64,000 nucleotides of DNA. It comes from an uncultured Granulosicoccaceae bacterium (GTDB taxonomy: Bacteria; Pseudomonadota; Gammaproteobacteria; Granulosicoccales; Granulosicoccaceae). Where the stretch lies: contig CALIHW010000080.1 of assembly GCA_938020525.1 (NCBI GenBank), positions 1-64,000 of the forward strand, in the 5' to 3' direction. Below the pieces are notes generated by a model. It had not been told where the DNA came from. It did not search any database and saw nothing but the letters and a program-made list of their open reading frames with translations. Below are positions 1-64,000 of the stretch, piece after piece; positions within the stretch are counted from its first letter, which is position 1; every line of letters starts with the position of its first letter. Position numbers and translations under genes: made by a program.

Positions 1-323
1 ACATATCGCACAGAACTTGTGCGACTTCACTTACCGTAGTTTTTGATCTGATTAACTTCCCTTGTGTGATCACGCCAAAAGTTGCGCTACTTCCGCATCC
101 GGTAAGACAGACATCTGTTTTTGAGCAGGCTGAGTAGGCTCTCACCCGTTTGGGTGAAGTAATTACTTTGATCAAATTTTATAGTCTGTGGATCGGAGTC
201 GTGGTGGAACAGGGAAGTTCGCTCTTAGTATTTTATGCCAAATACCAGGTAAGGGTCTAGACAGGGAGCTAGAGAAGACTAAGGTGTCGCTCTAAACCCG
301 CCCTGCTTTAACCACCCATGGCT

Positions 324-1496
324 TCAGTCTACTGGCGGGCTGGCCTTTAGCGCAAGTCGTGTCAGTTCGACTCGACTCTTACAACCTGTTTTACGATAGA
401 TCGCTTTCAATTGGGTTTTGATCGTATCGGGCTTTACGTTTCTGATTTCAGCAATATCTATGACGGAAGACCCTTTCACTAACAGCTGACAAACTTCAGC
501 CTCTGAGGAGGTAAGCCTATAGGCAGTTGCAAGCTTGTGGCAGTCGATATCAAGATCAGCAGAGATATCAATCAGTGTAATCAATGCACCGTTAAAGTGA
601 CTGGCGATCTCGGCCCCGGAATCTCTTAATGGTGCGACTTCTACAGATATCTGTCTGTCGGTGTTACTTCCTACAACCTGAAATGCTTCTGCAAGAGCTG
701 CGTTGCCAGACGATGTAGCGCAGCTGCTGTTTATTGCTCTGCGAATTGAATCTTCTGCAGTGCTCGATCTGCAGTGTATTAAATTGTCGCTACCTAAACT
801 GATTGAACTGCCGAGATCGAATATCCGGTTAGCTTCATCATTGCTAACGATAATGGTGCCACCGGGTTCGGCAATACAGAGCCCTACGCGAACGTGATCA
901 AGTGCTGATAAAACCGCTTTGTATTGAGACTTTAGAATTGAAAAAGTACGCCACAGCTCAACAGACTTGGCAGCATGGGGGAGCAGACTTTGCATTCTTT
1001 GCATGCTTTCATCCGGAATTGTCTGCATATGAGCTGGAAACTGGAAAGCGATATTGTCGGTCCAGCAAAGATTGTCATTCAGCTTGCATCCAACTTTTCG
1101 CATGAAACCCATATCGTTTCGGAAAAACTTATAATCTTCACGTTCATCGAGTTCGTCTAGATCTGTCCAGAAGTCCGTATCTTTCAACAAGGTTTGTTTT
1201 CTGTGCTTATGGACGAATTTCCAGGCAGCGAAGTCATACTTTTCAAACATCGCAAGAGTTTTTGTCATTTTTTCTGACGGGCAGTTTCTCCAAAACTCGC
1301 TGCCGAGGGAATAGCGCCATCGGGAATTGACATCGTTTTCCTGAAACATAATATTCGCGCTGTGCGCGCGAACGTAGTTGACGCACACATCTAAGGAGTT
1401 ATCCCATCCTTCAGAATTGCTGGCAGCGTCGTAAATTGAAATTAATGCTGCTGCTTGATTCCCAGCCATACCTTCGTGTTTCCCTTGGTTTAGCAC
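324..1496 (-). CDS. LuxR-family transcriptional regulator (C-terminal HTH)
   Basis: 390-aa ORF; C-terminal LTSSEAEVCQLLVKGSSVIDIAEIRNVKPDTIKTQLKAIYRKTGCKSRVELTRLAL matches the LuxR/GerE HTH pattern. Confidence 0.85.
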   Translation of the reverse strand: MLNQGKHEGMAGNQAAALISIYDAASNSEGWDNSLDVCVNYVRAHSANIMFQENDVNSRWRYSLGSEFWRNCPSEKMTKTLAMFEKYDFAAWKFVHKHRKQTLLKDTDFWTDLDELDEREDYKFFRNDMGFMRKVGCKLNDNLCWTDNIAFQFPAHMQTIPDESMQRMQSLLPHAAKSVELWRTFSILKSQYKAVLSALDHVRVGLCIAEPGGTIIVSNDEANRIFDLGSSISLGSDNLIHCRSSTAEDSIRRAINSSCATSSGNAALAEAFQVVGSNTDRQISVEVAPLRDSGAEIASHFNGALITLIDISADLDIDCHKLATAYRLTSSEAEVCQLLVKGSSVIDIAEIRNVKPDTIKTQLKAIYRKTGCKSRVELTRLALKASPPVD

Positions 1497-1587
1497 TTAA
1501 TCCAGCGATCATTTTAGTATAAACAGTCAATTCTCAAAATGTCTCAAACTAACACTGATAGTTATCGATTATTGTTCGGGCAGGCGC

Positions 1588-1605
1588 ATCCCCCGATTGG
1601 GGGAT
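1588..1605. promoter_or_regulatory. Palindrome ATCCCCC-GATT-GGGGGAT upstream of the LuxR-type regulator; candidate operator
   Basis: Perfect 7-bp arms with 4-nt centre, about 90 bp upstream of the 324-1496 start codon. Confidence 0.35.
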
Positions 1606-1834
1606 AACGTGCCTCTTTCGAGACTTTATTGGAGCTATAGGGGATTCAAAGCATCGACTTAGACCAAGTCCAATTTAAAATAATCCATAGTGTGCTCTCG
1701 GAATTTCAGCGTTCGCTGAAACTCGAAACTAAAGTTGAGATTTATGGCCGGAAGCTAAGGCAAGTCGAGCACGAAGGTAAGAAAATGAGCCGTGCGGGGT
1801 TGGTGTTAGCGGATGGCTGCCATTGGCGAAAGGG

Positions 1835-2782
1835 CTATGATCTTTTCTCACGCCTGGCTTCAAGTAGATCACGCACTATAATTCTGGGCACCCCAAGTGC
1901 ACGCAATGAAGTAGAAACCACGTTATCTATAGAATCCAAAAGCTGGAATTTACGTTTGCCATTTTCTTCAACGAATTCGGGCTGGTGAGCATCTATCAAA
2001 GAAATAGCTGAACCACCAAGCTCTGTTTTTATATAGTCAACAGATGGCTGTACGTTTTCTACATAGAATTCAAAACGGCTGCGGAGCGCTTCTTCATGGT
2101 CGTCTGCACGGCCTCGTTTACCGGCTCTGGTGCGCATCTCAGCTTTACTGATTGACAGGTGCAGTACTTTTACAACCGGCACGTTTACGCTATTCAGATA
2201 GCCGAGTAGATGTTCTGCTGCAGCTACGGTTCTCGGGTAGCCGTCCAAAATAAATGGTAAGTCGTGGCTGTCGTCGCCGTCGCTGTTTTTTGCCTGCAGG
2301 ATGGTGTCGATCTCTGCAGAGATGAGATCCTGCGTCCAGCGGTTAGGAATTAGCAGACCGCGAATGGTGCAGAACTCCAGCCATTCAAGCTGGCTGACAT
2401 CTTCACTGGAAGCAGCGCGGTTGAATATTTCTTGCACCTCTGGCAGGTAGCGGCGTACTTTTTCAGTGAGCTCATCGTTGGTGTCGATGCTGTCGAACAT
2501 GCTGACATCTTTCGAGAGCGAATATTTTTCTGCCAGAAGCTTTGCGTAGTTTGAATCTTCTTTTGAGCGCTCGACAGTGTTCCTCAGAATGCCACCCATT
2601 GATAGATGTCGCTCAGGATCGATCGATAGCATTTCGCACAGAGCCTGCGCCACCTCGCCTTTACCGCAGCTTGAAGGTCCGGTGAGAATCACCACACCTG
2701 GTCCGCGCAGGGAGATTTTTTCAACTCTGACCAGCGAAGGTGGGAGATACAAATTGGGGTTCATCAAAGGTGCCTGAATCAA
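1835..2782 (-). CDS. Adenylate kinase-like nucleoside monophosphate kinase (atypical, 315 aa)
   Basis: P-loop VVILTGPSSCGKGEVAQAL and FILDGYPRTVAAAEHLLGYL (AK-type motif). Confidence 0.75.
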   Translation of the reverse strand: MIQAPLMNPNLYLPPSLVRVEKISLRGPGVVILTGPSSCGKGEVAQALCEMLSIDPERHLSMGGILRNTVERSKEDSNYAKLLAEKYSLSKDVSMFDSIDTNDELTEKVRRYLPEVQEIFNRAASSEDVSQLEWLEFCTIRGLLIPNRWTQDLISAEIDTILQAKNSDGDDSHDLPFILDGYPRTVAAAEHLLGYLNSVNVPVVKVLHLSISKAEMRTRAGKRGRADDHEEALRSRFEFYVENVQPSVDYIKTELGGSAISLIDAHQPEFVEENGKRKFQLLDSIDNVVSTSLRALGVPRIIVRDLLEARREKRS

Positions 2783-2865
2783 TTGGTTTAAATATACCGG
2801 TGGTCGGAGTTGTTTGTATTATGTTTGTTTTACTGGGGCTGAGACGTTTGTTCCTGGCAGATTTG

Positions 2866-4581
2866 TCAGCTACCGAGTTTGTCGAGCAGAAATTGTTTAA
2901 TGTCAGCAACCGACACATCAGTGGAATTATCATCCGTTCTGCCTTTAAATTCTACAACGCCCTTCTCAAGTCCTTTATCACTTATGACTACTCGCATCGG
3001 TATGCCGATCAGTTCCATCTCACTGAACATGACGCCGGGCCGATTGTCTCGATCGTCAAACAACACATCTATGCCTGCGCGCTTTAAGTCTTCATAAAGT
3101 TTTTCTGCCTCGGCTTTTAATTTGTCCGATTTTTTCTTGTTGATTGGCAAGATCGCGACTTCAAACGGTGCAATTGGCAGAGGCCAGATGATGCCGTTTT
3201 CGTCGTGGTTTTGTTCAATTGCAGCTGCCGCCACGCGCGTAATACCGATACCGTAGCATCCCATCGACATCAAACGCGCTTTGCCGTTTTCGTCGAGTAC
3301 ACTAGCCTGCATAGCCTGACTGTATTTGTCACCAAGCTGGAAAATATGGCCGACTTCTATGCCGCGCATTATCTGTAGTTCACCCCTGCCATCGGGTGAT
3401 GGATCACCTGGTTCAATATTACGCAGGTCTGCAGTGATCGGGTTCTCTGCGTCGCGTCCCCAGTTGATGCCGAAGTAGTGCTTGTCTTCGATATTTGCAC
3501 CAGCACCAAAGTCTGACATCGCAGCGACGGTGTGATCTGCAATCACAGGCATAGGCAGTTTTACCGGGCCGAGTGAGCCAGGGCCGGCACCGACTGCTGT
3601 GCGTATTTCATTCTCACTGGCGAATTCCATTGGCGTTTTAACCAGCGGATGATTGTTAGCCTTTACTTCATTAAGCTGATGATCCCCTCTAACCAACAGC
3701 GCGATTAAGTCTGATTCGCATTCTTCTGAGGCATGGCAGATAAGTGTCTTAATGGTTTTTTCAATTGGCAGATTAAAGTTATCAATTAGTGCCTGAATCG
3801 TTTTGGTTTCTGGTGTGTCGATCAGCGTCATCTCTTGCGATGGTTCCGCACGTTCGTCATTGCAGATAGATTCGGCTTTTTCAAGGTTGGCTGCATAGTC
3901 ACCTTCAGTGGAGTAAGCGATCGCATCTTCACCACTGTCTGCAAGCACGTGAAACTCTTTTGATCCCGAGCCACCAATGACACCGCTATCTGCCTCAACA
4001 GAGCGGAACTTCAAATGCATGCGCGAAAATATATTGGAGTAAGCCTGATGCATATCATCAAAAGTCTCTTGCAGCGACTCCGGGGAAGCATGAAATGAGT
4101 AGGCGTCTTTCATGATGAATTCCCGACTACGCATGACACCGAAGCGCGGGCGGACCTCATCACGAAACTTGGTTTGTATCTGGTAGTAGTTAACCGGTAG
4201 TTGCTTGTAGCTGCGCAGATCACGACGGGCGATGTCAGTGATAACTTCTTCGTGGGTGGGGCCCATGCAGAAGTCGCGCTGGTGGCGGTCCTTAAATCGC
4301 AACAACTCGGGGCCGAACTCTCCCCAGCGGCCCGATTCTTCCCATAATTCGCTAGGCTGGACCGCAGGCATAAGTAGTTCTGCGGCCCCGGTGTTGTTCA
4401 TTTCTTCGCGGACAATATTTTCAATTTTGCGCAGAACCCGCAGGCCCAGTGGCATCCAGGTGTAGAGACCGGCGGCAAGACGGCGGATCATGCCGGCTCG
4501 CAGCATCAGTTGATGGCTGATTACCTCCGCGTCAGCGGGTGATTCTTTGGTGGTAGCGATTTGTAAATTGCTGGTGCGCAT
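2866..4581 (-). CDS. proS: Prolyl-tRNA synthetase (bacterial type with editing insertion)
   Basis: [46 protein letters not shown]...; start taken at internal Met (4581) rather than the ORF end at 4650. Confidence 0.97.
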
Positions 4582-4780
4582 AGAGTTCTTGGTTGTTAAT
4601 GTCAGATGAACGGGGGTTGTTGTAGGATAGCGCAACCCGCGAGAATTCATGCGGGTTACGAAAGTGTGGCACAGGGAATCGTCGACAGGAAGCGGCGTCC
4701 GGTGTGCGTTGTCAGGATGACGACATCGTCAGCTTTATGACGCTGCATGCACGAGCCGGCATCTGAGCTATCCTACGTAA

Positions 4781-4815
4781 ACAACTCCAGAAAAAACAAC
4801 TCTAGAAAAAACAAC
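4781..4815. repeat. 15-bp tandem repeat ACAACTCYAGAAAAA x2.3
   Basis: acaactccagaaaaa / acaactctagaaaaa / acaac read directly. Confidence 0.85.
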
Positions 4816-4951
4816 AATATGCCGGCGTGTTGCTCTAAGACCATAGTCACTGGTTGTGGGTAGTGGTTGCGAAGACACGAGATACGATCCGGAAGAATTT
4901 GCCCCGTACACAATTAGCTGATTGGCTGAAATTGGTTAGATCATTATAAAA

Positions 4952-6079
4952 ATGCTAGACCCGATAAGAGAATGGTATCAGCGGAACTTCTCTGATCCGC
5001 AAGCAGTTATTCTCGCACTCATTCTTATATTTGCATTCCTGATCATCTGGTTGTTGGGTGGAGTGCTCGCGCCTGTGTTAGTGGCATTGGTATTCGCCTA
5101 TCTGCTGGATGGTGTGGTGACAGCAATGCAGCGTTATCACATTCCCAGACCGCTGGCCGCGACTACAGTGATGCTTGTGTTTGTGTTCTTTTGTCTTCTG
5201 TTGCTTTTCGGTGTGATGCCTCTGTTATCGCAACAGGTAACTTCACTGATAAGAGAACTGCCGAATATGATTGCCAAAGGTCAGGAAGGATTGCAACGCT
5301 TGCCTGAGCTTTACCCGGCGATATTCACTGAAGAACAGATTATGGATCTGATTGGCAACGTCCGTAGTCAGGTCGGGCGCTGGGGTCAGAACTTTCTTTC
5401 ATTCTCCATTGCCAGCGCATTGAATCTCTTTGTTATCGCTATTTATGTAGTACTTGTGCCGTTGATTGTATTCTTTGCACTTAAAGATAAACCATTGCTG
5501 CTTGGGTGGGCGCGCGGTTTTATGCCTAACCGAAGCCAGCTTGCAGAGAAAGTCTGGCATGAGGCAGATGCAAAGATAGCCAATTATATTCGTGGCAAGT
5601 TTATAGAGATCATGATTGTCTGGCTGGTCAGCTACGTGACCTTTGCGTTAATGGGACTGAACTATGCGGTGCTGCTTAGTTTTCTGGTTGGCATATCGGT
5701 AATCATTCCATTTGTGGGTGCGGTGGTCGTGACGTTACCGATTGCAATCATTGCCTACTTTCAGTGGGGCTTTACCGCCAAGCTCGGGTATCTGTTGGTG
5801 GCCTATCAGATCATTCAAATACTTGATGGCAACGTGCTTGTGCCATTGTTGTTCTCAGAAGTAGTTGATCTGCATCCGTTAGCGATTATTATCTCAGTGC
5901 TCTTTTTTGGTGGTTTGTGGGGGATTCTCGGTGTCTTCTTTGCCATTCCACTCGCCGCACTAATGCAGGCAATTCTTGATGCCTGGCCACGGCACAGGCA
6001 TGGAAGTACAGATGACGATACCGAGCCGGTGAAACGTGGCTCTGATCGTCGGTTGAAAGCGCCGAGGAAGGCGTCCTGA
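4952..6079 (+). CDS. AI-2E family transporter / PerM-like membrane protein
   Basis: 375-aa polytopic protein with typical PF01594-like pattern (PLIVFFALKD..., VVDLHPLAIIISVLFFGGLWGILGVFFAIPLAAL). Confidence 0.9.
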   Translation: MLDPIREWYQRNFSDPQAVILALILIFAFLIIWLLGGVLAPVLVALVFAYLLDGVVTAMQRYHIPRPLAATTVMLVFVFFCLLLLFGVMPLLSQQVTSLIRELPNMIAKGQEGLQRLPELYPAIFTEEQIMDLIGNVRSQVGRWGQNFLSFSIASALNLFVIAIYVVLVPLIVFFALKDKPLLLGWARGFMPNRSQLAEKVWHEADAKIANYIRGKFIEIMIVWLVSYVTFALMGLNYAVLLSFLVGISVIIPFVGAVVVTLPIAIIAYFQWGFTAKLGYLLVAYQIIQILDGNVLVPLLFSEVVDLHPLAIIISVLFFGGLWGILGVFFAIPLAALMQAILDAWPRHRHGSTDDDTEPVKRGSDRRLKAPRKAS

Positions 6080-6182
6080 ACTCCTTTCTGAGGCCACCGA
6101 TAAATCGGGGAATCGGAGCGACTAACTCTCGCCGCAAAGCTTGGGCTCGGACACTCCTGCTTTAACAGGGTGCCTCTTACTG

Positions 6183-6208
6183 AGTTGCGGAGCGCCGCAA
6201 CTTTTTTC
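6183..6208 (+). terminator. Rho-independent terminator
   Basis: AGTTGCGG-AGCG-CCGCAACT followed by T-run. Confidence 0.75.
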
Positions 6209-6479
6209 TTTGCGGCGATATCTTTATCAATTTTCCAGATCTGAGCCACGTCCCTGCTTGGGGAGGGTCAACGCGGGAGCGGCTCGGGAGGGGTTGTCGC
6301 TCACGTGGCGCCGCTTATTGTAATTATTTGCACAAGCGGAAAACCGACATCACCCCGGCTTTCAGACACCGCCACTTCATTGTCCATATGAGCAAATACC
6401 GTCAGACTTAGCTTGTATCACCCTGGCGCGATCAGTAAGCTATCGGCTCTTCTATGTGCTTTTTATAAGAGGCAAGCCA

Positions 6480-7358
6480 ATGTTCCAGGGCAGTATCGTT
6501 GCAATTGTGACCCCCATGCTAAATGACGGTGCAGTAGACTTCGATGCTCTAAAAAAACTGGTCAAATTTCACGTTGATGCTGGCACAGATGCCATTGTTT
6601 CGGTTGGTACCACCGGTGAGTCCGCGACACTTAGCATGGCGGAGCACTCCGAGGTAATTAGCAAGACCATCGAATTTGCCGGTGGTGCGATTCCGGTTAT
6701 TGCAGGTACGGGTGCGAATTCAACTACCGAAGCGCTTGAACTCACTGAGAATGCCAAGGCCGCCGGTGCAGACGCGTGTTTGCTGGTGACGCCGTACTAC
6801 AACAAACCAACCCAGGAAGGTTTGTACCAGCACTTTAAGAAGATTGCCGATTCAGTCGATGTGCCGATCATTCTCTACAATGTGCCAGGGCGTACCTCGG
6901 TCGATATGACTGCGGCAACCACAGCGCGTCTTGCAGAAATTAAAAATATTATCGGTACCAAAGAGGCGCACGGCACGGTTGAGCGCATTAAAGAAGTCGT
7001 TTCTTTATGCCCTGATGATTTTATGGTTTTCACCGGTGATGACAGTACTGCGATGGAGAGTATTCTTGCAGGTGCACGCGGCAACATTTCGGTTACTGCT
7101 AATGTAGCTCCGGCAATCATGGCGCAGATGTGTGCAGCAGCACTGGCTAAAGATGATGCAAAGGCTCGCGAACTTGATGCGCAGGTATCTGATCTTCACA
7201 AGGATCTCTTTATCGAGTCGAGTCCTATTCCTGCAAAGTGGGCACTGCAGCAGATGGGTCTTATCAAACCCGGTATCAGATTGCCTCTGACACCGTTGGC
7301 TGACGATTGTCATGCAAAAGTGTCATCAGCACTAAAGAAAGCCGGTGCTTTGACCTGA
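6480..7358 (+). CDS. dapA: 4-hydroxy-tetrahydrodipicolinate synthase
   Basis: MFQGSIVAIVTPMLNDGAVDFDALKKLV...VSVGTTGESATLS...LYNVPGRTSVDM; start trimmed to the internal Met. Confidence 0.96.
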   Translation: MFQGSIVAIVTPMLNDGAVDFDALKKLVKFHVDAGTDAIVSVGTTGESATLSMAEHSEVISKTIEFAGGAIPVIAGTGANSTTEALELTENAKAAGADACLLVTPYYNKPTQEGLYQHFKKIADSVDVPIILYNVPGRTSVDMTAATTARLAEIKNIIGTKEAHGTVERIKEVVSLCPDDFMVFTGDDSTAMESILAGARGNISVTANVAPAIMAQMCAAALAKDDAKARELDAQVSDLHKDLFIESSPIPAKWALQQMGLIKPGIRLPLTPLADDCHAKVSSALKKAGALT

Positions 7359-7482
7359 TTGTCGATCCCTGCCGGGCCACACGAACGGTCCGGAGTTATC
7401 GCTTCGTCACTTATGTTTGTGGCGGAATAGTAGAAGATAGACCCGCTGTTTTCTTTTATTTCCATTAGGGCGATGTCATCCC

Positions 7483-8250
7483 ATGAGTGTGCAGTTTGCC
7501 AGTCTCGGCAGCGGTAGCAGCGGTAACTCTACACTGGTGCGTGTTGGTGACACGTTGCTGCTGGTTGATGTGGGTTTCTCTGCCAAAGCCATCACACAGA
7601 GAATGGCGACGCTTGATGTAAATCCGTCTGACCTTCACGGTATTCTGATATCGCACGAACACTCTGATCACGTTAAGGGTCTGTCAGTACTTGCACGCAA
7701 GCACGATATCCCTGTTTGGCTTACCCATGGTACGTTCAAAAAACTCAAAGATAAAAATCTGCCCAGCGTGGAGTTTCTACATCCGCATGGGTCATTCTGT
7801 ATTGGTGACGCCAAGATTACCCCGTTTCCAGTTCCACATGATGCGGCAGAGCCTTGCCAGTACATTGTTGGTGATGGCTCTCGTCGATTGGCGATCGCGA
7901 CTGATATGGGCTTTGTCACCGAGTACGTTTACGAGCAGTTGACCGGCGTTGATGCCTTGTTGCTTGAGGCGAACTACGATGGGCAGATGCTGAGCAATGG
8001 TTCATACCCCTGGGCACTGCGCAAGCGAATCGATGGCAATTACGGCCATCTCAGTAATGATCAGTCTGCCGCCCTTGCAGCCGCCCTTGAACACGCAGGG
8101 CTGCAGAAACTCTGTCTCGGGCATTTGAGCGAAAACAACAATACTCCTGATACCGCGCTGGATTCTGTTGCAAACCGATTACGTCGCGCAGATGAGGACG
8201 TACACGTGCTGCAAAGGTATAATTCCAGTCCCTGGTACGCGGTAGCCTGA
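7483..8250 (+). CDS. MBL-fold metallohydrolase (YycJ/WalJ-like)
   Basis: FASLGSGSSGNSTLV...ISHEHSDHVKGLSVLARKH metallo-beta-lactamase HxHxDH motif. Confidence 0.9.
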   Translation: MSVQFASLGSGSSGNSTLVRVGDTLLLVDVGFSAKAITQRMATLDVNPSDLHGILISHEHSDHVKGLSVLARKHDIPVWLTHGTFKKLKDKNLPSVEFLHPHGSFCIGDAKITPFPVPHDAAEPCQYIVGDGSRRLAIATDMGFVTEYVYEQLTGVDALLLEANYDGQMLSNGSYPWALRKRIDGNYGHLSNDQSAALAAALEHAGLQKLCLGHLSENNNTPDTALDSVANRLRRADEDVHVLQRYNSSPWYAVA

Positions 8251-8409
8251 TTTGTACCTCAAGGTCAGAATGTTCTGGCCTCAGAATTACGCTCTCCGAT
8301 TGCAGTCTGTTTACAGGTGCAGGTTTGGCGGGTTCGGTAAATCAATGCTTCCGCGACCCACTGCGTTAATACAGAATTACTAACAGAACCGTTTAAATCA
8401 GGATCGCCG

Positions 8410-10284
8410 ATGGCCAAAAAGTCCAAAGCTGTGGTGTTCGACAAGAACCCCGGTCGCAATGCGCAAACCTATGGAATAGCCCGACAACTGAATACAGATG
8501 AAGATCTGATTCATGAACCTTCCGTTGGTGTGGTCGGTACCAAGGGCGACAGCCAGTGCTATATGGGTGTGCAACGAAAAGTTGAAGCGATCCACGAGCA
8601 CCTGCGGCAAAGCATCGGTGATGGACCTGATCAAATGCGCTTGCGTCTGGTGCAACCTGAATACACTGTCGCCACGTCCGATGGAATGCGTAACGGTACT
8701 CGTGAAATGCGCTATTCACTGATTGGTCGTGAAGTAACGCATGACACTATCTGTGAGCACTTAAGTGCCAGTGGATTGGAAGGTACGATTGCAGTGGTTG
8801 CCTGTGACAAACCTCCGGTTGGTACACTTGCAGGTTTGCTTGAGCATAATCGTCCGTCGATTATTATGTCTGACGGGCCGATCCGTCCGGGTCGTGATTC
8901 TGTGACAGAACAACCCATCGATATCATTACCGGCTTTCAGGCTGCGGGTAATCTTGATGAAGATTTTAAAAAACGTATAGCGCGTGAAGCCTGCCCGGGC
9001 TACGGCAGTTGTGGTGGCATGTTTACCTACAACACCATGCAAACATTTATTGGTGTCGTGGGTATGCAGCCGTTACACATGGTCTCTCCTCCGTCTGATG
9101 ATGCACGGCGAATGAACGAATTCCCGCAGCAACTGGTTGCTTATCTCAAAGGGTTGATTGAACGAGGTCATACGCCACGTGATATCGTCTCGCGTGATGC
9201 GATTAGAAATGCGGTTATTGTTTCGATGGCGGTGGGTGGTTCTACCAACGTATTGCTGCATGCACCCGAGATTGCGCGTGCTGCGGGTTTTAAGAGTTTC
9301 TCTAAAGAAATCATGTCACCGGATGAATTTAATCATCTGTCACAGCATGTAGTGCCGGTACTAACTGATGCCAGGCCTTACGGTGTGTACTCGATGGTAG
9401 ATATTGATGAGAAAGGTGGTGTGCAGGTCATTGTTAAAGAATTAATGAACGCCGGTTTACTGAATGGCGATACGCTAACCTGTACTGGTGAAACACTTGC
9501 AGAACAGGTAGCCAGACTCAATACAGCAGACGTTGACGGTACTGTGATCTATCCGGTTGAGAAGCCTTATAAAGATACTGGTGGATTGCGTGTGCTTGGT
9601 GGCAACCTGTCGCCCGAATTTAGCGCAGTGTTGAAACTTGCCGGTGTGGAAGGTGGTCTTGAGAATAATCGTTTTGTCGGTCGGGCACGCATCTTTGATG
9701 GTGAGCAGTCATTACTTGATGCACTTGAGACAGATCCGGGTGGCTTTGCAAATAACGATATGGTTATTGTTCGCTACGAAGGACCGAGCGGTGCTCCTGG
9801 TATGCCGGAGATGCTCGATTCTACGTCGCGTATCACCACGTTATGCCGCGAGCGCGATATCGTAGTCGGCATGATGACTGATGCCAGGTTCTCCGGTGGA
9901 TCTGTTGGCCTGGTGATCGGTCACGTTGGGCCTGAAGCGGCGCTTGGTGGCCCTATTGCACTGGTGGAAGATGGCGATGAAATCATTGCAGACCTTGAGG
10001 CTAATGAACTTAACTGTACCCAGCTGCAGGATGCAGCCACGTTTAAATCACGCCAGGCAGCATGGGATAAAGCAGTTGCAGATAACGGTGGTATTCACCC
10101 GCTATGCGGCGATGTAGATACCCGTTTGTTAAACCGTATGCGGCGTTCAGCTGTTTCTGCAGTGCAGGGAGCAGGTATGCATCCTGATCGTGAGCTTTGG
10201 GTGCCTGAACCGCGTGAACCAGAGATGAGTGGTTTCGTACCACAGAACAAATACCGGGAAGGTACACAAAAAGCGTTTAGTTAG
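8410..10284 (+). CDS. ilvD: Dihydroxy-acid dehydratase / IlvD-Edd family
   Basis: GDSQC, VACDKPPVGT and GSCGGMFTYNTM cysteine motifs; PTSDAR-like MTDARFSGGSVGLVIGHVGPEAALGGPIALVEDGDEI. Confidence 0.85.
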   Translation: MAKKSKAVVFDKNPGRNAQTYGIARQLNTDEDLIHEPSVGVVGTKGDSQCYMGVQRKVEAIHEHLRQSIGDGPDQMRLRLVQPEYTVATSDGMRNGTREMRYSLIGREVTHDTICEHLSASGLEGTIAVVACDKPPVGTLAGLLEHNRPSIIMSDGPIRPGRDSVTEQPIDIITGFQAAGNLDEDFKKRIAREACPGYGSCGGMFTYNTMQTFIGVVGMQPLHMVSPPSDDARRMNEFPQQLVAYLKGLIERGHTPRDIVSRDAIRNAVIVSMAVGGSTNVLLHAPEIARAAGFKSFSKEIMSPDEFNHLSQHVVPVLTDARPYGVYSMVDIDEKGGVQVIVKELMNAGLLNGDTLTCTGETLAEQVARLNTADVDGTVIYPVEKPYKDTGGLRVLGGNLSPEFSAVLKLAGVEGGLENNRFVGRARIFDGEQSLLDALETDPGGFANNDMVIVRYEGPSGAPGMPEMLDSTSRITTLCRERDIVVGMMTDARFSGGSVGLVIGHVGPEAALGGPIALVEDGDEIIADLEANELNCTQLQDAATFKSRQAAWDKAVADNGGIHPLCGDVDTRLLNRMRRSAVSAVQGAGMHPDRELWVPEPREPEMSGFVPQNKYREGTQKAFS

Positions 10285-10399
10285 TTCTGTTTTATAGAAC
10301 CGGCTGCGTATTGATTTGTGTGATGTTGCCTCAACTTTATTCAGGTATCGCGAGAAGGCATCGTGATTACACATCGCTTATAGATTTGGAGCCAACGGT

Positions 10400-11311
10400 A
10401 TGTCATTAAGGCCGGTAACATCTACACAGTTAGCAAAACCTACGATGGAGGGTGCAGGCGTCAAACTGCACCGTGCCTTCGGTTTTCATAACCCGGAACA
10501 GTTCGATCCGTTCCTGTTGTTTGATGACTTTAGAAACGACCATCCGGAAGACTTTCAAGCCGGATTTCCGTGGCATCCTCATCGTGGCATCGAGACGATC
10601 ACCTATGTGCTTGACGGTACGGTAGATCATGGTGACAGTCTGGGTAACCAGGGCACACTCGGTGCGGGTGCAGTGCAATGGATGACAGCTGGCTCGGGCA
10701 TATTGCATCAGGAAATGCCAAAGGGTAACGCCCGTGGTCAGATGCATGGTTTTCAGTTGTGGGCTAACCTGCCCGGTGCGTTAAAGATGACTGCACCGAG
10801 ATACCAGGATATTCAGGGTAAAGACATTCCTGTTGTCACTGACGATGACGGTACGCAGGTAAAAGTAATTATCGGTAGCTTCTGGGGTAAGCAGGGTCCG
10901 GTCGATGGAATTGCTGCAGACCCGCAGTATCTTGATGTCACTATTCCAGCGGGGGTTAGGAAGACGTTGCCGGTTGATACCTATCGTCAGGCCTTTGCAT
11001 ACATATTCGATGGCTCTGCGCAGTTCAGAGATGCATCTGCACCCGAAGGCGTATTAGTTGAAAAAGAACTGGCTGGTGAAGAAGTTAATATCCGCGATCA
11101 AAGTGGTAACCGCACACTGGTACAGTTTGGTGCGGGTTCCGAAATCAACGTGCTCGCTGGTGAAAACGGCGTGCGATTTTTATTGATCTCCGGTGCGCCT
11201 ATTCAAGAGCCGGTTGCCTGGCATGGGCCAATTGTGATGAATACTCAGGAGGAGATCATACAGGCGGTTAAAGACTTGAAAAACGATACGTTTATAAAGT
11301 CGGCCCACTAG
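10400..11311 (+). CDS. Pirin family protein
   Basis: FDPFLLFDDFRNDHPEDFQAGFPWHPHRGIETITYVLDGTVDHGDSLGNQGTLGAGAVQWMTAGSGILHQEMP. Confidence 0.95.
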   Translation: MSLRPVTSTQLAKPTMEGAGVKLHRAFGFHNPEQFDPFLLFDDFRNDHPEDFQAGFPWHPHRGIETITYVLDGTVDHGDSLGNQGTLGAGAVQWMTAGSGILHQEMPKGNARGQMHGFQLWANLPGALKMTAPRYQDIQGKDIPVVTDDDGTQVKVIIGSFWGKQGPVDGIAADPQYLDVTIPAGVRKTLPVDTYRQAFAYIFDGSAQFRDASAPEGVLVEKELAGEEVNIRDQSGNRTLVQFGAGSEINVLAGENGVRFLLISGAPIQEPVAWHGPIVMNTQEEIIQAVKDLKNDTFIKSAH

Positions 11312-11340
11312 CTTTAAACATCAAAGAAAAATTCCTGTCT

Positions 11341-12309
11341 ATGAAGAAGAAAATAGTTCTTACCAGGCGATGGCCGGAAGATGTAGAGAAGTCGCTGGCA
11401 GAAGTCTACGACTGTGAGTTCAACCAATGTGATAAACAGTTTTGTCAGCAGCAATTTAAAGCGGCGTTGCAATCAGCTGATGCATTGCTAACTACAGTAA
11501 CCGACAAGCTGGAACCGGAAACGCTTGCAATAAAGAATCGTCGGGTGGGGATTATTGCCAATTTCGGTGTTGGCTACACCCATATTGATGTAGGCGCTGC
11601 GAAGCAAAATGGAATTGTGATTACCAATACACCTGATGTGTTGAGTGATTGTACTGCTGATATTGCAATGACACTGCTCTTGATGGTTGCAAGACGTGCC
11701 GGTGAGGGTGAGCGGGAGTTGCGTGAAGGACGCTGGAGTGGCTGGCGTCCTACCCATTTGATTGGTTCCAAGGTTAGTGGCAAGGCTCTGGGTATTGTCG
11801 GCTTCGGTCGCATTGGTCAGGCGATGGCCCGGCGTGCTCACGGTGGGTTTGGAATGGAAGTCAAAGTGTTTAATCGATCCCGTGTGTCTGACGCTGCACT
11901 GGCTTCGTGCAATGCCGTACAGGTAGACTCAATAGATGAACTGATGCAGCAGTCAGATTATATTTCTTTGCACTGTCCCGGTGGTGATGAGAACAGGCAC
12001 TTGATCAATGCGGATCATATAGGTGCTATGAAAGAGTCGGCGTTTTTAATTAACACCGCACGCGGTGAAGTTGTTGATGATGATGCATTGATTAGCGCGC
12101 TATCTGCTAACCGGATTGCCGGCGCCGGTCTAGATGTTTTCAACAATGAACCAGCGCTTGATCAGCGTTACCTGAAATTCGAGAATGTCGTGTTGCTACC
12201 TCACCTTGGCAGTGCGACTAAGGAAACACGCGACGGAATGGGGTATCGGGTGGCTTCGAATTTGAAGCAGTATTTTGCAGGAGAGCAGCCGGCGGATCGG
12301 GTGGTTTAG
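11341..12309 (+). CDS. D-2-hydroxyacid dehydrogenase (D-glycerate/glyoxylate reductase type)
   Basis: ALGIVGFGRIGQAMARRAHGGFGMEVKVFNRS; INTARGEVVDDDALISAL. Confidence 0.92.
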   Translation: MKKKIVLTRRWPEDVEKSLAEVYDCEFNQCDKQFCQQQFKAALQSADALLTTVTDKLEPETLAIKNRRVGIIANFGVGYTHIDVGAAKQNGIVITNTPDVLSDCTADIAMTLLLMVARRAGEGERELREGRWSGWRPTHLIGSKVSGKALGIVGFGRIGQAMARRAHGGFGMEVKVFNRSRVSDAALASCNAVQVDSIDELMQQSDYISLHCPGGDENRHLINADHIGAMKESAFLINTARGEVVDDDALISALSANRIAGAGLDVFNNEPALDQRYLKFENVVLLPHLGSATKETRDGMGYRVASNLKQYFAGEQPADRVV

Positions 12310-12341
12310 TTAAGTTTAGAAAATGCTAAACGCAGCGTCAC

Positions 12342-12483
12342 CGTAGGGGGATAAGCCAGCGCATCCACCAATGTGCGGCACGTCAGATACATTATTACCA
12401 AATCAATCTGGATTTAATGCACTGCTAATTCTGTAGCGGTCGTTGTGGTAGTTTGGTGGATGCGCAAGCTTATCCCCCCTACG
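12342..12483. repeat. MITE-like element with 30-bp imperfect terminal inverted repeats
   Basis: cgtagggggataagccagcgcatccaccaa (12342-12371) versus ttggtggatgcgcaagcttatcccccctacg (12453-12483), inverted. Confidence 0.7.
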
Positions 12484-12524
12484 AAAAATATGGCAGCTAC
12501 ACTGCATGCATTCTAATACCGAAC

Positions 12525-13004
12525 TCAATTAGCTGGAATGCGTTTTCCACTTACCAAATGCTCAATTGATGTTTGTATAGTGTCTGCGTCCTGCAAACCC
12601 CGTTGCGTGTGTACGTGCCTACCTCTGGCGTCGAAATACAGTAGCGTTGTTTTGCTTACATTGTATTGCTGCTGAAAAGATCTTCCCTTTTCAGTAGCGA
12701 TGTCTGCGATTCGGTATTGAATGTTCTCAATATTTTCAGTGCTGTTTTTGGTTAATTTCTTTAAGCGCATGCAGACCTGGCAGGACTGGTCGTGAACCTG
12801 CACAATTGTTGGTGTACCGTTGCCGATGACTGCCAGGTCGTGTAACTCGCGCTTATTTTGCTCGTAGGCATTGATTCCAAATGCGGATACTCCAATAACA
12901 GCTGCGGCGATTGGAATGATAATCAATTTTCGCCGCGATAGAGTTGACTGTCTGTCTTCTGACGCTTTCTTGGCTTTTTGGGCTTTTGAGAGTTTTTTAC
13001 TCAC
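12525..13004 (-). CDS. Membrane-anchored thioredoxin-fold protein
   Basis: N-terminal TM (KLIIIPIAAAVIGVSAFGINAY) and CxxC in HDQSCQVCMRLKKL; Trx-like length. Confidence 0.75.
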   Translation of the reverse strand: MSKKLSKAQKAKKASEDRQSTLSRRKLIIIPIAAAVIGVSAFGINAYEQNKRELHDLAVIGNGTPTIVQVHDQSCQVCMRLKKLTKNSTENIENIQYRIADIATEKGRSFQQQYNVSKTTLLYFDARGRHVHTQRGLQDADTIQTSIEHLVSGKRIPAN

Positions 13005-13452
13005 GATAGATACTTTTAACGGGTTCGGGTTTTATACGAGTGTCGGATCAGTTTGATTGCTTTTCCGGTGCCGGTATCGCAGTTTACAGTTCGTTTGTCG
13101 TGTGTGCGATCCGCTGAGTCTAATTGAAGGGCCATTGAAAAACCCTGGTTTTCACGCGTCAGTTAAAAATATTTCACGGCTGTAATGTTTTGACTATTTT
13201 GTATCTTCTTCTGCGGTTAAACCTCGATGAATTTACAGGTCAATAGTTCATTTGGGTTATTTCACCGTCCCATCATTTATCCATTCCTTAATTCTCTATT
13301 CTGGAAATACATAACTCGATTGTAAATATATTTGCATTTCAACAGGCATCGACTAGAGAAGCAGAATCACCTTGGGGAAGTTTCAGTCGAGATGCTTTTC
13401 CAAGCGACGGAGGAAAGCTTTAGTCACTTAACAGTTAAAAAGGAGTTTTAAC

Positions 13453-15039
13453 ATGAGAGAACTATTTAACGCTGGTAAAGGACATGGAGCCAGTCAATCG
13501 TTGGAAGACGTTTCAAAGCTTATAGATAAGCTTAAAGCAGATAGTCCAGCCGGAACTGGTAGTAAAGTTGGTTTGCACAACTTTGGTTACTTGTTTAGAG
13601 ACCTTGCTTCCAGTTCTGATGCGCGTCTGCCGGAAGGTCCACAGACGATTTCGGCATTGCGTAAGCTTGGTACCGCAATGGCCGATCCGCAGCCACAACT
13701 TGGCCCTGATTCTGGAATCCCTGCGGGTTATACGTACCTTGGTCAGTTCATTGATCACGACATAACTCGCGATGCCAAGGCAGGTGGACTCAATGATCAG
13801 ATAGCTCTGCCTGCTTTTGATCCGGTGCTGACTGATGAAGCCACGGCCATGATGAAAAATGTAAGAACGGCAACGCTTGAGCTGGATAGTCTTTATGGGG
13901 CAGGCCCGGAGGGAGATGCGGACTTATACGAATCAGATCAGGTGCATTTAAAGCTCGGCAGTAATCGCAATGATGGGTTTGGCAGCCCTGATCACATCTC
14001 TGCGAGTACCCGAAACAGAGATTTGCATCGTGCAGCTGATGGAACACCAATTATTGGTGATGATCGAAACGATGAAAACCTGCTTGTTGCACAAACTCAT
14101 CATGCGTTTAAGGTTTTTCATAACAAAGTTGTTGATTCTCTGGCGGGTAGTCATCGCACGGCAGCTACTCTCTTCGCTGCCGCCAGGAAAAAAACCATAC
14201 AACACTATCAATGGATAGTACTTAATGATTTTCTGCCGCGTATAGTGAGTCGAAGTGCGCACGACAGTGCTTTATCTAATCCAAAATTTTATAAGGATGA
14301 ACTGGCTACCTTTATGCCATTTGAATTTAGTGTAGCCGCCTATCGTTTTGGCCATTCTATGATCAGACAGCGTTACGATCACAATAGTATATTCGGGTCG
14401 GAGATTACCAGTTTTGAACTGCTGTTTGCTTTCACTCATGCGGGTCGCGAAACTATGCCTGTGCCACAGAGCTGGATTATCAACTGGCGTAACTTTTACG
14501 ACACCGACGCTAACAAAGCAGTGAATATCGCACGGCCGATTGATACCCGATTATCTGGCGAACTGGAGAGGCTGCCAAACGAACGGGGCTTAATGGCCAT
14601 GCTTGCCATTAGAAACCTGTTGCGTGGATACCTAATGAGTTTGCCCAGTGGCCAGGCAGTTGCTGAGGCGATGGGTTTCGCAGCGCTGACAAATTCAGAG
14701 CTGCAACAAAACACAAACGTTGTAGAAAGAGAAGCGCTTGCTGATTTGAAAAATACCACGCCGCTTTGGTACTACATTTTGAAAGAGTCATCGGTTCGCG
14801 AGAATGGAAAAAGGCTTGGCGAGGTTGGTGGTTCAATCGTGGCTGAAACGTTGATGGCACTGGTTCGAAGGTCAGAGCATTCCATTTTGACTGACAGCAC
14901 CTGGCGGCCAGATCTGGGTGCAGTAAATGGTCGCTTCACTATGGCAGATTTGCTGCGCTTTTGTGGTTTCGAGGAGATGCAGGGTCAGTTTGCCAGATCA
15001 TCTCAAAGGTCCGCCAGCCGGGTAACAGAAACAATATAA
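13453..15039 (+). CDS. Animal-type (peroxidase-cyclooxygenase superfamily) heme peroxidase
   Basis: YTYLGQFIDHDITRD distal His motif, NDENLLVAQTHHAFKVFHN, HYQWIVLNDFLPRIV, FSVAAYRFGHSMIRQ proximal His, TPLWYYILKES, GGSIVAETLM. Confidence 0.92.
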   Translation: MRELFNAGKGHGASQSLEDVSKLIDKLKADSPAGTGSKVGLHNFGYLFRDLASSSDARLPEGPQTISALRKLGTAMADPQPQLGPDSGIPAGYTYLGQFIDHDITRDAKAGGLNDQIALPAFDPVLTDEATAMMKNVRTATLELDSLYGAGPEGDADLYESDQVHLKLGSNRNDGFGSPDHISASTRNRDLHRAADGTPIIGDDRNDENLLVAQTHHAFKVFHNKVVDSLAGSHRTAATLFAAARKKTIQHYQWIVLNDFLPRIVSRSAHDSALSNPKFYKDELATFMPFEFSVAAYRFGHSMIRQRYDHNSIFGSEITSFELLFAFTHAGRETMPVPQSWIINWRNFYDTDANKAVNIARPIDTRLSGELERLPNERGLMAMLAIRNLLRGYLMSLPSGQAVAEAMGFAALTNSELQQNTNVVEREALADLKNTTPLWYYILKESSVRENGKRLGEVGGSIVAETLMALVRRSEHSILTDSTWRPDLGAVNGRFTMADLLRFCGFEEMQGQFARSSQRSASRVTETI

Positions 15040-15064
15040 AAATTTAAAGACAACGGAGAACACC

Positions 15065-16609
15065 ATGAAGTACAACGTAGACACGGATAAGCTACGTGCA
15101 ACGTGGCAGGGATTGCCATTAATTAAAACTGCGGAAGATCTTTTCCGCGTTTCACTTGATTTTGGTCAGCAAGGTCAAGTGGTCGCAGACACGCATCTCT
15201 TTCCAACCAAGCCGGTTCGGCTGTTGCCATACAGTGATTTTGACAGTCAAAGGCGTGATGCATCAGGGCGGCAGTACGCCAGCGGTGACGCAGCGCTGGT
15301 GGCTGATATACCCGAAGGAGATGTGTTGTTTGCGATCAAGCATCATCGATGTAACAACCGCTATTTGTCGAAGCAGACACCTGGTGATGAACTGAAGGAA
15401 CATTTAAAGCTGCAGGATACCCATATTCAAGTGGTGATAGGTGTCGCTGACAGATCGCGTGGTCTTCCGGGTGTAGTGACTCTGAACAGTCCGCAGTCTT
15501 ATGGTGCAGAAACCGGTGCAGCGGGACGCTTTGGCGAAGTGGGTTATCCAATGATCTTTGTAAGGCCTGCGTACCCGTCTTACTTGCCAGCACGGCTGCA
15601 CCGTTCTTTTACTGACAATATTCGAACTATGGCTCTGGCTTTTAACGCGGTTGTCAGATTTCCAGGTAATGGCAGATATAACGGCGGTGACCCGTTAGCC
15701 TGTTGTTCTGTAAAAGCGCTAAAAGAACATGTTACGCAAATGTTGTTCGCACTTGCTGGTAATAAAAGCCAACGCAAAGCTGCCCGTGACTGGTTCGCAC
15801 AAGCTGACAATCTGATCTATTGTGCGGAATACGCCTTTGTGGCGGCATCGGCTGGATGTCACTGGCCACTAAACGCACAGACGGTTGCATCACTGACTAA
15901 CTCAAGGTTGAGCCATCGCTTTATAACCATGTTAGAGCGTCACAATTTGGGGCAAAGCACCCGTCTCACTGCAGATAACCCCAATACGCTTAGTCGTTTT
16001 GTCTCGGCAAGTGTTGCACCGGATGACTTGTTGCCTATGCCTGCCTATGCATCCGAGAATCAAAAAATGGTGGAGCAGAAGAAGCTCGCTTTCAAACCTT
16101 TTACTGCTGCTGATATTGTCGATCACGCATTGCGACTGCACTTTGAACGGGAAAAAAGTGGTGAATCTATTGCCCCGGTGCAAGCGGCCGTATTGAACAA
16201 AATGATGCCGGGTTTTCTCGAAATATTAGGTCTTGATAGTGAAGATGCGAATCTGAATCACAAGGAAGCGGCGACTATTGTATTCACTGAAATTGTCCGC
16301 ACCGTTGGCACGCAATATCCTTCTTATGCGGAATTTAGAGCAGCGTTAAAACCCTCTCTTAAGGCTGCATCAATGTTAGTTGGCGGTAGAAGCGGTGCTG
16401 AAAACCCGGGAAATCTGTTTGTACCTCCGTGCCTTTTTCATATTGTCGCGCGCGAGGAGCATAGTGGTGGTTTATTGGGACTGTCTTATGTAGCACATGG
16501 TTTACATTTGTCGCTATTGCACGGCGAAGATGCGCCAGTTGCTTTAACACAGCAATCGATAAACGCTGTAGCATCTGACAGGGAGATAAGCCATGCCGCA
16601 GCCGTCTAA
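15065..16609 (+). CDS. Conserved-looking hypothetical protein, 514 aa, function unknown
   Basis: Long ORF 25 bp downstream of the peroxidase, overlapping the lipase gene; no family recognised. Confidence 0.75.
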   Translation: MKYNVDTDKLRATWQGLPLIKTAEDLFRVSLDFGQQGQVVADTHLFPTKPVRLLPYSDFDSQRRDASGRQYASGDAALVADIPEGDVLFAIKHHRCNNRYLSKQTPGDELKEHLKLQDTHIQVVIGVADRSRGLPGVVTLNSPQSYGAETGAAGRFGEVGYPMIFVRPAYPSYLPARLHRSFTDNIRTMALAFNAVVRFPGNGRYNGGDPLACCSVKALKEHVTQMLFALAGNKSQRKAARDWFAQADNLIYCAEYAFVAASAGCHWPLNAQTVASLTNSRLSHRFITMLERHNLGQSTRLTADNPNTLSRFVSASVAPDDLLPMPAYASENQKMVEQKKLAFKPFTAADIVDHALRLHFEREKSGESIAPVQAAVLNKMMPGFLEILGLDSEDANLNHKEAATIVFTEIVRTVGTQYPSYAEFRAALKPSLKAASMLVGGRSGAENPGNLFVPPCLFHIVAREEHSGGLLGLSYVAHGLHLSLLHGEDAPVALTQQSINAVASDREISHAAAV

Positions 16610-17468
16610 AGCCAACTTATGGCAGAGAACAAAGCTTTCTCTGAATCAACCAAAGGATTCTGTGGTGTATAGAACCTCTGAAGGTGTTTGGTTTAGTACT
16701 CTGGACTCGGAGGTAATGCATCGCCCGGAGTATCGAAACTTCAGACATATTGAGCACTACGCGATGCTGTCTGCTGTCGCCTACATTGACGATAGTAGTT
16801 TGCGGCAGGCAAAAGGGATAAAGGTGCCCGAAGGCTGCAAACTTATATTGGATTCCACCGATTCTGTAGAAGTGGATAGCAAGGGCGTGACGGTAAAAGG
16901 GTTGCGCTACCTGGTCTGGCACTGGCCCGAAGAAAAGCAGCTTATTATTGCGTTTCGCGGCAGCGGCAAACGATTGGGAGACTGGTTCTCAAACTTTCGA
17001 TGGCTGACCAGATATATCCCTGGTGTTCACGATCACTACGATCTAGTGCGTGAAAACATCAGCCAGATCGTAACCGATGCGCGGTTAATTGCCGGATCGA
17101 CAGATCAGATTATTACTACTGGTCATTCCCTTGGTGGTGGCCTTGCTCAGCAAGCAGCCTACGGATGTGATGCGATCAAAACGGTTTATGCATTTAATCC
17201 AACCCCGGTTACAGGTTTTCGAAATGTGGATTCACAGGCACTTGAGAAAAACCGACAAGGTATATTCATAGCCCGTGTGTTTGAGCATGGTGAAATACTA
17301 GCCTACATGCGTTTTGGACTGCGTCAGTTCTACAAAATATCCGCGCGTGATCCTCAGATAATTGAGTTGAGATTTAATTTCTCGAAAGCAATAGGTGGTG
17401 TGCGTGAACACGGCATGGAGAATTTTGCAAAGCGGGTTTGGAAAGCTGCACGAGGTGTAGAGGCTTAG
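16593..17468 (+). CDS. Class 3 lipase (alpha/beta hydrolase)
   Basis: IIAFRGSGKRLGDWFSNFRW; nucleophile elbow TTGHSLGGGLAQQAAY; overlaps the upstream ORF by 17 bp. Confidence 0.88.
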   Translation: MPQPSKANLWQRTKLSLNQPKDSVVYRTSEGVWFSTLDSEVMHRPEYRNFRHIEHYAMLSAVAYIDDSSLRQAKGIKVPEGCKLILDSTDSVEVDSKGVTVKGLRYLVWHWPEEKQLIIAFRGSGKRLGDWFSNFRWLTRYIPGVHDHYDLVRENISQIVTDARLIAGSTDQIITTGHSLGGGLAQQAAYGCDAIKTVYAFNPTPVTGFRNVDSQALEKNRQGIFIARVFEHGEILAYMRFGLRQFYKISARDPQIIELRFNFSKAIGGVREHGMENFAKRVWKAARGVEA

Positions 17469-17548
17469 TCAGATAAGAATTAGACAACGGAACAGTCTGC
17501 ATTCTATCCGAAGAATTTACCGAAAAAGTATCTTAATCAAGGAAGGAA

Positions 17549-18217
17549 ATGAATACACATCATGTAAAGCTCGCCAGCATTGGAGTTAGTGGTATCACCG
17601 CTTTGGTGATGTTGATGATTGTCAGTCAGTTCGAAAGAACAAGGAATGGTGGAGTTATCATCTTTAAAATTCCCGGGCTGGAAATTCATCGTGAAGCAGC
17701 AGAGATTGATATTGAAAAACTGTTATCAGCTCCTGAAACAAAGGATGCCAATAAAGAAATTGCAAAGCGAGTGTTAACACTCTATGAGCTTGATTCGAAA
17801 TTGTTGTCGGCTATAGAAGGACTCGGCTACTCTGATAATTTTTCGATCGGTTTGCGCGATATGCAGGAACGTATGCGCGGACCATTTTTCGCACCAGATG
17901 TAAAAGTAGAGCTTGCCTTCAGTGATGAGGTTGGATTCAGTCGCGCCAGGGTATGTGCGGATAGCATATTCCGCAATCAGAGCATGACAATAGCAACAGA
18001 AGACGGCGGTAATATGGATATGATCGAAAGCGCTAATGAACTGCTGCTGCATGAGTGCCCGGCGCATCAGCGAGATGTTGAAAAAATCATTGTGGCTGAA
18101 AAATTTGGTATCCGCTTACTCGGTACTGAAAATCCTCCGTCGTCTGTTCAGGCTATTGCCAAGGCAATACCTACCATACGTTTTATTCATCCGCCACAAA
18201 AGGAGTTCATGGAATGA
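17549..18217 (+). CDS. Hypothetical protein with N-terminal TM anchor
   Basis: 222-aa ORF; hydrophobic segment LASIGVSGITALVMLMIVSQF. Confidence 0.65.
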   Translation: MNTHHVKLASIGVSGITALVMLMIVSQFERTRNGGVIIFKIPGLEIHREAAEIDIEKLLSAPETKDANKEIAKRVLTLYELDSKLLSAIEGLGYSDNFSIGLRDMQERMRGPFFAPDVKVELAFSDEVGFSRARVCADSIFRNQSMTIATEDGGNMDMIESANELLLHECPAHQRDVEKIIVAEKFGIRLLGTENPPSSVQAIAKAIPTIRFIHPPQKEFME

Positions 18218-18360
18218 AGAAGCTGATTGTGTTTGTACTAGTAATTGTTTCTCAAAGCGCGTATGCCGACTGCACCTTCTCAGGTGAAGAATATCCGGAA
18301 GGTACTGTCATTAACGGTTATGTTTGTGGCGCTGACGGTAAGTGGCACAGTGAAAGCTGA
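18214..18360 (+). CDS. 48-aa putative secreted two-cysteine peptide
   Basis: Not in ORF track. MKKLIVFVLVIVSQSAYADCTFSGEEYPEGTVINGYVCGADGKWHSES; ATGA overlap with upstream stop; signal peptide with AYA-D cleavage-like site; AGGAG just upstream. Confidence 0.7.
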   Translation: MKKLIVFVLVIVSQSAYADCTFSGEEYPEGTVINGYVCGADGKWHSES

Positions 18361-18435
18361 CATGAGTCAGGTTGAGATAGTTTTAATGTGACAACCGAAC
18401 ATTAATTAAATATATTTATTTAGGTAGATGTTGCT

Positions 18436-20784
18436 ATGGATAGTGTCATCATTGATGCGCCTGCGAGTCGAGCCAAGCAAATAGAAGCCAGGCAGCCAGA
18501 AAGCAGGCAGCCAGAAAGCAGGCAGGCAAAAGTAAGGTTGAAAAGAAAATCTGAAGGTAGCCCTCCGTCGGATGAGCCAGAACCGGGGATCTTAAGTGTT
18601 GACCCGGACAATGTACATGCAGACCCTGGTGAGGAGACCGAAAATCTTATTGATCAGGGTCCACCTGCAGATGAAAACACAAAGAAACATGCTTTTGTCA
18701 TCATGCCGTATGGCGTAAAAGCAAGGCCCGATGGCAAAACGATAGATTTCGACAAGATATATGATGATCTAATCAAGCCGGTTTTGGAGAATCAGGGGTT
18801 TGAGCCGTTTCGAGCTGATGAAGAGACCGTGAGTGGCGATATTCATACGGATATGTTTCAAGAGCTACTGCTGGCCGATGTGGTGATCGCAGATCTCAGT
18901 ATTCACAATGCTAATGTCTTCTATGAACTGGGCGTGCGGCATGCATTCAGACGTCGCGGAGTGATACATATCAAGGCTCGGCTTGAAGGAAATTCTGTGC
19001 GCTTGCCGTTTGATGTGTTTAATGTCAGAACTATCAGCTATAACATCAACGAAGATGGAAAGCCTGATCAGGCGTTATTGACGCGTAATAAATCGAACTT
19101 TACCCAGGTGCTGCAAAGCACATGGAACTCCAATATAGACGCTATTCATAGTCCGATTTATAACTTGTTGTCCGGTCTTTCCGAGCCAGATCGTTCTACT
19201 CTTACGACACCTCTTGCAACCGGCTTTTGGAGAAACTATACCGACTGGCAGGAACGAATTGCCATTGCCCAGAGACGTAAGTACATCGGTGACATACTGT
19301 TGTTAACTGATGAAATCAGTAATCCTTTCATAAAAGAGGAAGCAGTCGGTGAGGTCGGTAGTGCACTGCGCGAGCTTGGCAGGCATGAGTTGGCGCTCAA
19401 TGAGTATCGAAAAGGGTTGGCGCTGAATCCTAAAAATCGAAAATTCAGACGGGAGGAGGCACGACTTCTAAACGCGTTGGGGCGGGTCGAAGCTGCCATT
19501 GTTAAGTTGGAACGACTGGTTGATGAGGAGCCGGATGACACCAAGGCCACCCGCTTTTTAGGAACCATCTATACACGCTTATGGGAAGACTGTTGGCTTG
19601 GTATGCATAAGGATCGGGATGATCGTCGTAAGGCAGCATTCAGTACATACCCGTGGCTGGTTAAAGCTATTGATACGTACTTAAATTGTTTTCATTCCAA
19701 TCTCAATAGCCATGAGCCTGGTATAAAAGCATATAGCCTCGGCAGTGTGCTCGTAAATCTGGCAGAGGAGTTTGATGATGAGCAGAACCCAAGTGCGGAT
19801 ATCGAGAGAATCCGTGCGTTATTACCTAATTTGGGTGCGACGCTGAGGTTTTCTCTGCAATCTAAAGGTGTTCACGCCAGTAACAGTTACTGGACGCTGG
19901 CGTCGTTGGCAGAGCTATTGTTGATCGATGGTGAAACAGAGTTAGCCATTACACGTGCCTATCAAAAAGCCATGTCCTACTCACGGCGCAAGATTAATTT
20001 CTTAAATGAGTCTCGGCAACGTCTTGAGTTCTATCGTGTGCTGGGTTTCAGACCCTCTAGAGCCACTGCGGCACTGCAGGTGCTAAATGCAGAGATTGCG
20101 CGGGTCGAAGCGGGTGGAATTGGAAAGCTACCGGTTGACTATCCGGAGCCAGCATCGGATGTTCAGGCATTTTTGTTTACCGGTCATATGCTGGATAAGC
20201 CGGATATGAAAACCGCCCGTTTTCCTGTAGAGGCAGAAGCATCCATGCAACTTGAAATTTCAAATAAGCTTGATGAGCTGAATGCGGATGATAACGACCA
20301 TGCCTTTTTAAGTGGCGCTGCCAATGGTGGAGATATCTTATTCATTGAAGAATGCATTAAGCGCAATATGGCGATACATATTCAGATGCCGTGTGATGAA
20401 GCGCGATATATAAACGAATGTATCGAACATGATGATTGGGTTGAAAGATACTACAAGATTCGCATTAACAATCGCGTTAATTTTCATTTTCAGGCAGATA
20501 GAGTTGGACGTCCTCGTATCGGGGTAGATCCCTACTATAGAAACCTGCGCTGGACTCTGTATTGTTCTCTGCAATTGGGTATTGATCGTCTTAGACTGAT
20601 AGCACTCTGGGATGGAAAATCAGATGCGGCCTGTGATGAAGATGGTAAACGCGTTAGTGAAATGATTCGCCAGATGAGAGATATTGGCGGCAGAGTAGTT
20701 CACCTCAATACCACAAAGCTGCTTAGTAACACCGCGCATGCTGCCCGTGCTGATGTATCAGCACCCACCATGGCAGCACCATGA
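18436..20784 (+). CDS. Multidomain signalling protein: nucleoside 2-deoxyribosyltransferase/TIR-like domain + TPR/TRAFs-binding (DUF4071)-like region + C-terminal SLOG-like Rossmann domain
   Basis: KKHAFVIMPYG...FDKIYDDLIKPVLENQGFEPFRADEE...ADVVIADLSIHNANVFYELGVRHAFR; TPR-like helices; C-term FLFTGHMLD...FLSGAANGGDILFIEECIKRNMAIHIQMPCD. Confidence 0.75.
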   Translation: MDSVIIDAPASRAKQIEARQPESRQPESRQAKVRLKRKSEGSPPSDEPEPGILSVDPDNVHADPGEETENLIDQGPPADENTKKHAFVIMPYGVKARPDGKTIDFDKIYDDLIKPVLENQGFEPFRADEETVSGDIHTDMFQELLLADVVIADLSIHNANVFYELGVRHAFRRRGVIHIKARLEGNSVRLPFDVFNVRTISYNINEDGKPDQALLTRNKSNFTQVLQSTWNSNIDAIHSPIYNLLSGLSEPDRSTLTTPLATGFWRNYTDWQERIAIAQRRKYIGDILLLTDEISNPFIKEEAVGEVGSALRELGRHELALNEYRKGLALNPKNRKFRREEARLLNALGRVEAAIVKLERLVDEEPDDTKATRFLGTIYTRLWEDCWLGMHKDRDDRRKAAFSTYPWLVKAIDTYLNCFHSNLNSHEPGIKAYSLGSVLVNLAEEFDDEQNPSADIERIRALLPNLGATLRFSLQSKGVHASNSYWTLASLAELLLIDGETELAITRAYQKAMSYSRRKINFLNESRQRLEFYRVLGFRPSRATAALQVLNAEIARVEAGGIGKLPVDYPEPASDVQAFLFTGHMLDKPDMKTARFPVEAEASMQLEISNKLDELNADDNDHAFLSGAANGGDILFIEECIKRNMAIHIQMPCDEARYINECIEHDDWVERYYKIRINNRVNFHFQADRVGRPRIGVDPYYRNLRWTLYCSLQLGIDRLRLIALWDGKSDAACDEDGKRVSEMIRQMRDIGGRVVHLNTTKLLSNTAHAARADVSAPTMAAP
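18475..18534 (+). repeat. In-frame 15-bp repeats encoding [KR]Qxxx x4
   Basis: AAGCAAATAGAAGCC / AGGCAGCCAGAAAGC / AGGCAGCCAGAAAGC / AGGCAGGCAAAAGTA (KQIEA RQPES RQPES RQAKV). Confidence 0.9.
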
Positions 20785-21962
20785 GACCGTTGCAAGCGGA
20801 TGTACATCAGCATCTCTATACACCGGGGCCAAAACGAATACTTACACTGGACGGTGGTGGGATACGCGGTGTCATAAGTCTGCAGATTTTAAAAAAAGTA
20901 GAGTCTTTGTTGCAGCAACGCCACGGAGCGCAAATGCGTCTGTGTGATTACTTTGACCTGATAGCCGGCACTTCCACTGGTGCGATAATAGCTGCCGGTC
21001 TTGCAATAGGTATGCGCGTCGATGAGATTGACTCACTTTACCGCAAGCTTGGTGCACAGGTATTTAAGCAGCAGTTTTTCAGGCGTGGTCTTTTGCGTGC
21101 GAAGTTCAGCTCCGCTGCACTCGAGGCGGAGCTTGAAAGACAATTCTCAGATATATCACTGGGCAGCAAGCAAGTTAAAACGGGTCTTGCAATTGTGCTA
21201 AAACGACTTGATACAGGTAGTCCCTGGGTGGTGTACAACGCTCCGACTGGTAAATATTTTAGTAAGCGGCCCGGGAAGAAAGGTGTTGCCAACAAAGATT
21301 TTTTATTACGAGACTTAATCCGTGCCAGTGCAGCAGCACCTACCTATTTTGAGCCGGAAGCGCTTGCCATTGCCGAGAGTGTTAGTGGTGCTTTTGTCGA
21401 CGGTGGGGTCAGTCCGCATAATAATCCTGCGCTACAGACTTTTTTACTGGCAACGCTTAGTGGCTATGGGCTGCAGTGGTCAAGCGGTGCAGATCAATTG
21501 TTCCTGGTGTCGGTTGGAACCGGTACGTCTGAGGTTGAGCTCAACACGCAGGAAGTAATGAACCAGAGTGCAGCGACTCTGGGTGTCAGGTCACTGGTAA
21601 CTTTGATGAACGATACATCAAGCTTGAATGAAATGATTCTACAATCGATTTCAGACAGCCCGACTGCAAGGCAAATAGATCGGGTAGTTGGTGAAATGCG
21701 CAGTGATCAACTGGCGGGTAAGCCTTTGTTGTCCTATCTGCGCTACGATGCGAGGCTTGATTGCAAATGGCTGAGAGAGCATCTTGCAATGCAATACAAT
21801 CAGAATCAAATAGATGCACTTGAAAGTTTATCGAACGCAAACAACATTCAGGAACTAGCCGAAATTGGGCGTAGCTGTGGCGACAATCTGGTAAAAGCGA
21901 GTCACTTTTCCAGGTCTTTTGATGTCAGCAGCTCACGCCTAACCGAAACAGTGGCTGTTTGA
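20781..21962 (+). CDS. Patatin-like phospholipase (CapV-like)
   Basis: RILTLDGGGIRGVISLQIL oxyanion motif, IAGTSTGAIIAAGLA Ser motif, GAFVDGGVSPHNNPA Asp motif; ATGA overlap with upstream gene. Confidence 0.93.
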   Translation: MRPLQADVHQHLYTPGPKRILTLDGGGIRGVISLQILKKVESLLQQRHGAQMRLCDYFDLIAGTSTGAIIAAGLAIGMRVDEIDSLYRKLGAQVFKQQFFRRGLLRAKFSSAALEAELERQFSDISLGSKQVKTGLAIVLKRLDTGSPWVVYNAPTGKYFSKRPGKKGVANKDFLLRDLIRASAAAPTYFEPEALAIAESVSGAFVDGGVSPHNNPALQTFLLATLSGYGLQWSSGADQLFLVSVGTGTSEVELNTQEVMNQSAATLGVRSLVTLMNDTSSLNEMILQSISDSPTARQIDRVVGEMRSDQLAGKPLLSYLRYDARLDCKWLREHLAMQYNQNQIDALESLSNANNIQELAEIGRSCGDNLVKASHFSRSFDVSSSRLTETVAV

Positions 21963-21980
21963 TTGGTTGTTTGATTGGCC
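21957..21980. repeat. 12-bp tandem duplication TGTTTGATTGGY x2
   Basis: tgtttgattggt / tgtttgattggc, spans the patatin stop codon. Confidence 0.85.
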
Positions 21981-21984
21981 TGAT

Positions 21985-22788
21985 TTACCTAATAATCTGT
22001 GCCCAGGCAGAATGATTATGTATTGACTCGAAGTTTTCTACTTCCAGATCATAGGAGGCGATATTTTTATTGTCGTTAAGGACGGCGGCGACTTCCCGAA
22101 TCAGATCTTCGACAAAGCGGGGGTTGTCGTAAGCGTGTTCGGTGACAAACTTTTCATCAGCACGTTTTAACTGACTGTAGAGTTGTGCAGATGCTTGTTG
22201 TTCTGCGCTGACTATCACGTCTTCCCAGTAAAAGTTGTGTTGATCCTGTAGTAGCGCATTGATAGAAATGACTGATCTCTGGCTATGAGCACCGTATTTG
22301 GAGATTTCTTTTGAACAAGGGCAAAGCGTTGTAACCGGGATATCTGTTTGAACTCTGGTTTCTGTAGTGCCGTCGGTTAGTGTGTTGCACTGTAGTTTGA
22401 TATTGTAATCAAGCATGCCAGTCTGGCCAGTAACAGGGGCTGCTTTGTCTATAAAGTACGGGAACTCTATGCTGATCGTTCCTGCGTTACTTTCAAGACG
22501 GCCTAACATTTCAGTTTGTATTTCAGTAATACTTTGCGATGTTATTTCAAATTGTCTGTAGTCGTTTAACAGTTGCGTAAAACGGGACATGTGAGTCCCT
22601 TTTTTATCTTTTTGCAAGAACACAGACAGTGCGCATGTCGCGACACTGTGTTGTGGTGCAGACTTGTCACGCACGATAACCGGGCTGCGAATAGCTTTTA
22701 TACCGACACGATGAATGTCGAGCTGTCGCGAATCCTTGTAGCCCTGTACGTCGGGCATCGCAGCGTTCGAACCGGGAGTGTCAGTCAT
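21985..22788 (-). CDS. folE2: GTP cyclohydrolase FolE2 (type IB)
   Basis: VTTLCPCSKEISKYGAHSQRSVISI; EDLIREVAAVL...YDLEVENFESIHNHSAWA. Confidence 0.95.
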   Translation of the reverse strand: MTDTPGSNAAMPDVQGYKDSRQLDIHRVGIKAIRSPVIVRDKSAPQHSVATCALSVFLQKDKKGTHMSRFTQLLNDYRQFEITSQSITEIQTEMLGRLESNAGTISIEFPYFIDKAAPVTGQTGMLDYNIKLQCNTLTDGTTETRVQTDIPVTTLCPCSKEISKYGAHSQRSVISINALLQDQHNFYWEDVIVSAEQQASAQLYSQLKRADEKFVTEHAYDNPRFVEDLIREVAAVLNDNKNIASYDLEVENFESIHNHSAWAQIIR

Positions 22789-22850
22789 AACCAGAGATAA
22801 AAGTCATAGGGTGGGTAGGGGTAGTTTATTCGTAGATATTTTTATAGCGA

Positions 22851-24764
22851 TTACTGGGTAGCGGTAATTTTTTCAGTGACAGCAGAAATCTCGCCTGTGT
22901 CGAGAAAGCTGGCTATCTTTTGCTCAATACCTTCCTGATCAAGTCCACACTGAGCCAGGAGTTCATCTCGCTCGCCGTGCTCATCGTAACTATTAGGTAG
23001 TCCTATGTTCAGAACACGGCTTCTTAAATTAAGCTTGTGTATGCATTCATTAATTGCGCTACCAGCACCACCTGCAATGGTGTTTTCTTCTATTGTAATC
23101 AGATGATCATGGCTGTCGGCAATTTCTTTTATCATAGCTTCATCAAGCGGTACTACAAAGCGCATGTTGACAACAGTGGCACCCAGTTTTTTGCCAATGA
23201 TGGTGGCGGTTTCAACCATGCTGCCGAAGGCGAGTAGTGCGATGCCACCGCCTGCATTAACGATTTCAGCTTTGCCCCACGGCAGTGTTGTTAATTCTTG
23301 CTCGACTGCCACACCTGGGCCCGTACCACGCGGATACCGCACCGCAACCGGCCCTTTGTGCTGCAGTCCGGTGTGGAGCATTTGACGACATTCGTTTTCA
23401 TTGGCTGGTGCCAGAACTGCCATGTTCGGCAGGCATCTTAGATAAGAGATGTCATAGCTACCAGCGTGTGTGGGTCCGTCAGGTCCCACGAGCCCTGCAC
23501 GATCCACAGCGAACAATACATCAAGATTCTGCACTGCGACATCATGAACAATCTGATCATAGGCGCGTTGCATAAAAGTTGAGTAGATGGCGACAACAGG
23601 TTTCATGTCTTCACAGGCAAGGCCCGCCGCCAGTGTGACCGAGTGTTGTTCTGCAATGCCGACGTCGAAGTAACGATCCGGGAATTGTTTTTCAAATTCA
23701 ACCAGGCCTGAGCCTTCACGCATGGCAGGGGTGATACCGACTACCCTCTCATCTTTCGCTGCGACGTCACACAACCAGTTACCGAATACTTCAGTGTATG
23801 TAGGACCGCTGCTTTTCTTTGCCTCGCCTGATTTCTTTTTACCGGTTGCAGGGTCGAAGGGTGTTACCGCGTGTAGTGCGAGTGCGTCTTCTTCTGCAAA
23901 TTTATAACCTTTACCTTTCTGCGTTACTGCATGTAGCAGGATAGGGCCTTGAATGTTAGTCAGGTTGTTTAATACTTTAACGAGGTTCGGTAGATCATGG
24001 CCGTCAACCGGGCCAAAGTATTGAAAGCCGAGCTCTTCAAACATGGTTGCAGGTACGACCATGCCTTTCATGTGCTCTTCTGTGCGCTTGGCAAATTCCA
24101 TAACCGGTGGGAAGTGTCTAAGCAGTTTTTTGCTGCCTTCACGTGCACCGGAATAGGTGCGACTGGATAGTATTCTGGTGAGGTATTTATTTAGTGCACC
24201 AACATTTGGTGAGATCGACATGTCGTTGTCGTTCAGTATCACGATCAAGTTGGCTTTTTGATCACCGGCATTGTTGAGCGCTTCAAATGCCATCCCGGCT
24301 GTCATTGCACCATCACCGATGACAGCAATGGCGTTTCTTTCTTCACCTTTTAATTCTGCAGCCAGCGCCATGCCGAGTGCTGCACTGATTGAAGTGCTTG
24401 AGTGGCCGACTCCGAAGGTGTCATATTCACTTTCGCTGCGCTTTGGAAAGCCTGCCAGTCCGCCGTGCTTGCGCATAGTGTTCATCTGATCGCGACGGCC
24501 AGTGAGTATTTTGTGTGGGTAAGTCTGATGCCCTACGTCCCACACGATTCTGTCATGTGGTGTATTGAATACATGATGCAAAGCAATAGTCAGCTCAACG
24601 GTACCGAGGCTGGCACCGAGATGTCCACCGGTTTCGGCAACCGAGTTAACCAGATAGGTGCGCAGCTCTGCTGCCAGCTCGACGAGTTGATCGGTTGATA
24701 GATCTTTCAGGTCAGCTGGCTTCTGAACGTTACCTAGCAGTGGGTAGTCGTTTTTATTCAGCAT
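22851..24764 (-). CDS. dxs: 1-deoxy-D-xylulose-5-phosphate synthase
   Basis: [72 protein letters not shown]. Confidence 0.98.
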
Positions 24765-24876
24765 CTAATATCACTGGTTTTTTGTTCGGTCGCTTGTCGG
24801 TAAACATTGGGGCAACTTAAGGATATTTCCACTTCCAAAGGGCGGGATAGGTCATCGCAACCCAACTTTATAGCAT

Positions 24877-25773
24877 CTAATGTGAACGGCTGACGATATA
24901 GCTTGCCAGATCGCGCAATTCGTCAAACTCTACGCCGTAGTTTTCCAGCGCGGCTAATGCCCGATCACGCTGTTGGTGGGCGTGTGCGCGAGCTCCGTCA
25001 AGCCCCATTATCGACGGAAAAGTAGGTTTATTCAAAGCGATATCAGCGCCCTGGGTTTTGCCGAGTATCTCAGTGTCGCCGACGACATCAAGAATGTCAT
25101 CAACAATCTGGAAGCTCAGGCCGATGGCGTCACCATAAGTACGCAAATTTGCCACCAGCGCGTCATCTGTGACGTGAGCGCAGGTCGCACCCAGGACTAC
25201 GCTTGCCTTGATCAATGCACCGGTTTTACAGCGGTGCATGGCTTCAAGCTGCTCGAGATTGAGTGTTTGCCCGACAGCTTGCAGGTCGATTGCCTGGCCG
25301 GCTGCCATACCCTCAATTCCGCTGGCACGGCCGAGTTCGTCCATCATGTTAATAATGACAGACGGGTCAAGTTTGTCTTTGAGTGAAATGGCAAGAGTCG
25401 TGAAGGCGAGTGCCTGCAGAGCATCACCGGCAAGAATTGCCGTTGCCTCACCGTATTTGATATGGCAGGTTGGATTACCGCGACGCAGGTCGTCATCGTC
25501 CATTGAGGGGAGGTCATCATGGACCAGAGAGTACGCGTGCATGTATTCAATCGCACACGCAGGTACATCGAGCACATCCGGGTCTGCCCCTAATGCTTTG
25601 CCGGTGGCATAAACGAGCACGGGTCGTATACGCTTGCCACCATTGAGGGTGGCGTATTGCATAGCGGCTTCAAGTGTTGTGCCGGTGTGCTCTGTATCCG
25701 GCAGATGTTGCAACAGTGCTTTATCAACCCGGTCACGATAGTAATTTAGTCGGTCAGTGATTGACTCTGTCAC
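24877..25773 (-). CDS. ispA: Farnesyl/geranyl diphosphate synthase
   Basis: GGKRIRPVLVYATG; YSLVHDDLPSMDDDDLRRG (FARM); QIVDDILDVVGD (SARM). Confidence 0.96.
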   Translation of the reverse strand: MTESITDRLNYYRDRVDKALLQHLPDTEHTGTTLEAAMQYATLNGGKRIRPVLVYATGKALGADPDVLDVPACAIEYMHAYSLVHDDLPSMDDDDLRRGNPTCHIKYGEATAILAGDALQALAFTTLAISLKDKLDPSVIINMMDELGRASGIEGMAAGQAIDLQAVGQTLNLEQLEAMHRCKTGALIKASVVLGATCAHVTDDALVANLRTYGDAIGLSFQIVDDILDVVGDTEILGKTQGADIALNKPTFPSIMGLDGARAHAHQQRDRALAALENYGVEFDELRDLASYIVSRSH

Positions 25774-26027
25774 GACTCGAAATCCTCGAGCTCGCCTTCT
25801 TTAGCACCTTTATCTGTCATCAGGATTTTGATTTTCTTTTCAGCGTCAGTAAGCGACTGCTGACAGAACTTGCTGAGTTTCATACCGCGTTCAAACTGTA
25901 CCAGTGATTCTTCCAGTGACTGATCACCACCTTCGAGGTTTTCAATAAGTTCCTCGAGTTCAGATAATGCATCTTCGAACTTTGTGCTTTTTGGAATCGC
26001 TGGGGATTTTTTACTCATGGTATTCAA
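25770..26027 (-). CDS. xseB: Exodeoxyribonuclease VII small subunit
   Basis: FEDALSELEELIENLEGGDQSLEESLVQFERGMKLSKFCQQSL; overlaps ispA. Confidence 0.93.
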   Translation of the reverse strand: MNTMSKKSPAIPKSTKFEDALSELEELIENLEGGDQSLEESLVQFERGMKLSKFCQQSLTDAEKKIKILMTDKGAKEGELEDFES

Positions 26028-26101
26028 TTAGTCTTTGTGCTGTTCTGATTTCAAGTCTGATATAAATCTTTAATTTGGATACAATTTATTAAGTGCTGGT
26101 T

Positions 26102-27460
26102 TTATAAATGTTCGAGCGCATCAGTGAGTCTTTTAACTGCAATCACTTCAAGGCCTTTGATAGTTGATCGAGGTTTGTTGGCGAATGGAACTATTGCTCT
26201 TGTGATGCCGTGCTTTTGCGCCTCTGTCAGACGCTCCTGTCCGTTAGTAACGGGACGCACCTCACCGGATAAACCAATTTCACCGAATACCGCAAGCTTG
26301 TTATCGAGTGTGATATCTCTGAATGAAGACACTGCAGCCAGCAGCACCGGCAGATCTGCTGCAGTTTCAGAAATGCGCACCCCACCGACGATATTAATAA
26401 AGACATCCTGATCGTGCATGGTAACACCCGCGTGGCGTTGCAACACTGCGAGCAACATATTGAGTCGGTTTTGTTCTAGCCCGAGTGTGACTCGCCGCGG
26501 GTAGCTGCCATGGCTACCGGTTACCAGTGCCTGAGCTTCTACCAGTAGTGGCCTTGAGCCTTCACGGGTAACCATGATGACGGAGCCTGCGACTGGTTCA
26601 TCGTGGCGGGATAAAAACAGCGCCGATGGATTTTTAACACCTTTGAGTCCAGTCTCTTCCATGACGAACACACCGAGCTCATTAACTGCACCAAATCGAT
26701 TTTTGATAGCACGAATCACCCGGTAACGGCTGTTGGTATCGCCTTCAAAATAGAGCACGGTATCAACCATGTGCTCTAGTACACGCGGACCTGCCAGTGC
26801 CCCTTCCTTTGTTACATGACCAACGACAAACATGGCGATGTTAGTTTGCTTGGCAAAACGAACCAGGTGTGCGGCGGACTCGCGAACCTGTGCCACAGAG
26901 CCGGGTGCAGATTGAAGCTGATCGGTGTAGACCGTTTGAATAGAGTCGACCACCATGATTTGCGGCTGATCTTTTTGCGCGTGGGCTGTGATTGCCTCGA
27001 CACTTGTCTCGGTTAGCAGGCGGAGGTTTTTTGCCGGTAAGCCAAGCCGGCGTGCACGCAGTGTCACCTGCTGCAGTGATTCCTCACCTGTGACATACAG
27101 AGTCGGGTAGTCATTTGAAATGGCAGCGAGGCATTGAAGTAATAGAGTTGACTTACCTATGCCCGGGTCACCACCAATCAATGTGACTGAGCCCGGTACC
27201 AGGCCGCCGCCCAGTGCCCGGTCCAGTTCACCGAGGCCGCTGCTTACCCGCGGCTCTTCCTCGAGACTGACGTTCTCAATTGACGTTATCACTGACTTGC
27301 CAGCGTAGCCGTCAAATCGTGGTGCTTTTTTATTGGCGGTTGGCGCCGCTAGTGATTCTTCGAGCGTATTCCACTCGCCGCAGTCTGCACATTGGCCGCT
27401 CCATTTGGGCGACAAAGCGCCACAGGCCCGGCAACTGTAGCTGAGTTTTGATTTGGCCAT
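26102..27460 (-). CDS. radA: DNA repair protein RadA
   Basis: Zn finger CRACGALSPKWSGQCADCGEWNTL; LIGGDPGIGKSTLLLQ; KNRFGAVNELGVF; start trimmed to MAKSKLSYSC. Confidence 0.96.
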   Translation of the reverse strand: MAKSKLSYSCRACGALSPKWSGQCADCGEWNTLEESLAAPTANKKAPRFDGYAGKSVITSIENVSLEEEPRVSSGLGELDRALGGGLVPGSVTLIGGDPGIGKSTLLLQCLAAISNDYPTLYVTGEESLQQVTLRARRLGLPAKNLRLLTETSVEAITAHAQKDQPQIMVVDSIQTVYTDQLQSAPGSVAQVRESAAHLVRFAKQTNIAMFVVGHVTKEGALAGPRVLEHMVDTVLYFEGDTNSRYRVIRAIKNRFGAVNELGVFVMEETGLKGVKNPSALFLSRHDEPVAGSVIMVTREGSRPLLVEAQALVTGSHGSYPRRVTLGLEQNRLNMLLAVLQRHAGVTMHDQDVFINIVGGVRISETAADLPVLLAAVSSFRDITLDNKLAVFGEIGLSGEVRPVTNGQERLTEAQKHGITRAIVPFANKPRSTIKGLEVIAVKRLTDALEHL

Positions 27461-27578
27461 GACAACAACGGTAAGAATGAATTCGGGTATTGTATCCCGA
27501 CGAGGTGTAGATCGGGCGATTTTGCGCCAGTACACTGTAAATAATAATGCGGCTGAAAGATTGCTAGAGAATGGTTAA

Positions 27579-27929
27579 ATGAAAAGTACCAATCTGCAGA
27601 ATAAGCTCTCGCTCTTTTCGGATCACTGGTCGCCCAAGGCCGTTGCTGAATTCAATGGCCATGATGTGATGGTGGTGAAAGTACAGGGTGAATTTAACTG
27701 GCATTCACACGATCATACGGATGATTTTTTCATGGTGCTGTCTGGCAAACTGATCATTCAACTGCGTGACGGTGATGTCGAGCTTAATCCGGGTGAACTT
27801 TATGTTGTGCCCAAAGGTGTTGAACATTGTCCGAAGGCAGAGGAAGAAACACACTTGCTGCTAATTGAACCTGCCGGCACGCCAAACACTGGTGACCATG
27901 AAACGGCAGCTGTAATCGATCGTCTCTAA
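27579..27929 (+). CDS. Cupin-domain protein
   Basis: FNWHSHDHTDDFFMVLSGKLIIQLRDGDVELNPGELYVVPKGVEHCPKAEEE. Confidence 0.9.
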   Translation: MKSTNLQNKLSLFSDHWSPKAVAEFNGHDVMVVKVQGEFNWHSHDHTDDFFMVLSGKLIIQLRDGDVELNPGELYVVPKGVEHCPKAEEETHLLLIEPAGTPNTGDHETAAVIDRL

Positions 27930-27946
27930 AAATCGTTAGCGTTAAA

Positions 27947-28858
27947 ATGGCACTATGGGAAAAAACCAAACTAATTGCTTTGCTGCTGATTGCAGTGACA
28001 GTGTTGTGTGGCTGCAGCAGTAGTCTGGTACTTGGTAAGGTGTACGACGGATTTGGATCAAGTACCGCTAAACGTTTTAAATCCTACGCTTCTTTTAATG
28101 AAGTGCAGGTAAAGCAAATAGATTCTCTTGCAGCTTCGTATCACAGTTGGCATAGAACAACACAACTGAGTAGTTATTCAGATTTTTTACGATCAATAAT
28201 TTCCGAAGTTGAAGGCACAGAAAAGCTCTTAATGGAACAGGCGGATCGTTGGTGGAAATCCGCGCGCCGGTTTTCTGATGATCTGCGTGGTTGTAATCCG
28301 CTGAATGTAGCATCTGAATTGCTTGCGAATCTAAGCGACAGGCAGGTTGGGCAGGTAGCTGCCAGCCTGCGAAAAGAGTTAAACGAAAGAGAAGATGAAT
28401 ACCGCGCGGAAACTCCAAAAGAAAGACTGGAGAGGCGAGTCAAAGAAATTACCAAATGGGGCAGGCGGTCCGGTTTTAGCTTCAATAGTGCCCAAACTGA
28501 CGCATTGCGAGAAACGCTTAAAAACCAGATCAGTCTCGGCTCGCAGCGTTACGAGCTTCGTCGGATCTGGATGGAAGAGTTTATTCTGCTTTTGTCTGAG
28601 CGTAATCAGGCAGGGTTTAAAAGCAGAGTCACGGATCATATTGCTGCAGTATGGAGTATGACTGAGACAGCTTTTCCCGATCAGTGGGCTGCCAATGAGA
28701 AACTCTGGAGCGTTTTTATGAAAGACTTTATTAATCTGCAAAGCCAGGAGCAGCGGCTTAAGATGATCACCAAAATGACATCTGTTGCAGAGACTCTGCA
28801 AAAGCTCGCGACGAAGAAAACAACTGTCGCTGCTCAGTGTCACGAGAGACAGTTTTGA
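27947..28858 (+). CDS. DUF6279-like lipoprotein
   Basis: Lipobox LCGCSSSLVLGKVYDG; long helical protein. Confidence 0.75.
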   Translation: MALWEKTKLIALLLIAVTVLCGCSSSLVLGKVYDGFGSSTAKRFKSYASFNEVQVKQIDSLAASYHSWHRTTQLSSYSDFLRSIISEVEGTEKLLMEQADRWWKSARRFSDDLRGCNPLNVASELLANLSDRQVGQVAASLRKELNEREDEYRAETPKERLERRVKEITKWGRRSGFSFNSAQTDALRETLKNQISLGSQRYELRRIWMEEFILLLSERNQAGFKSRVTDHIAAVWSMTETAFPDQWAANEKLWSVFMKDFINLQSQEQRLKMITKMTSVAETLQKLATKKTTVAAQCHERQF

Positions 28859-28923
28859 GTGATAGCCATGCTAATGATTGAACTTTACTTCTGCGCTGAA
28901 ATTCAGTAGCCCGTGTTATACGT

Positions 28924-30015
28924 ATGTTGAGAAGACAGTTTCTAAAAAAATTTGCGAGCTATGTTGGAGGCGCACTGCTGAGCTGTTTTGCAATGCCGGT
29001 GAGAGCAAAGTCTTCTGAACCTGCTAAAAAGACTGCACTTGTTACAGGCAAAGGTCCGGGGTCGATAGCTTTCGGTTCCTGTAATCATACGCATTTGCAG
29101 CAACCCATGTGGTCACACATTCAATCACATCGGCCGGATTTATTTTTATGGCTCGGTGATGTTGTATATGCCGATACCGATGATCCAGCCGAGATGGCGC
29201 GTCACTACAGAGTCCAGCGCAATCATCCGGAGTATCAAATAGTCAGTAAGAATATGCCTGTGCTGGGCATATGGGATGACCATGACTATGGTGGTAATAA
29301 CCTTGGCCGCGAGAATCCAATAAAAGTTCAAGGTCAGCAGTTGTTTCTCGATTTCCTGGGTGAGCCTGATAACAGTATTCGACGTCAGCAGCAGGGTATT
29401 TATACAACCTACACTTATGGCAACGCTGAGCAGCAGGTAAAGATGTTTTTACTCGATACCCGCTATCATCGTCAGCGTGGAGGCAGGGGGCGTGCAACAC
29501 TGCTTGGTAAGGATCAATGGCGCTGGCTTGAGGCTGAGCTTAAGCAGTCCACAGCACAGGTAAATATTATTGCTTCAGGTTCTTCTGTGTTGTCTACCCA
29601 GATACCCGGTGGAGAAGAATGGGAAGATTTTAGATGGGACAAAAAGCAGTTGTTTCATTTGATAGACAAGTATCATGTGAAGGGCGTATTGTTTTTAACC
29701 GGTGATCGGCACTTTGCAGCGCTTCTGAAGGAAAGGGTTTCTGGTAAGACGTATTATGAGTTTATGTGTAGCGGACTTACACACTATTTAAACCGACCAA
29801 AAGCGAAGTTTTTAATGGAATTATTTTTAGGTAAAAGAAATTGCTATTTCGGTACCAATTTTGGCTTGCTTAATTTTGACTGGGGAGGGCAAGTAGCAGG
29901 TGAGCAGACAAGGCGCGCACAAGTAAGCGCTCAATTTGAGGTTTACGACAAAGAAAATCAAAAGCAAATGGATAAGCAGTTTCGGCTCGTCAGTGGTGAC
30001 TGGATCTTGTCCTGA
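28924..30015 (+). CDS. Alkaline phosphatase D (PhoD)-family metallophosphatase
   Basis: IAFGSCNHTHLQQPMWSHIQSHRPDLFLWLGDVVYAD; GIWDDHDYGGNN; LTGDRHFAALL. Confidence 0.92.
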   Translation: MLRRQFLKKFASYVGGALLSCFAMPVRAKSSEPAKKTALVTGKGPGSIAFGSCNHTHLQQPMWSHIQSHRPDLFLWLGDVVYADTDDPAEMARHYRVQRNHPEYQIVSKNMPVLGIWDDHDYGGNNLGRENPIKVQGQQLFLDFLGEPDNSIRRQQQGIYTTYTYGNAEQQVKMFLLDTRYHRQRGGRGRATLLGKDQWRWLEAELKQSTAQVNIIASGSSVLSTQIPGGEEWEDFRWDKKQLFHLIDKYHVKGVLFLTGDRHFAALLKERVSGKTYYEFMCSGLTHYLNRPKAKFLMELFLGKRNCYFGTNFGLLNFDWGGQVAGEQTRRAQVSAQFEVYDKENQKQMDKQFRLVSGDWILS

Positions 30016-30042
30016 TAACAACCAATCAAACCGAAACTGTTG

Positions 30043-31377
30043 TTACGAATGAAGGGCTTTGCGCATTTTTGTTTCTGTTAGTTCAACATCACTGTTTTCG
30101 CGTGGTGCATAGTTTTCAATAGCCGCATCTATCCGTGCTACCTGCACCACATTGCCTTCTACCTGAGTTACTTCAATGGGTCTACCATTGATAATAAAAC
30201 ATGCGCCGCGCTCAGGAATATTCTGCAGATGTTCCAGCACCAGACCGTTAAGTGTTTTCGGTCCCTCAGTGGGTAAGTCCCATTCCAGCTCGCGGTTCAG
30301 GTCGCGAATTGAAATGCTGCCCTGCACGGTGCAGGTGCCATCCTGCATAACCGAGATTTCTTCGAAGCGATCCTGATGCGTCGGGTTGCTTGTAAAGTCG
30401 CCGACGATTTCTTCCAGAATGTCTTCAATGGTAATTAGCCCTTGGATATCTCCGTACTCGTCTACTACCAGACCGATACGCTTTTTTTCCTGTTGAAAGT
30501 TCAGTAGTTGCAGAGTGACTGGTGTGCCTTCCGGTACAAAGTAGGCTTCGCGTATGTTGGCCTCAAAGTAGGCTTGCGTAAGTTCCTCGCCTTTCAGGAA
30601 GCTGAGCATTCTTCTCAGGTAAACAAAGCCTTCGACTTTGTCGAGGTCTTCACGGTAGACCGGTAGTCTGCTGTGTGCTGCGTTGCTTAATTTTTCAACG
30701 GTTACTTCCCAGGGCTCATCGAGATCGATACCGGCAACCTCTTGTCTGGGAACCATGATCTCATCGACACTGGCTTTTTCAAGGTCGAGAATGTTCAGCA
30801 GCAATCGTTGATGGCGTTCCGGAATCATATCACCGGCCTGATGCACTACTGTTCTGAGTTCTTCACTGTTGAGTCGATCATTGTCTGCGCTATCAATACT
30901 GATACCGAAGGCGGCGAGCATTCGGTTAACCACACTGTTGATCACAAAGACTACAGGCCAGACCGCAGATAACAATGGTGTATAGATGTGGGCTGCAAAG
31001 AATCCGAGCTTTTCAGGTCTTAGTGTGGCGAATGTTTTTGGCAGCACTTCGGCAAAGATAAGTATTACCAGCGTTAGCACTCCTGTCACGATGGCCACAC
31101 CTTTATCGCCCCATATCTGCATCGCGAGTACCGTGGCGATTGCAGACGCAAGGATATTGACAAAGTTATTGCCGAGCAGAATCAGGCCTATGAGCCTGTC
31201 TGGCTTGTCGAGCAAGGCGGCGGCTTTCATGGCTCCGCGATTGCCGTTTTTGGCGAGGTTCCTGAGCCGATAACGGTTCAGGGTCATGAGTGCGGTTTCA
31301 GACCCGGAGAAAAATCCGGAAAGCGCTATTAAAAAAACCAGGGTGACAAGCGCAATGCCGGTTGGCAAATCGTTCAA
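30043..31377 (-). CDS. HlyC/CorC (CNNM) family transporter, YfjD-like
   Basis: DUF21 N-term LIALSGFFSGSETALMTLNRYRLRNLAK; CBS pair; VVDEYGDIQGLITIEDILEEIVGD. Confidence 0.95.
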   Translation of the reverse strand: MNDLPTGIALVTLVFLIALSGFFSGSETALMTLNRYRLRNLAKNGNRGAMKAAALLDKPDRLIGLILLGNNFVNILASAIATVLAMQIWGDKGVAIVTGVLTLVILIFAEVLPKTFATLRPEKLGFFAAHIYTPLLSAVWPVVFVINSVVNRMLAAFGISIDSADNDRLNSEELRTVVHQAGDMIPERHQRLLLNILDLEKASVDEIMVPRQEVAGIDLDEPWEVTVEKLSNAAHSRLPVYREDLDKVEGFVYLRRMLSFLKGEELTQAYFEANIREAYFVPEGTPVTLQLLNFQQEKKRIGLVVDEYGDIQGLITIEDILEEIVGDFTSNPTHQDRFEEISVMQDGTCTVQGSISIRDLNRELEWDLPTEGPKTLNGLVLEHLQNIPERGACFIINGRPIEVTQVEGNVVQVARIDAAIENYAPRENSDVELTETKMRKALHS

Positions 31378-31481
31378 TTAGCGTGTAATTCCATGCCTGC
31401 AGAGAGATGTATAAGTATAGCCTCATGATACTTGTGTCAAGCCGGAAAGATTCAGGAATGAATCGAGGGACAACCTGAATG

Positions 31482-32312
31482 TCATGCCGATAGCAGGAGT
31501 TCCTTGACGAATTTGCTGCCGAAATACCCCAGAACCAGGGCGATGTATGCGCCGAGGGTCATTTTGGCTGCTTTTTGACCACGCCAGCCAAAGCGGAAGT
31601 GGCCGATCAGCAGGACTGCCAGAAGCACCAGCGCCAGTAACGACAAAGCAGTCTTGTGCACCAGCCTTTGGGCGAATAAGTCATCCAGAAAGACCACCCC
31701 GGTAATCAGCGCCAGCGTCAGTAGCAGGAAGCTTGCGATCAAAAGCTGCAACAAGACTTGATCCATCAACTTCAACGGCGGCAGCGCTCGCAACAAGCCT
31801 CCGGGCCTGTGCGCTCGCAGACGTTTATCTTGCAGTGATACGAGGATGGATTGCACCGCTGCCATGGTTAGCAGCGCATAGGCAACCACGGAGATCAGTA
31901 CATGCCATTGCAATTGCGGTTCGACCGAGAGAGCACCCGTACCAGCAAACACCAGCGCGCAGGTGACCAGTGCCGCACTTGACGGGAAAACAACAAGCCC
32001 AAGGGTCAGGACTGGTCTGGCAATGCTGACAAGTAACAGCAGCACGACCGTGAACCACGCAGTAACAGAGAGTGAATTGAAGAACGAAAAATTAAGCAGG
32101 CCGGGGTTGAAAGCTGTGCCGTGCAACATGTAAAGATGCAGTATCGCTCCGGTTGCTGCGATGAGGCTAACGAAAAGCGAGCGGCCACGACTGAGCATGC
32201 CGCTGTTTTCCGGACCCGCAGTCGCAGCGCGCCACAGCATTACGGCGCTGACGAGATACAACACAGCCGCTGCGACTCCGGGTAGCTTGTGATTTAAGGC
32301 CAACGCATCCAT
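31482..32312 (-). CDS. Cytochrome c assembly (CcsA/YpjD-like) inner membrane protein
   Basis: Polytopic; QWHVLISVVAYALLTMAAVQSILVSLQD; upstream of and divergent from ffh as in other gammaproteobacteria. Confidence 0.85.
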   Translation of the reverse strand: MDALALNHKLPGVAAAVLYLVSAVMLWRAATAGPENSGMLSRGRSLFVSLIAATGAILHLYMLHGTAFNPGLLNFSFFNSLSVTAWFTVVLLLLVSIARPVLTLGLVVFPSSAALVTCALVFAGTGALSVEPQLQWHVLISVVAYALLTMAAVQSILVSLQDKRLRAHRPGGLLRALPPLKLMDQVLLQLLIASFLLLTLALITGVVFLDDLFAQRLVHKTALSLLALVLLAVLLIGHFRFGWRGQKAAKMTLGAYIALVLGYFGSKFVKELLLSA

Positions 32313-32450
32313 ATCCTGTGATTCTACTTGCTTGAAGCACGAAGGGCGCAATTGTTTCTTTCGTGTGTGATTGACTGGTTTGCGAATGTAACAGCAGTCC
32401 CTCGGCATGCTGAATGACTTATAATTGATACAGAAATGCGGTGCCGGATA

Positions 32451-32482
32451 CCGTAGCGACTATTCCCCGTAGCGACTATTCC
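32451..32482. repeat. 16-bp perfect tandem duplication CCGTAGCGACTATTCC x2
   Basis: Two identical adjacent copies 12 bp upstream of the ffh start. Confidence 0.97.
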
Positions 32483-32494
32483 CAGAGAAATGCC

Positions 32495-33853
32495 ATGTTT
32501 GAAAATCTAAGCGAACGGCTCGGTAAAACGGTCAAAAACCTCCGTGGACAGGGCCGACTGTCAGAACAGAATATAAAGGATGCTCTGCGCGAAGTGCGCA
32601 TGGCATTGCTCGAAGCTGACGTCGCTCTGCCAGTGGTCAAACAGTTTATTGCGTCGGTGCAGACTAAGGCGCTGGGTCAGGAAGTGCTCGGTAGCCTGTC
32701 TCCCGGTCAGTCGCTGATCAAGGTTGTGAATGACGAACTCGTGCAGATCATGGGCGAGCAGTCCGAGAGTCTCAATCTCTCTACTCAGCCGCCCGCTGTT
32801 GTATTGATGGCAGGTCTGCAAGGTTCTGGTAAGACCACCACCACCGGTAAGCTCGCATTGCGTTTGAAGGAGAAAGAAAAACGTAAAGTGATGGTGGTGA
32901 GCTGTGATGTTTATCGACCGGCCGCGATTAAACAGCTGCAAAAGGTTGCAGGTGATGTCGGCGTTGAGTTTTTTCCGAGTGAACCAGACCAATCACCTGT
33001 TGATATAGCGAACGCAGCACTTGCTGAAGCTAAAAAGCAATACATGGATGTGTTGATCGTTGATACCGCGGGTCGGCTTGCCATTGATGAAGAGATGATG
33101 GCAGAGATCAAAGAGTTGAATAAAACACTGTCTCCTATAGAGACATTGTTTGTTGTTGATAGTATGACTGGTCAGGATGCTGCCAATACCGCACAGGCGT
33201 TTGGTGAAGCGTTACCGCTTACCGGTGTGGTGCTCACCAAGACCGATGGTGATGCACGAGGTGGTGCCGCGTTGTCAGTTAGGGTGATAACCGGTAAGCC
33301 GATTAAATTTATCGGTGCCGGTGAAAAAATGGCGGCACTTGAAGCGTTTCATCCAGATCGGGTTGCATCGCGAATTCTCGGAATGGGTGATGTGGTCAGC
33401 CTGGTTGAAGAGGTGCATGAAAAGGTTGATCATGACAAAGCAGACCGCCTTGCCCGCAAGATGCAGAAAGGCAAATCGTTTGATATGGTCGATTTACGTG
33501 ATCAAATGGAACAGATGCAAAAGATGGGCGGCATGGCATCTTTGATGGATAAGCTTCCCGGTGCTGCAAACTTGCCGGATGCAGTTAAAAATCAAGCCGA
33601 CGACACGCAAGTGCGCCGTACGATTGCCATCATTAATTCTATGACACCGCAGGAGCGAAAGTTTCCAGCAGTTATTAAAGGCTCTCGCAAGAAACGTATT
33701 GCTGCAGGGTCCGGTGTTCAGATACAGGATGTTAATCGCCTTTTGAAACAGCATCTGCAAATGAGCAAGATGATGAAGAAGATGGCCAAGGGCGGTATGA
33801 AAAAAATGATGCGAAGTATGAAAGGCCAAATGCCTCCCGGTATGGGGTTTTAG
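32495..33853 (+). CDS. ffh: Signal recognition particle protein
   Basis: MFENLSERLGKTVKNLRGQGRLSEQNIKDALREVRMALLEADV; GLQGSGKTTTTGKLA; Met-rich M domain. Confidence 0.98.
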   Translation: MFENLSERLGKTVKNLRGQGRLSEQNIKDALREVRMALLEADVALPVVKQFIASVQTKALGQEVLGSLSPGQSLIKVVNDELVQIMGEQSESLNLSTQPPAVVLMAGLQGSGKTTTTGKLALRLKEKEKRKVMVVSCDVYRPAAIKQLQKVAGDVGVEFFPSEPDQSPVDIANAALAEAKKQYMDVLIVDTAGRLAIDEEMMAEIKELNKTLSPIETLFVVDSMTGQDAANTAQAFGEALPLTGVVLTKTDGDARGGAALSVRVITGKPIKFIGAGEKMAALEAFHPDRVASRILGMGDVVSLVEEVHEKVDHDKADRLARKMQKGKSFDMVDLRDQMEQMQKMGGMASLMDKLPGAANLPDAVKNQADDTQVRRTIAIINSMTPQERKFPAVIKGSRKKRIAAGSGVQIQDVNRLLKQHLQMSKMMKKMAKGGMKKMMRSMKGQMPPGMGF

Positions 33854-33882
33854 CCAGGTATCGGGTTTTAGTAAGTTTGCAG

Positions 33883-34104
33883 CTAGTCTGATGCAGATTC
33901 GTGTTGAAATACTTCTTCAATGTTTGTGTTGAACACAGTAGCAATTTTAAACGCCAGTTCCAGCGTTGGTGAGTATTTGGCGTTTTCAATTGCGACGATT
34001 GTCTGACGTGTGACTCCAACTTTTTCAGCAAGTGTTTTCTGTGTCATTTCGCCGTTGCTAAATCGATGTTTCTTCATGCTGTTGCTAATCCCGTGATCAG
34101 GCAC
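33883..34104 (-). CDS. Small XRE-family HTH regulator
   Basis: MTQKTLAEKVGVTRQTIVAIENAKYSPTLELAFKIATVFNTNIEEVF. Confidence 0.92.
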   Translation of the reverse strand: MPDHGISNSMKKHRFSNGEMTQKTLAEKVGVTRQTIVAIENAKYSPTLELAFKIATVFNTNIEEVFQHESASD

Positions 34105-34157
34105 AGTGGTCCATCCAGTTAATAATTGCGAGTTTAGCGTGACTGTAGAAAGTATGG

Positions 34158-34188
34158 TATATTTGACTCAGTGTCAAATATATTTGAC
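34158..34188. promoter_or_regulatory. Three-half-site operator: TATATTTGAC-TCAGT-GTCAAATATA plus overlapping direct TATATTTGAC
   Basis: Perfect 10-bp inverted repeat (34158-34167 / 34173-34182) with a third copy at 34179-34188. Confidence 0.75.
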
Positions 34189-34380
34189 TTCACCCAAGAT
34201 TTGAATCGTCTGCTAGCGCCCGGGTTAAAGCGTCAGTTTGCTTTTAAGCAAAACAAAATCGCCAAGAAGCTTCATTTCCGACAGATTTGTTGTAAACTTA
34301 GCGGTTTTCCCGAATCAGGATGTTATCCACAGCCTGAACCACCCCGGTAACTACCGGGAATCACTGGATTTTAAGTCGAA

Positions 34381-34647
34381 ATGGTCACTATCCGACTATC
34401 GCGCGGTGGCGCAAAGAAAAAGCCGTTCTACACAATTGTTGTCACAGACAGCCGTAACCGTCGTGACGGTCGCTACCTTGAGCGCCTGGGTTTCTACAAC
34501 CCGATGTCTAAAAATGAGCACGAAGAGTCACTGCGACTTGATCTTGAGCGCCTGGACTACTGGGTTGGTCATGGTGCGCAGGTTTCACCTCGAGTTCAGA
34601 AGCTGGTTAAAGGTCATCGCGAGAAAGCTGCCGCTACTGCTGCCTAA
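34381..34647 (+). CDS. rpsP: 30S ribosomal protein S16
   Basis: [41 protein letters not shown]. Confidence 0.98.
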
Positions 34648-34665
34648 CAGCAGGTAAAGGTTGGC

Positions 34666-35220
34666 TTGGTTTTGACTGATTCTGCGGGGAATACTACTGC
34701 CAGTGTTTTGGGTGGAAGTGCAGATTCCCGCTTAATCGTTTTAGGTAAGTTGTCTGCGCCGTTTGGTGTACGCGGATGGATCAAAGTGACTTCCTATACC
34801 GAACCACCAGAAGGAATTCTTGGATATAGGGATTGGTCCGTGGTGAAAAACGGATCGGCACGGAAGTTCAAAGTGCTGCAAGGAAAGCCGCACGGTAAAT
34901 TTTTTGTAGTGCAATTCGATGGCATAGATGATCGCGATGAAGCCGCAAAGCTTACACACGCTGAGATTCAAGTGCCACGCAGCCAGTTGCCTGATTCGGA
35001 TGATGGTTATTACTGGACAGATTTAATCGGGTTAAACGTTGTGACCAAAGACGGCGTCGAACTCGGCGTTGTGGATAGCTTGATGGAAACCGGTGCGAAT
35101 GATGTGCTGGTACTAAAGGGAGAAAGGGATCGGCTCGTCCCGTGGATTGAAGGTGATGTGATTGTGCGGGTAGATCTTGCCGGCATGTCAATTACTGTGG
35201 ACTGGGATCCTGAGTTTTAA
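34666..35220 (+). CDS. rimM: Ribosome maturation factor RimM
   Basis: VLGKLSAPFGVRGWIKVTSYTEPPEGILGY; YYWTDLIGLNVV; VPWIEGDVI. Confidence 0.96.
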   Translation: MVLTDSAGNTTASVLGGSADSRLIVLGKLSAPFGVRGWIKVTSYTEPPEGILGYRDWSVVKNGSARKFKVLQGKPHGKFFVVQFDGIDDRDEAAKLTHAEIQVPRSQLPDSDDGYYWTDLIGLNVVTKDGVELGVVDSLMETGANDVLVLKGERDRLVPWIEGDVIVRVDLAGMSITVDWDPEF

Positions 35221-35255
35221 ACCGGGCTTAAAGCTGGGCCTGAAACTGGGTGATT
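35220..35255. repeat. Degenerate 12-bp repeat x3 (ARCYGGGCYTRA-like)
   Basis: aaccgggcttaa / agctgggcctga / aactgggtgatt in the rimM-trmD junction. Confidence 0.5.
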
Positions 35256-36038
35256 ACAGCGGGCGGTAGCAGAGTGAATAATTCAATCGCGGTAGTGACT
35301 TTGTTTCCTGCGCTGGTTGAAGTGGTTGGTCAGTATGGAGTCACTGGTCGGGCGGTAGAAAATGGATTGTTGATGATTAACCTGGTTAATCCGCGGGACT
35401 TTGCGACCGACCGACATCGGACGGTAGACGACAGGCCTTACGGTGGCGGACCTGGCATGGTGATGTCGGTGCAACCACTGACCGATGCGATTAATCGTAG
35501 TCGGGAGCTGACGGCAAAGTCTGCAACGGTGGTCTATATGAGTCCGCAGGGTGAGCAACTTAACCAGACAGTGGTTGAGGAACTTGCCGGAATTGAAAAT
35601 TTAGTACTCGTGGCCGGTCGCTACGAAGGCATTGATGAAAGACTGATCAGTCGCGAAATTGATCGTGAAATCTCCATCGGTGACTACGTACTGAGTGGCG
35701 GTGAGTTGGCAGCGATGGTTGTCATCGATGCGATTGCAAGGCAAATACCTGGGGTACTAGGGCATCAGGAGTCAGCGGTGAATGATTCCTTTGCTGGTGA
35801 GGGCTGGCTCGATTGCCCGCACTACACCAGGCCAGAAGATCACGAAGGCATGAAAGTGCCAGAGGTTCTTCTCGGTGGAAATCATGCAGCAATTGCTCGC
35901 TGGCGGCGTAAGCAGTCACTTGGCAGAACGTGGTTACGACGTCGATCACTGATCGAATCGAAATCACTTAGTGAAGATGACCAGCGGTTGTTGCAGCAGT
36001 TTAAAGAAGAGCAAAACATTTCGGATGCAGATGGCTGA
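35250..36038 (+). CDS. trmD: tRNA (guanine37-N1)-methyltransferase
   Basis: [69 protein letters not shown]; exact start uncertain. Confidence 0.96.
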
Positions 36039-36084
36039 GCTGTCTGTGACAACAATTTGAATACCACACGTACGGAGTGGAGCG

Positions 36085-36438
36085 ATGAGTAACATAATCG
36101 ACGCGATCAACGCGGAACAAATGGATAAAGAAGTTCCTGAATTCGGCCCAGGTGACACTGTGGTTGTGCAGGTTCGAGTCAAGGAAGGTGAGCGTGAGCG
36201 ACTACAGGCCTTTGAGGGCGTGGTTATCGCGAGGCGTAACCGTGGTCTGAACTCTGCGTTTACTGTGCGAAAAATTTCGCACGGTGAAGGTGTTGAGCGT
36301 GTCTTCCAGACATACAGCCCGCTGGTTGCAGGAATCGACGTGAAACGTCGCGGTGATGTGCGCCGTTCAAAGCTCTATTATCTGCGTGGCCTGACTGGTA
36401 AGGCGGCACGTATCAAAGAAAAGCTCGATACCAAGTAG
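36085..36438 (+). CDS. rplS: 50S ribosomal protein L19
   Basis: [60 protein letters not shown]. Confidence 0.98.
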
Positions 36439-36465
36439 ACGGTGTAGGCCGTTAGATTGTTATAC

Positions 36466-36491
36466 ACAAGCCGCCTTTCCAGGCGGCTTGT
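36466..36491 (+). terminator. Hairpin terminator after rplS
   Basis: ACAAGCCGCC-TTTCCA-GGCGGCTTGT, 10-bp perfect stem. Confidence 0.7.
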
Positions 36492-36613
36492 TCGTGTAGG
36501 TCAATACGAAATCGTGGAGCTGCCTGCATCATCTGCCGGCAGCTTGAAATTCCGTAGACTGGCGCTACATACTCTATCTGTAATTAATTTTTGGCTTATT
36601 TGCGGGAGCTAAT

Positions 36614-38536
36614 ATGACAACCCAGACTGCGGAAACGATGGAGTTTCAGGCAGAAGTCAATCAGCTGATGAAGCTGATGATTCACTCGCTTTACTCCAAC
36701 AAAGAAATATTTCTTCGTGAGCTGATTTCGAATGCGTCAGATGCCTGCGACAAACTGCGTTTTGAAGCAGTAGCAAACGATGCGTTGAATGAAGGTGAAT
36801 CTGAACTAGCCATCAAGATTCAGTTTGACGACGAGGCAAAAACCATCACCATCTCCGATAACGGTATCGGTATGAACCGTGAAGATGTGATTAATAACAT
36901 TGGTACGATTGCAAAATCGGGAACCAAACAGTTTCTTGAAGCGCTAACAGGCGATCAAAAAGAAGACTCGAAGTTAATTGGGCAGTTCGGTGTTGGCTTT
37001 TACTCAGCCTTTGTTGTTGCAGATAAAGTCACCCTCACCACTCGCAAGGCAGGTGATGAAACCTCCAATGGGATTCGTTGGGAGAGTGAAGCCACTGGCA
37101 GTTATCAGCTTGAGCAGATAGATCGTGCGGAGAAAGGCACCTCTGTAACGCTCCATCTTCGAGAGGATTGTGCGGAGTTTGCAGACAACTGGCGTCTGCG
37201 TGGAATCATCAAGAAGTACTCTGATCACATTACTTTCCCGATCCAGATGCTCGAGGTATTGCCGCCGCCGTCTGAGGATGACGATAAGGATGCAGAGAAG
37301 AAAGAGCCCGAGTTTGAAAAAGTAAACGATGCGTCTGCCCTTTGGACTCGTTCACGCAATGATATTTCAGAAGATGACTACAAGGCTTTCTATAAGCAGG
37401 TAAGCAGCGACTGGGAAGATCCACTTGCGTGGTCACACAACCATGTGGAAGGTAAGTTCGAATATACCTCGCTTCTTTATATTCCCAAACGGGCACCGTT
37501 TGATTTATATGATGCTAATCAGCAGCACGGTATAAAACTCTATGCTCAGCGTGTTTTTATCATGGATGAGGCTGAAAAGCTGATGCCACGTTACCTGCGT
37601 TTTGTCAGAGGCCTAGTTGATTCAAGTGATCTGCCATTGAACGTTTCACGTGAGATTCTGCAGAGCAATAAGGTAGTAGAGAGCATTCGTGGCGCTTCGG
37701 TTAAAAAGGTTTTGTCACTACTTGAAGGCATGGCAAAAAATGATCCCGATGATTACAAAGAGTTTTGGGGTCAGTTTGGCGCATGTTTAAAAGAAGCGCC
37801 AGGTGAGGACTTTGCCAATAAAGAGAAAGTGGCAGGTTTATATCGTTTTGCGTCAACGCATAATAATTCAGACGAGCAGAGCGTTAGCTTTGCCGACTAT
37901 ATTTCTCGGATGAAGCCTGGGCAGGATAAGATCTACTACATTACGGCAGATAGCTATACCGCTGGTAAGAACAGCCCGCATCTTGAGATTTTTGCCAAGA
38001 AGGATGTTGAGGTACTTATCATGTACGATCGTGTAGACGAGTGGATGATGGGCTATCTCAACGAGTTTGATGAGAAGACACTAAGCTCCGTTGCCAAGGG
38101 CGATCTTGATCTCGGTGAGATTAGTGACAAAGAAGAAAAAGAAGCTCAGGAAAATGTCGAGAAGGAGTCTGAAAAGCTTGTAGAGCGCCTTAAAGAACAA
38201 CTGAAAGACAAGGTCGCTGAAGTGCGTGTTTCACATCGCCTGACTACTTCACCTGCCTGTGTGGTACTTGGTGAGCAGGAAATGGCAATGCACATGCAGC
38301 AAATGATGAAGCAGATGGGCCACGATGTGCCGGATAACAAACCGACCCTTGAGATCAATCCGACGCATCCGATCCTTAAGAAAATGGACAATGAATCCGA
38401 TGAAGATCGTTTCGGTGACTGGAGCATGCTGTTGCTTGATCAGGCGGTGCTTGCAGAGGGTGGTCAGCTCGACGATGCTGCAGGGTTTGTCAGTCGTATG
38501 AACGCATTGATTATGGAGCTTTCTGAGGCCGAATGA
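36614..38536 (+). CDS. htpG: Chaperone HtpG (Hsp90)
   Basis: MEFQAEVNQLMKLMIHSLYSNKEIFLRELISNASDACDKLRFEA; IGQFGVGFYSAFVVADKV. Confidence 0.98.
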   Translation: MTTQTAETMEFQAEVNQLMKLMIHSLYSNKEIFLRELISNASDACDKLRFEAVANDALNEGESELAIKIQFDDEAKTITISDNGIGMNREDVINNIGTIAKSGTKQFLEALTGDQKEDSKLIGQFGVGFYSAFVVADKVTLTTRKAGDETSNGIRWESEATGSYQLEQIDRAEKGTSVTLHLREDCAEFADNWRLRGIIKKYSDHITFPIQMLEVLPPPSEDDDKDAEKKEPEFEKVNDASALWTRSRNDISEDDYKAFYKQVSSDWEDPLAWSHNHVEGKFEYTSLLYIPKRAPFDLYDANQQHGIKLYAQRVFIMDEAEKLMPRYLRFVRGLVDSSDLPLNVSREILQSNKVVESIRGASVKKVLSLLEGMAKNDPDDYKEFWGQFGACLKEAPGEDFANKEKVAGLYRFASTHNNSDEQSVSFADYISRMKPGQDKIYYITADSYTAGKNSPHLEIFAKKDVEVLIMYDRVDEWMMGYLNEFDEKTLSSVAKGDLDLGEISDKEEKEAQENVEKESEKLVERLKEQLKDKVAEVRVSHRLTTSPACVVLGEQEMAMHMQQMMKQMGHDVPDNKPTLEINPTHPILKKMDNESDEDRFGDWSMLLLDQAVLAEGGQLDDAAGFVSRMNALIMELSEAE

Positions 38537-38746
38537 TCCTTATTGTTATTCAGTGGGCCGTTGGCAGTGACCACCGGCCACGGCTAATGCAGCAAGTTGC
38601 GGGGTCCGGGATTTGCAGATATTCGCAACGCAGAGCGGCCAGTCGGTAAATGCCGACTATGATTAGTCTGCATAGCTGAGTAAACTAAGCGGTTGATAAG
38701 CAGCCTATTGCAGTTGCTGTAAGCACAAATAGATTCGACTTTTTTA

Positions 38747-39136
38747 TTGGCACAAAAACTAATGAAAGTAATGTTCAAGAAGCGCGTAATAACCCATGGC
38801 CTGAAAGTTTGTCTTAGGGCCGGGTTCAGGGTTGGCATGGCCCTTGGCCTGGTCTGCATAGTGACAGCCGGCGGGATAGCGTTTGCCGGTGATGCTGATG
38901 CCGGCAGAGTGAAGGCAGAGACTTGTTTGGGTTGCCACGGAATTCCGGATCATGTGAATGTTTACCCGACCTATCATGTACCAAAGGTTGCGGGTCAGCA
39001 TGAGGAGTATCTTATTGCGGCGTTAAATGCTTACAAGAACAAGACACGCCCTCACGGCACGATGCAGGCGAATGCATCTCCTCTCAGCGATGAAGACATT
39101 GCCGATATTGCCGCCTACTTTGCATCACTGAAATAA
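38747..39136 (+). CDS. Class I c-type cytochrome
   Basis: Signal-like N-term then ETCLGCHGIP (CxxCH). Confidence 0.85.
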   Translation: MAQKLMKVMFKKRVITHGLKVCLRAGFRVGMALGLVCIVTAGGIAFAGDADAGRVKAETCLGCHGIPDHVNVYPTYHVPKVAGQHEEYLIAALNAYKNKTRPHGTMQANASPLSDEDIADIAAYFASLK

Positions 39137-39146
39137 CGGAGTCGTC

Positions 39147-39560
39147 ATGAATAATTTCAAGCAGGCCGATTCTAAGCAGTGTCATCCCAGGCAGGCCCAT
39201 AACAGGCAGGCCCATCCTAAGCAGGTCAAGAGCCTATTTAGCGCACTGATTGTCGCCGCTCCCTTTGTTTTGGCTTCCAGCAGCAGTTTCGCTGGTGGTG
39301 ATGAAGCGAATGGTGAAAAACTGGCTCAGCAATGTGCCGTTTGCCACGGTGCGGATGGCAACAGCTCCATCGCTACGAACCCGAAGTTGGCTGGTCAGCA
39401 CGAGAGCTATATCGTGCGTGCGCTGAGCGACTATCGTTCAGGGGCTCGCGAGAGTGCGATTATGGCTCCTTACGCAGGCCCGTTGAGTGATCAGGATATT
39501 CGTGATCTTGCAGCCTGGTTTGCGAATCAGGAGTCCGACCTCGGCGTCTTGAAAATGTAG
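39147..39560 (+). CDS. Class I c-type cytochrome
   Basis: QQCAVCHGADGNS; GPLSDQDIRDLAAWFANQ. Confidence 0.88.
   Translation: MNNFKQADSKQCHPRQAHNRQAHPKQVKSLFSALIVAAPFVLASSSSFAGGDEANGEKLAQQCAVCHGADGNSSIATNPKLAGQHESYIVRALSDYRSGARESAIMAPYAGPLSDQDIRDLAAWFANQESDLGVLKM
39159..39233 (+). repeat. In-frame 15-bp repeats encoding [KR]Qxxx x5 at the cytochrome N-terminus
   Basis: AAGCAGGCCGATTCT/AAGCAGTGTCATCCC/AGGCAGGCCCATAAC/AGGCAGGCCCATCCT/AAGCAGGTCAAG... Confidence 0.85.
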
Positions 39561-39604
39561 GGCACCCTGCGGCGATCGACCTGGCAGGTTGGATTTAGCT
39601 AAAC

Positions 39605-39632
39605 AAAAAACGCGGCTCCGGCCGCGTTTTTT
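39605..39632. terminator. Bidirectional rho-independent terminator
   Basis: AAAAAACGCGGC-TCCG-GCCGCGTTTTTT. Confidence 0.95.
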
Positions 39633-39657
39633 ATGCGTGCAGGTTTAGTAAGGTGTA

Positions 39658-39930
39658 CTACCTGCTGGCCGGCGCTTTATCTGGTACGTGTAAGGGTGCC
39701 AGCGGATCTGTAATTTGTAAGTGGTAGCCGCTATGGTTGATGTTCTCCATCACGGTGTCAGGGTTCTCAGAGGCAAGTTTCCGGCTACTGGTCAGTTCAA
39801 AATCAAGTGCCGGTTCCAGCTTGCCCAGCGCTTGCAGCAAATTTTCAGGAACGGATCCAAAGTTGTCTTTCTCCGAAACGTAAAGGTAGTAACCGTTCTT
39901 TTTCACACTGTGATAAACGTAAACTTGCAT
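39658..39930 (-). CDS. YcgL-domain protein
   Basis: VYHSVKKNGYYLYVSEKDNFGSVPENLLQALGKLEPALDFELTSSRKLA...GYHLQI. Confidence 0.85.
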   Translation of the reverse strand: MQVYVYHSVKKNGYYLYVSEKDNFGSVPENLLQALGKLEPALDFELTSSRKLASENPDTVMENINHSGYHLQITDPLAPLHVPDKAPASR

Positions 39931-40097
39931 GGTGATTCCGTGCTGTGGTCTGGCCGCTTGTCTGTGAAAGCATATCTTAAAGTAGTACGGTTAGTGCAGA
40001 AGTACATTTTCAAAAAGGTGCTAAAGTGAACGTACACACTCAATATTACTATATGGGCTGCATTGTGAAGCCGGGGAATTGTTAGGTAGGGTATGGC

Positions 40098-40508
40098 ATG
40101 TCGGAACCTGAAAAAGTAAGGTTGGATAAATGGCTGTGGGCAGCGCGGTTTTTCAAGACCCGTAGCCTGGCGACAGACGCCGTTGGCGGAGGCAAGGTGC
40201 ATGTCGACGGTGCCAGAGTAAAGCCAGCCAGGCAAATCAGTGTCGGACAGATGCTTGAGATTCAGAAAGGCCCGTACCAGTTTATAGTTGAGGTTGAGCA
40301 GTTGATTTCAAAACGGGTATCAGCGACAGAAGCACAAAAGGCCTATATCGAAGCGCCGGAAAGCATTGAAAAGCGGCGTAAGATCCAGACGGATCTGCGG
40401 GACGAAAGAATGTTTGCGCGAGCAGAAAAACCGGCTGGCAGGCCGAGTAAGCGTGATCGGCGCCAATTACACCGTTTTAAAGGCCGGCAAGCGGACAATT
40501 CTGATTAA
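40098..40508 (+). CDS. hslR: RNA-binding S4-domain heat shock protein 15
   Basis: VRLDKWLWAARFFKTRSLATDAVGGGKVHVDGARVKPARQI. Confidence 0.92.
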   Translation: MSEPEKVRLDKWLWAARFFKTRSLATDAVGGGKVHVDGARVKPARQISVGQMLEIQKGPYQFIVEVEQLISKRVSATEAQKAYIEAPESIEKRRKIQTDLRDERMFARAEKPAGRPSKRDRRQLHRFKGRQADNSD

Positions 40509-40524
40509 GATTCCGCTGTCTTCT

Positions 40525-40566
40525 CCAACTGTGCGTTGTCATTTTCCAGCTGTGCGTTGTCATTTT
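40525..40566. repeat. 21-bp tandem duplication CCARCTGTGCGTTGTCATTTT x2
   Basis: Two adjacent copies differing at one base, just after hslR. Confidence 0.95.
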
Positions 40567-40661
40567 AGAGTGACTGGATGTAAACCTTGACGATTCCTTT
40601 TGTTAGCCACTGTGAAATCACCTAGTATATCGGTATTGCCACACTATCAGACTGTAGCTGA

Positions 40662-41057
<396 letters not shown>

Positions 41058-41099
41058 TTTGATTATCTCTTTTAGATCGATAAACATCTGATACGCGGA

Positions 41100-42470
41100 A
41101 TGCAACCGAACATACTTTCGCGCGATGAACACAATGTTTCACGCAAAGATATCAGTAAAAATGCGCTGAAGGTGTTGTACCGTCTCAATGAAGCTGGCTA
41201 TGCGAGCTACCTTGTGGGAGGGGGTGTACGTGATTTGCTTCTGCAGCAGCATCCCAAAGACTTTGATATTGCGACCGATGCCAGCCCGGAAGAAATCAAG
41301 GCGTTGTTTAAAAACTGCCGTTTGATTGGTCGCAGATTCAGGCTAGCGCATGTGGTGTTTGGCCGTGACATCATAGAGGTTGCCACCTTTCGTGCTGCTC
41401 ATAGTGAAGGTGAGGGTGGTGCAACCGGAGACAGCGGTCGTATAACCCGTGACAACGTTTATGGTGGCACACTTGCAGATGATGCTGTACGCCGTGACTT
41501 TACCGTTAATGCGCTGTTCTACAATATTGATGATTTCAGTGTAGTGGATTTTTTTGATGGTGTTGAGCATCTTGAGCAAGGCAGGCTTACCTTTATTGGC
41601 AATGCGTATGATCGTGTAATTGAAGATCCGGTGAGGGCACTGCGCGCGGTAAGATTTGCAGCCAAACTTGGCTTGCGTATGGATGATGACTGCGTTGCCG
41701 CAATAAACGAACACAGACACTTACTAAAAGAAATTCCACCTGCCAGATTGTATGAAGAAGCGCTTAAACTAGTTCAATCCGGGCACGGGATAGCGAGCCT
41801 TGAATTGCTGCGTGAACATGATCTGCTGCAGTATCTTTTCCCATTGACTGATGCCAGGCTTAAAAACCACGATGAATATGCTGAATCAATGATTCTTCAT
41901 GGTCTGGGCAATACTGATAGTCGAGTTAAAGAGGAGCTCCCTGTAACACCTGCTTATATCTATGCTGTATTTCTGTGGCCGGATGTAAAAGCAGCTGCAC
42001 AAAATCATGAAGCTGACGGTTTTGATCCGGTGCCGGCATTGCACATGGCGGCTGATGAGATCATACCGGCACAGTTGGCGGCAACTTCATTGCCCAAAAG
42101 ATTTTCTATTCAAATGCGTGAGATCTGGGTCATGCAGCCCAGACTAAACAACACTCGTGGCGCTCGCGCCAATCGAATGCTCAGTAATCCACGTTTTAGA
42201 GCCGCGTATGACTTTCTTTGTTTACGCAACGATACTGGCGAAGATCTGCAAAAACTTTGCTCAACCTGGGAGTCAAAGCAGCAAACACCGGAAGGTCAGG
42301 CGTTGCTTGAAGAGGCGCGTAGCCGTGCGGCGAGTAGACGCCGTTCGAGATCACCACGGACCGCGTCCAGATCAAGGGCGCCATCCACAGACGGGTCCAG
42401 GGATGGTGGGCAGGCGGTTGGTAAAAAATCTCGTGGGCGTTCGGGTAAACGCGGTGCAGGAGAGTCCTGA
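41100..42470 (+). CDS. pcnB: Poly(A) polymerase I
   Basis: ALKVLYRLNEAGYASYLVGGGVRDLLLQQHPKDFDIATDASPEEIKALFKNCRLIGRRFRLAHV; basic C-terminus. Confidence 0.95.
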   Translation: MQPNILSRDEHNVSRKDISKNALKVLYRLNEAGYASYLVGGGVRDLLLQQHPKDFDIATDASPEEIKALFKNCRLIGRRFRLAHVVFGRDIIEVATFRAAHSEGEGGATGDSGRITRDNVYGGTLADDAVRRDFTVNALFYNIDDFSVVDFFDGVEHLEQGRLTFIGNAYDRVIEDPVRALRAVRFAAKLGLRMDDDCVAAINEHRHLLKEIPPARLYEEALKLVQSGHGIASLELLREHDLLQYLFPLTDARLKNHDEYAESMILHGLGNTDSRVKEELPVTPAYIYAVFLWPDVKAAAQNHEADGFDPVPALHMAADEIIPAQLAATSLPKRFSIQMREIWVMQPRLNNTRGARANRMLSNPRFRAAYDFLCLRNDTGEDLQKLCSTWESKQQTPEGQALLEEARSRAASRRRSRSPRTASRSRAPSTDGSRDGGQAVGKKSRGRSGKRGAGES

Positions 42471-42589
42471 CACAGCTCGCAGTTTGCCCATTCTGCCGAC
42501 TATCTTCAGAGACGATTACACCCACGTCGGAAATGATGAAAAGCACTATTCTTTGTGCGACACTCGCGCGCTATTGACGGAGATTAGTT

Positions 42590-43237
42590 GTGGAAAATCA
42601 ATTGCGATATATCGCTGTGGAAGGCCCGCTCGGTGTCGGTAAAACTACCCTGGCGACACGATTGTCAGAGTCCTTGAATGCAGGCTTGATACTGGAGAAC
42701 CCAGCTGAAAACCCGTTTTTGGATGATTTTTACCGACAACCAGAGCAAATGGCGCTGCCTGTACAGCTGCATTTTCTATTGTCACGACGTGAGTCTTTGA
42801 AGGATCTAGCAGCGAATATCAATGACAATTCCTGCTGGGTTTCTGATTTTTTCTTCCAGAAAGATCGTTTGTTTGCCGGTCTGACGCTACCGCCCAGAGA
42901 GTTTGAGTTGTACCAATCCCTCTCAAGAGAGCTCGATTTTGACTTACTGGTTCCCGATTTGGTGGTTTATCTGCAAGCACCCCTCGATGTGTTGTACGAT
43001 CGCATCGAGAAACGGGCAATTCCGTCCGAGCAGGCGATCGCCAGCAGTTATGTCGCGCGCTTGCAAAAGGCTTACACCGAAATGTTTCATAATTACTCGG
43101 ATACACCTTTGCTGATAATCAATGCAACTGACATTGATTTTGCGCAAAATGAATCTGACTATGAAAGATTGCTGCAACAGATACAAAATGTTCAGGCAGG
43201 CCGTCACTACTTTAATCCGACACCTGAAGTTGCATAG
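42590..43237 (+). CDS. Deoxynucleoside kinase family protein
   Basis: RYIAVEGPLGVGKTTLATRLSESL; PDLVVYLQAPLDVLYDRIEKR. Confidence 0.88.
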   Translation: MENQLRYIAVEGPLGVGKTTLATRLSESLNAGLILENPAENPFLDDFYRQPEQMALPVQLHFLLSRRESLKDLAANINDNSCWVSDFFFQKDRLFAGLTLPPREFELYQSLSRELDFDLLVPDLVVYLQAPLDVLYDRIEKRAIPSEQAIASSYVARLQKAYTEMFHNYSDTPLLIINATDIDFAQNESDYERLLQQIQNVQAGRHYFNPTPEVA

Positions 43238-43295
43238 GTAACTATGCGCCAGGAAGCCGGTTTTGATTCGCTCAGCATTATAGGAGGCAAACACT

Positions 43296-44009
43296 TTGGC
43301 TGATACACAGATACTTCGAATAGGAATGCTCGAAGATGATATTGATCAGGCAAACCGTGCCAGTGGTTGGATTGTTGAGCGTGGCCACCAATGTGAGGTT
43401 TACAACAAGCCTGAAGATTTTCAGCGTGCTTTTCGGAAAACCAGCTTTGATGTGATTACTCTGGACTGGAACCTGCCGGATGCCACTGGTCTTGAAATTT
43501 TAAAGTGGATACGGCAAAGCCTGGTGAGTGACGTACCAGTCATTTTTATCACGGCACGCCAGGGCGAGTCAGATATCGTTGCAGCGCTCGAAGCTGGTGC
43601 TGATGATTATCTTGTCAAGCCTGTGCGCCAGTTTGAGCTTCTCGCACGTATTGGTGCACTGGCCCGACGAGCCCAGCCGGAAACTGAAATACTGGAGTAC
43701 GAGCCCTACACGTTTGATACCAGCAACCGACAGATAAAAGTTGATGGAGAAGTCGTCAAACTTACTGAAAAAGAATACGACCTCGCATTGTTTCTGTTCC
43801 GCAATCGTGGCCGTGTGCTGTCGCGCCAGCATCTGCTGACGTCCGTTTGGGGTACTTCAGCGGAGCTTAATACCCGCACGGTGGATACTCACGCTAGTCG
43901 CTTGCGTAAGAAGCTTAAATTGACTGCGACTGAAAAGTGGAAATTAACCTCGATTTATCAGCACGGTTATCGACTTGAAGAACACACTGTTACCTCGGAG
44001 ACTAGCTGA
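43296..44009 (+). CDS. OmpR-family response regulator (TTG start)
   Basis: Receiver domain VITLDWNLPDATGLEILKWIRQ...DYLVKPVRQFELLARI; winged-helix; AGGAGG RBS before TTG. Confidence 0.92.
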   Translation: MADTQILRIGMLEDDIDQANRASGWIVERGHQCEVYNKPEDFQRAFRKTSFDVITLDWNLPDATGLEILKWIRQSLVSDVPVIFITARQGESDIVAALEAGADDYLVKPVRQFELLARIGALARRAQPETEILEYEPYTFDTSNRQIKVDGEVVKLTEKEYDLALFLFRNRGRVLSRQHLLTSVWGTSAELNTRTVDTHASRLRKKLKLTATEKWKLTSIYQHGYRLEEHTVTSETS

Positions 44010-44165
44010 GCCTATTGGTATTTAACTGGCGAATGCCCGGATTCACATTGCTGGCAGGTTTATTGGTCCTAAATTGTTGAAAAGTGTGTTAGAGCAAACG
44101 TAGCTATTGCGTTTGGGGTAACATAGGGGTAATAACAATGAGCGATCGTCGCTTGGACAGGCATA

Positions 44166-45566
44166 ATGATTAATTGCGCCCTCGGGCAAAGTACCAGCCC
44201 TATCGGTTTAATCACAAGAATCTCCGTATTGGCAGCTGGGGTGTTTGTATCCGGGGTATTTGTATCTAATGTATTTGCCCAGGTTGATCAGAAGGCCGAT
44301 CTAAAGACATCCGAGTTCCAGGATCTCCCGGTCACTGTTGAATCCGGTGACACATTCTCCAGTATTATTTCCCGCGAATTGAATTCGCTAGATGCGTGGG
44401 GTGAAATCGCCAGATACAACAAACTTGATGCCCCAGATCTGCTCCAGCCCGGGGATGTGATCGTAATACCAGGGGAGCTGTTGCGGCTTAAAAACTATGC
44501 GACGGTAGTTTTCGTTAAAGGCTCAGCTTTGCATCATGACGCAGAGAGCAATGCCAAAGTTAAGGTAAAAAAAGGCGATCGAATCTATACGGGTGATCTG
44601 ATTGAAACCGACAACGACGGGTTCGTCAGTATGTCTTTTAATGGTGGCTCTTCGGTGAACATCCAGCCTGAAAGTATAATGAAGATTAACGTACTTGAGT
44701 GCGTGGATCGAGAAATTGCCTGTGAAGTTTTACTTGAGTCAAGCAAAGGCCAGCTTGGGCTTGATGTTAAAAGTGTTGGTTTTGAAAAACCAACGGTATT
44801 TAACATCAGCTCGCCATACGCGAGTGCTGCGGTGCGTGGTACCCGTTTTGATTTTGATATCAATGACGGCAACATTCTCGGCGTAACGGAAGGTACTGTT
44901 GAAATCAGTGTGAATGGTGTCAGTAATGACATTGGTGCTGGTAAAGGAGTGCTGGCGGGTGAGGGCAGATCTATTAACACGTTGTTCGATCTGTTGGAGC
45001 CGCCAAAAGTGATACTGCGTGATGGTATAAACCGTATTAGCTCTGAAGACATCATTAACTGGCAACCATTGAATGGAGCAGCCAACTACCTGGTTGCGTT
45101 TGCAGCAGATGATTCAATGCAGGAAGTTATAAGCTCCTCCTCAGAGACCGGTTTGTATATCAAGCCTGAACTTTCTTTGGGTAAGGCATTTGTTAGTTTA
45201 CGTGCAGTCGCGTCAAATGGTTTACGGGGATTTTCCAGCCAAAGAGAAATCGTTGTTGTAGATATTGATGAAGCAGCTGAAGAGGTAGCTTTGGACATCA
45301 GTATTGATGAAAGCAATGAAATGCGAATCACCGCTGCAGGTTCGGCCAATGATGATGTGGAAGTTAAGATAGGTAACGCATTGGAAATCCTTGATAGTGG
45401 TGAATACATTCTTGCTGAACAGGTGCTTCACATGAAAGGTGGTGAAACACAGACAGTCCAGGCGGATAGTACTTCCGACTGGTACCTGCAAGCCAGAAAA
45501 GTACTTGATGCAAATACGGTTTCGCCCTACGGACTGCTTTATCTGTATGAAAAGACCGAGGGGTAG
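44166..45566 (+). CDS. LysM + FecR-domain secreted/periplasmic protein
   Basis: LPVTVESGDTFSSIISRELNSLDAWGEIARYNKLDAPDLLQPGDVIVIP (LysM); FecR-like SSPYASAAVRGTRFDFDINDGNILGVTEGTVEIS. Confidence 0.85.
   Translation: MINCALGQSTSPIGLITRISVLAAGVFVSGVFVSNVFAQVDQKADLKTSEFQDLPVTVESGDTFSSIISRELNSLDAWGEIARYNKLDAPDLLQPGDVIVIPGELLRLKNYATVVFVKGSALHHDAESNAKVKVKKGDRIYTGDLIETDNDGFVSMSFNGGSSVNIQPESIMKINVLECVDREIACEVLLESSKGQLGLDVKSVGFEKPTVFNISSPYASAAVRGTRFDFDINDGNILGVTEGTVEISVNGVSNDIGAGKGVLAGEGRSINTLFDLLEPPKVILRDGINRISSEDIINWQPLNGAANYLVAFAADDSMQEVISSSSETGLYIKPELSLGKAFVSLRAVASNGLRGFSSQREIVVVDIDEAAEEVALDISIDESNEMRITAAGSANDDVEVKIGNALEILDSGEYILAEQVLHMKGGETQTVQADSTSDWYLQARKVLDANTVSPYGLLYLYEKTEG
44238..44282 (+). 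repeat. In-frame 15-bp repeats (GVFVS GVFVS NVFAQ) in the signal peptide
   Basis: GGGGTGTTTGTATCC / GGGGTATTTGTATCT / AATGTATTTGCCCAG. Confidence 0.85.
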
Positions 45567-45607
45567 TTGACAAGCCATTATCATTGAACATCCCAGGCTG
45601 ATACTGC

Positions 45608-48223
45608 ATGGCTGTATCCGGAGAAAATGCCCGCCGCCGGGGGCGGTTGGGCTACTGGACACTACTGTTCTTCTATTTGTTCTTCGGCCTTTTAACCTGG
45701 CTGATGAATCACTTCGATGTAACCTTGAAAATGGATCGCCTGATCCATGACAGCTGGGTACGCGTAAATCAATCAGAACCATCGAAGGATATTGTCATTG
45801 TTGGCATTGATGCGCGTAGTGTTGCAGAGCATGGGCGCTGGCCATGGCCTAGAAGCGATCAAGCCAAAATAATCGATAATCTGTCTGCAGCCGGTGCAAA
45901 AATAATTCTGATTGATGTGTTGTATTCCGACTTCGCGGTAAATGACCCGGAGGGCGATGCGCGCCTTGCTTATGCCATAGAAAGAGCCGGATCTGTAATT
46001 CTGCCGATAGTGACTGAAGGTAGAGGCGCAGATATTAAGGACGGTGAGCGCCTTCCAATACCAGATATAGCTATGGCTGCAAGCAACCTGGGGCATATTT
46101 TTCTGCCGATAGACAGCGATGGCATCGTACGTCGCGTCTTCCTTAAGGCCGGCTTCAAAAAACCACACTGGTCAATGCTTTCGCTGGTAGCAATGGAAAC
46201 TGACGGTACAGCACCAGAGCAATTGCCCGGTGTACGGATGCAACATACCGACACTGCAACGAACTGGGTTGGAGACTATGAAGTCCTGATTCCGTTTCAT
46301 GGTCCAAAAGGCACGTTTAAAACAATTTCTGCCATCGACGTTTTAAACAACAATATCGAACAAGAAACTTTTAACAACAGCATAGTATTTTTTGGCCTTA
46401 CTGCGACGGGTCTCGGTGACGCAGTACCGACACCGATCCTGGGGCTCGATCAGCCGATTCCCGGTGTGGAAGTACACGCCAATATTTATAACTCGCTTCG
46501 CGCTGGTACGATGATTCGTGAAGTCGGCGTGTTGCTTGATTTTATTCTTGTCGCGCTGTCTATTGCGTTGTTGCTTGCGGTCTATTCAAAGTTGAGGCCA
46601 CGGTGGGGCTTCCTGAATACAGTTTTGTTAGCGCTGTTACCAGTACTGATAAGTTTTCTATTGTATCGCTTTGTCGGAATTTGGTTCGCACCATTATTGG
46701 CGTCGCTTCCCATATTGCTGGCGTTCCCGCTATGGACATGGCACAGGCTTGAGTTTGCTACTCGATTTCTTAGAACGGAAACAAACAAACTTGCTGTCTA
46801 TGACGATGAATTGGATGTCACAAGCGGTGCACCTGTCGTGAGCCTGTTTGAAAATGCTTGTACCCACCTTGGATTACAAAAGTGGTTTATATATTCCAAC
46901 GGTAAACTAAGGAGTAGTAAAAAGCTTAGTATCACTGATATAGAGAAAATTAGTTTTTCCGAATGGACAAGACATCAAGGAATGCAAGTTAAGAAGTACG
47001 CTTCTAAAAAACCACTGATTGTGGGATATCAGTTTGAAAATGCTGTACTGAGTTACCGATTCGGAACATACCTGGATAATGCTTCGAGGATGCAGGGTCT
47101 CATCGAGTTACCGGATGTTGGTGGAACCATTGAAAGCCTGCAGACAGATGCAGATAGACTCAGCAGGCAGAATCAACGCATGCTGCAATTAAAGGTACTT
47201 AACGACAATATATTCAACGGTAGTCCTGCGGGTTTGATTGTCTGGAATTCTGTCGGGGAGCTGCTGCGTCATAATGAGCTCGCGTTTGATATGTTCAAAG
47301 ACCTGCAGCTTGAAAATACAACAGTATTTGATTTCTTTGTCACTATTGGAAAAGATCCGCTGCGTATAGATCGAGACGAATTTGAAGCAATTATGTTGCA
47401 TGGTCAAAACTTGCAAATGAATTACTTGCACGGTGAAGACGAGCTGATCATTGACTTCAATGTGCTGGGTGATGACCTTTATGAGCGATTGATCGTTGCC
47501 AGCACCGTCGATTTAAGTGAAATAAGACGAGCTGAGCGATTGCGTAGCGAGCTTATAGAGTATATGTCCCACGATCTGCGTTCTCCTCTGATCTCCTCGT
47601 TGTATCTGGTTTCTCAGGATCGAGAAGAATCGCCACCTGAGAAAGATGTTTCGCATTTAGTTCAGGTCGAAAAAAATATTAACAAAACATTGAAGATGAT
47701 CGATGATCTGCTTGGTTTGACTCGCGCTGAAAATCTTTCCGTTGAACATCTGCAGCCAGTATTTTTTGAGAACCTTATCGAGAGCACTATCGATCAGCTG
47801 TTACCGCAGGCACGACAGAAAAATATCGAGCTTGTTACCGAAGCAATTGATGAAGACGTTTGGGTAAGTGCTGACTCCAGTCTGTTAGAGCGTGCTTTTA
47901 TTAACGTCGTCGGTAACGCAATCAAATACTCGCCTGAAGGCACGAAAGTTATTATTTCTACATCGATCAAAGAGGTTGGGTGGATTCAGACTAATGTTGT
48001 TGATCAGGGAATTGGTATCCCGGAATCTCGTATTAATAAATTGTTTACGCGTTTCCATCGTGATCCTGAAGTACAGAAGAGATTTAAAGGGACCGGGCTG
48101 GGCCTGGCACTGGTGGCTACAGTATTGAAGCAACATGGTGGTACCGTCACTGCAACCAGTGTGGAGAATCAAGGCACCACGATTTGTTTACGTCTGCCGA
48201 TTTTTGAGTTGGAAGATACCTGA
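45608..48223 (+). CDS. CHASE2-domain sensor histidine kinase
   Basis: CHASE2-like extracellular region (DIVIVGIDARSVAEHGRWPWPRSDQAKIIDNL), TM helices, HisKA YMSHDLRSPLISSLYLVS, HATPase NVVGNAIKYSPEGTKV. Confidence 0.93.
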   Translation: MAVSGENARRRGRLGYWTLLFFYLFFGLLTWLMNHFDVTLKMDRLIHDSWVRVNQSEPSKDIVIVGIDARSVAEHGRWPWPRSDQAKIIDNLSAAGAKIILIDVLYSDFAVNDPEGDARLAYAIERAGSVILPIVTEGRGADIKDGERLPIPDIAMAASNLGHIFLPIDSDGIVRRVFLKAGFKKPHWSMLSLVAMETDGTAPEQLPGVRMQHTDTATNWVGDYEVLIPFHGPKGTFKTISAIDVLNNNIEQETFNNSIVFFGLTATGLGDAVPTPILGLDQPIPGVEVHANIYNSLRAGTMIREVGVLLDFILVALSIALLLAVYSKLRPRWGFLNTVLLALLPVLISFLLYRFVGIWFAPLLASLPILLAFPLWTWHRLEFATRFLRTETNKLAVYDDELDVTSGAPVVSLFENACTHLGLQKWFIYSNGKLRSSKKLSITDIEKISFSEWTRHQGMQVKKYASKKPLIVGYQFENAVLSYRFGTYLDNASRMQGLIELPDVGGTIESLQTDADRLSRQNQRMLQLKVLNDNIFNGSPAGLIVWNSVGELLRHNELAFDMFKDLQLENTTVFDFFVTIGKDPLRIDRDEFEAIMLHGQNLQMNYLHGEDELIIDFNVLGDDLYERLIVASTVDLSEIRRAERLRSELIEYMSHDLRSPLISSLYLVSQDREESPPEKDVSHLVQVEKNINKTLKMIDDLLGLTRAENLSVEHLQPVFFENLIESTIDQLLPQARQKNIELVTEAIDEDVWVSADSSLLERAFINVVGNAIKYSPEGTKVIISTSIKEVGWIQTNVVDQGIGIPESRINKLFTRFHRDPEVQKRFKGTGLGLALVATVLKQHGGTVTATSVENQGTTICLRLPIFELEDT

Positions 48224-48648
48224 TCTGCCGGTTTAATTTGTATTGGGGTGATTGCCGTCTAGCTCGGTTTATTCGTGAAATGGCGAGCATAGCGCGCAGA
48301 GTATTGGTTTCACAGGGTATTTTCTTCTCGCGTTGAATACTTACTGATATTTGCAAGAGAAAAAATTCGCTGTGGAATCAAGGATCAAGCGGGATGCCGT
48401 CATTTTCATGAATAAACCGGGCTAGGTCGCGAGGAAAATGCGCTACTAAATGCGAACCAGTACAACAAGTCAGCGTGACCCGAGTCGCTTTATTGCCCTT
48501 TTTTGTGACTTGATTCCGAATCGTCTGAATTTCACTGTGCTAATTTTAGTCCCCCGTCAGATAGCTGGCGGCGCTTGTCCCGGTAACGACTGGTCGACGG
48601 GCAGGCTTTTGTTTTACCAGTTGTAATTTTGTAAACGGAGTAGTAAAG

Positions 48649-49008
48649 ATGTTGAAGTATTTTCGCAATTTTCTCGTTGCCATCCTTTCCTTAGGTGTTT
48701 TCTCTATTGCCCATTCTGCGCCGATTAATATCAATTCGGCAGATGCAGCTACGCTTGCGCAAACTATTAGCGGCATTGGGCCGTCCAAAGCTCAGGCAAT
48801 AATTGACTACAGGCAAGAGAATGGCCCTTTCGCCTCCCTTGATGATCTAGTCAAAGTACAGGGTATCGGATTTAAAACTCTTGATCGTATTCGTGAGTTT
48901 GTCATCGTAGCGCCAGAAACCCAAAAGACGTCTAAGTCAGCTGCTGTTGGTTCTTCTGCTACTGAATCCTCTGCAAGCAGCAAGCAGCCAGTTTTATTGC
49001 CGAACTAG
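48649..49008 (+). CDS. ComEA-like helix-hairpin-helix protein
   Basis: ININSADAATLAQTISGIGPSKAQAIIDYRQENGPFASLDDLVKVQGIGFKTLDRIR. Confidence 0.92.
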   Translation: MLKYFRNFLVAILSLGVFSIAHSAPININSADAATLAQTISGIGPSKAQAIIDYRQENGPFASLDDLVKVQGIGFKTLDRIREFVIVAPETQKTSKSAAVGSSATESSASSKQPVLLPN

Positions 49009-49253
49009 TCAGCGTTGCTAATTGACCGGCTTTAATGGTGGCTGTTTGCCGGTTATTTCAGGAGGTGTTGCCAGACAGGTGACACCTCATTTAAGACGAT
49101 TTTTGTAGAGATACCGCCGCCACTTGCAAACAGCCAGCTGGCAACGAATAAGGGTTACAACCTACTCTTTTACCTTGCTGTCGCGTGACCAACGATCGGT
49201 CAGCCTTTTGCTATTCTCACTGAATAGATTAATAAAAGGCGGAGAAATCCCGA

Positions 49254-49742
49254 ATGTTGGAAGAATTCAAGCAGTTTGTTCTTGGCGGTAACATGGTGGA
49301 TATGGCTGTCGGGATTGTTATCGGCGCTGCGTTTGGAACTATTGTTGGTAGTCTGGTTGAGGATATCCTGCTTCCGCCTATTGGTTTGCTATTGGGTGGT
49401 GTCGACTTTAGTTCGATTTTCACGGTGCTAAAAGAAGGATCGACCGCAGCACCCTATGCATCTTTGGAAGCAGCAAAAACTGCCGGTGCGATCACTATCA
49501 ACTGGGGCAATTTCTTAAATACGCTGATCAGCTTTATTATTATTGCCGCCGCAATTTTCGTTGTTATAAAACTACTAAATAAAGTGCGCAGTGCACAGGA
49601 GGAAACACCGGAAGCTTCGGTAGCTCTGTTGGGTGAGATTCGAGATTTACTCAAACATCAGGCGGGTGGGGCGATCGGTTTGCAAGCCGGCGAACAAGTC
49701 AACAGCCTGACAAATGACCCGACAGACAAACCGCGCGACTAA
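49254..49742 (+). CDS. mscL: Large-conductance mechanosensitive channel
   Basis: EEFKQFVLGGNMVDMAVGIVIGAAFGTIVGSLVEDILLPPIG. Confidence 0.97.
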   Translation: MLEEFKQFVLGGNMVDMAVGIVIGAAFGTIVGSLVEDILLPPIGLLLGGVDFSSIFTVLKEGSTAAPYASLEAAKTAGAITINWGNFLNTLISFIIIAAAIFVVIKLLNKVRSAQEETPEASVALLGEIRDLLKHQAGGAIGLQAGEQVNSLTNDPTDKPRD

Positions 49743-49771
49743 TTTGATCTTCTGTTAAAGCGTTTTTATAA

Positions 49772-51496
49772 ATGAGATTCACCAATACCAGGCTGGGTTT
49801 CTTTCTGTTATCTGCATTTACCGGTTTATTGGTAGGTAGCAGTACAGTTGCGTTAATAGAGTGCATCGGTTTTTTGCAGGATCTCTTGTTTGGTGAAGCC
49901 GCTACTGATGATCCCGATGAAATGCAGTCTCGCTTTTCCGGGTGGTCTGTTCTACTTGCTCCGATAGTCGGTGGTATTGGTATAAGCGTTATGCTGCGGT
50001 TGCTCCCAGGGCAACGCTTTCATGGAATTGCAGATGTAATGGAAGCGAGTGCGCTGCGTGCCGGTAAGATGGATGTGCGCTCAGGAATCACAGCAGCATT
50101 TGCGACAACGTTGTCTCTTGGAACTGGTGCACCACTTGGTCGCGAAGGACCTGCGGTACATATCGGTGCCTCGTTAACTTCCTGGTTGGCTGAACAATTC
50201 AAGCTCGCACGAACACAATCACTGACACTACTTGGTTGTGCAGCAGCTGCAGCAGTGACTGCATCGTTCAATACACCGATAGCGGGAGTTATATTTGCGC
50301 TGGAAGTCGTAGTTGGCTATTACGCGTTGAGTGTATTTGCACCGGTTGTTGTAGCGGCTATGGGAGCGGTTATCGTGCGCCACAGTGTCTACGGTAACCA
50401 ACCAGAATTTAGTTTGCCGGATTATCAAATCGGTTCTCTCTGGGAGCTACCAGCATTTGCACTACTTGGTTTGACTGCGACTATAATTGTGCAGATATTT
50501 ATCTACCTGGTGGCGTTTTGTCGCAGCGGGTTTGAAAAAGTTGCAGTGCCGGTGTGGATCAGGCCAGTATTTGCAGGCGTGTTTATTGGTGCAATGGCTC
50601 TTTATTATCCACTGGCGCTAGGGGTCGGGTATGAAGGTACGGCACTGGCATTAAATGAAAATCTGCCACTGGCATTATTGGCGGGTCTTCTAATAGCTAA
50701 AGTGCTTGGCGGTGCGGTAGCTCTTGGTAGTGGTATGCCAGGTGGTGTATTTAGTCCAGCATTATTTATCGGGGCTATGTTTGGCGGTGTGTTTTGGTAT
50801 GTAGCTCAAACGCTCGTTCCTGCTGAGTTATCCAGCCAGGGTGTCTATTCAGTCGTCGGTATGGCGGCAATTGCATCTGCAATGCTCGGAGCGCCAATCT
50901 CAACACTGCTTATCGTTTTTGAATTAACCATTGACTATGATCTGGTTATTGCGGTGATGCTTGCTGCTGCAATGGCAAGCACTTTTATGCAGTTGATGCC
51001 ACATAGCTCTTTTTTCCGATGGCAACTCGCAAGAAGAGGTATCAATCTCAATACAGGTCGAGATCAAGGTTTGTTAAGAACCAGGACTATAGATGAGTTT
51101 GTTACCCAGAACTTTATTCGAGTCGAGCAGAGCGCTACATTAAGCGCAGTTGAGTCTTCCATGTACGCGCACAGACGTTATATAGCGGTGGTGCTGAACG
51201 GGGAAGATGAGTTTATCGGTAGCTTATCTACTGATGAGCTGGCGGCAGGGGTGATTAATGATCGTGAAGCTACTTGTGATTCTGCAATGAACTCAGTGGA
51301 TCATGCTATTCCCCACAGTACCAGCCTGCTGGCAGCTCTACAGTTTCTAAACGAGTTGGACACAAACTACGCCCCGGTTACAAAAACCGGGGATGATGCG
51401 GAGAAAGTTGTTGGTGTGATATATCGCAGTGATGTGCTGAAGGCACTCTACGAGATGATGCGCGCTGCCAGATCCGAAGAGTATGGAGTTACCTGA
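49772..51496 (+). CDS. ClC-family chloride channel/antiporter with C-terminal CBS domains
   Basis: GTGAPLGREGPAVHIGASL; ALGSGMPGGVFSPALFIGAMFG. Confidence 0.95.
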   Translation: MRFTNTRLGFFLLSAFTGLLVGSSTVALIECIGFLQDLLFGEAATDDPDEMQSRFSGWSVLLAPIVGGIGISVMLRLLPGQRFHGIADVMEASALRAGKMDVRSGITAAFATTLSLGTGAPLGREGPAVHIGASLTSWLAEQFKLARTQSLTLLGCAAAAAVTASFNTPIAGVIFALEVVVGYYALSVFAPVVVAAMGAVIVRHSVYGNQPEFSLPDYQIGSLWELPAFALLGLTATIIVQIFIYLVAFCRSGFEKVAVPVWIRPVFAGVFIGAMALYYPLALGVGYEGTALALNENLPLALLAGLLIAKVLGGAVALGSGMPGGVFSPALFIGAMFGGVFWYVAQTLVPAELSSQGVYSVVGMAAIASAMLGAPISTLLIVFELTIDYDLVIAVMLAAAMASTFMQLMPHSSFFRWQLARRGINLNTGRDQGLLRTRTIDEFVTQNFIRVEQSATLSAVESSMYAHRRYIAVVLNGEDEFIGSLSTDELAAGVINDREATCDSAMNSVDHAIPHSTSLLAALQFLNELDTNYAPVTKTGDDAEKVVGVIYRSDVLKALYEMMRAARSEEYGVT

Positions 51497-51554
51497 AGAC
51501 GGTCACGTGCCAACCTTAACGCCTGCGGTCTTTTCAGTTAATACTCTTGTTTTA

Positions 51555-52853
51555 CTACTCACCGGGTATCTCATGGTATTCGCCGTCAGTGCCAAGGTAT
51601 TTATTGCCTGAATAGAAAGACTCTTTACCACTGTCGAGCAGTACTTTGAGCATGCCATCGACATTATTGCCAGCGCCTGCATATTTTTCAGCGAACTGGG
51701 CTGGGCCGATCGCATCCAGCATTTCAAAAGGTCCCTCAGCCCATGCAAATCCCCAGCGCATCGCGCGATCCACATTGACGATATCCTTTGATATTTCAGG
51801 TACCAGAGAGCTGCTGTAACCAAGTGTTGAGCTCATTAGATCCCAGGCAAACTTGCCTTCAGCGTCGTCACTGAACATCAGCGTTTTGATATTCTGATGC
51901 CTGGCATCAAGGTCTGCAGGTGACATTGGCCTCCATGATTGTGATGAAAGATCGAACACCTCCATCGATTTTTCACCAGAGTCTGATTTTGTGAGTTTAT
52001 AAAAGCCACCGCCGGTTTTGCGGCCAAGTTGTCCGGCTGCAAGCATAGCGTTTTCGGCGTCTGGCATTTTTAGGTAATCACGACCGGCATCATCTTTGGG
52101 TAGATTCTGCTCGAGGTTCTTTGCCACAAAATCCATGACATCCAAACCAATTAAATCTATTAAGCCATAAAGCCCGGTTGGTGGCAGCCCTATCGGTTTA
52201 GACATCAATGCATCGACCGTTTCCATTGAAAGTCCGGAGTATGCTGCCTTGTGCAGACCGGACAACATCCAATTGCAACCGATGCGGTTGCCGATAAAGT
52301 TAACTGTATCTTTCGCGTATACAACACCTTTACCCATTGGACCAGATAGATAGTCTGCAAGCCTTGTAATAGCAGATGGATCTGTTTTGCTCCCCGGAAC
52401 CAGCTCTACCAATTTCATCAGATGAACCGGGTTAAAAAAGTGTGTTACTGCGATATCCTTTTGCATACGCTCTGGCATATCTTTATAGATGTCACGCAGC
52501 GGTATGCCAGAGGTGTTGGTAGTGAGTACAGAACCATCTTTTCTGACTGTTTCAAGTTTGCTAAAAAGATCTCGCTTGATATTTACGTCTTCAACAACGG
52601 CTTCGCAAAGCCAGTCGCAGTTTTCAAGCGACTGTAAATCGGTTTTCAATGAGCCGGGGGTAATGAGCTTCGCCTGATCCTCCGTTATTGCCGGACGTTT
52701 GCCAGACATAAGGCGCTCGATTGCTTTTTGAGCGGTTTCGGTTTCAAGGTCGAGTAGAGTGACGTTGACGCCGGTCGCGGCACATAACCCGGCGATACCC
52801 GCACCCATAGTGCCTGCACCGATGACACCGACATTTTTGATTGCTTCAGACAT
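51555..52853 (-). CDS. 3-hydroxyacyl-CoA dehydrogenase (no enoyl-CoA hydratase domain)
   Basis: VGVIGAGTMGAGIAGLCAATGVNVTLLD; THFFNPVHLMKLVELVPG; KDTVNFIGNRIG. Confidence 0.93.
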   Translation of the reverse strand: MSEAIKNVGVIGAGTMGAGIAGLCAATGVNVTLLDLETETAQKAIERLMSGKRPAITEDQAKLITPGSLKTDLQSLENCDWLCEAVVEDVNIKRDLFSKLETVRKDGSVLTTNTSGIPLRDIYKDMPERMQKDIAVTHFFNPVHLMKLVELVPGSKTDPSAITRLADYLSGPMGKGVVYAKDTVNFIGNRIGCNWMLSGLHKAAYSGLSMETVDALMSKPIGLPPTGLYGLIDLIGLDVMDFVAKNLEQNLPKDDAGRDYLKMPDAENAMLAAGQLGRKTGGGFYKLTKSDSGEKSMEVFDLSSQSWRPMSPADLDARHQNIKTLMFSDDAEGKFAWDLMSSTLGYSSSLVPEISKDIVNVDRAMRWGFAWAEGPFEMLDAIGPAQFAEKYAGAGNNVDGMLKVLLDSGKESFYSGNKYLGTDGEYHEIPGE

Positions 52854-52909
52854 GCTTTATCCTGATTGTGTTTCTGTCGCGCGAGTGTAGGGTAACTGGC
52901 CGTTTTACA

Positions 52910-52979
52910 CCAGTCACCCAGTACGAGTCACCCAGTACAAGTGACCTTGTACCAACTGCCCTGTACCAGTCGCCCAGTG
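52910..52979. repeat. 14-bp x5 degenerate minisatellite upstream of metY-like gene
   Basis: ccagtcacccagta/cgagtcacccagta/caagtgaccttgta/ccaactgccctgta/ccagtcgcccagtg. Confidence 0.9.
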
Positions 52980-53057
52980 CCTTACATCTGATAAACTTTG
53001 GGCAACCTGGTGTTTGATATCAGGGAGTAATGTGCAGCCCATCAACCGGAATTTCTT

Positions 53058-54356
53058 ATGCCGCGCCATATTGGTTTTGATACTTTGATGTTACACGCTG
53101 GTCAGCGCCCCGACCCGACAACTGGCGCTCGTGCCACACCGCTGTATCAGAGTACGTCATTCGTATTTCAGGACAGCGAGCACGCAGCATCGCTGTTTAA
53201 TGTTGGTCGCGCCGGCCATGTCTATTCCAGAATTTCTAATCCAACTGTGGCGGTACTGGAAGAACGAATGGCAGCCCTTGAGGGTGGTGTCGGTGCTGTT
53301 TGTACCGCTAGTGGTATGGCTGCAATTCATCTTGCGATCACTACACTGGCTAATAGTGGCTCGCATATAGTCGCCTCGCGGGCGCTCTATGGTGGTACGC
53401 ATAATCTGCTTGCCTACACCCTGCCGCGGTTTGGCATTGAGACCACATTTGTTGATCCACAGGATCCGCAACAGTGGCAAGACGCTATTCGGGACAACAC
53501 AAAAGTGTTGTTTGGAGAAATTGTTGCCAACCCGGGTTGCGAAGTGCTTGATATAGAGAAAATATCGACGATTGCCCACGATGCAGGTGTGCCGCTGGTA
53601 CTTGATTCAACACTTACACCTCCCTGTTTGATAAAGCCGTTTGACCACGGCGCAGATATCGTCGTCCATTCATTGACTAAGTTTGTTGGTGGTCATGGTG
53701 TTGCTATCGGGGGTTGTGTTATTGATTCCGGCCGATTTGACTGGGCAGGGTCAGGTAAGTTTAAACAGCTCTCCGAACCCTATGAAGGGTTTCACGGGAT
53801 GAACTTCGTTGAAGAGTTTGGCCCAAGCGCTTTTGCTATGCGAGCCCGCAAAGAAGGTTTGCGGGATTTTGGTGCAAGCCTGAGTCCGGCCAATGCGTTT
53901 TATCTTTTGCAAGGCTGCGAAACATTGTCCATGCGAATGGCACGACACATTGAAAACGCACGTGCAGTAGTAGACTTCCTTGCTTCACATGATACTGTCG
54001 CGAGTGTTGCTTATCCGGAGTTACCGGGTCATCCAGATCGTGACCTTGCGGCGAAACTACTTCCCAATGGTACGACTGCAGTGTTTAGCTTTGAAGTCAA
54101 AGGCGGACGAGATGCCGGCAGGCGATTTATTGAAAAGCTTAATCTCTTTTCTCATCTTGCCAATGTGGGGGATGCCAAATCATTGGTGATTCATCCTGCC
54201 TCCACCACTCATAGCCGTATGGATGCAGCTTCACTGAAGGAGGCCGGTATTTCCGAGGGTTTAATCAGGCTTTCTATCGGTCTTGAAGATAAGCGTGACC
54301 TTATTGATGATCTATCTGCAGCACTCAAGGCATCGCAGAGAGGTGTTAAGTCATGA
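53058..54356 (+). CDS. metY: O-acetylhomoserine sulfhydrylase / Cys-Met metabolism PLP enzyme
   Basis: FDTLMLHAGQRPDPTTGARATPLYQSTSFVF; YSRISNPTVAVLEERMAALEGG; VVHSLTKFVGGHG. Confidence 0.88.
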   Translation: MPRHIGFDTLMLHAGQRPDPTTGARATPLYQSTSFVFQDSEHAASLFNVGRAGHVYSRISNPTVAVLEERMAALEGGVGAVCTASGMAAIHLAITTLANSGSHIVASRALYGGTHNLLAYTLPRFGIETTFVDPQDPQQWQDAIRDNTKVLFGEIVANPGCEVLDIEKISTIAHDAGVPLVLDSTLTPPCLIKPFDHGADIVVHSLTKFVGGHGVAIGGCVIDSGRFDWAGSGKFKQLSEPYEGFHGMNFVEEFGPSAFAMRARKEGLRDFGASLSPANAFYLLQGCETLSMRMARHIENARAVVDFLASHDTVASVAYPELPGHPDRDLAAKLLPNGTTAVFSFEVKGGRDAGRRFIEKLNLFSHLANVGDAKSLVIHPASTTHSRMDAASLKEAGISEGLIRLSIGLEDKRDLIDDLSAALKASQRGVKS

Positions 54357-55153
54357 AATTAAAATATGATGGTTGCGAAGTTTATATCTATACCGGCGGA
54401 GAAGACCATAAGCCGCGACAGGAGTCATTGGTTTTTATTCATGGCGCAGGAATGAACCATACAGTCTGGACGCTACTTGCCAGATATTGGGCCAAGGCGG
54501 GTTACAACGTGGCCGCCATTGATTTACCTGGTCATGGCCTTACCAGTGGTGATCCCGCGCAGACTATTGAAGAAAATGCTGCTTTCGTGTGCGGTGTTGT
54601 TGATCAGTTGGGCTTGTCAGATGCGGTAAATATTGCTGGCCATAGTATGGGTTCACTGGTGGCGTTGGAATCTGCAGCGCGTTTAGAGTCAGTTAAATGT
54701 CTGGCAATGCTGGGTACTACTGTACCGATGGTTGTAGGTGCGCCGTTGCTTGATGCTGCGCACAAAAACGATCATGCCTCTGTCGATATGATTTCCTTGT
54801 TTGGTCATAGTTTCGGATCGCAGATCGGAAGCAATCCTGTGGCTGGCATCTCTGCTCAATTATTGGCCGAACGTATTCTTGAAAGCTCAAAAGATGGAGT
54901 ACTGTTTGCAGCACTTAATGCCTGTAATGAATATAAAGCCGGCCTGCAATCTGCGGCCTCTGTCTCGTGCCCCGTTGGTTTGATACTCGGTGAGTTTGAT
55001 CAAATGACTCCAAGAAGAGGTACTGCTGACTTATTAAAAGCCTTTCCCGCTGCTCGCGAGATCTGTATCCCTGATTGCGGCCATATGATGATGTCGGAGA
55101 AACCCGAAGCAACTCATCATGCATTGCGTCAGGTAATAGAAGGTTCGGTGTGA
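54353..55153 (+). CDS. Alpha/beta hydrolase
   Basis: VFIHGAGMNHTVWTLLARYWAKAGYNVAAIDLPGHGLT; AGHSMGSLVALESA; ATGA overlap with upstream gene. Confidence 0.92.
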   Translation: MKLKYDGCEVYIYTGGEDHKPRQESLVFIHGAGMNHTVWTLLARYWAKAGYNVAAIDLPGHGLTSGDPAQTIEENAAFVCGVVDQLGLSDAVNIAGHSMGSLVALESAARLESVKCLAMLGTTVPMVVGAPLLDAAHKNDHASVDMISLFGHSFGSQIGSNPVAGISAQLLAERILESSKDGVLFAALNACNEYKAGLQSAASVSCPVGLILGEFDQMTPRRGTADLLKAFPAAREICIPDCGHMMMSEKPEATHHALRQVIEGSV

Positions 55154-55833
55154 CTATAGAGCGTCTGAATAAAATAAAAGACTGCCTTGAAAGAAGGCAG
55201 CCGGACCTTGCAGTTATAACCGACCATATGCACAAGCCGCATAATGTGTCTGCAGTGATGCGAACTTGTGATGCCACAGGTGTGTTCAATTTTCATGCAG
55301 TGATGCCGGCAGATGAATCTTTCAGGGCACGCAGTGGTATTGCGATGGGGAGCGATCGCTGGCTGGATATTCAGGTTCACAGCGAGATCACCAATGCGAT
55401 GACTGCACTTAAACAGGAAGGCTTCCGGATTGTCGCTGTGCACAAGAGTGACCGGTCCGGTAACTTCAGAGATATCGATTATTGTCAGAAGACGGCGATT
55501 TTATTTGGTGCCGAGCTTTTTGGTGTTAGCGATGTGGCAGCTGATCTGGCGGACAGCCATGTCAGTATTCCGATGCAGGGTATGGTCGAATCCTACAATG
55601 TCTCGGTGGCAGCAGCGATTGTGCTGAGTGAGGCGCAAAGACAAAGAGACCAGGCAGGTTTTTATGCCACTCGCAGGCTTGATCAGGCGACTTACGACAA
55701 AACGCTGTTCAAATGGTACCGGCGCAAAGAAGCACAGTATTGTGACGACAATGGCATCGATTATCCGGAAATTGATCCAGAAACCGGCGAATTGCTTGAT
55801 ATCGAAGCTTTCGCACGGGCGCGTGCAGAGTAA
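55150..55833 (+). CDS. trmH: tRNA (guanosine-2'-O-)-methyltransferase (GTG start, GTGA overlap)
   Basis: RQPDLAVITDHMHKPHNVSAVMRTCDATGVF; SIPMQGMVESYNVSVAAAIVL. Confidence 0.9.
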   Translation: MTIERLNKIKDCLERRQPDLAVITDHMHKPHNVSAVMRTCDATGVFNFHAVMPADESFRARSGIAMGSDRWLDIQVHSEITNAMTALKQEGFRIVAVHKSDRSGNFRDIDYCQKTAILFGAELFGVSDVAADLADSHVSIPMQGMVESYNVSVAAAIVLSEAQRQRDQAGFYATRRLDQATYDKTLFKWYRRKEAQYCDDNGIDYPEIDPETGELLDIEAFARARAE

Positions 55834-55980
55834 GTAACCGTATTGATTTTGTATCAACTTGAAAATTTATTGTTACGATAGTGACAAAGCTGTAAGTTTT
55901 GAGACATAATGCACTTAACTGCCTCGCAATATTAAAATTGTGAGCTACGCAGTGCAAACAACCACTAAGAGATTGTTGAC

Positions 55981-56949
55981 ATGTCACCCAAAATGCACAA
56001 ACTTGCAATATCAATCGCGTTAGCGGTGTTTGCAACCGGTGTTGCAGAATCACAGGATGCCACTCCGGAAAATAATATCAGCTTATATCCGCCAGATGCC
56101 CAGCCGGGTGAGTGTTATGCCAAAGTCCTGGTTCCGGCAAAGTACGACACAATCAGTGAGAAGGTTATAAAGCGAGAAGCCAGTGAAAGCGTCACTGTCA
56201 TTCCAGCGAAGTTTGAGTGGGTTGAAGAGCGTATATTAACCAAGGAAGCATCTGAGACTTTGACCGTTGTGCCAGCGGTGTATCGATGGGTTGAAGAGCG
56301 TGTCATGGTCGAGCCTGCGAGTACCCGTCTGGTACCGGTGCCAGCTGAGTATGAAACTGTTTCTGAACGAGTGCTTGACCGACCAGAGCAAACCGTCTGG
56401 AAGAAGGGTCGCGGTCCGATCGAAAAAATTGATAACACAACGGGTGAGATATTATGCCTGGTGGTGGAGCCTGCGACGTATAAAACCATTAGCCGCACCA
56501 TCGTCAAGTCACCCGCAACTACCCGCTCGGTAGACGCGCCACCAGTATTTAAAACTGTGCGTAAGCAGGTAGTTGATCGACCAGCAGAGGTTCGCAAGTC
56601 AGCCACACCAGCGGAGTTCAGCACCATAAGAGTGCGCAAGATGATAGAGCCTGCAAGTGAGCAGCGTGTCAGTTTGCCAGCTGAATTCCAGACAGTGACC
56701 AAGCGGGTAAAGGTCTCGTCAGAACAGTTAAGCTGGCAACCGATTCTTTGTGAGACTAATGTTAATCAGGACATCATCGCGCGTTTGCAGCAAGCATTAA
56801 AAACTAAAGGCTTTAATCCGGGTGACATTGATGGTGTGTTGGGAAGCGCTACGCTCGGAGCGGTTGAGGCCTATCAAAGAGCATCTAATTTAGCGCGTGG
56901 TGGAGTAACCATGGAGACGCTGGATGCTCTGGAGGTAAAATTGCGTTAG
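55981..56949 (+). CDS. Secreted repeat protein with C-terminal peptidoglycan-binding domain
   Basis: Signal peptide; about 8 repeats of the form VPAxYxTVxERVLxxPAS; C-term IIARLQQALKTKGFNPGDIDGVLGSATLGAVEAYQRA. Confidence 0.85.
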   Translation: MSPKMHKLAISIALAVFATGVAESQDATPENNISLYPPDAQPGECYAKVLVPAKYDTISEKVIKREASESVTVIPAKFEWVEERILTKEASETLTVVPAVYRWVEERVMVEPASTRLVPVPAEYETVSERVLDRPEQTVWKKGRGPIEKIDNTTGEILCLVVEPATYKTISRTIVKSPATTRSVDAPPVFKTVRKQVVDRPAEVRKSATPAEFSTIRVRKMIEPASEQRVSLPAEFQTVTKRVKVSSEQLSWQPILCETNVNQDIIARLQQALKTKGFNPGDIDGVLGSATLGAVEAYQRASNLARGGVTMETLDALEVKLR

Positions 56950-57017
56950 CACTTTTGCCTATATTATTGCCGAGCGAAATAGCCAAAGCTATAGCCGAGC
57001 GAAAGAAATAGAAGTTA

Positions 57018-57045
57018 AAAAGGGGCCTTGATCAAGGCCCCTTTT
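57018..57045. terminator. Bidirectional terminator (perfect 28-bp palindrome)
   Basis: AAAAGGGGCCTTGATCAAGGCCCCTTTT between convergent genes. Confidence 0.95.
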
Positions 57046-57092
57046 ATTTCCAGGCGTTTTTATTTATAGGTTGCTGTTAAAGCAAGTTATTG

Positions 57093-57785
57093 CTAATGGT
57101 AATTCTTTTTGAATGAAGGATCGGAGATCAAGTCATTCAGAACGTCAAAGATAAGATCGCGTATCTCCTCTACCTTCCCCATACCTTTAACGGAAACAAA
57201 CTTGGGCGCTGCATCGCCATGTTTCTCACTCAGGTTCTTGTAGTATTTGATCAAAGGTTCTGTTTGTTTGTGGTACACGCCAAGTCGATGCCTGATGGTT
57301 TCTTCCTTATCGTCATCACGCTGAATCAGTGGTTCTCCGGTCAGATCATCCAACCCGTCTTTTTCCGGTTTGTTGTATTCGATATGGTACGTGCGACCTG
57401 ACTCTGGGTGTACGCGCCTGCCGCTTATACGGGTAACGATCTCATCATCGTTAACGCCGATCTCGATAACTGCATCAATGCGGATGCCACCTTGAATGAG
57501 CGCCTCCGCCTGACCGATAGTGCGCGGAAACCCGTCAAGCAAAAAACCTTTTTCGCAGTCCGGGTGGGTGACGCGGTCTTTGACCAGTCCGATAATCATT
57601 TCGTCCGGTACCAGCTCACCTTTGTCCATCAGAACTTTGGCCTGATGGCCAATTTCAGTTCTCGCCCTTATCGCCGCGCGAAGCATATCCCCGGTAGAGA
57701 TTTTGGGTATCTTGTATTTCTCGGCAATAAAGGCGGACTGAGTCCCCTTTCCGGCACCTGGGCCGCCGAGTAGAATTAAACGCAT
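57093..57785 (-). CDS. adk: Adenylate kinase
   Basis: [55 protein letters not shown]. Confidence 0.97.
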
Positions 57786-58039
57786 TGAATTAAATCCGCC
57801 AAAAATAAAATTCTTTCATTGCTGGGTGATCGGTTCGAGCTGCCGCTGATGTCCGGGAATATCTAACCTGGGACTCGCCGCATCTTAATCTGTCCATTCC
57901 TTACTAAAAGGTGTTTCCGTATAAAATTGAAGTCTCGATTTATCCGTTTGTCGTCCGACTCCCCGGACTATTCGCGAAGGATGTTGGGTTCGACACCAGC
58001 TACTGAGATAATTATGCAACAGTTTGCCGAGTTATTGTA

Positions 58040-58666
58040 ATGATTCCCGCACCGACACCAGCTGAGCTGGAAAAATACCGCCAAGATATTGTATTTTCAG
58101 AAACACTTTGGCAGAAGCAGCTTACATTCCATACCACCTGGGGCTTGTTTTCGCCTAAGGAGATTGATGCCGGAAGTCGATTGCTGCTTGAGTTTTTACA
58201 AAAGCAATACTTGCCGCGTGACGAGGAGCAGGCGAAGGAGATTTCCAAATGCCTCGACGTCGGTTGTGGTTACGGCGCTCTGGGTTTGACACTGGCGGCG
58301 AACTACCCGCAAAGCGCTATTACGATGATCGATAAAGACTATGTAGCAATCGAATATTGCCGTAAAAATGCCGGTGTAAATAACTTGAAGAATGCCAATA
58401 TGTTTTTGAGCAACGGGTTGAATCAGGTTGATGAGCACGACTTTGATCTGATTGTCACTAACCTGCCAGCAAAATCAGGTAAAGAGCTGTATACCTTAAT
58501 GTTTTGTGACATCCACTCAAAACTCAAAAGTGGTGGCGCGTGCTACATCGTGACAATTAATGGTTTAAGGCAATTTGTGAAACGACATTTCACCGATATA
58601 TTCGGCAACTACAAAAAGCTTAAACAGGGGTCAGTTTATACGGTCGCGATGGCGACCAAAGAATAG
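58040..58666 (+). CDS. Class I SAM methyltransferase (RsmC/MTS-like)
   Basis: CLDVGCGYGALGLTLAANYPQSAITMIDKDYVAIEYCRKN; DLIVTNLPAKSG. Confidence 0.88.
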   Translation: MIPAPTPAELEKYRQDIVFSETLWQKQLTFHTTWGLFSPKEIDAGSRLLLEFLQKQYLPRDEEQAKEISKCLDVGCGYGALGLTLAANYPQSAITMIDKDYVAIEYCRKNAGVNNLKNANMFLSNGLNQVDEHDFDLIVTNLPAKSGKELYTLMFCDIHSKLKSGGACYIVTINGLRQFVKRHFTDIFGNYKKLKQGSVYTVAMATKE

Positions 58667-58744
58667 CCGCCTCAGCTGGTTTTCGCCCTCAGATGGTACT
58701 CGTTATTGGCGATATTCTTGTTGGCGGATAACTACAGTGAATAA

Positions 58745-59566
58745 TTACAGCGAAAAAAATCTTCTGGCATTTTCAGTCGTAGCAATTGCCAGTTTTGCTG
58801 AACTTTCCGGTCTTACAGAGGCCAGTGCATCAAGTACCAGTGGCAAATTGCAAGGTTCGTTACGGCGCGTCTTGGGTTTTGGTCGCAGGCTGCGTGGCAT
58901 CAGATAGGGTGCATCTGTCTCGATCATCAAGCGGTTAAGTGGAATATTGCCGACGCAGTCAAGCAGGTGTGCACCTCTGCGTTCATCGCAGATCCAGCCG
59001 GTAATACCAATATAGCAATCCAGCTCAAGATAATCGCTCAGTGCCTCGGCTGTGTCGGTGAAGCAATGAACTACGACCAGCCCGACACGATCCCGGTGTT
59101 CTTTTAATACCGACAAGAAAGTTTCGTGCGAATCACGCTGGTGCAAAAAAAGAGGTTTGCCGGTTTTCTCTGCGAGCTCAAGGTGGGCACGAAAGCTCTC
59201 TATCTGTTTTTCCCGTGGTGAAATATCGCGAAAAAAATCCAGTCCGGTTTCTCCCACTGCTTTGACGATATCAAGCTTCAATAAGTTGTCGAGTGTTGCT
59301 TTGGTGTCTTCCGTATATTGATCGGCATGATGCGGATGGATGCCCGCGGTTGCAGAAAACAGGTCAGTGTTGCCAGATGCCAGCGCGATAGCTTTTTCAC
59401 TGTCTTCGATGTCAGAGCCAGTAATGATCATGTGGCTTACATTGGCCTGGTGCGCTCTGTTGATTACATCTTCAAAATCATTACCGAAGGACTCGTGTGT
59501 AAGGTTGGCCCCAATGTCAATTATGGTTTTTTCTGAAGGTGTTATTGAGAACACTAAAGTATCCAA
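58745..59566 (-). CDS. tatD: TatD-family metal-dependent hydrolase
   Basis: IDIGANLTHESF; GETGLDFFRDISPREKQIESFRAHLELAEKTGKPLFLHQRD; ETDAPYLMPR. Confidence 0.95.
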   Translation of the reverse strand: MDTLVFSITPSEKTIIDIGANLTHESFGNDFEDVINRAHQANVSHMIITGSDIEDSEKAIALASGNTDLFSATAGIHPHHADQYTEDTKATLDNLLKLDIVKAVGETGLDFFRDISPREKQIESFRAHLELAEKTGKPLFLHQRDSHETFLSVLKEHRDRVGLVVVHCFTDTAEALSDYLELDCYIGITGWICDERRGAHLLDCVGNIPLNRLMIETDAPYLMPRSLRPKPKTRRNEPCNLPLVLDALASVRPESSAKLAIATTENARRFFSL

Positions 59567-59602
59567 ATGCTGTTAGACTGCGGTGCAGCTAAAAATCGTA
59601 CC

Positions 59603-59619
59603 ACTACTATTATAGTAGT
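59603..59619. promoter_or_regulatory. Palindrome ACTACTAT-T-ATAGTAGT in the tatD-slt intergenic region; candidate operator
   Basis: Perfect 8-bp arms, 1-nt centre. Confidence 0.4.
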
Positions 59620-59854
59620 TCTGTGTCGTAGCGGCTCGTGTCAGTATAATGCCAGCAGTCTGCTACTGGTGAATTTATCACAACAATACCTGTTCGATCC
59701 GGTGCAACTGATGTGTTGCTTCTGTGTGGCCCTGTGTAGTCCCTGTGTAGCGAGGCGATCTATTACTTCCACATTGAGAAGCGAACAGAATCGTTTGTAC
59801 CTCGTATGAGAATAGCTGTCTGTTTACCGATTTTATTGAGAGCACTTGAACTGA

Positions 59855-61798
59855 ATGTTCCCTAAATATCCTAATTTTTTTATCTGCGCAGCACTGCTTT
59901 TGGTTCATTCGGTTGCGCGGGCGGATCATACCAGTGTTGAGCAACGGTACAGCGATCAAAGAGAAGTATTTCAAGAGCTAACCGGATTGTTGCAATCCGG
60001 GGAGCTTACAAAAGCGATATCGCGTCGGGATGAGCTCAATGGTTATCCATTAACCGATTACTTTGACTACCTGGTTTTGCGCAAGCAAATTGAGCAATCT
60101 TCCAAGCCTGCTGATCTATTGGGTCAGATCGCAAAGCAAAATCGCGATAAACGACTGCAACGACGCCTGTTGGGTGTAGTGAAAAACCGCAGTGTAAAAC
60201 TCAATAGGTGGCAGGATTACAACCTCGCCTGGGCTGATGACAATGCGCCCAACCATCCTTGTGATGATCTGCTTGCCGGATACATCAACGGGCACCCGAA
60301 ACGATTTGAAAAGCAAACTCGCGAGCTATGGGCTGATGTCGACCGTCACACCCAAAATTGTGACAAAGCATTTTCAATGTTGCTGGAGGAAGTGAAGGAC
60401 GTGCCAACGGCGGCATTGTGGCGTCGAACGGTGGCATTGATCAAACGCGGTAAGCTCGAATCTGCCGAATCCTTACTTAAGTATTTTAACAGCCGTGATG
60501 CGAAGATAGTGAGGGCGTGGATAGATGGATATAAAGATCCCGCCAAAGCATTACAGAATCAATCAATTCAGGGGCAAACGGTACATCACCGGGAGATAGC
60601 CGAATTGTTTCTGCGTCGATGGAGGCGTGATGATTTACCTGCGGCTCTGGAGTATTGGCGCTTAAATGCCGAGAGATTCGGTTTCAGTAAAAAGGATATC
60701 AATGAATCTGTTGCGAAATACACGGTTTTAGCTGCCAAGCGTGGTTTACCTGAATCTCTGGAGTTGCTGAAAAGCGCCCCTGAAAATCGCGACGTTCGCT
60801 ATTGGAATGTGCGACTCGCTTTGCGGGATAGAAGCTGGCAGCGATGTCTGGCTGCAGTTGATCAACTTACTGAAGAAGAGCAGCTTATGCCGCGGTGGCA
60901 ATACTGGCGTGCGCGATGTCTCGATGCGCAAGGCTTTCAGGCGGCTGCTGATCGTATTTATCAAAATATCGCTGGTGAATTTGAGTATTACGGTTTTCTG
61001 GCGGCAGATAAGCTATCGCAAGACTATGTAATAGAGACGAGTACAACTGGAATTCCGGATATTCATGAATTAAAAGATGACCCGCGGATCAGCAAAGCGC
61101 TGGAATATTTTTTTATTGATCTACCGTGGGAAGGTCGCAGTGAGTGGAATCGTGCGCTTAAGGGTGCTTCAGAAAAGCAATTCATGGCAGCGGCACAACT
61201 GGCTGGCGATGTTGGTTGGTACGATCGTATGATGAGCGCTGCATTTCAGGCAGGTGCTACCGACACACTACGGTGGAGATTTCCGCAAGCCTACGAGACC
61301 GATGTCAGACGATATGCAGATCATTACAATATTCCAAGTGAATTTGTGTATGGCGTCATGCGCCGTGAAAGTCGCTTTAAGGCAGATGTAAAATCACCTG
61401 CAGGGGCTGTTGGGCTAATGCAGTTAATGCCAGCGACTGCCAAACAGATGGGTAAGCAGATTGGCGTTGAAGCCCCGGCCTGGCGTTTGATCGATAGTAA
61501 GCTGAATATCAGGCTTGGCGTTCGATACCTTGACCATGTGCTTGATCGATTCAATAACAACTTTGCGTATGCCGCTGCCGCCTACAATGCAGGTCCATCA
61601 AGGGTTAAGGCGTGGGTAGCGGACAGGCCGTTTGAAACAGACTTGTGGGTTGAGACCATTCCGTTCGATGAAACCCGCGCTTATGTTCAGGCTGTGTTGT
61701 TCAACACGGTTGTTTCCGAGTGGCTTGTTAAAGACGGAAGTGTTACCCGACTTGCAGATCGAATGGACAATATATCCATCACCCAATTACTTGAGTGA
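59855..61798 (+). CDS. slt: Soluble lytic murein transglycosylase
   Basis: SLT domain YGVMRRESRFKADVKSPAGAVGLMQLMPATAKQMGK; LGVRYLDHVLDRFNNNFAYAAAAYNAGPSRVKAW. Confidence 0.95.
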   Translation: MFPKYPNFFICAALLLVHSVARADHTSVEQRYSDQREVFQELTGLLQSGELTKAISRRDELNGYPLTDYFDYLVLRKQIEQSSKPADLLGQIAKQNRDKRLQRRLLGVVKNRSVKLNRWQDYNLAWADDNAPNHPCDDLLAGYINGHPKRFEKQTRELWADVDRHTQNCDKAFSMLLEEVKDVPTAALWRRTVALIKRGKLESAESLLKYFNSRDAKIVRAWIDGYKDPAKALQNQSIQGQTVHHREIAELFLRRWRRDDLPAALEYWRLNAERFGFSKKDINESVAKYTVLAAKRGLPESLELLKSAPENRDVRYWNVRLALRDRSWQRCLAAVDQLTEEEQLMPRWQYWRARCLDAQGFQAAADRIYQNIAGEFEYYGFLAADKLSQDYVIETSTTGIPDIHELKDDPRISKALEYFFIDLPWEGRSEWNRALKGASEKQFMAAAQLAGDVGWYDRMMSAAFQAGATDTLRWRFPQAYETDVRRYADHYNIPSEFVYGVMRRESRFKADVKSPAGAVGLMQLMPATAKQMGKQIGVEAPAWRLIDSKLNIRLGVRYLDHVLDRFNNNFAYAAAAYNAGPSRVKAWVADRPFETDLWVETIPFDETRAYVQAVLFNTVVSEWLVKDGSVTRLADRMDNISITQLLE

Positions 61799-61860
61799 CT
61801 GTCTTAGTGGGCACTTGAGTAGCTAGTTATAAAGAGAGGTTCGTCTGGTGCATTGGCTGG

Positions 61861-62184
61861 CTACTTTTCGGTATCGGCTTTAGAACCACCACGGCATGCC
61901 GGTGAGTTTGTTGCAGATTGCCCTCGTGCTTTCCATTCGCTTGTGGTGAAGGTGTGCATCGCGAGTGCATGGACTCCCGCGCTCAACTGATCTGCCAGAA
62001 GCTTGTTGATCAAACGATGCCGTGTCAGCAAGGATTTGTTTTCAAAATCATCACTTACCACCACCAACCGAAAATGAGATTCTGCTGCAGGGCCGCTATG
62101 CATGTGACTTTCGTTCTCCACTTCAAGAACTTCTGTTGACAATGCAGCTTCAATTTTAGAATGTATTAGCGTTTGAACGCTCAT
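61861..62184 (-). CDS. bolA: BolA family protein
   Basis: LEVENESHMHSGPAAESHFRLVVVSDDFENKSLLTRHRLINKLLADQLSAGVHALAMHTFTTSEW. Confidence 0.95.
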   Translation of the reverse strand: MSVQTLIHSKIEAALSTEVLEVENESHMHSGPAAESHFRLVVVSDDFENKSLLTRHRLINKLLADQLSAGVHALAMHTFTTSEWKARGQSATNSPACRGGSKADTEK

Positions 62185-62393
62185 AGGGTCGTTCCAGTTA
62201 ATTTTTCAATCCCTTGTCTCAGTTGGTATTCTACCGCGCGATCTGCAAACAGTGACAGTTTTAGCGTTAACGATGTGTTGCGGATTTAGCGCGAACAATT
62301 GTTGATGCTGGGTTACAGGTCATCAAATGCGGAATTACCACGTCCGACAGGCATCTGGTATCCTAGCCAACTTATCAACCTGTCGGCGCGCGG

Positions 62394-62669
62394 ATGTCCC
62401 AACTTCAACTCAATGGCAAAATTGTCAACGATGTCAGAACGCTTCTGTCAGAACACGATTCTGCGGCGCAGGATCCTGGTGTTGCGTCTCAATATTTAGG
62501 TGCAATCATTGGTTTTTTGCTGGGTCAGGAGGATATGCCTGAGCCTCAAAAACAGGAAGTCCTGGAAGAGTTGCTTGCTTTTGCTAGTCAGGTTGCGGCC
62601 GATGTGTCGCAGCAAAAGTCGGCGCAGATGCAATCTGCGTCCGGAGTGTGGAAGCCGGGAATGTCTTAG
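62394..62669 (+). CDS. Small hypothetical protein
   Basis: 91-aa ORF, acidic helical composition; no family recognised. Confidence 0.55.
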   Translation: MSQLQLNGKIVNDVRTLLSEHDSAAQDPGVASQYLGAIIGFLLGQEDMPEPQKQEVLEELLAFASQVAADVSQQKSAQMQSASGVWKPGMS

Positions 62670-62788
62670 CAATTATTCGGCTGGTTTATATATCAAACCG
62701 CACTATATTCTTTCGCGAGCTTTGAGGTTGGCTCAAGAATTAAATGCACAAACTTCATCAACAAATTCAATTATTAAGGTGTAAATCT

Positions 62789-63067
62789 ATGTCGCAAGCT
62801 ACTGCCAGACACATTCTGGTTGATTCGGAAGAAAAATGTCTTGATCTTAAAAAGCAGATCACCGACGGAGCAGACTTCGCTGCTCTCGCTTCCGAGCACT
62901 CATCCTGTCCTTCCGGCAAACAGGGCGGTGATCTCGGCTCGTTCGGGCCAGGTATGATGGTGCCAGAATTCGACAAGGTGGTATTCAACGAAGCAGTCGG
63001 TGAAGTTCATGGCCCGGTTAAAACACAATTTGGCTATCACCTGTTGGAAGTAACTTCCCGTACGTAA
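62789..63067 (+). CDS. ppiC: Parvulin-type peptidyl-prolyl cis-trans isomerase (PpiC-like)
   Basis: [21 protein letters not shown]...[30 protein letters not shown]...[12 protein letters not shown]. Confidence 0.95.
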
Positions 63068-63637
63068 ACTTTTGTTTGAGGACTGCTGGCACGAGCCGGC
63101 AGTTCTTTCATCGGGTTTCTGACCGAGCACTCACGCCGCACGCCCCCGCATGTACCGGGTAGGCCGTTTTATCGCGGCGACCACCTCCAGCGCAGAATGT
63201 CTTTCTGTAGCTTATCGAAACTAATACTAATCCATACCGTCAAACCGATTGTCGTGCCTCAGCTATCAAGCTAAGTGCTGTGCCGGCGGTCCGAATCGAA
63301 TGGCATATCACATGTGTTTTTCCGTAAAAATCTGGCCCAATCTGTTGGCTGGCTGCGAACTATATGTGTCAATTTAGTTACACAATTGTTACCTAGGTTT
63401 CGTGAATGGCAGACGTTTGTTGTATAACTTATTGTTTTCAAAGTGCTTAGTATAGAATCTCAACTTGTTGCAGCAAGCAAACATATTGGAAATTATTTGA
63501 TACAACTGTTGTATTTTGCTCAATTCGAACTTAAAGTGTACCTCGTGGCGTCGCGCAGCAATAAGCGTGCCGCTGCTGCAAGTGGTTTTTGAATACAGAG
63601 ATGTGATGTTGGATGGACCAGAACAAGGCATAGCACA

Positions 63638-63751
63638 ATGTCTGAAACCTCTTCCGTCAATCTGGATATAGCGGGTCCGGAATCGACGATGGAAGGTGGC
63701 GGCTTAAACCGCCACAGACTGGTAATACTAATAATAATAAAATGTGCGTGA
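63638..63751 (+). CDS. Putative branched-chain amino-acid leader peptide (37 aa)
   Basis: MSETSSVNLDIAGPESTMEGGGLNRHRLVILIIIKCA; control-like run Leu-Val-Ile-Leu-Ile-Ile-Ile immediately before a T-rich terminator. Confidence 0.6.
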   Translation: MSETSSVNLDIAGPESTMEGGGLNRHRLVILIIIKCA

Positions 63752-63758
63752 AATTTCA

Positions 63759-63783
63759 GGGCGTCCCTCGGCGCCCTTTTTTT
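63759..63783 (+). terminator. Attenuator-like rho-independent terminator
   Basis: GGGCG-TCCCTCGG-CGCCC followed by TTTTTTT. Confidence 0.75.
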
Positions 63784-64000
63784 CGTCTGTAATTTCTAAC
63801 ACTTCCAACATCGTGGCATGCTGAGTGGTGTTGACTGTCATCACAAGCGAGCGCGTAGTTTACCTGTTTTCCATCTTTTTGTTTACCTAGTTGCGCGATG
63901 CGTTGAACTGAATATTTGATACAAACTTGCAGGAAGACGAGTTTTAAGAACGCACTGATTGCGTGAATTCTACTGCTGGTTGCTAAGTTGGATTGACTGC

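Follow-up and report, generated by a model that had tools for sequence, protein, structure and literature searches.

The closest described relatives of the locus analysed here are the TPR-S conflict systems, reportedly set out by Burroughs and Aravind in J Bacteriol in 2020 and said to contain predicted sensors of NAD+-derived signals. The name TPR-S (Pfam PF20308), which we use for the sensor-patatin module below, follows that work. The known systems and our locus share a DrHyd/TIR-like N-domain followed by TPR-S, and homologous loci stand beside TIR genes and patatin, SLATT or CHAT effectors. However, the present locus differs in the fused C-terminal GGD domain of its sensor, in lacking a TIR gene within the block, and in a five-gene peroxidase module. 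The same logic of a TIR-class enzyme, an NAD-derived signal and a nucleotide-sensing domain is found in Thoeris (ThsB-ThsA) (PMC9503650) and is predicted here from the genes; the block, in contrast, has neither a sirtuin effector nor a separate TIR gene, and its effector is a phospholipase. TIR, DrHyd and SLOG domains are grouped as a single class of nucleotide-processing domains that serves prokaryotic immunity (PMC9503650).

The CBASS effector CapV and the patatin of our locus have the effector family and the catalytic motifs in common, and CapV is the best PDB match, but CBASS differs in that there is no CD-NTase here, the partner of the patatin is a DrHyd/TPR-S protein, and the score falls below the CBASS equivalog cut-off. 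Human ASK1 is an oxidative-stress death kinase. The N-terminal region of ASK1 (MAP3K5) and the sensor share a TPR scaffold homologous over ~250 residues, whereas the sensor is without kinase, PH and SAM domains, the patatin is encoded separately, and the sensor N-domain keeps a predicted catalytic Glu. The short bacterial peroxicins (Family 5), whose role is given as unknown, have the same length, -GQxxDHD-, -RxxE- and proximal His as our peroxidase (PMC4420034), a placement made by motifs and not by a tree; the peroxidase in the window differs in being embedded in a conserved conflict-type cassette.

We read the locus as a horizontally moving chromosomal conflict cassette of two modules, with abortive infection as its probable function, and give this reading a probability of about 0.6.

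Layout, conservation and mobility of the block

The window, by which we mean the whole 64,000-nucleotide stretch of DNA analysed, comes from an uncultured Granulosicoccaceae bacterium and contains seven co-directional, tightly packed ORFs at 13453-21962 of the + strand (Table 1). The close packing and the overlaps described in an earlier note were all recovered, each at its coordinates: the lipase ATG (16593) is inside the orphan gene, which ends at 16609, and ATGA overlaps join the genes for the TM protein and the peptide (18214) and those for the sensor and the patatin (20781, 4 nt). The block consists of two modules, five genes led by the peroxidase and then the sensor and the patatin, with a gap of 56-88 bp between them among the copies. 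The flanks named in the note, a hydroxyacid dehydrogenase on one side and folE2-dxs-ispA on the other, were also borne out, with one gene to add, the thioredoxin-like gene between the dehydrogenase and the block. All the flanking genes (pirin, hydroxyacid dehydrogenase, thioredoxin-like, folE2, dxs and ispA) are ordinary. The thioredoxin-like gene was considered as an ASK-style partner and rejected as a member of the block; it adjoins folE2 where the block is elsewhere. A 26-nt inverted repeat (window 12346-12478), with arms 92% complementary and 81 nt apart, lies close to the block on its left side, between the genes for the dehydrogenase and the thioredoxin-like protein.

Table 1. Block genes, sensor domains and adjoining elements in the window.
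Feature	Coordinates	Strand	Remarks
Thioredoxin-like neighbour	12525..13004	-	Outside the block; next to folE2 in relatives that lack the block at this site
Heme peroxidase, peroxidase-cyclooxygenase superfamily, 528 aa, lacking a signal peptide	13453..15039	+	An_peroxidase PF03098, E=2e-21
Orphan protein, 514 aa	15065..16609	+	No family match
Lipase_3-like alpha/beta hydrolase	16593..17468	+	GHSLGGG nucleophile elbow, Ser179
Single-TM protein, C-terminal domain predicted extracytoplasmic	17549..18217	+	Two invariant Cys (136, 170)
Secreted peptide, 48 aa	18214..18360	+	Signal peptide and C20/C38 pair
Promoter-like site ahead of sensor gene	18388..18416	+	Weak; scan total equals chance
Three-domain sensor, 782 aa	18436..20784	+	TPR-S PF20308 and conserved motifs
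Sensor N-domain, DrHyd/NDT type	18685..19047	+	NxNxxYELGxRH, Glu164; DNPH1 match
Sensor TPR-S scaffold	19153..20130	+	PF20308; ASK1 match
Sensor C-domain (GGD)	20155..20721	+	GxGGDILFxE...LWxG; standalone and patatin-fused homologs
CapV-like patatin phospholipase	20781..21962	+	PF01734, E=8e-28; DGGGIRG, GTSTG (Ser65), DGG (Asp207)

When 48 genomes of the order were searched, the orphan gene was found in 4 of the 14 genus members and in 0 of the 34 other family genomes. One relative (G011:C302, L008) has the same seven genes complete and in the same order. The gene order is also the same in a second relative (G010:C77, L009), with the patatin cut by the contig end. The third (G014:C4, L007) carries peroxidase, orphan, lipase, TM protein and peptide; of its sensor only a frameshifted stump remains (aa 96-157), and its patatin has been lost. 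Protein identity between these three other Granulosicoccaceae genomes and the window copy was 50-73% for most genes; the top values were those of the G014 orphan and peroxidase (71-73%), and the lowest those of the TM protein of G011 and G010 (31-36%). Furthermore, every block gene had a pN much lower than its pS, which was saturated; this includes the 48-aa peptide, which is kept in four genomes (pN 0.175 vs pS 0.96). Since dS was saturated for most pairs, the comparison is confined to pN << pS and no dN/dS ratios are given; read in this way, it indicates that every block gene is under purifying selection. The outcome of the neighbourhood check proposed in the earlier note was divided: the block travels as a unit inside the genus, but the seven-gene set was not found outside it. 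Likewise, the five-gene module was found together, and joined to the sensor-patatin pair, in this one genus only.

In the window the block sits between folE2 and the thioredoxin-like gene. On a G010 contig of 224 kb, the same two genes are separated by 98 bp with no block, and they are also neighbours in G011; in both genomes the block is on another contig. Since both closest relatives have an empty folE2-side site and carry the block at another place, it behaves as a transferable unit. Moreover, the core genes of the window were closest to those of G011 and G010 (dxs, 86/84%; gene 26102-27535, 90/90%), and G014 gave no match for these two core genes at the thresholds used, whereas the block was closest to that of G014 (orphan, 71% vs 54/52% for G011/G010). 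Because core genes and block thus point to different nearest relatives, the pattern is best explained by movement of the block as a whole between members of the genus, a comparison in which the distance of G014 rests on missing matches, not on a tree. The Granulosicoccaceae genomes are all MAGs and two of the block copies are on short contigs (8.3 and 11 kb), so that mis-binning could mimic relocation. The GC content showed no shift as a sign of transfer (47.0% vs 48.0%), and neither a tRNA nor a recombinase was found that would mark an insertion. In the plasmids, phages and IMG/VR patterns searched, the orphan was absent; the one part found in phages is the sensor N-domain.

The main competitor of the conflict-cassette reading is that the two modules are independent neighbours, that is, a TPR-S/patatin defence pair hitch-hiking beside an unrelated peroxidase-lipase operon (e.g., for envelope or oxidant stress), the two having once been linked in a mobile block. 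The sensor-patatin pair stands alone in many genomes, G014 retains the five-gene part without sensor and patatin, and the modules are set apart by the gap described above and the weak promoter-like site. However, order and linkage are kept in three diverged copies (~50-60% protein identity) at different chromosomal places. Moreover, an orphan homolog in G350 lies beside an abhydrolase-CHAT-TPR protein, an architecture also present in the island of a full-length sensor homolog, a hint that orphan and sensor homologs are part of one conflict network. We consider independent neighbours a doubtful account, and it is reasonably likely that the seven genes form one functional unit. This single-system claim is nevertheless the weaker one, because G014 keeps the five genes intact in the absence of the pair and the parts are thus separable.

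The peroxidase-led module

The orphan protein had no match in Pfam, PDB, PADLOC, NCBIfam or PHROG. Its AF2 model (pLDDT 77, pTM 0.81) gave no Foldseek fold match in PDB or BFVD. In an hhalign comparison with Peptidase_C92, the GDV and TH motifs aligned at a non-significant E=0.1. The motifs follow in the order GDV strand, T-H strand and Y-C-[AS]-E helix, with H120 before a strand and C253 at a helix start, and our guess is that the orphan may be a permuted papain/NlpC-P60-like enzyme (Peptidase_C92/YiiX-like). Homologs are rare (L027-L030, L033); two of them, with lipoprotein-type N-termini, are in one deltaproteobacterial MAG, and a partial one is in another. An Omnitrophota contig (L027, JAFGHF010000038, 2-11425) holds an ORF longer than 3,800 aa, in which glycosyl hydrolase 94 and response-regulator regions are joined to an orphan-family region at the C terminus; this may be a giant polyprotein or a fused ORF. 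The G350 homolog (L033, G350:C17, 5904-15538) is a 22% relative without the conserved Cys, next to a kinase-like protein as well as the abhydrolase-CHAT-TPR protein, in what looks like another conflict cluster.

For the lipase, Lipase_3 was sub-threshold in the window copy and above the cut-off in two orthologs. The TM protein had no family match and no plasmid homolog; this protein and the peptide are probably extracytoplasmic. A secreted peptide and a membrane protein within the cassette, together with deltaproteobacterial orphan homologs that are predicted exported lipoproteins, would suit an inter-bacterial toxin cluster, in which rival cells would receive the peroxidase, orphan, lipase and patatin as effectors. 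However, the block has no secretion or adaptor domains and no immunity-like gene, and the enzymes are without signal peptides; we regard such a cluster as very unlikely.

The heme peroxidase also matched the lactoperoxidase-like structure 8s6c (E=6.6e-7). Q98, D101, H102, D103, R205, E208 and H301 were present in all four orthologs, each of which has -GQxxDHD-, -RxxE- and the proximal His of the peroxidase branch; the heme enzyme also has a YRFGHS motif. The motifs -GQxxDHD- and -RxxE- are peroxidase-branch signatures, the former being typical outside cyclooxygenase/dioxygenase Family 4 (and 7), and halide oxidation is dominant in most members studied (PMC4420034). A Family 4-type departure from -GQxxDHD-, as in fatty-acid dioxygenases and cyclooxygenases, was not seen, the motif being intact. 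These motifs bear on an alternative raised in the earlier note, oxylipin-type lipid peroxidation metabolism, in which the lipase and the patatin free fatty acids and the heme enzyme dioxygenates them. Two lipolytic enzymes and an An_peroxidase do occur in one block. Nevertheless, because the motifs are of the halide-type peroxidase and not of the cyclooxygenase/dioxygenase kind (PMC4420034), the oxylipin reading is disfavoured; it also leaves the DrHyd/TPR-S sensor unexplained, and we hold it to be scarcely probable.

Elsewhere, peroxidase homologs were solitary genes with unrelated neighbours and no recurring partner, with one exception in G015. There (L082, G015:C133, 1114-6074), a decayed peroxidase of the same family is beside a GDSL-like hydrolase and a protein combining papain-like motifs with an alpha/beta hydrolase, a second assembly of peroxidase, cysteine hydrolase and lipase in the same genus. 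On a plasmid of Rhizobium sp. CB3171 (L095, 3646-9542), a close relative of the heme peroxidase lies directly downstream of a gene for a cyclase-ATPase-TPR regulator.

The sensor-patatin pair

The sensor matched TPR-S at E=1.4e-6 (29.3 bits vs a cut-off of 27.6), and its homologs did so at up to 1e-16. In the N-domain the motif NxNxxYELGxRH is invariant and Glu164 is present in 15 of 15 homologs. The best PDB match of this domain is DNPH1, a 2'-deoxynucleoside 5'-phosphate N-hydrolase and thus an N-glycosidase of the NDT/DrHyd class (E=0.0024), and the PADLOC TIR-effector model was matched at E=2e-7 and by 14 of the 15 homologs. By motif and profile, the N-domain is a DrHyd/NDT-type nucleotide domain with putative catalysis. 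When the TPR scaffold was searched as a 15-sequence profile, it matched the ASK1 structures 8qgy (E=8.1e-9) and 5ulm (E=3.6e-8) over ~250-265 residues, whereas most other high-ranking TPR matches covered ~80 residues; the profile evidence thus identifies the scaffold as homologous to the ASK1 central regulatory region. The C-domain gave no Pfam match in 11 members and only an irrelevant best PDB match (E=0.55), and by eye it appears Rossmann/SLOG-like. The AF2 model of the sensor (pLDDT 53), unreliable in its C-domain part, was left out of the fold calls. Of the NDT/TPR/SLOG-like composition proposed in the earlier note, the NDT (DrHyd) and TPR parts therefore stand by the DNPH1 and PF20308 matches, but the SLOG part is a resemblance without profile support.

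The patatin matched the PADLOC phospholipase effector model (1.5e-49), and its best PDB match is the CapV structure 8zr9 (E=1.4e-21). The oxyanion motif, the GxSxG Ser and the DGG Asp are all present, so that the Ser-Asp dyad is intact. Sensor parts were found adjacent or fused to patatins in at least seven unrelated loci, often beside TIR genes. G293 (L142) has a full-length sensor and then a patatin; G113 (L145), a C-domain gene, a patatin and a TIR gene; and G295 (L144), a C-domain gene, a TPR-S gene and then a TPR-S-patatin fusion. A TPR-S gene followed by a C-domain-patatin fusion occurs in Rhodococcus (L100), and an R. leguminosarum plasmid (L093) carries a C-domain gene, an N-domain gene, DUF4231, a patatin and a DUF4071 gene. 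Moreover, a 54%-identical patatin precedes an N-domain/TPR-S gene in G260 (L161), and in G209 (L162), beside TIR, the order is patatin, a short 2TM-like gene and an N-domain/TPR-S gene. Because the same parts split and fuse in different combinations, there is strong evidence that sensor and patatin share a pathway.

The link between patatins and nucleotide sensors of conflict systems suggested in the earlier note is therefore upheld, since the sensor is consistently found together with CapV-like patatins where the neighbourhood is of a conflict type, and we consider it highly probable that the two are a conflict pair. The scaffold, a predicted signal-generating DrHyd domain and a linked patatin effector were all found, and as judged from the genes the pair is a TPR-S conflict module, already known in kind. 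The idea of an undescribed system thus survives in part: the sensor-patatin half is known in kind, but its combination with the five-gene module was not found described, and our literature searches returned no description of this seven-gene set. A CBASS-like system, with the patatin switched on by a cyclic nucleotide, is the least probable reading, since CapV is indeed the closest patatin in PDB and PADLOC but the seven genes include no CD-NTase, Cap2 or Cap3 and the NF041079 score is 129 vs a cut-off of 200; CBASS identity was rejected for want of a CD-NTase among the seven genes.

Proposed mechanism

In the conflict cassette, infection or stress would lead the DrHyd/NDT domain, predicted to cleave or cyclise a nucleotide (probably NAD+), to make or read an NAD-derived nucleotide. 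The ASK1-homologous TPR-S scaffold would read the nucleotide product, and the C-terminal GGD domain may then dock on the CapV-like patatin and release it. The released patatin would deacylate membrane phospholipids, with the result that the cell stops or dies, a putative anti-phage role. The five-gene module may serve as a second weapon, oxidative and lipolytic, or as the part that triggers this system. A more specific version is redox-gated death, in which the lactoperoxidase-type enzyme would use H2O2 and a halide (or thiocyanate) to make an oxidant that acts as signal or weapon, the ASK1-homologous sensor would answer an oxidative or nucleotide signal and unleash the patatin, and the orphan would be a new papain-like lipid or protein hydrolase; we think this version unlikely. 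If it were true, it would represent a prokaryotic forerunner of oxidant-triggered ASK signalling.

If the cassette is real, TPR-S/patatin systems gain a defined minimal operon suited to reconstitution, in which the sensor has all three domains and the effector gene overlaps that of the sensor; the cassette would also add lactoperoxidase-type chemistry to bacterial conflict systems. The link of an ASK1-type scaffold with a peroxidase also raises a testable question, namely whether ASK signalling was already coupled to oxidants in its bacterial ancestor. Clear targets for structural biology are the orphan family and the C-domain, which Pfam does not include.

Two further loci with sensor homologs were observed. 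In G322:C7 (L141), a full-length sensor homolog is surrounded by a dense island of TIR, DUF4062-like, TPR and LCAT-CHAT-TPR-S genes, where the abhydrolase-CHAT architecture of the G350 orphan neighbour recurs with TPR-S. In another genus of the family (L020, G020:C250, 5157-7915), a frameshifted sensor gene stands solitary, without a patatin or other block genes.
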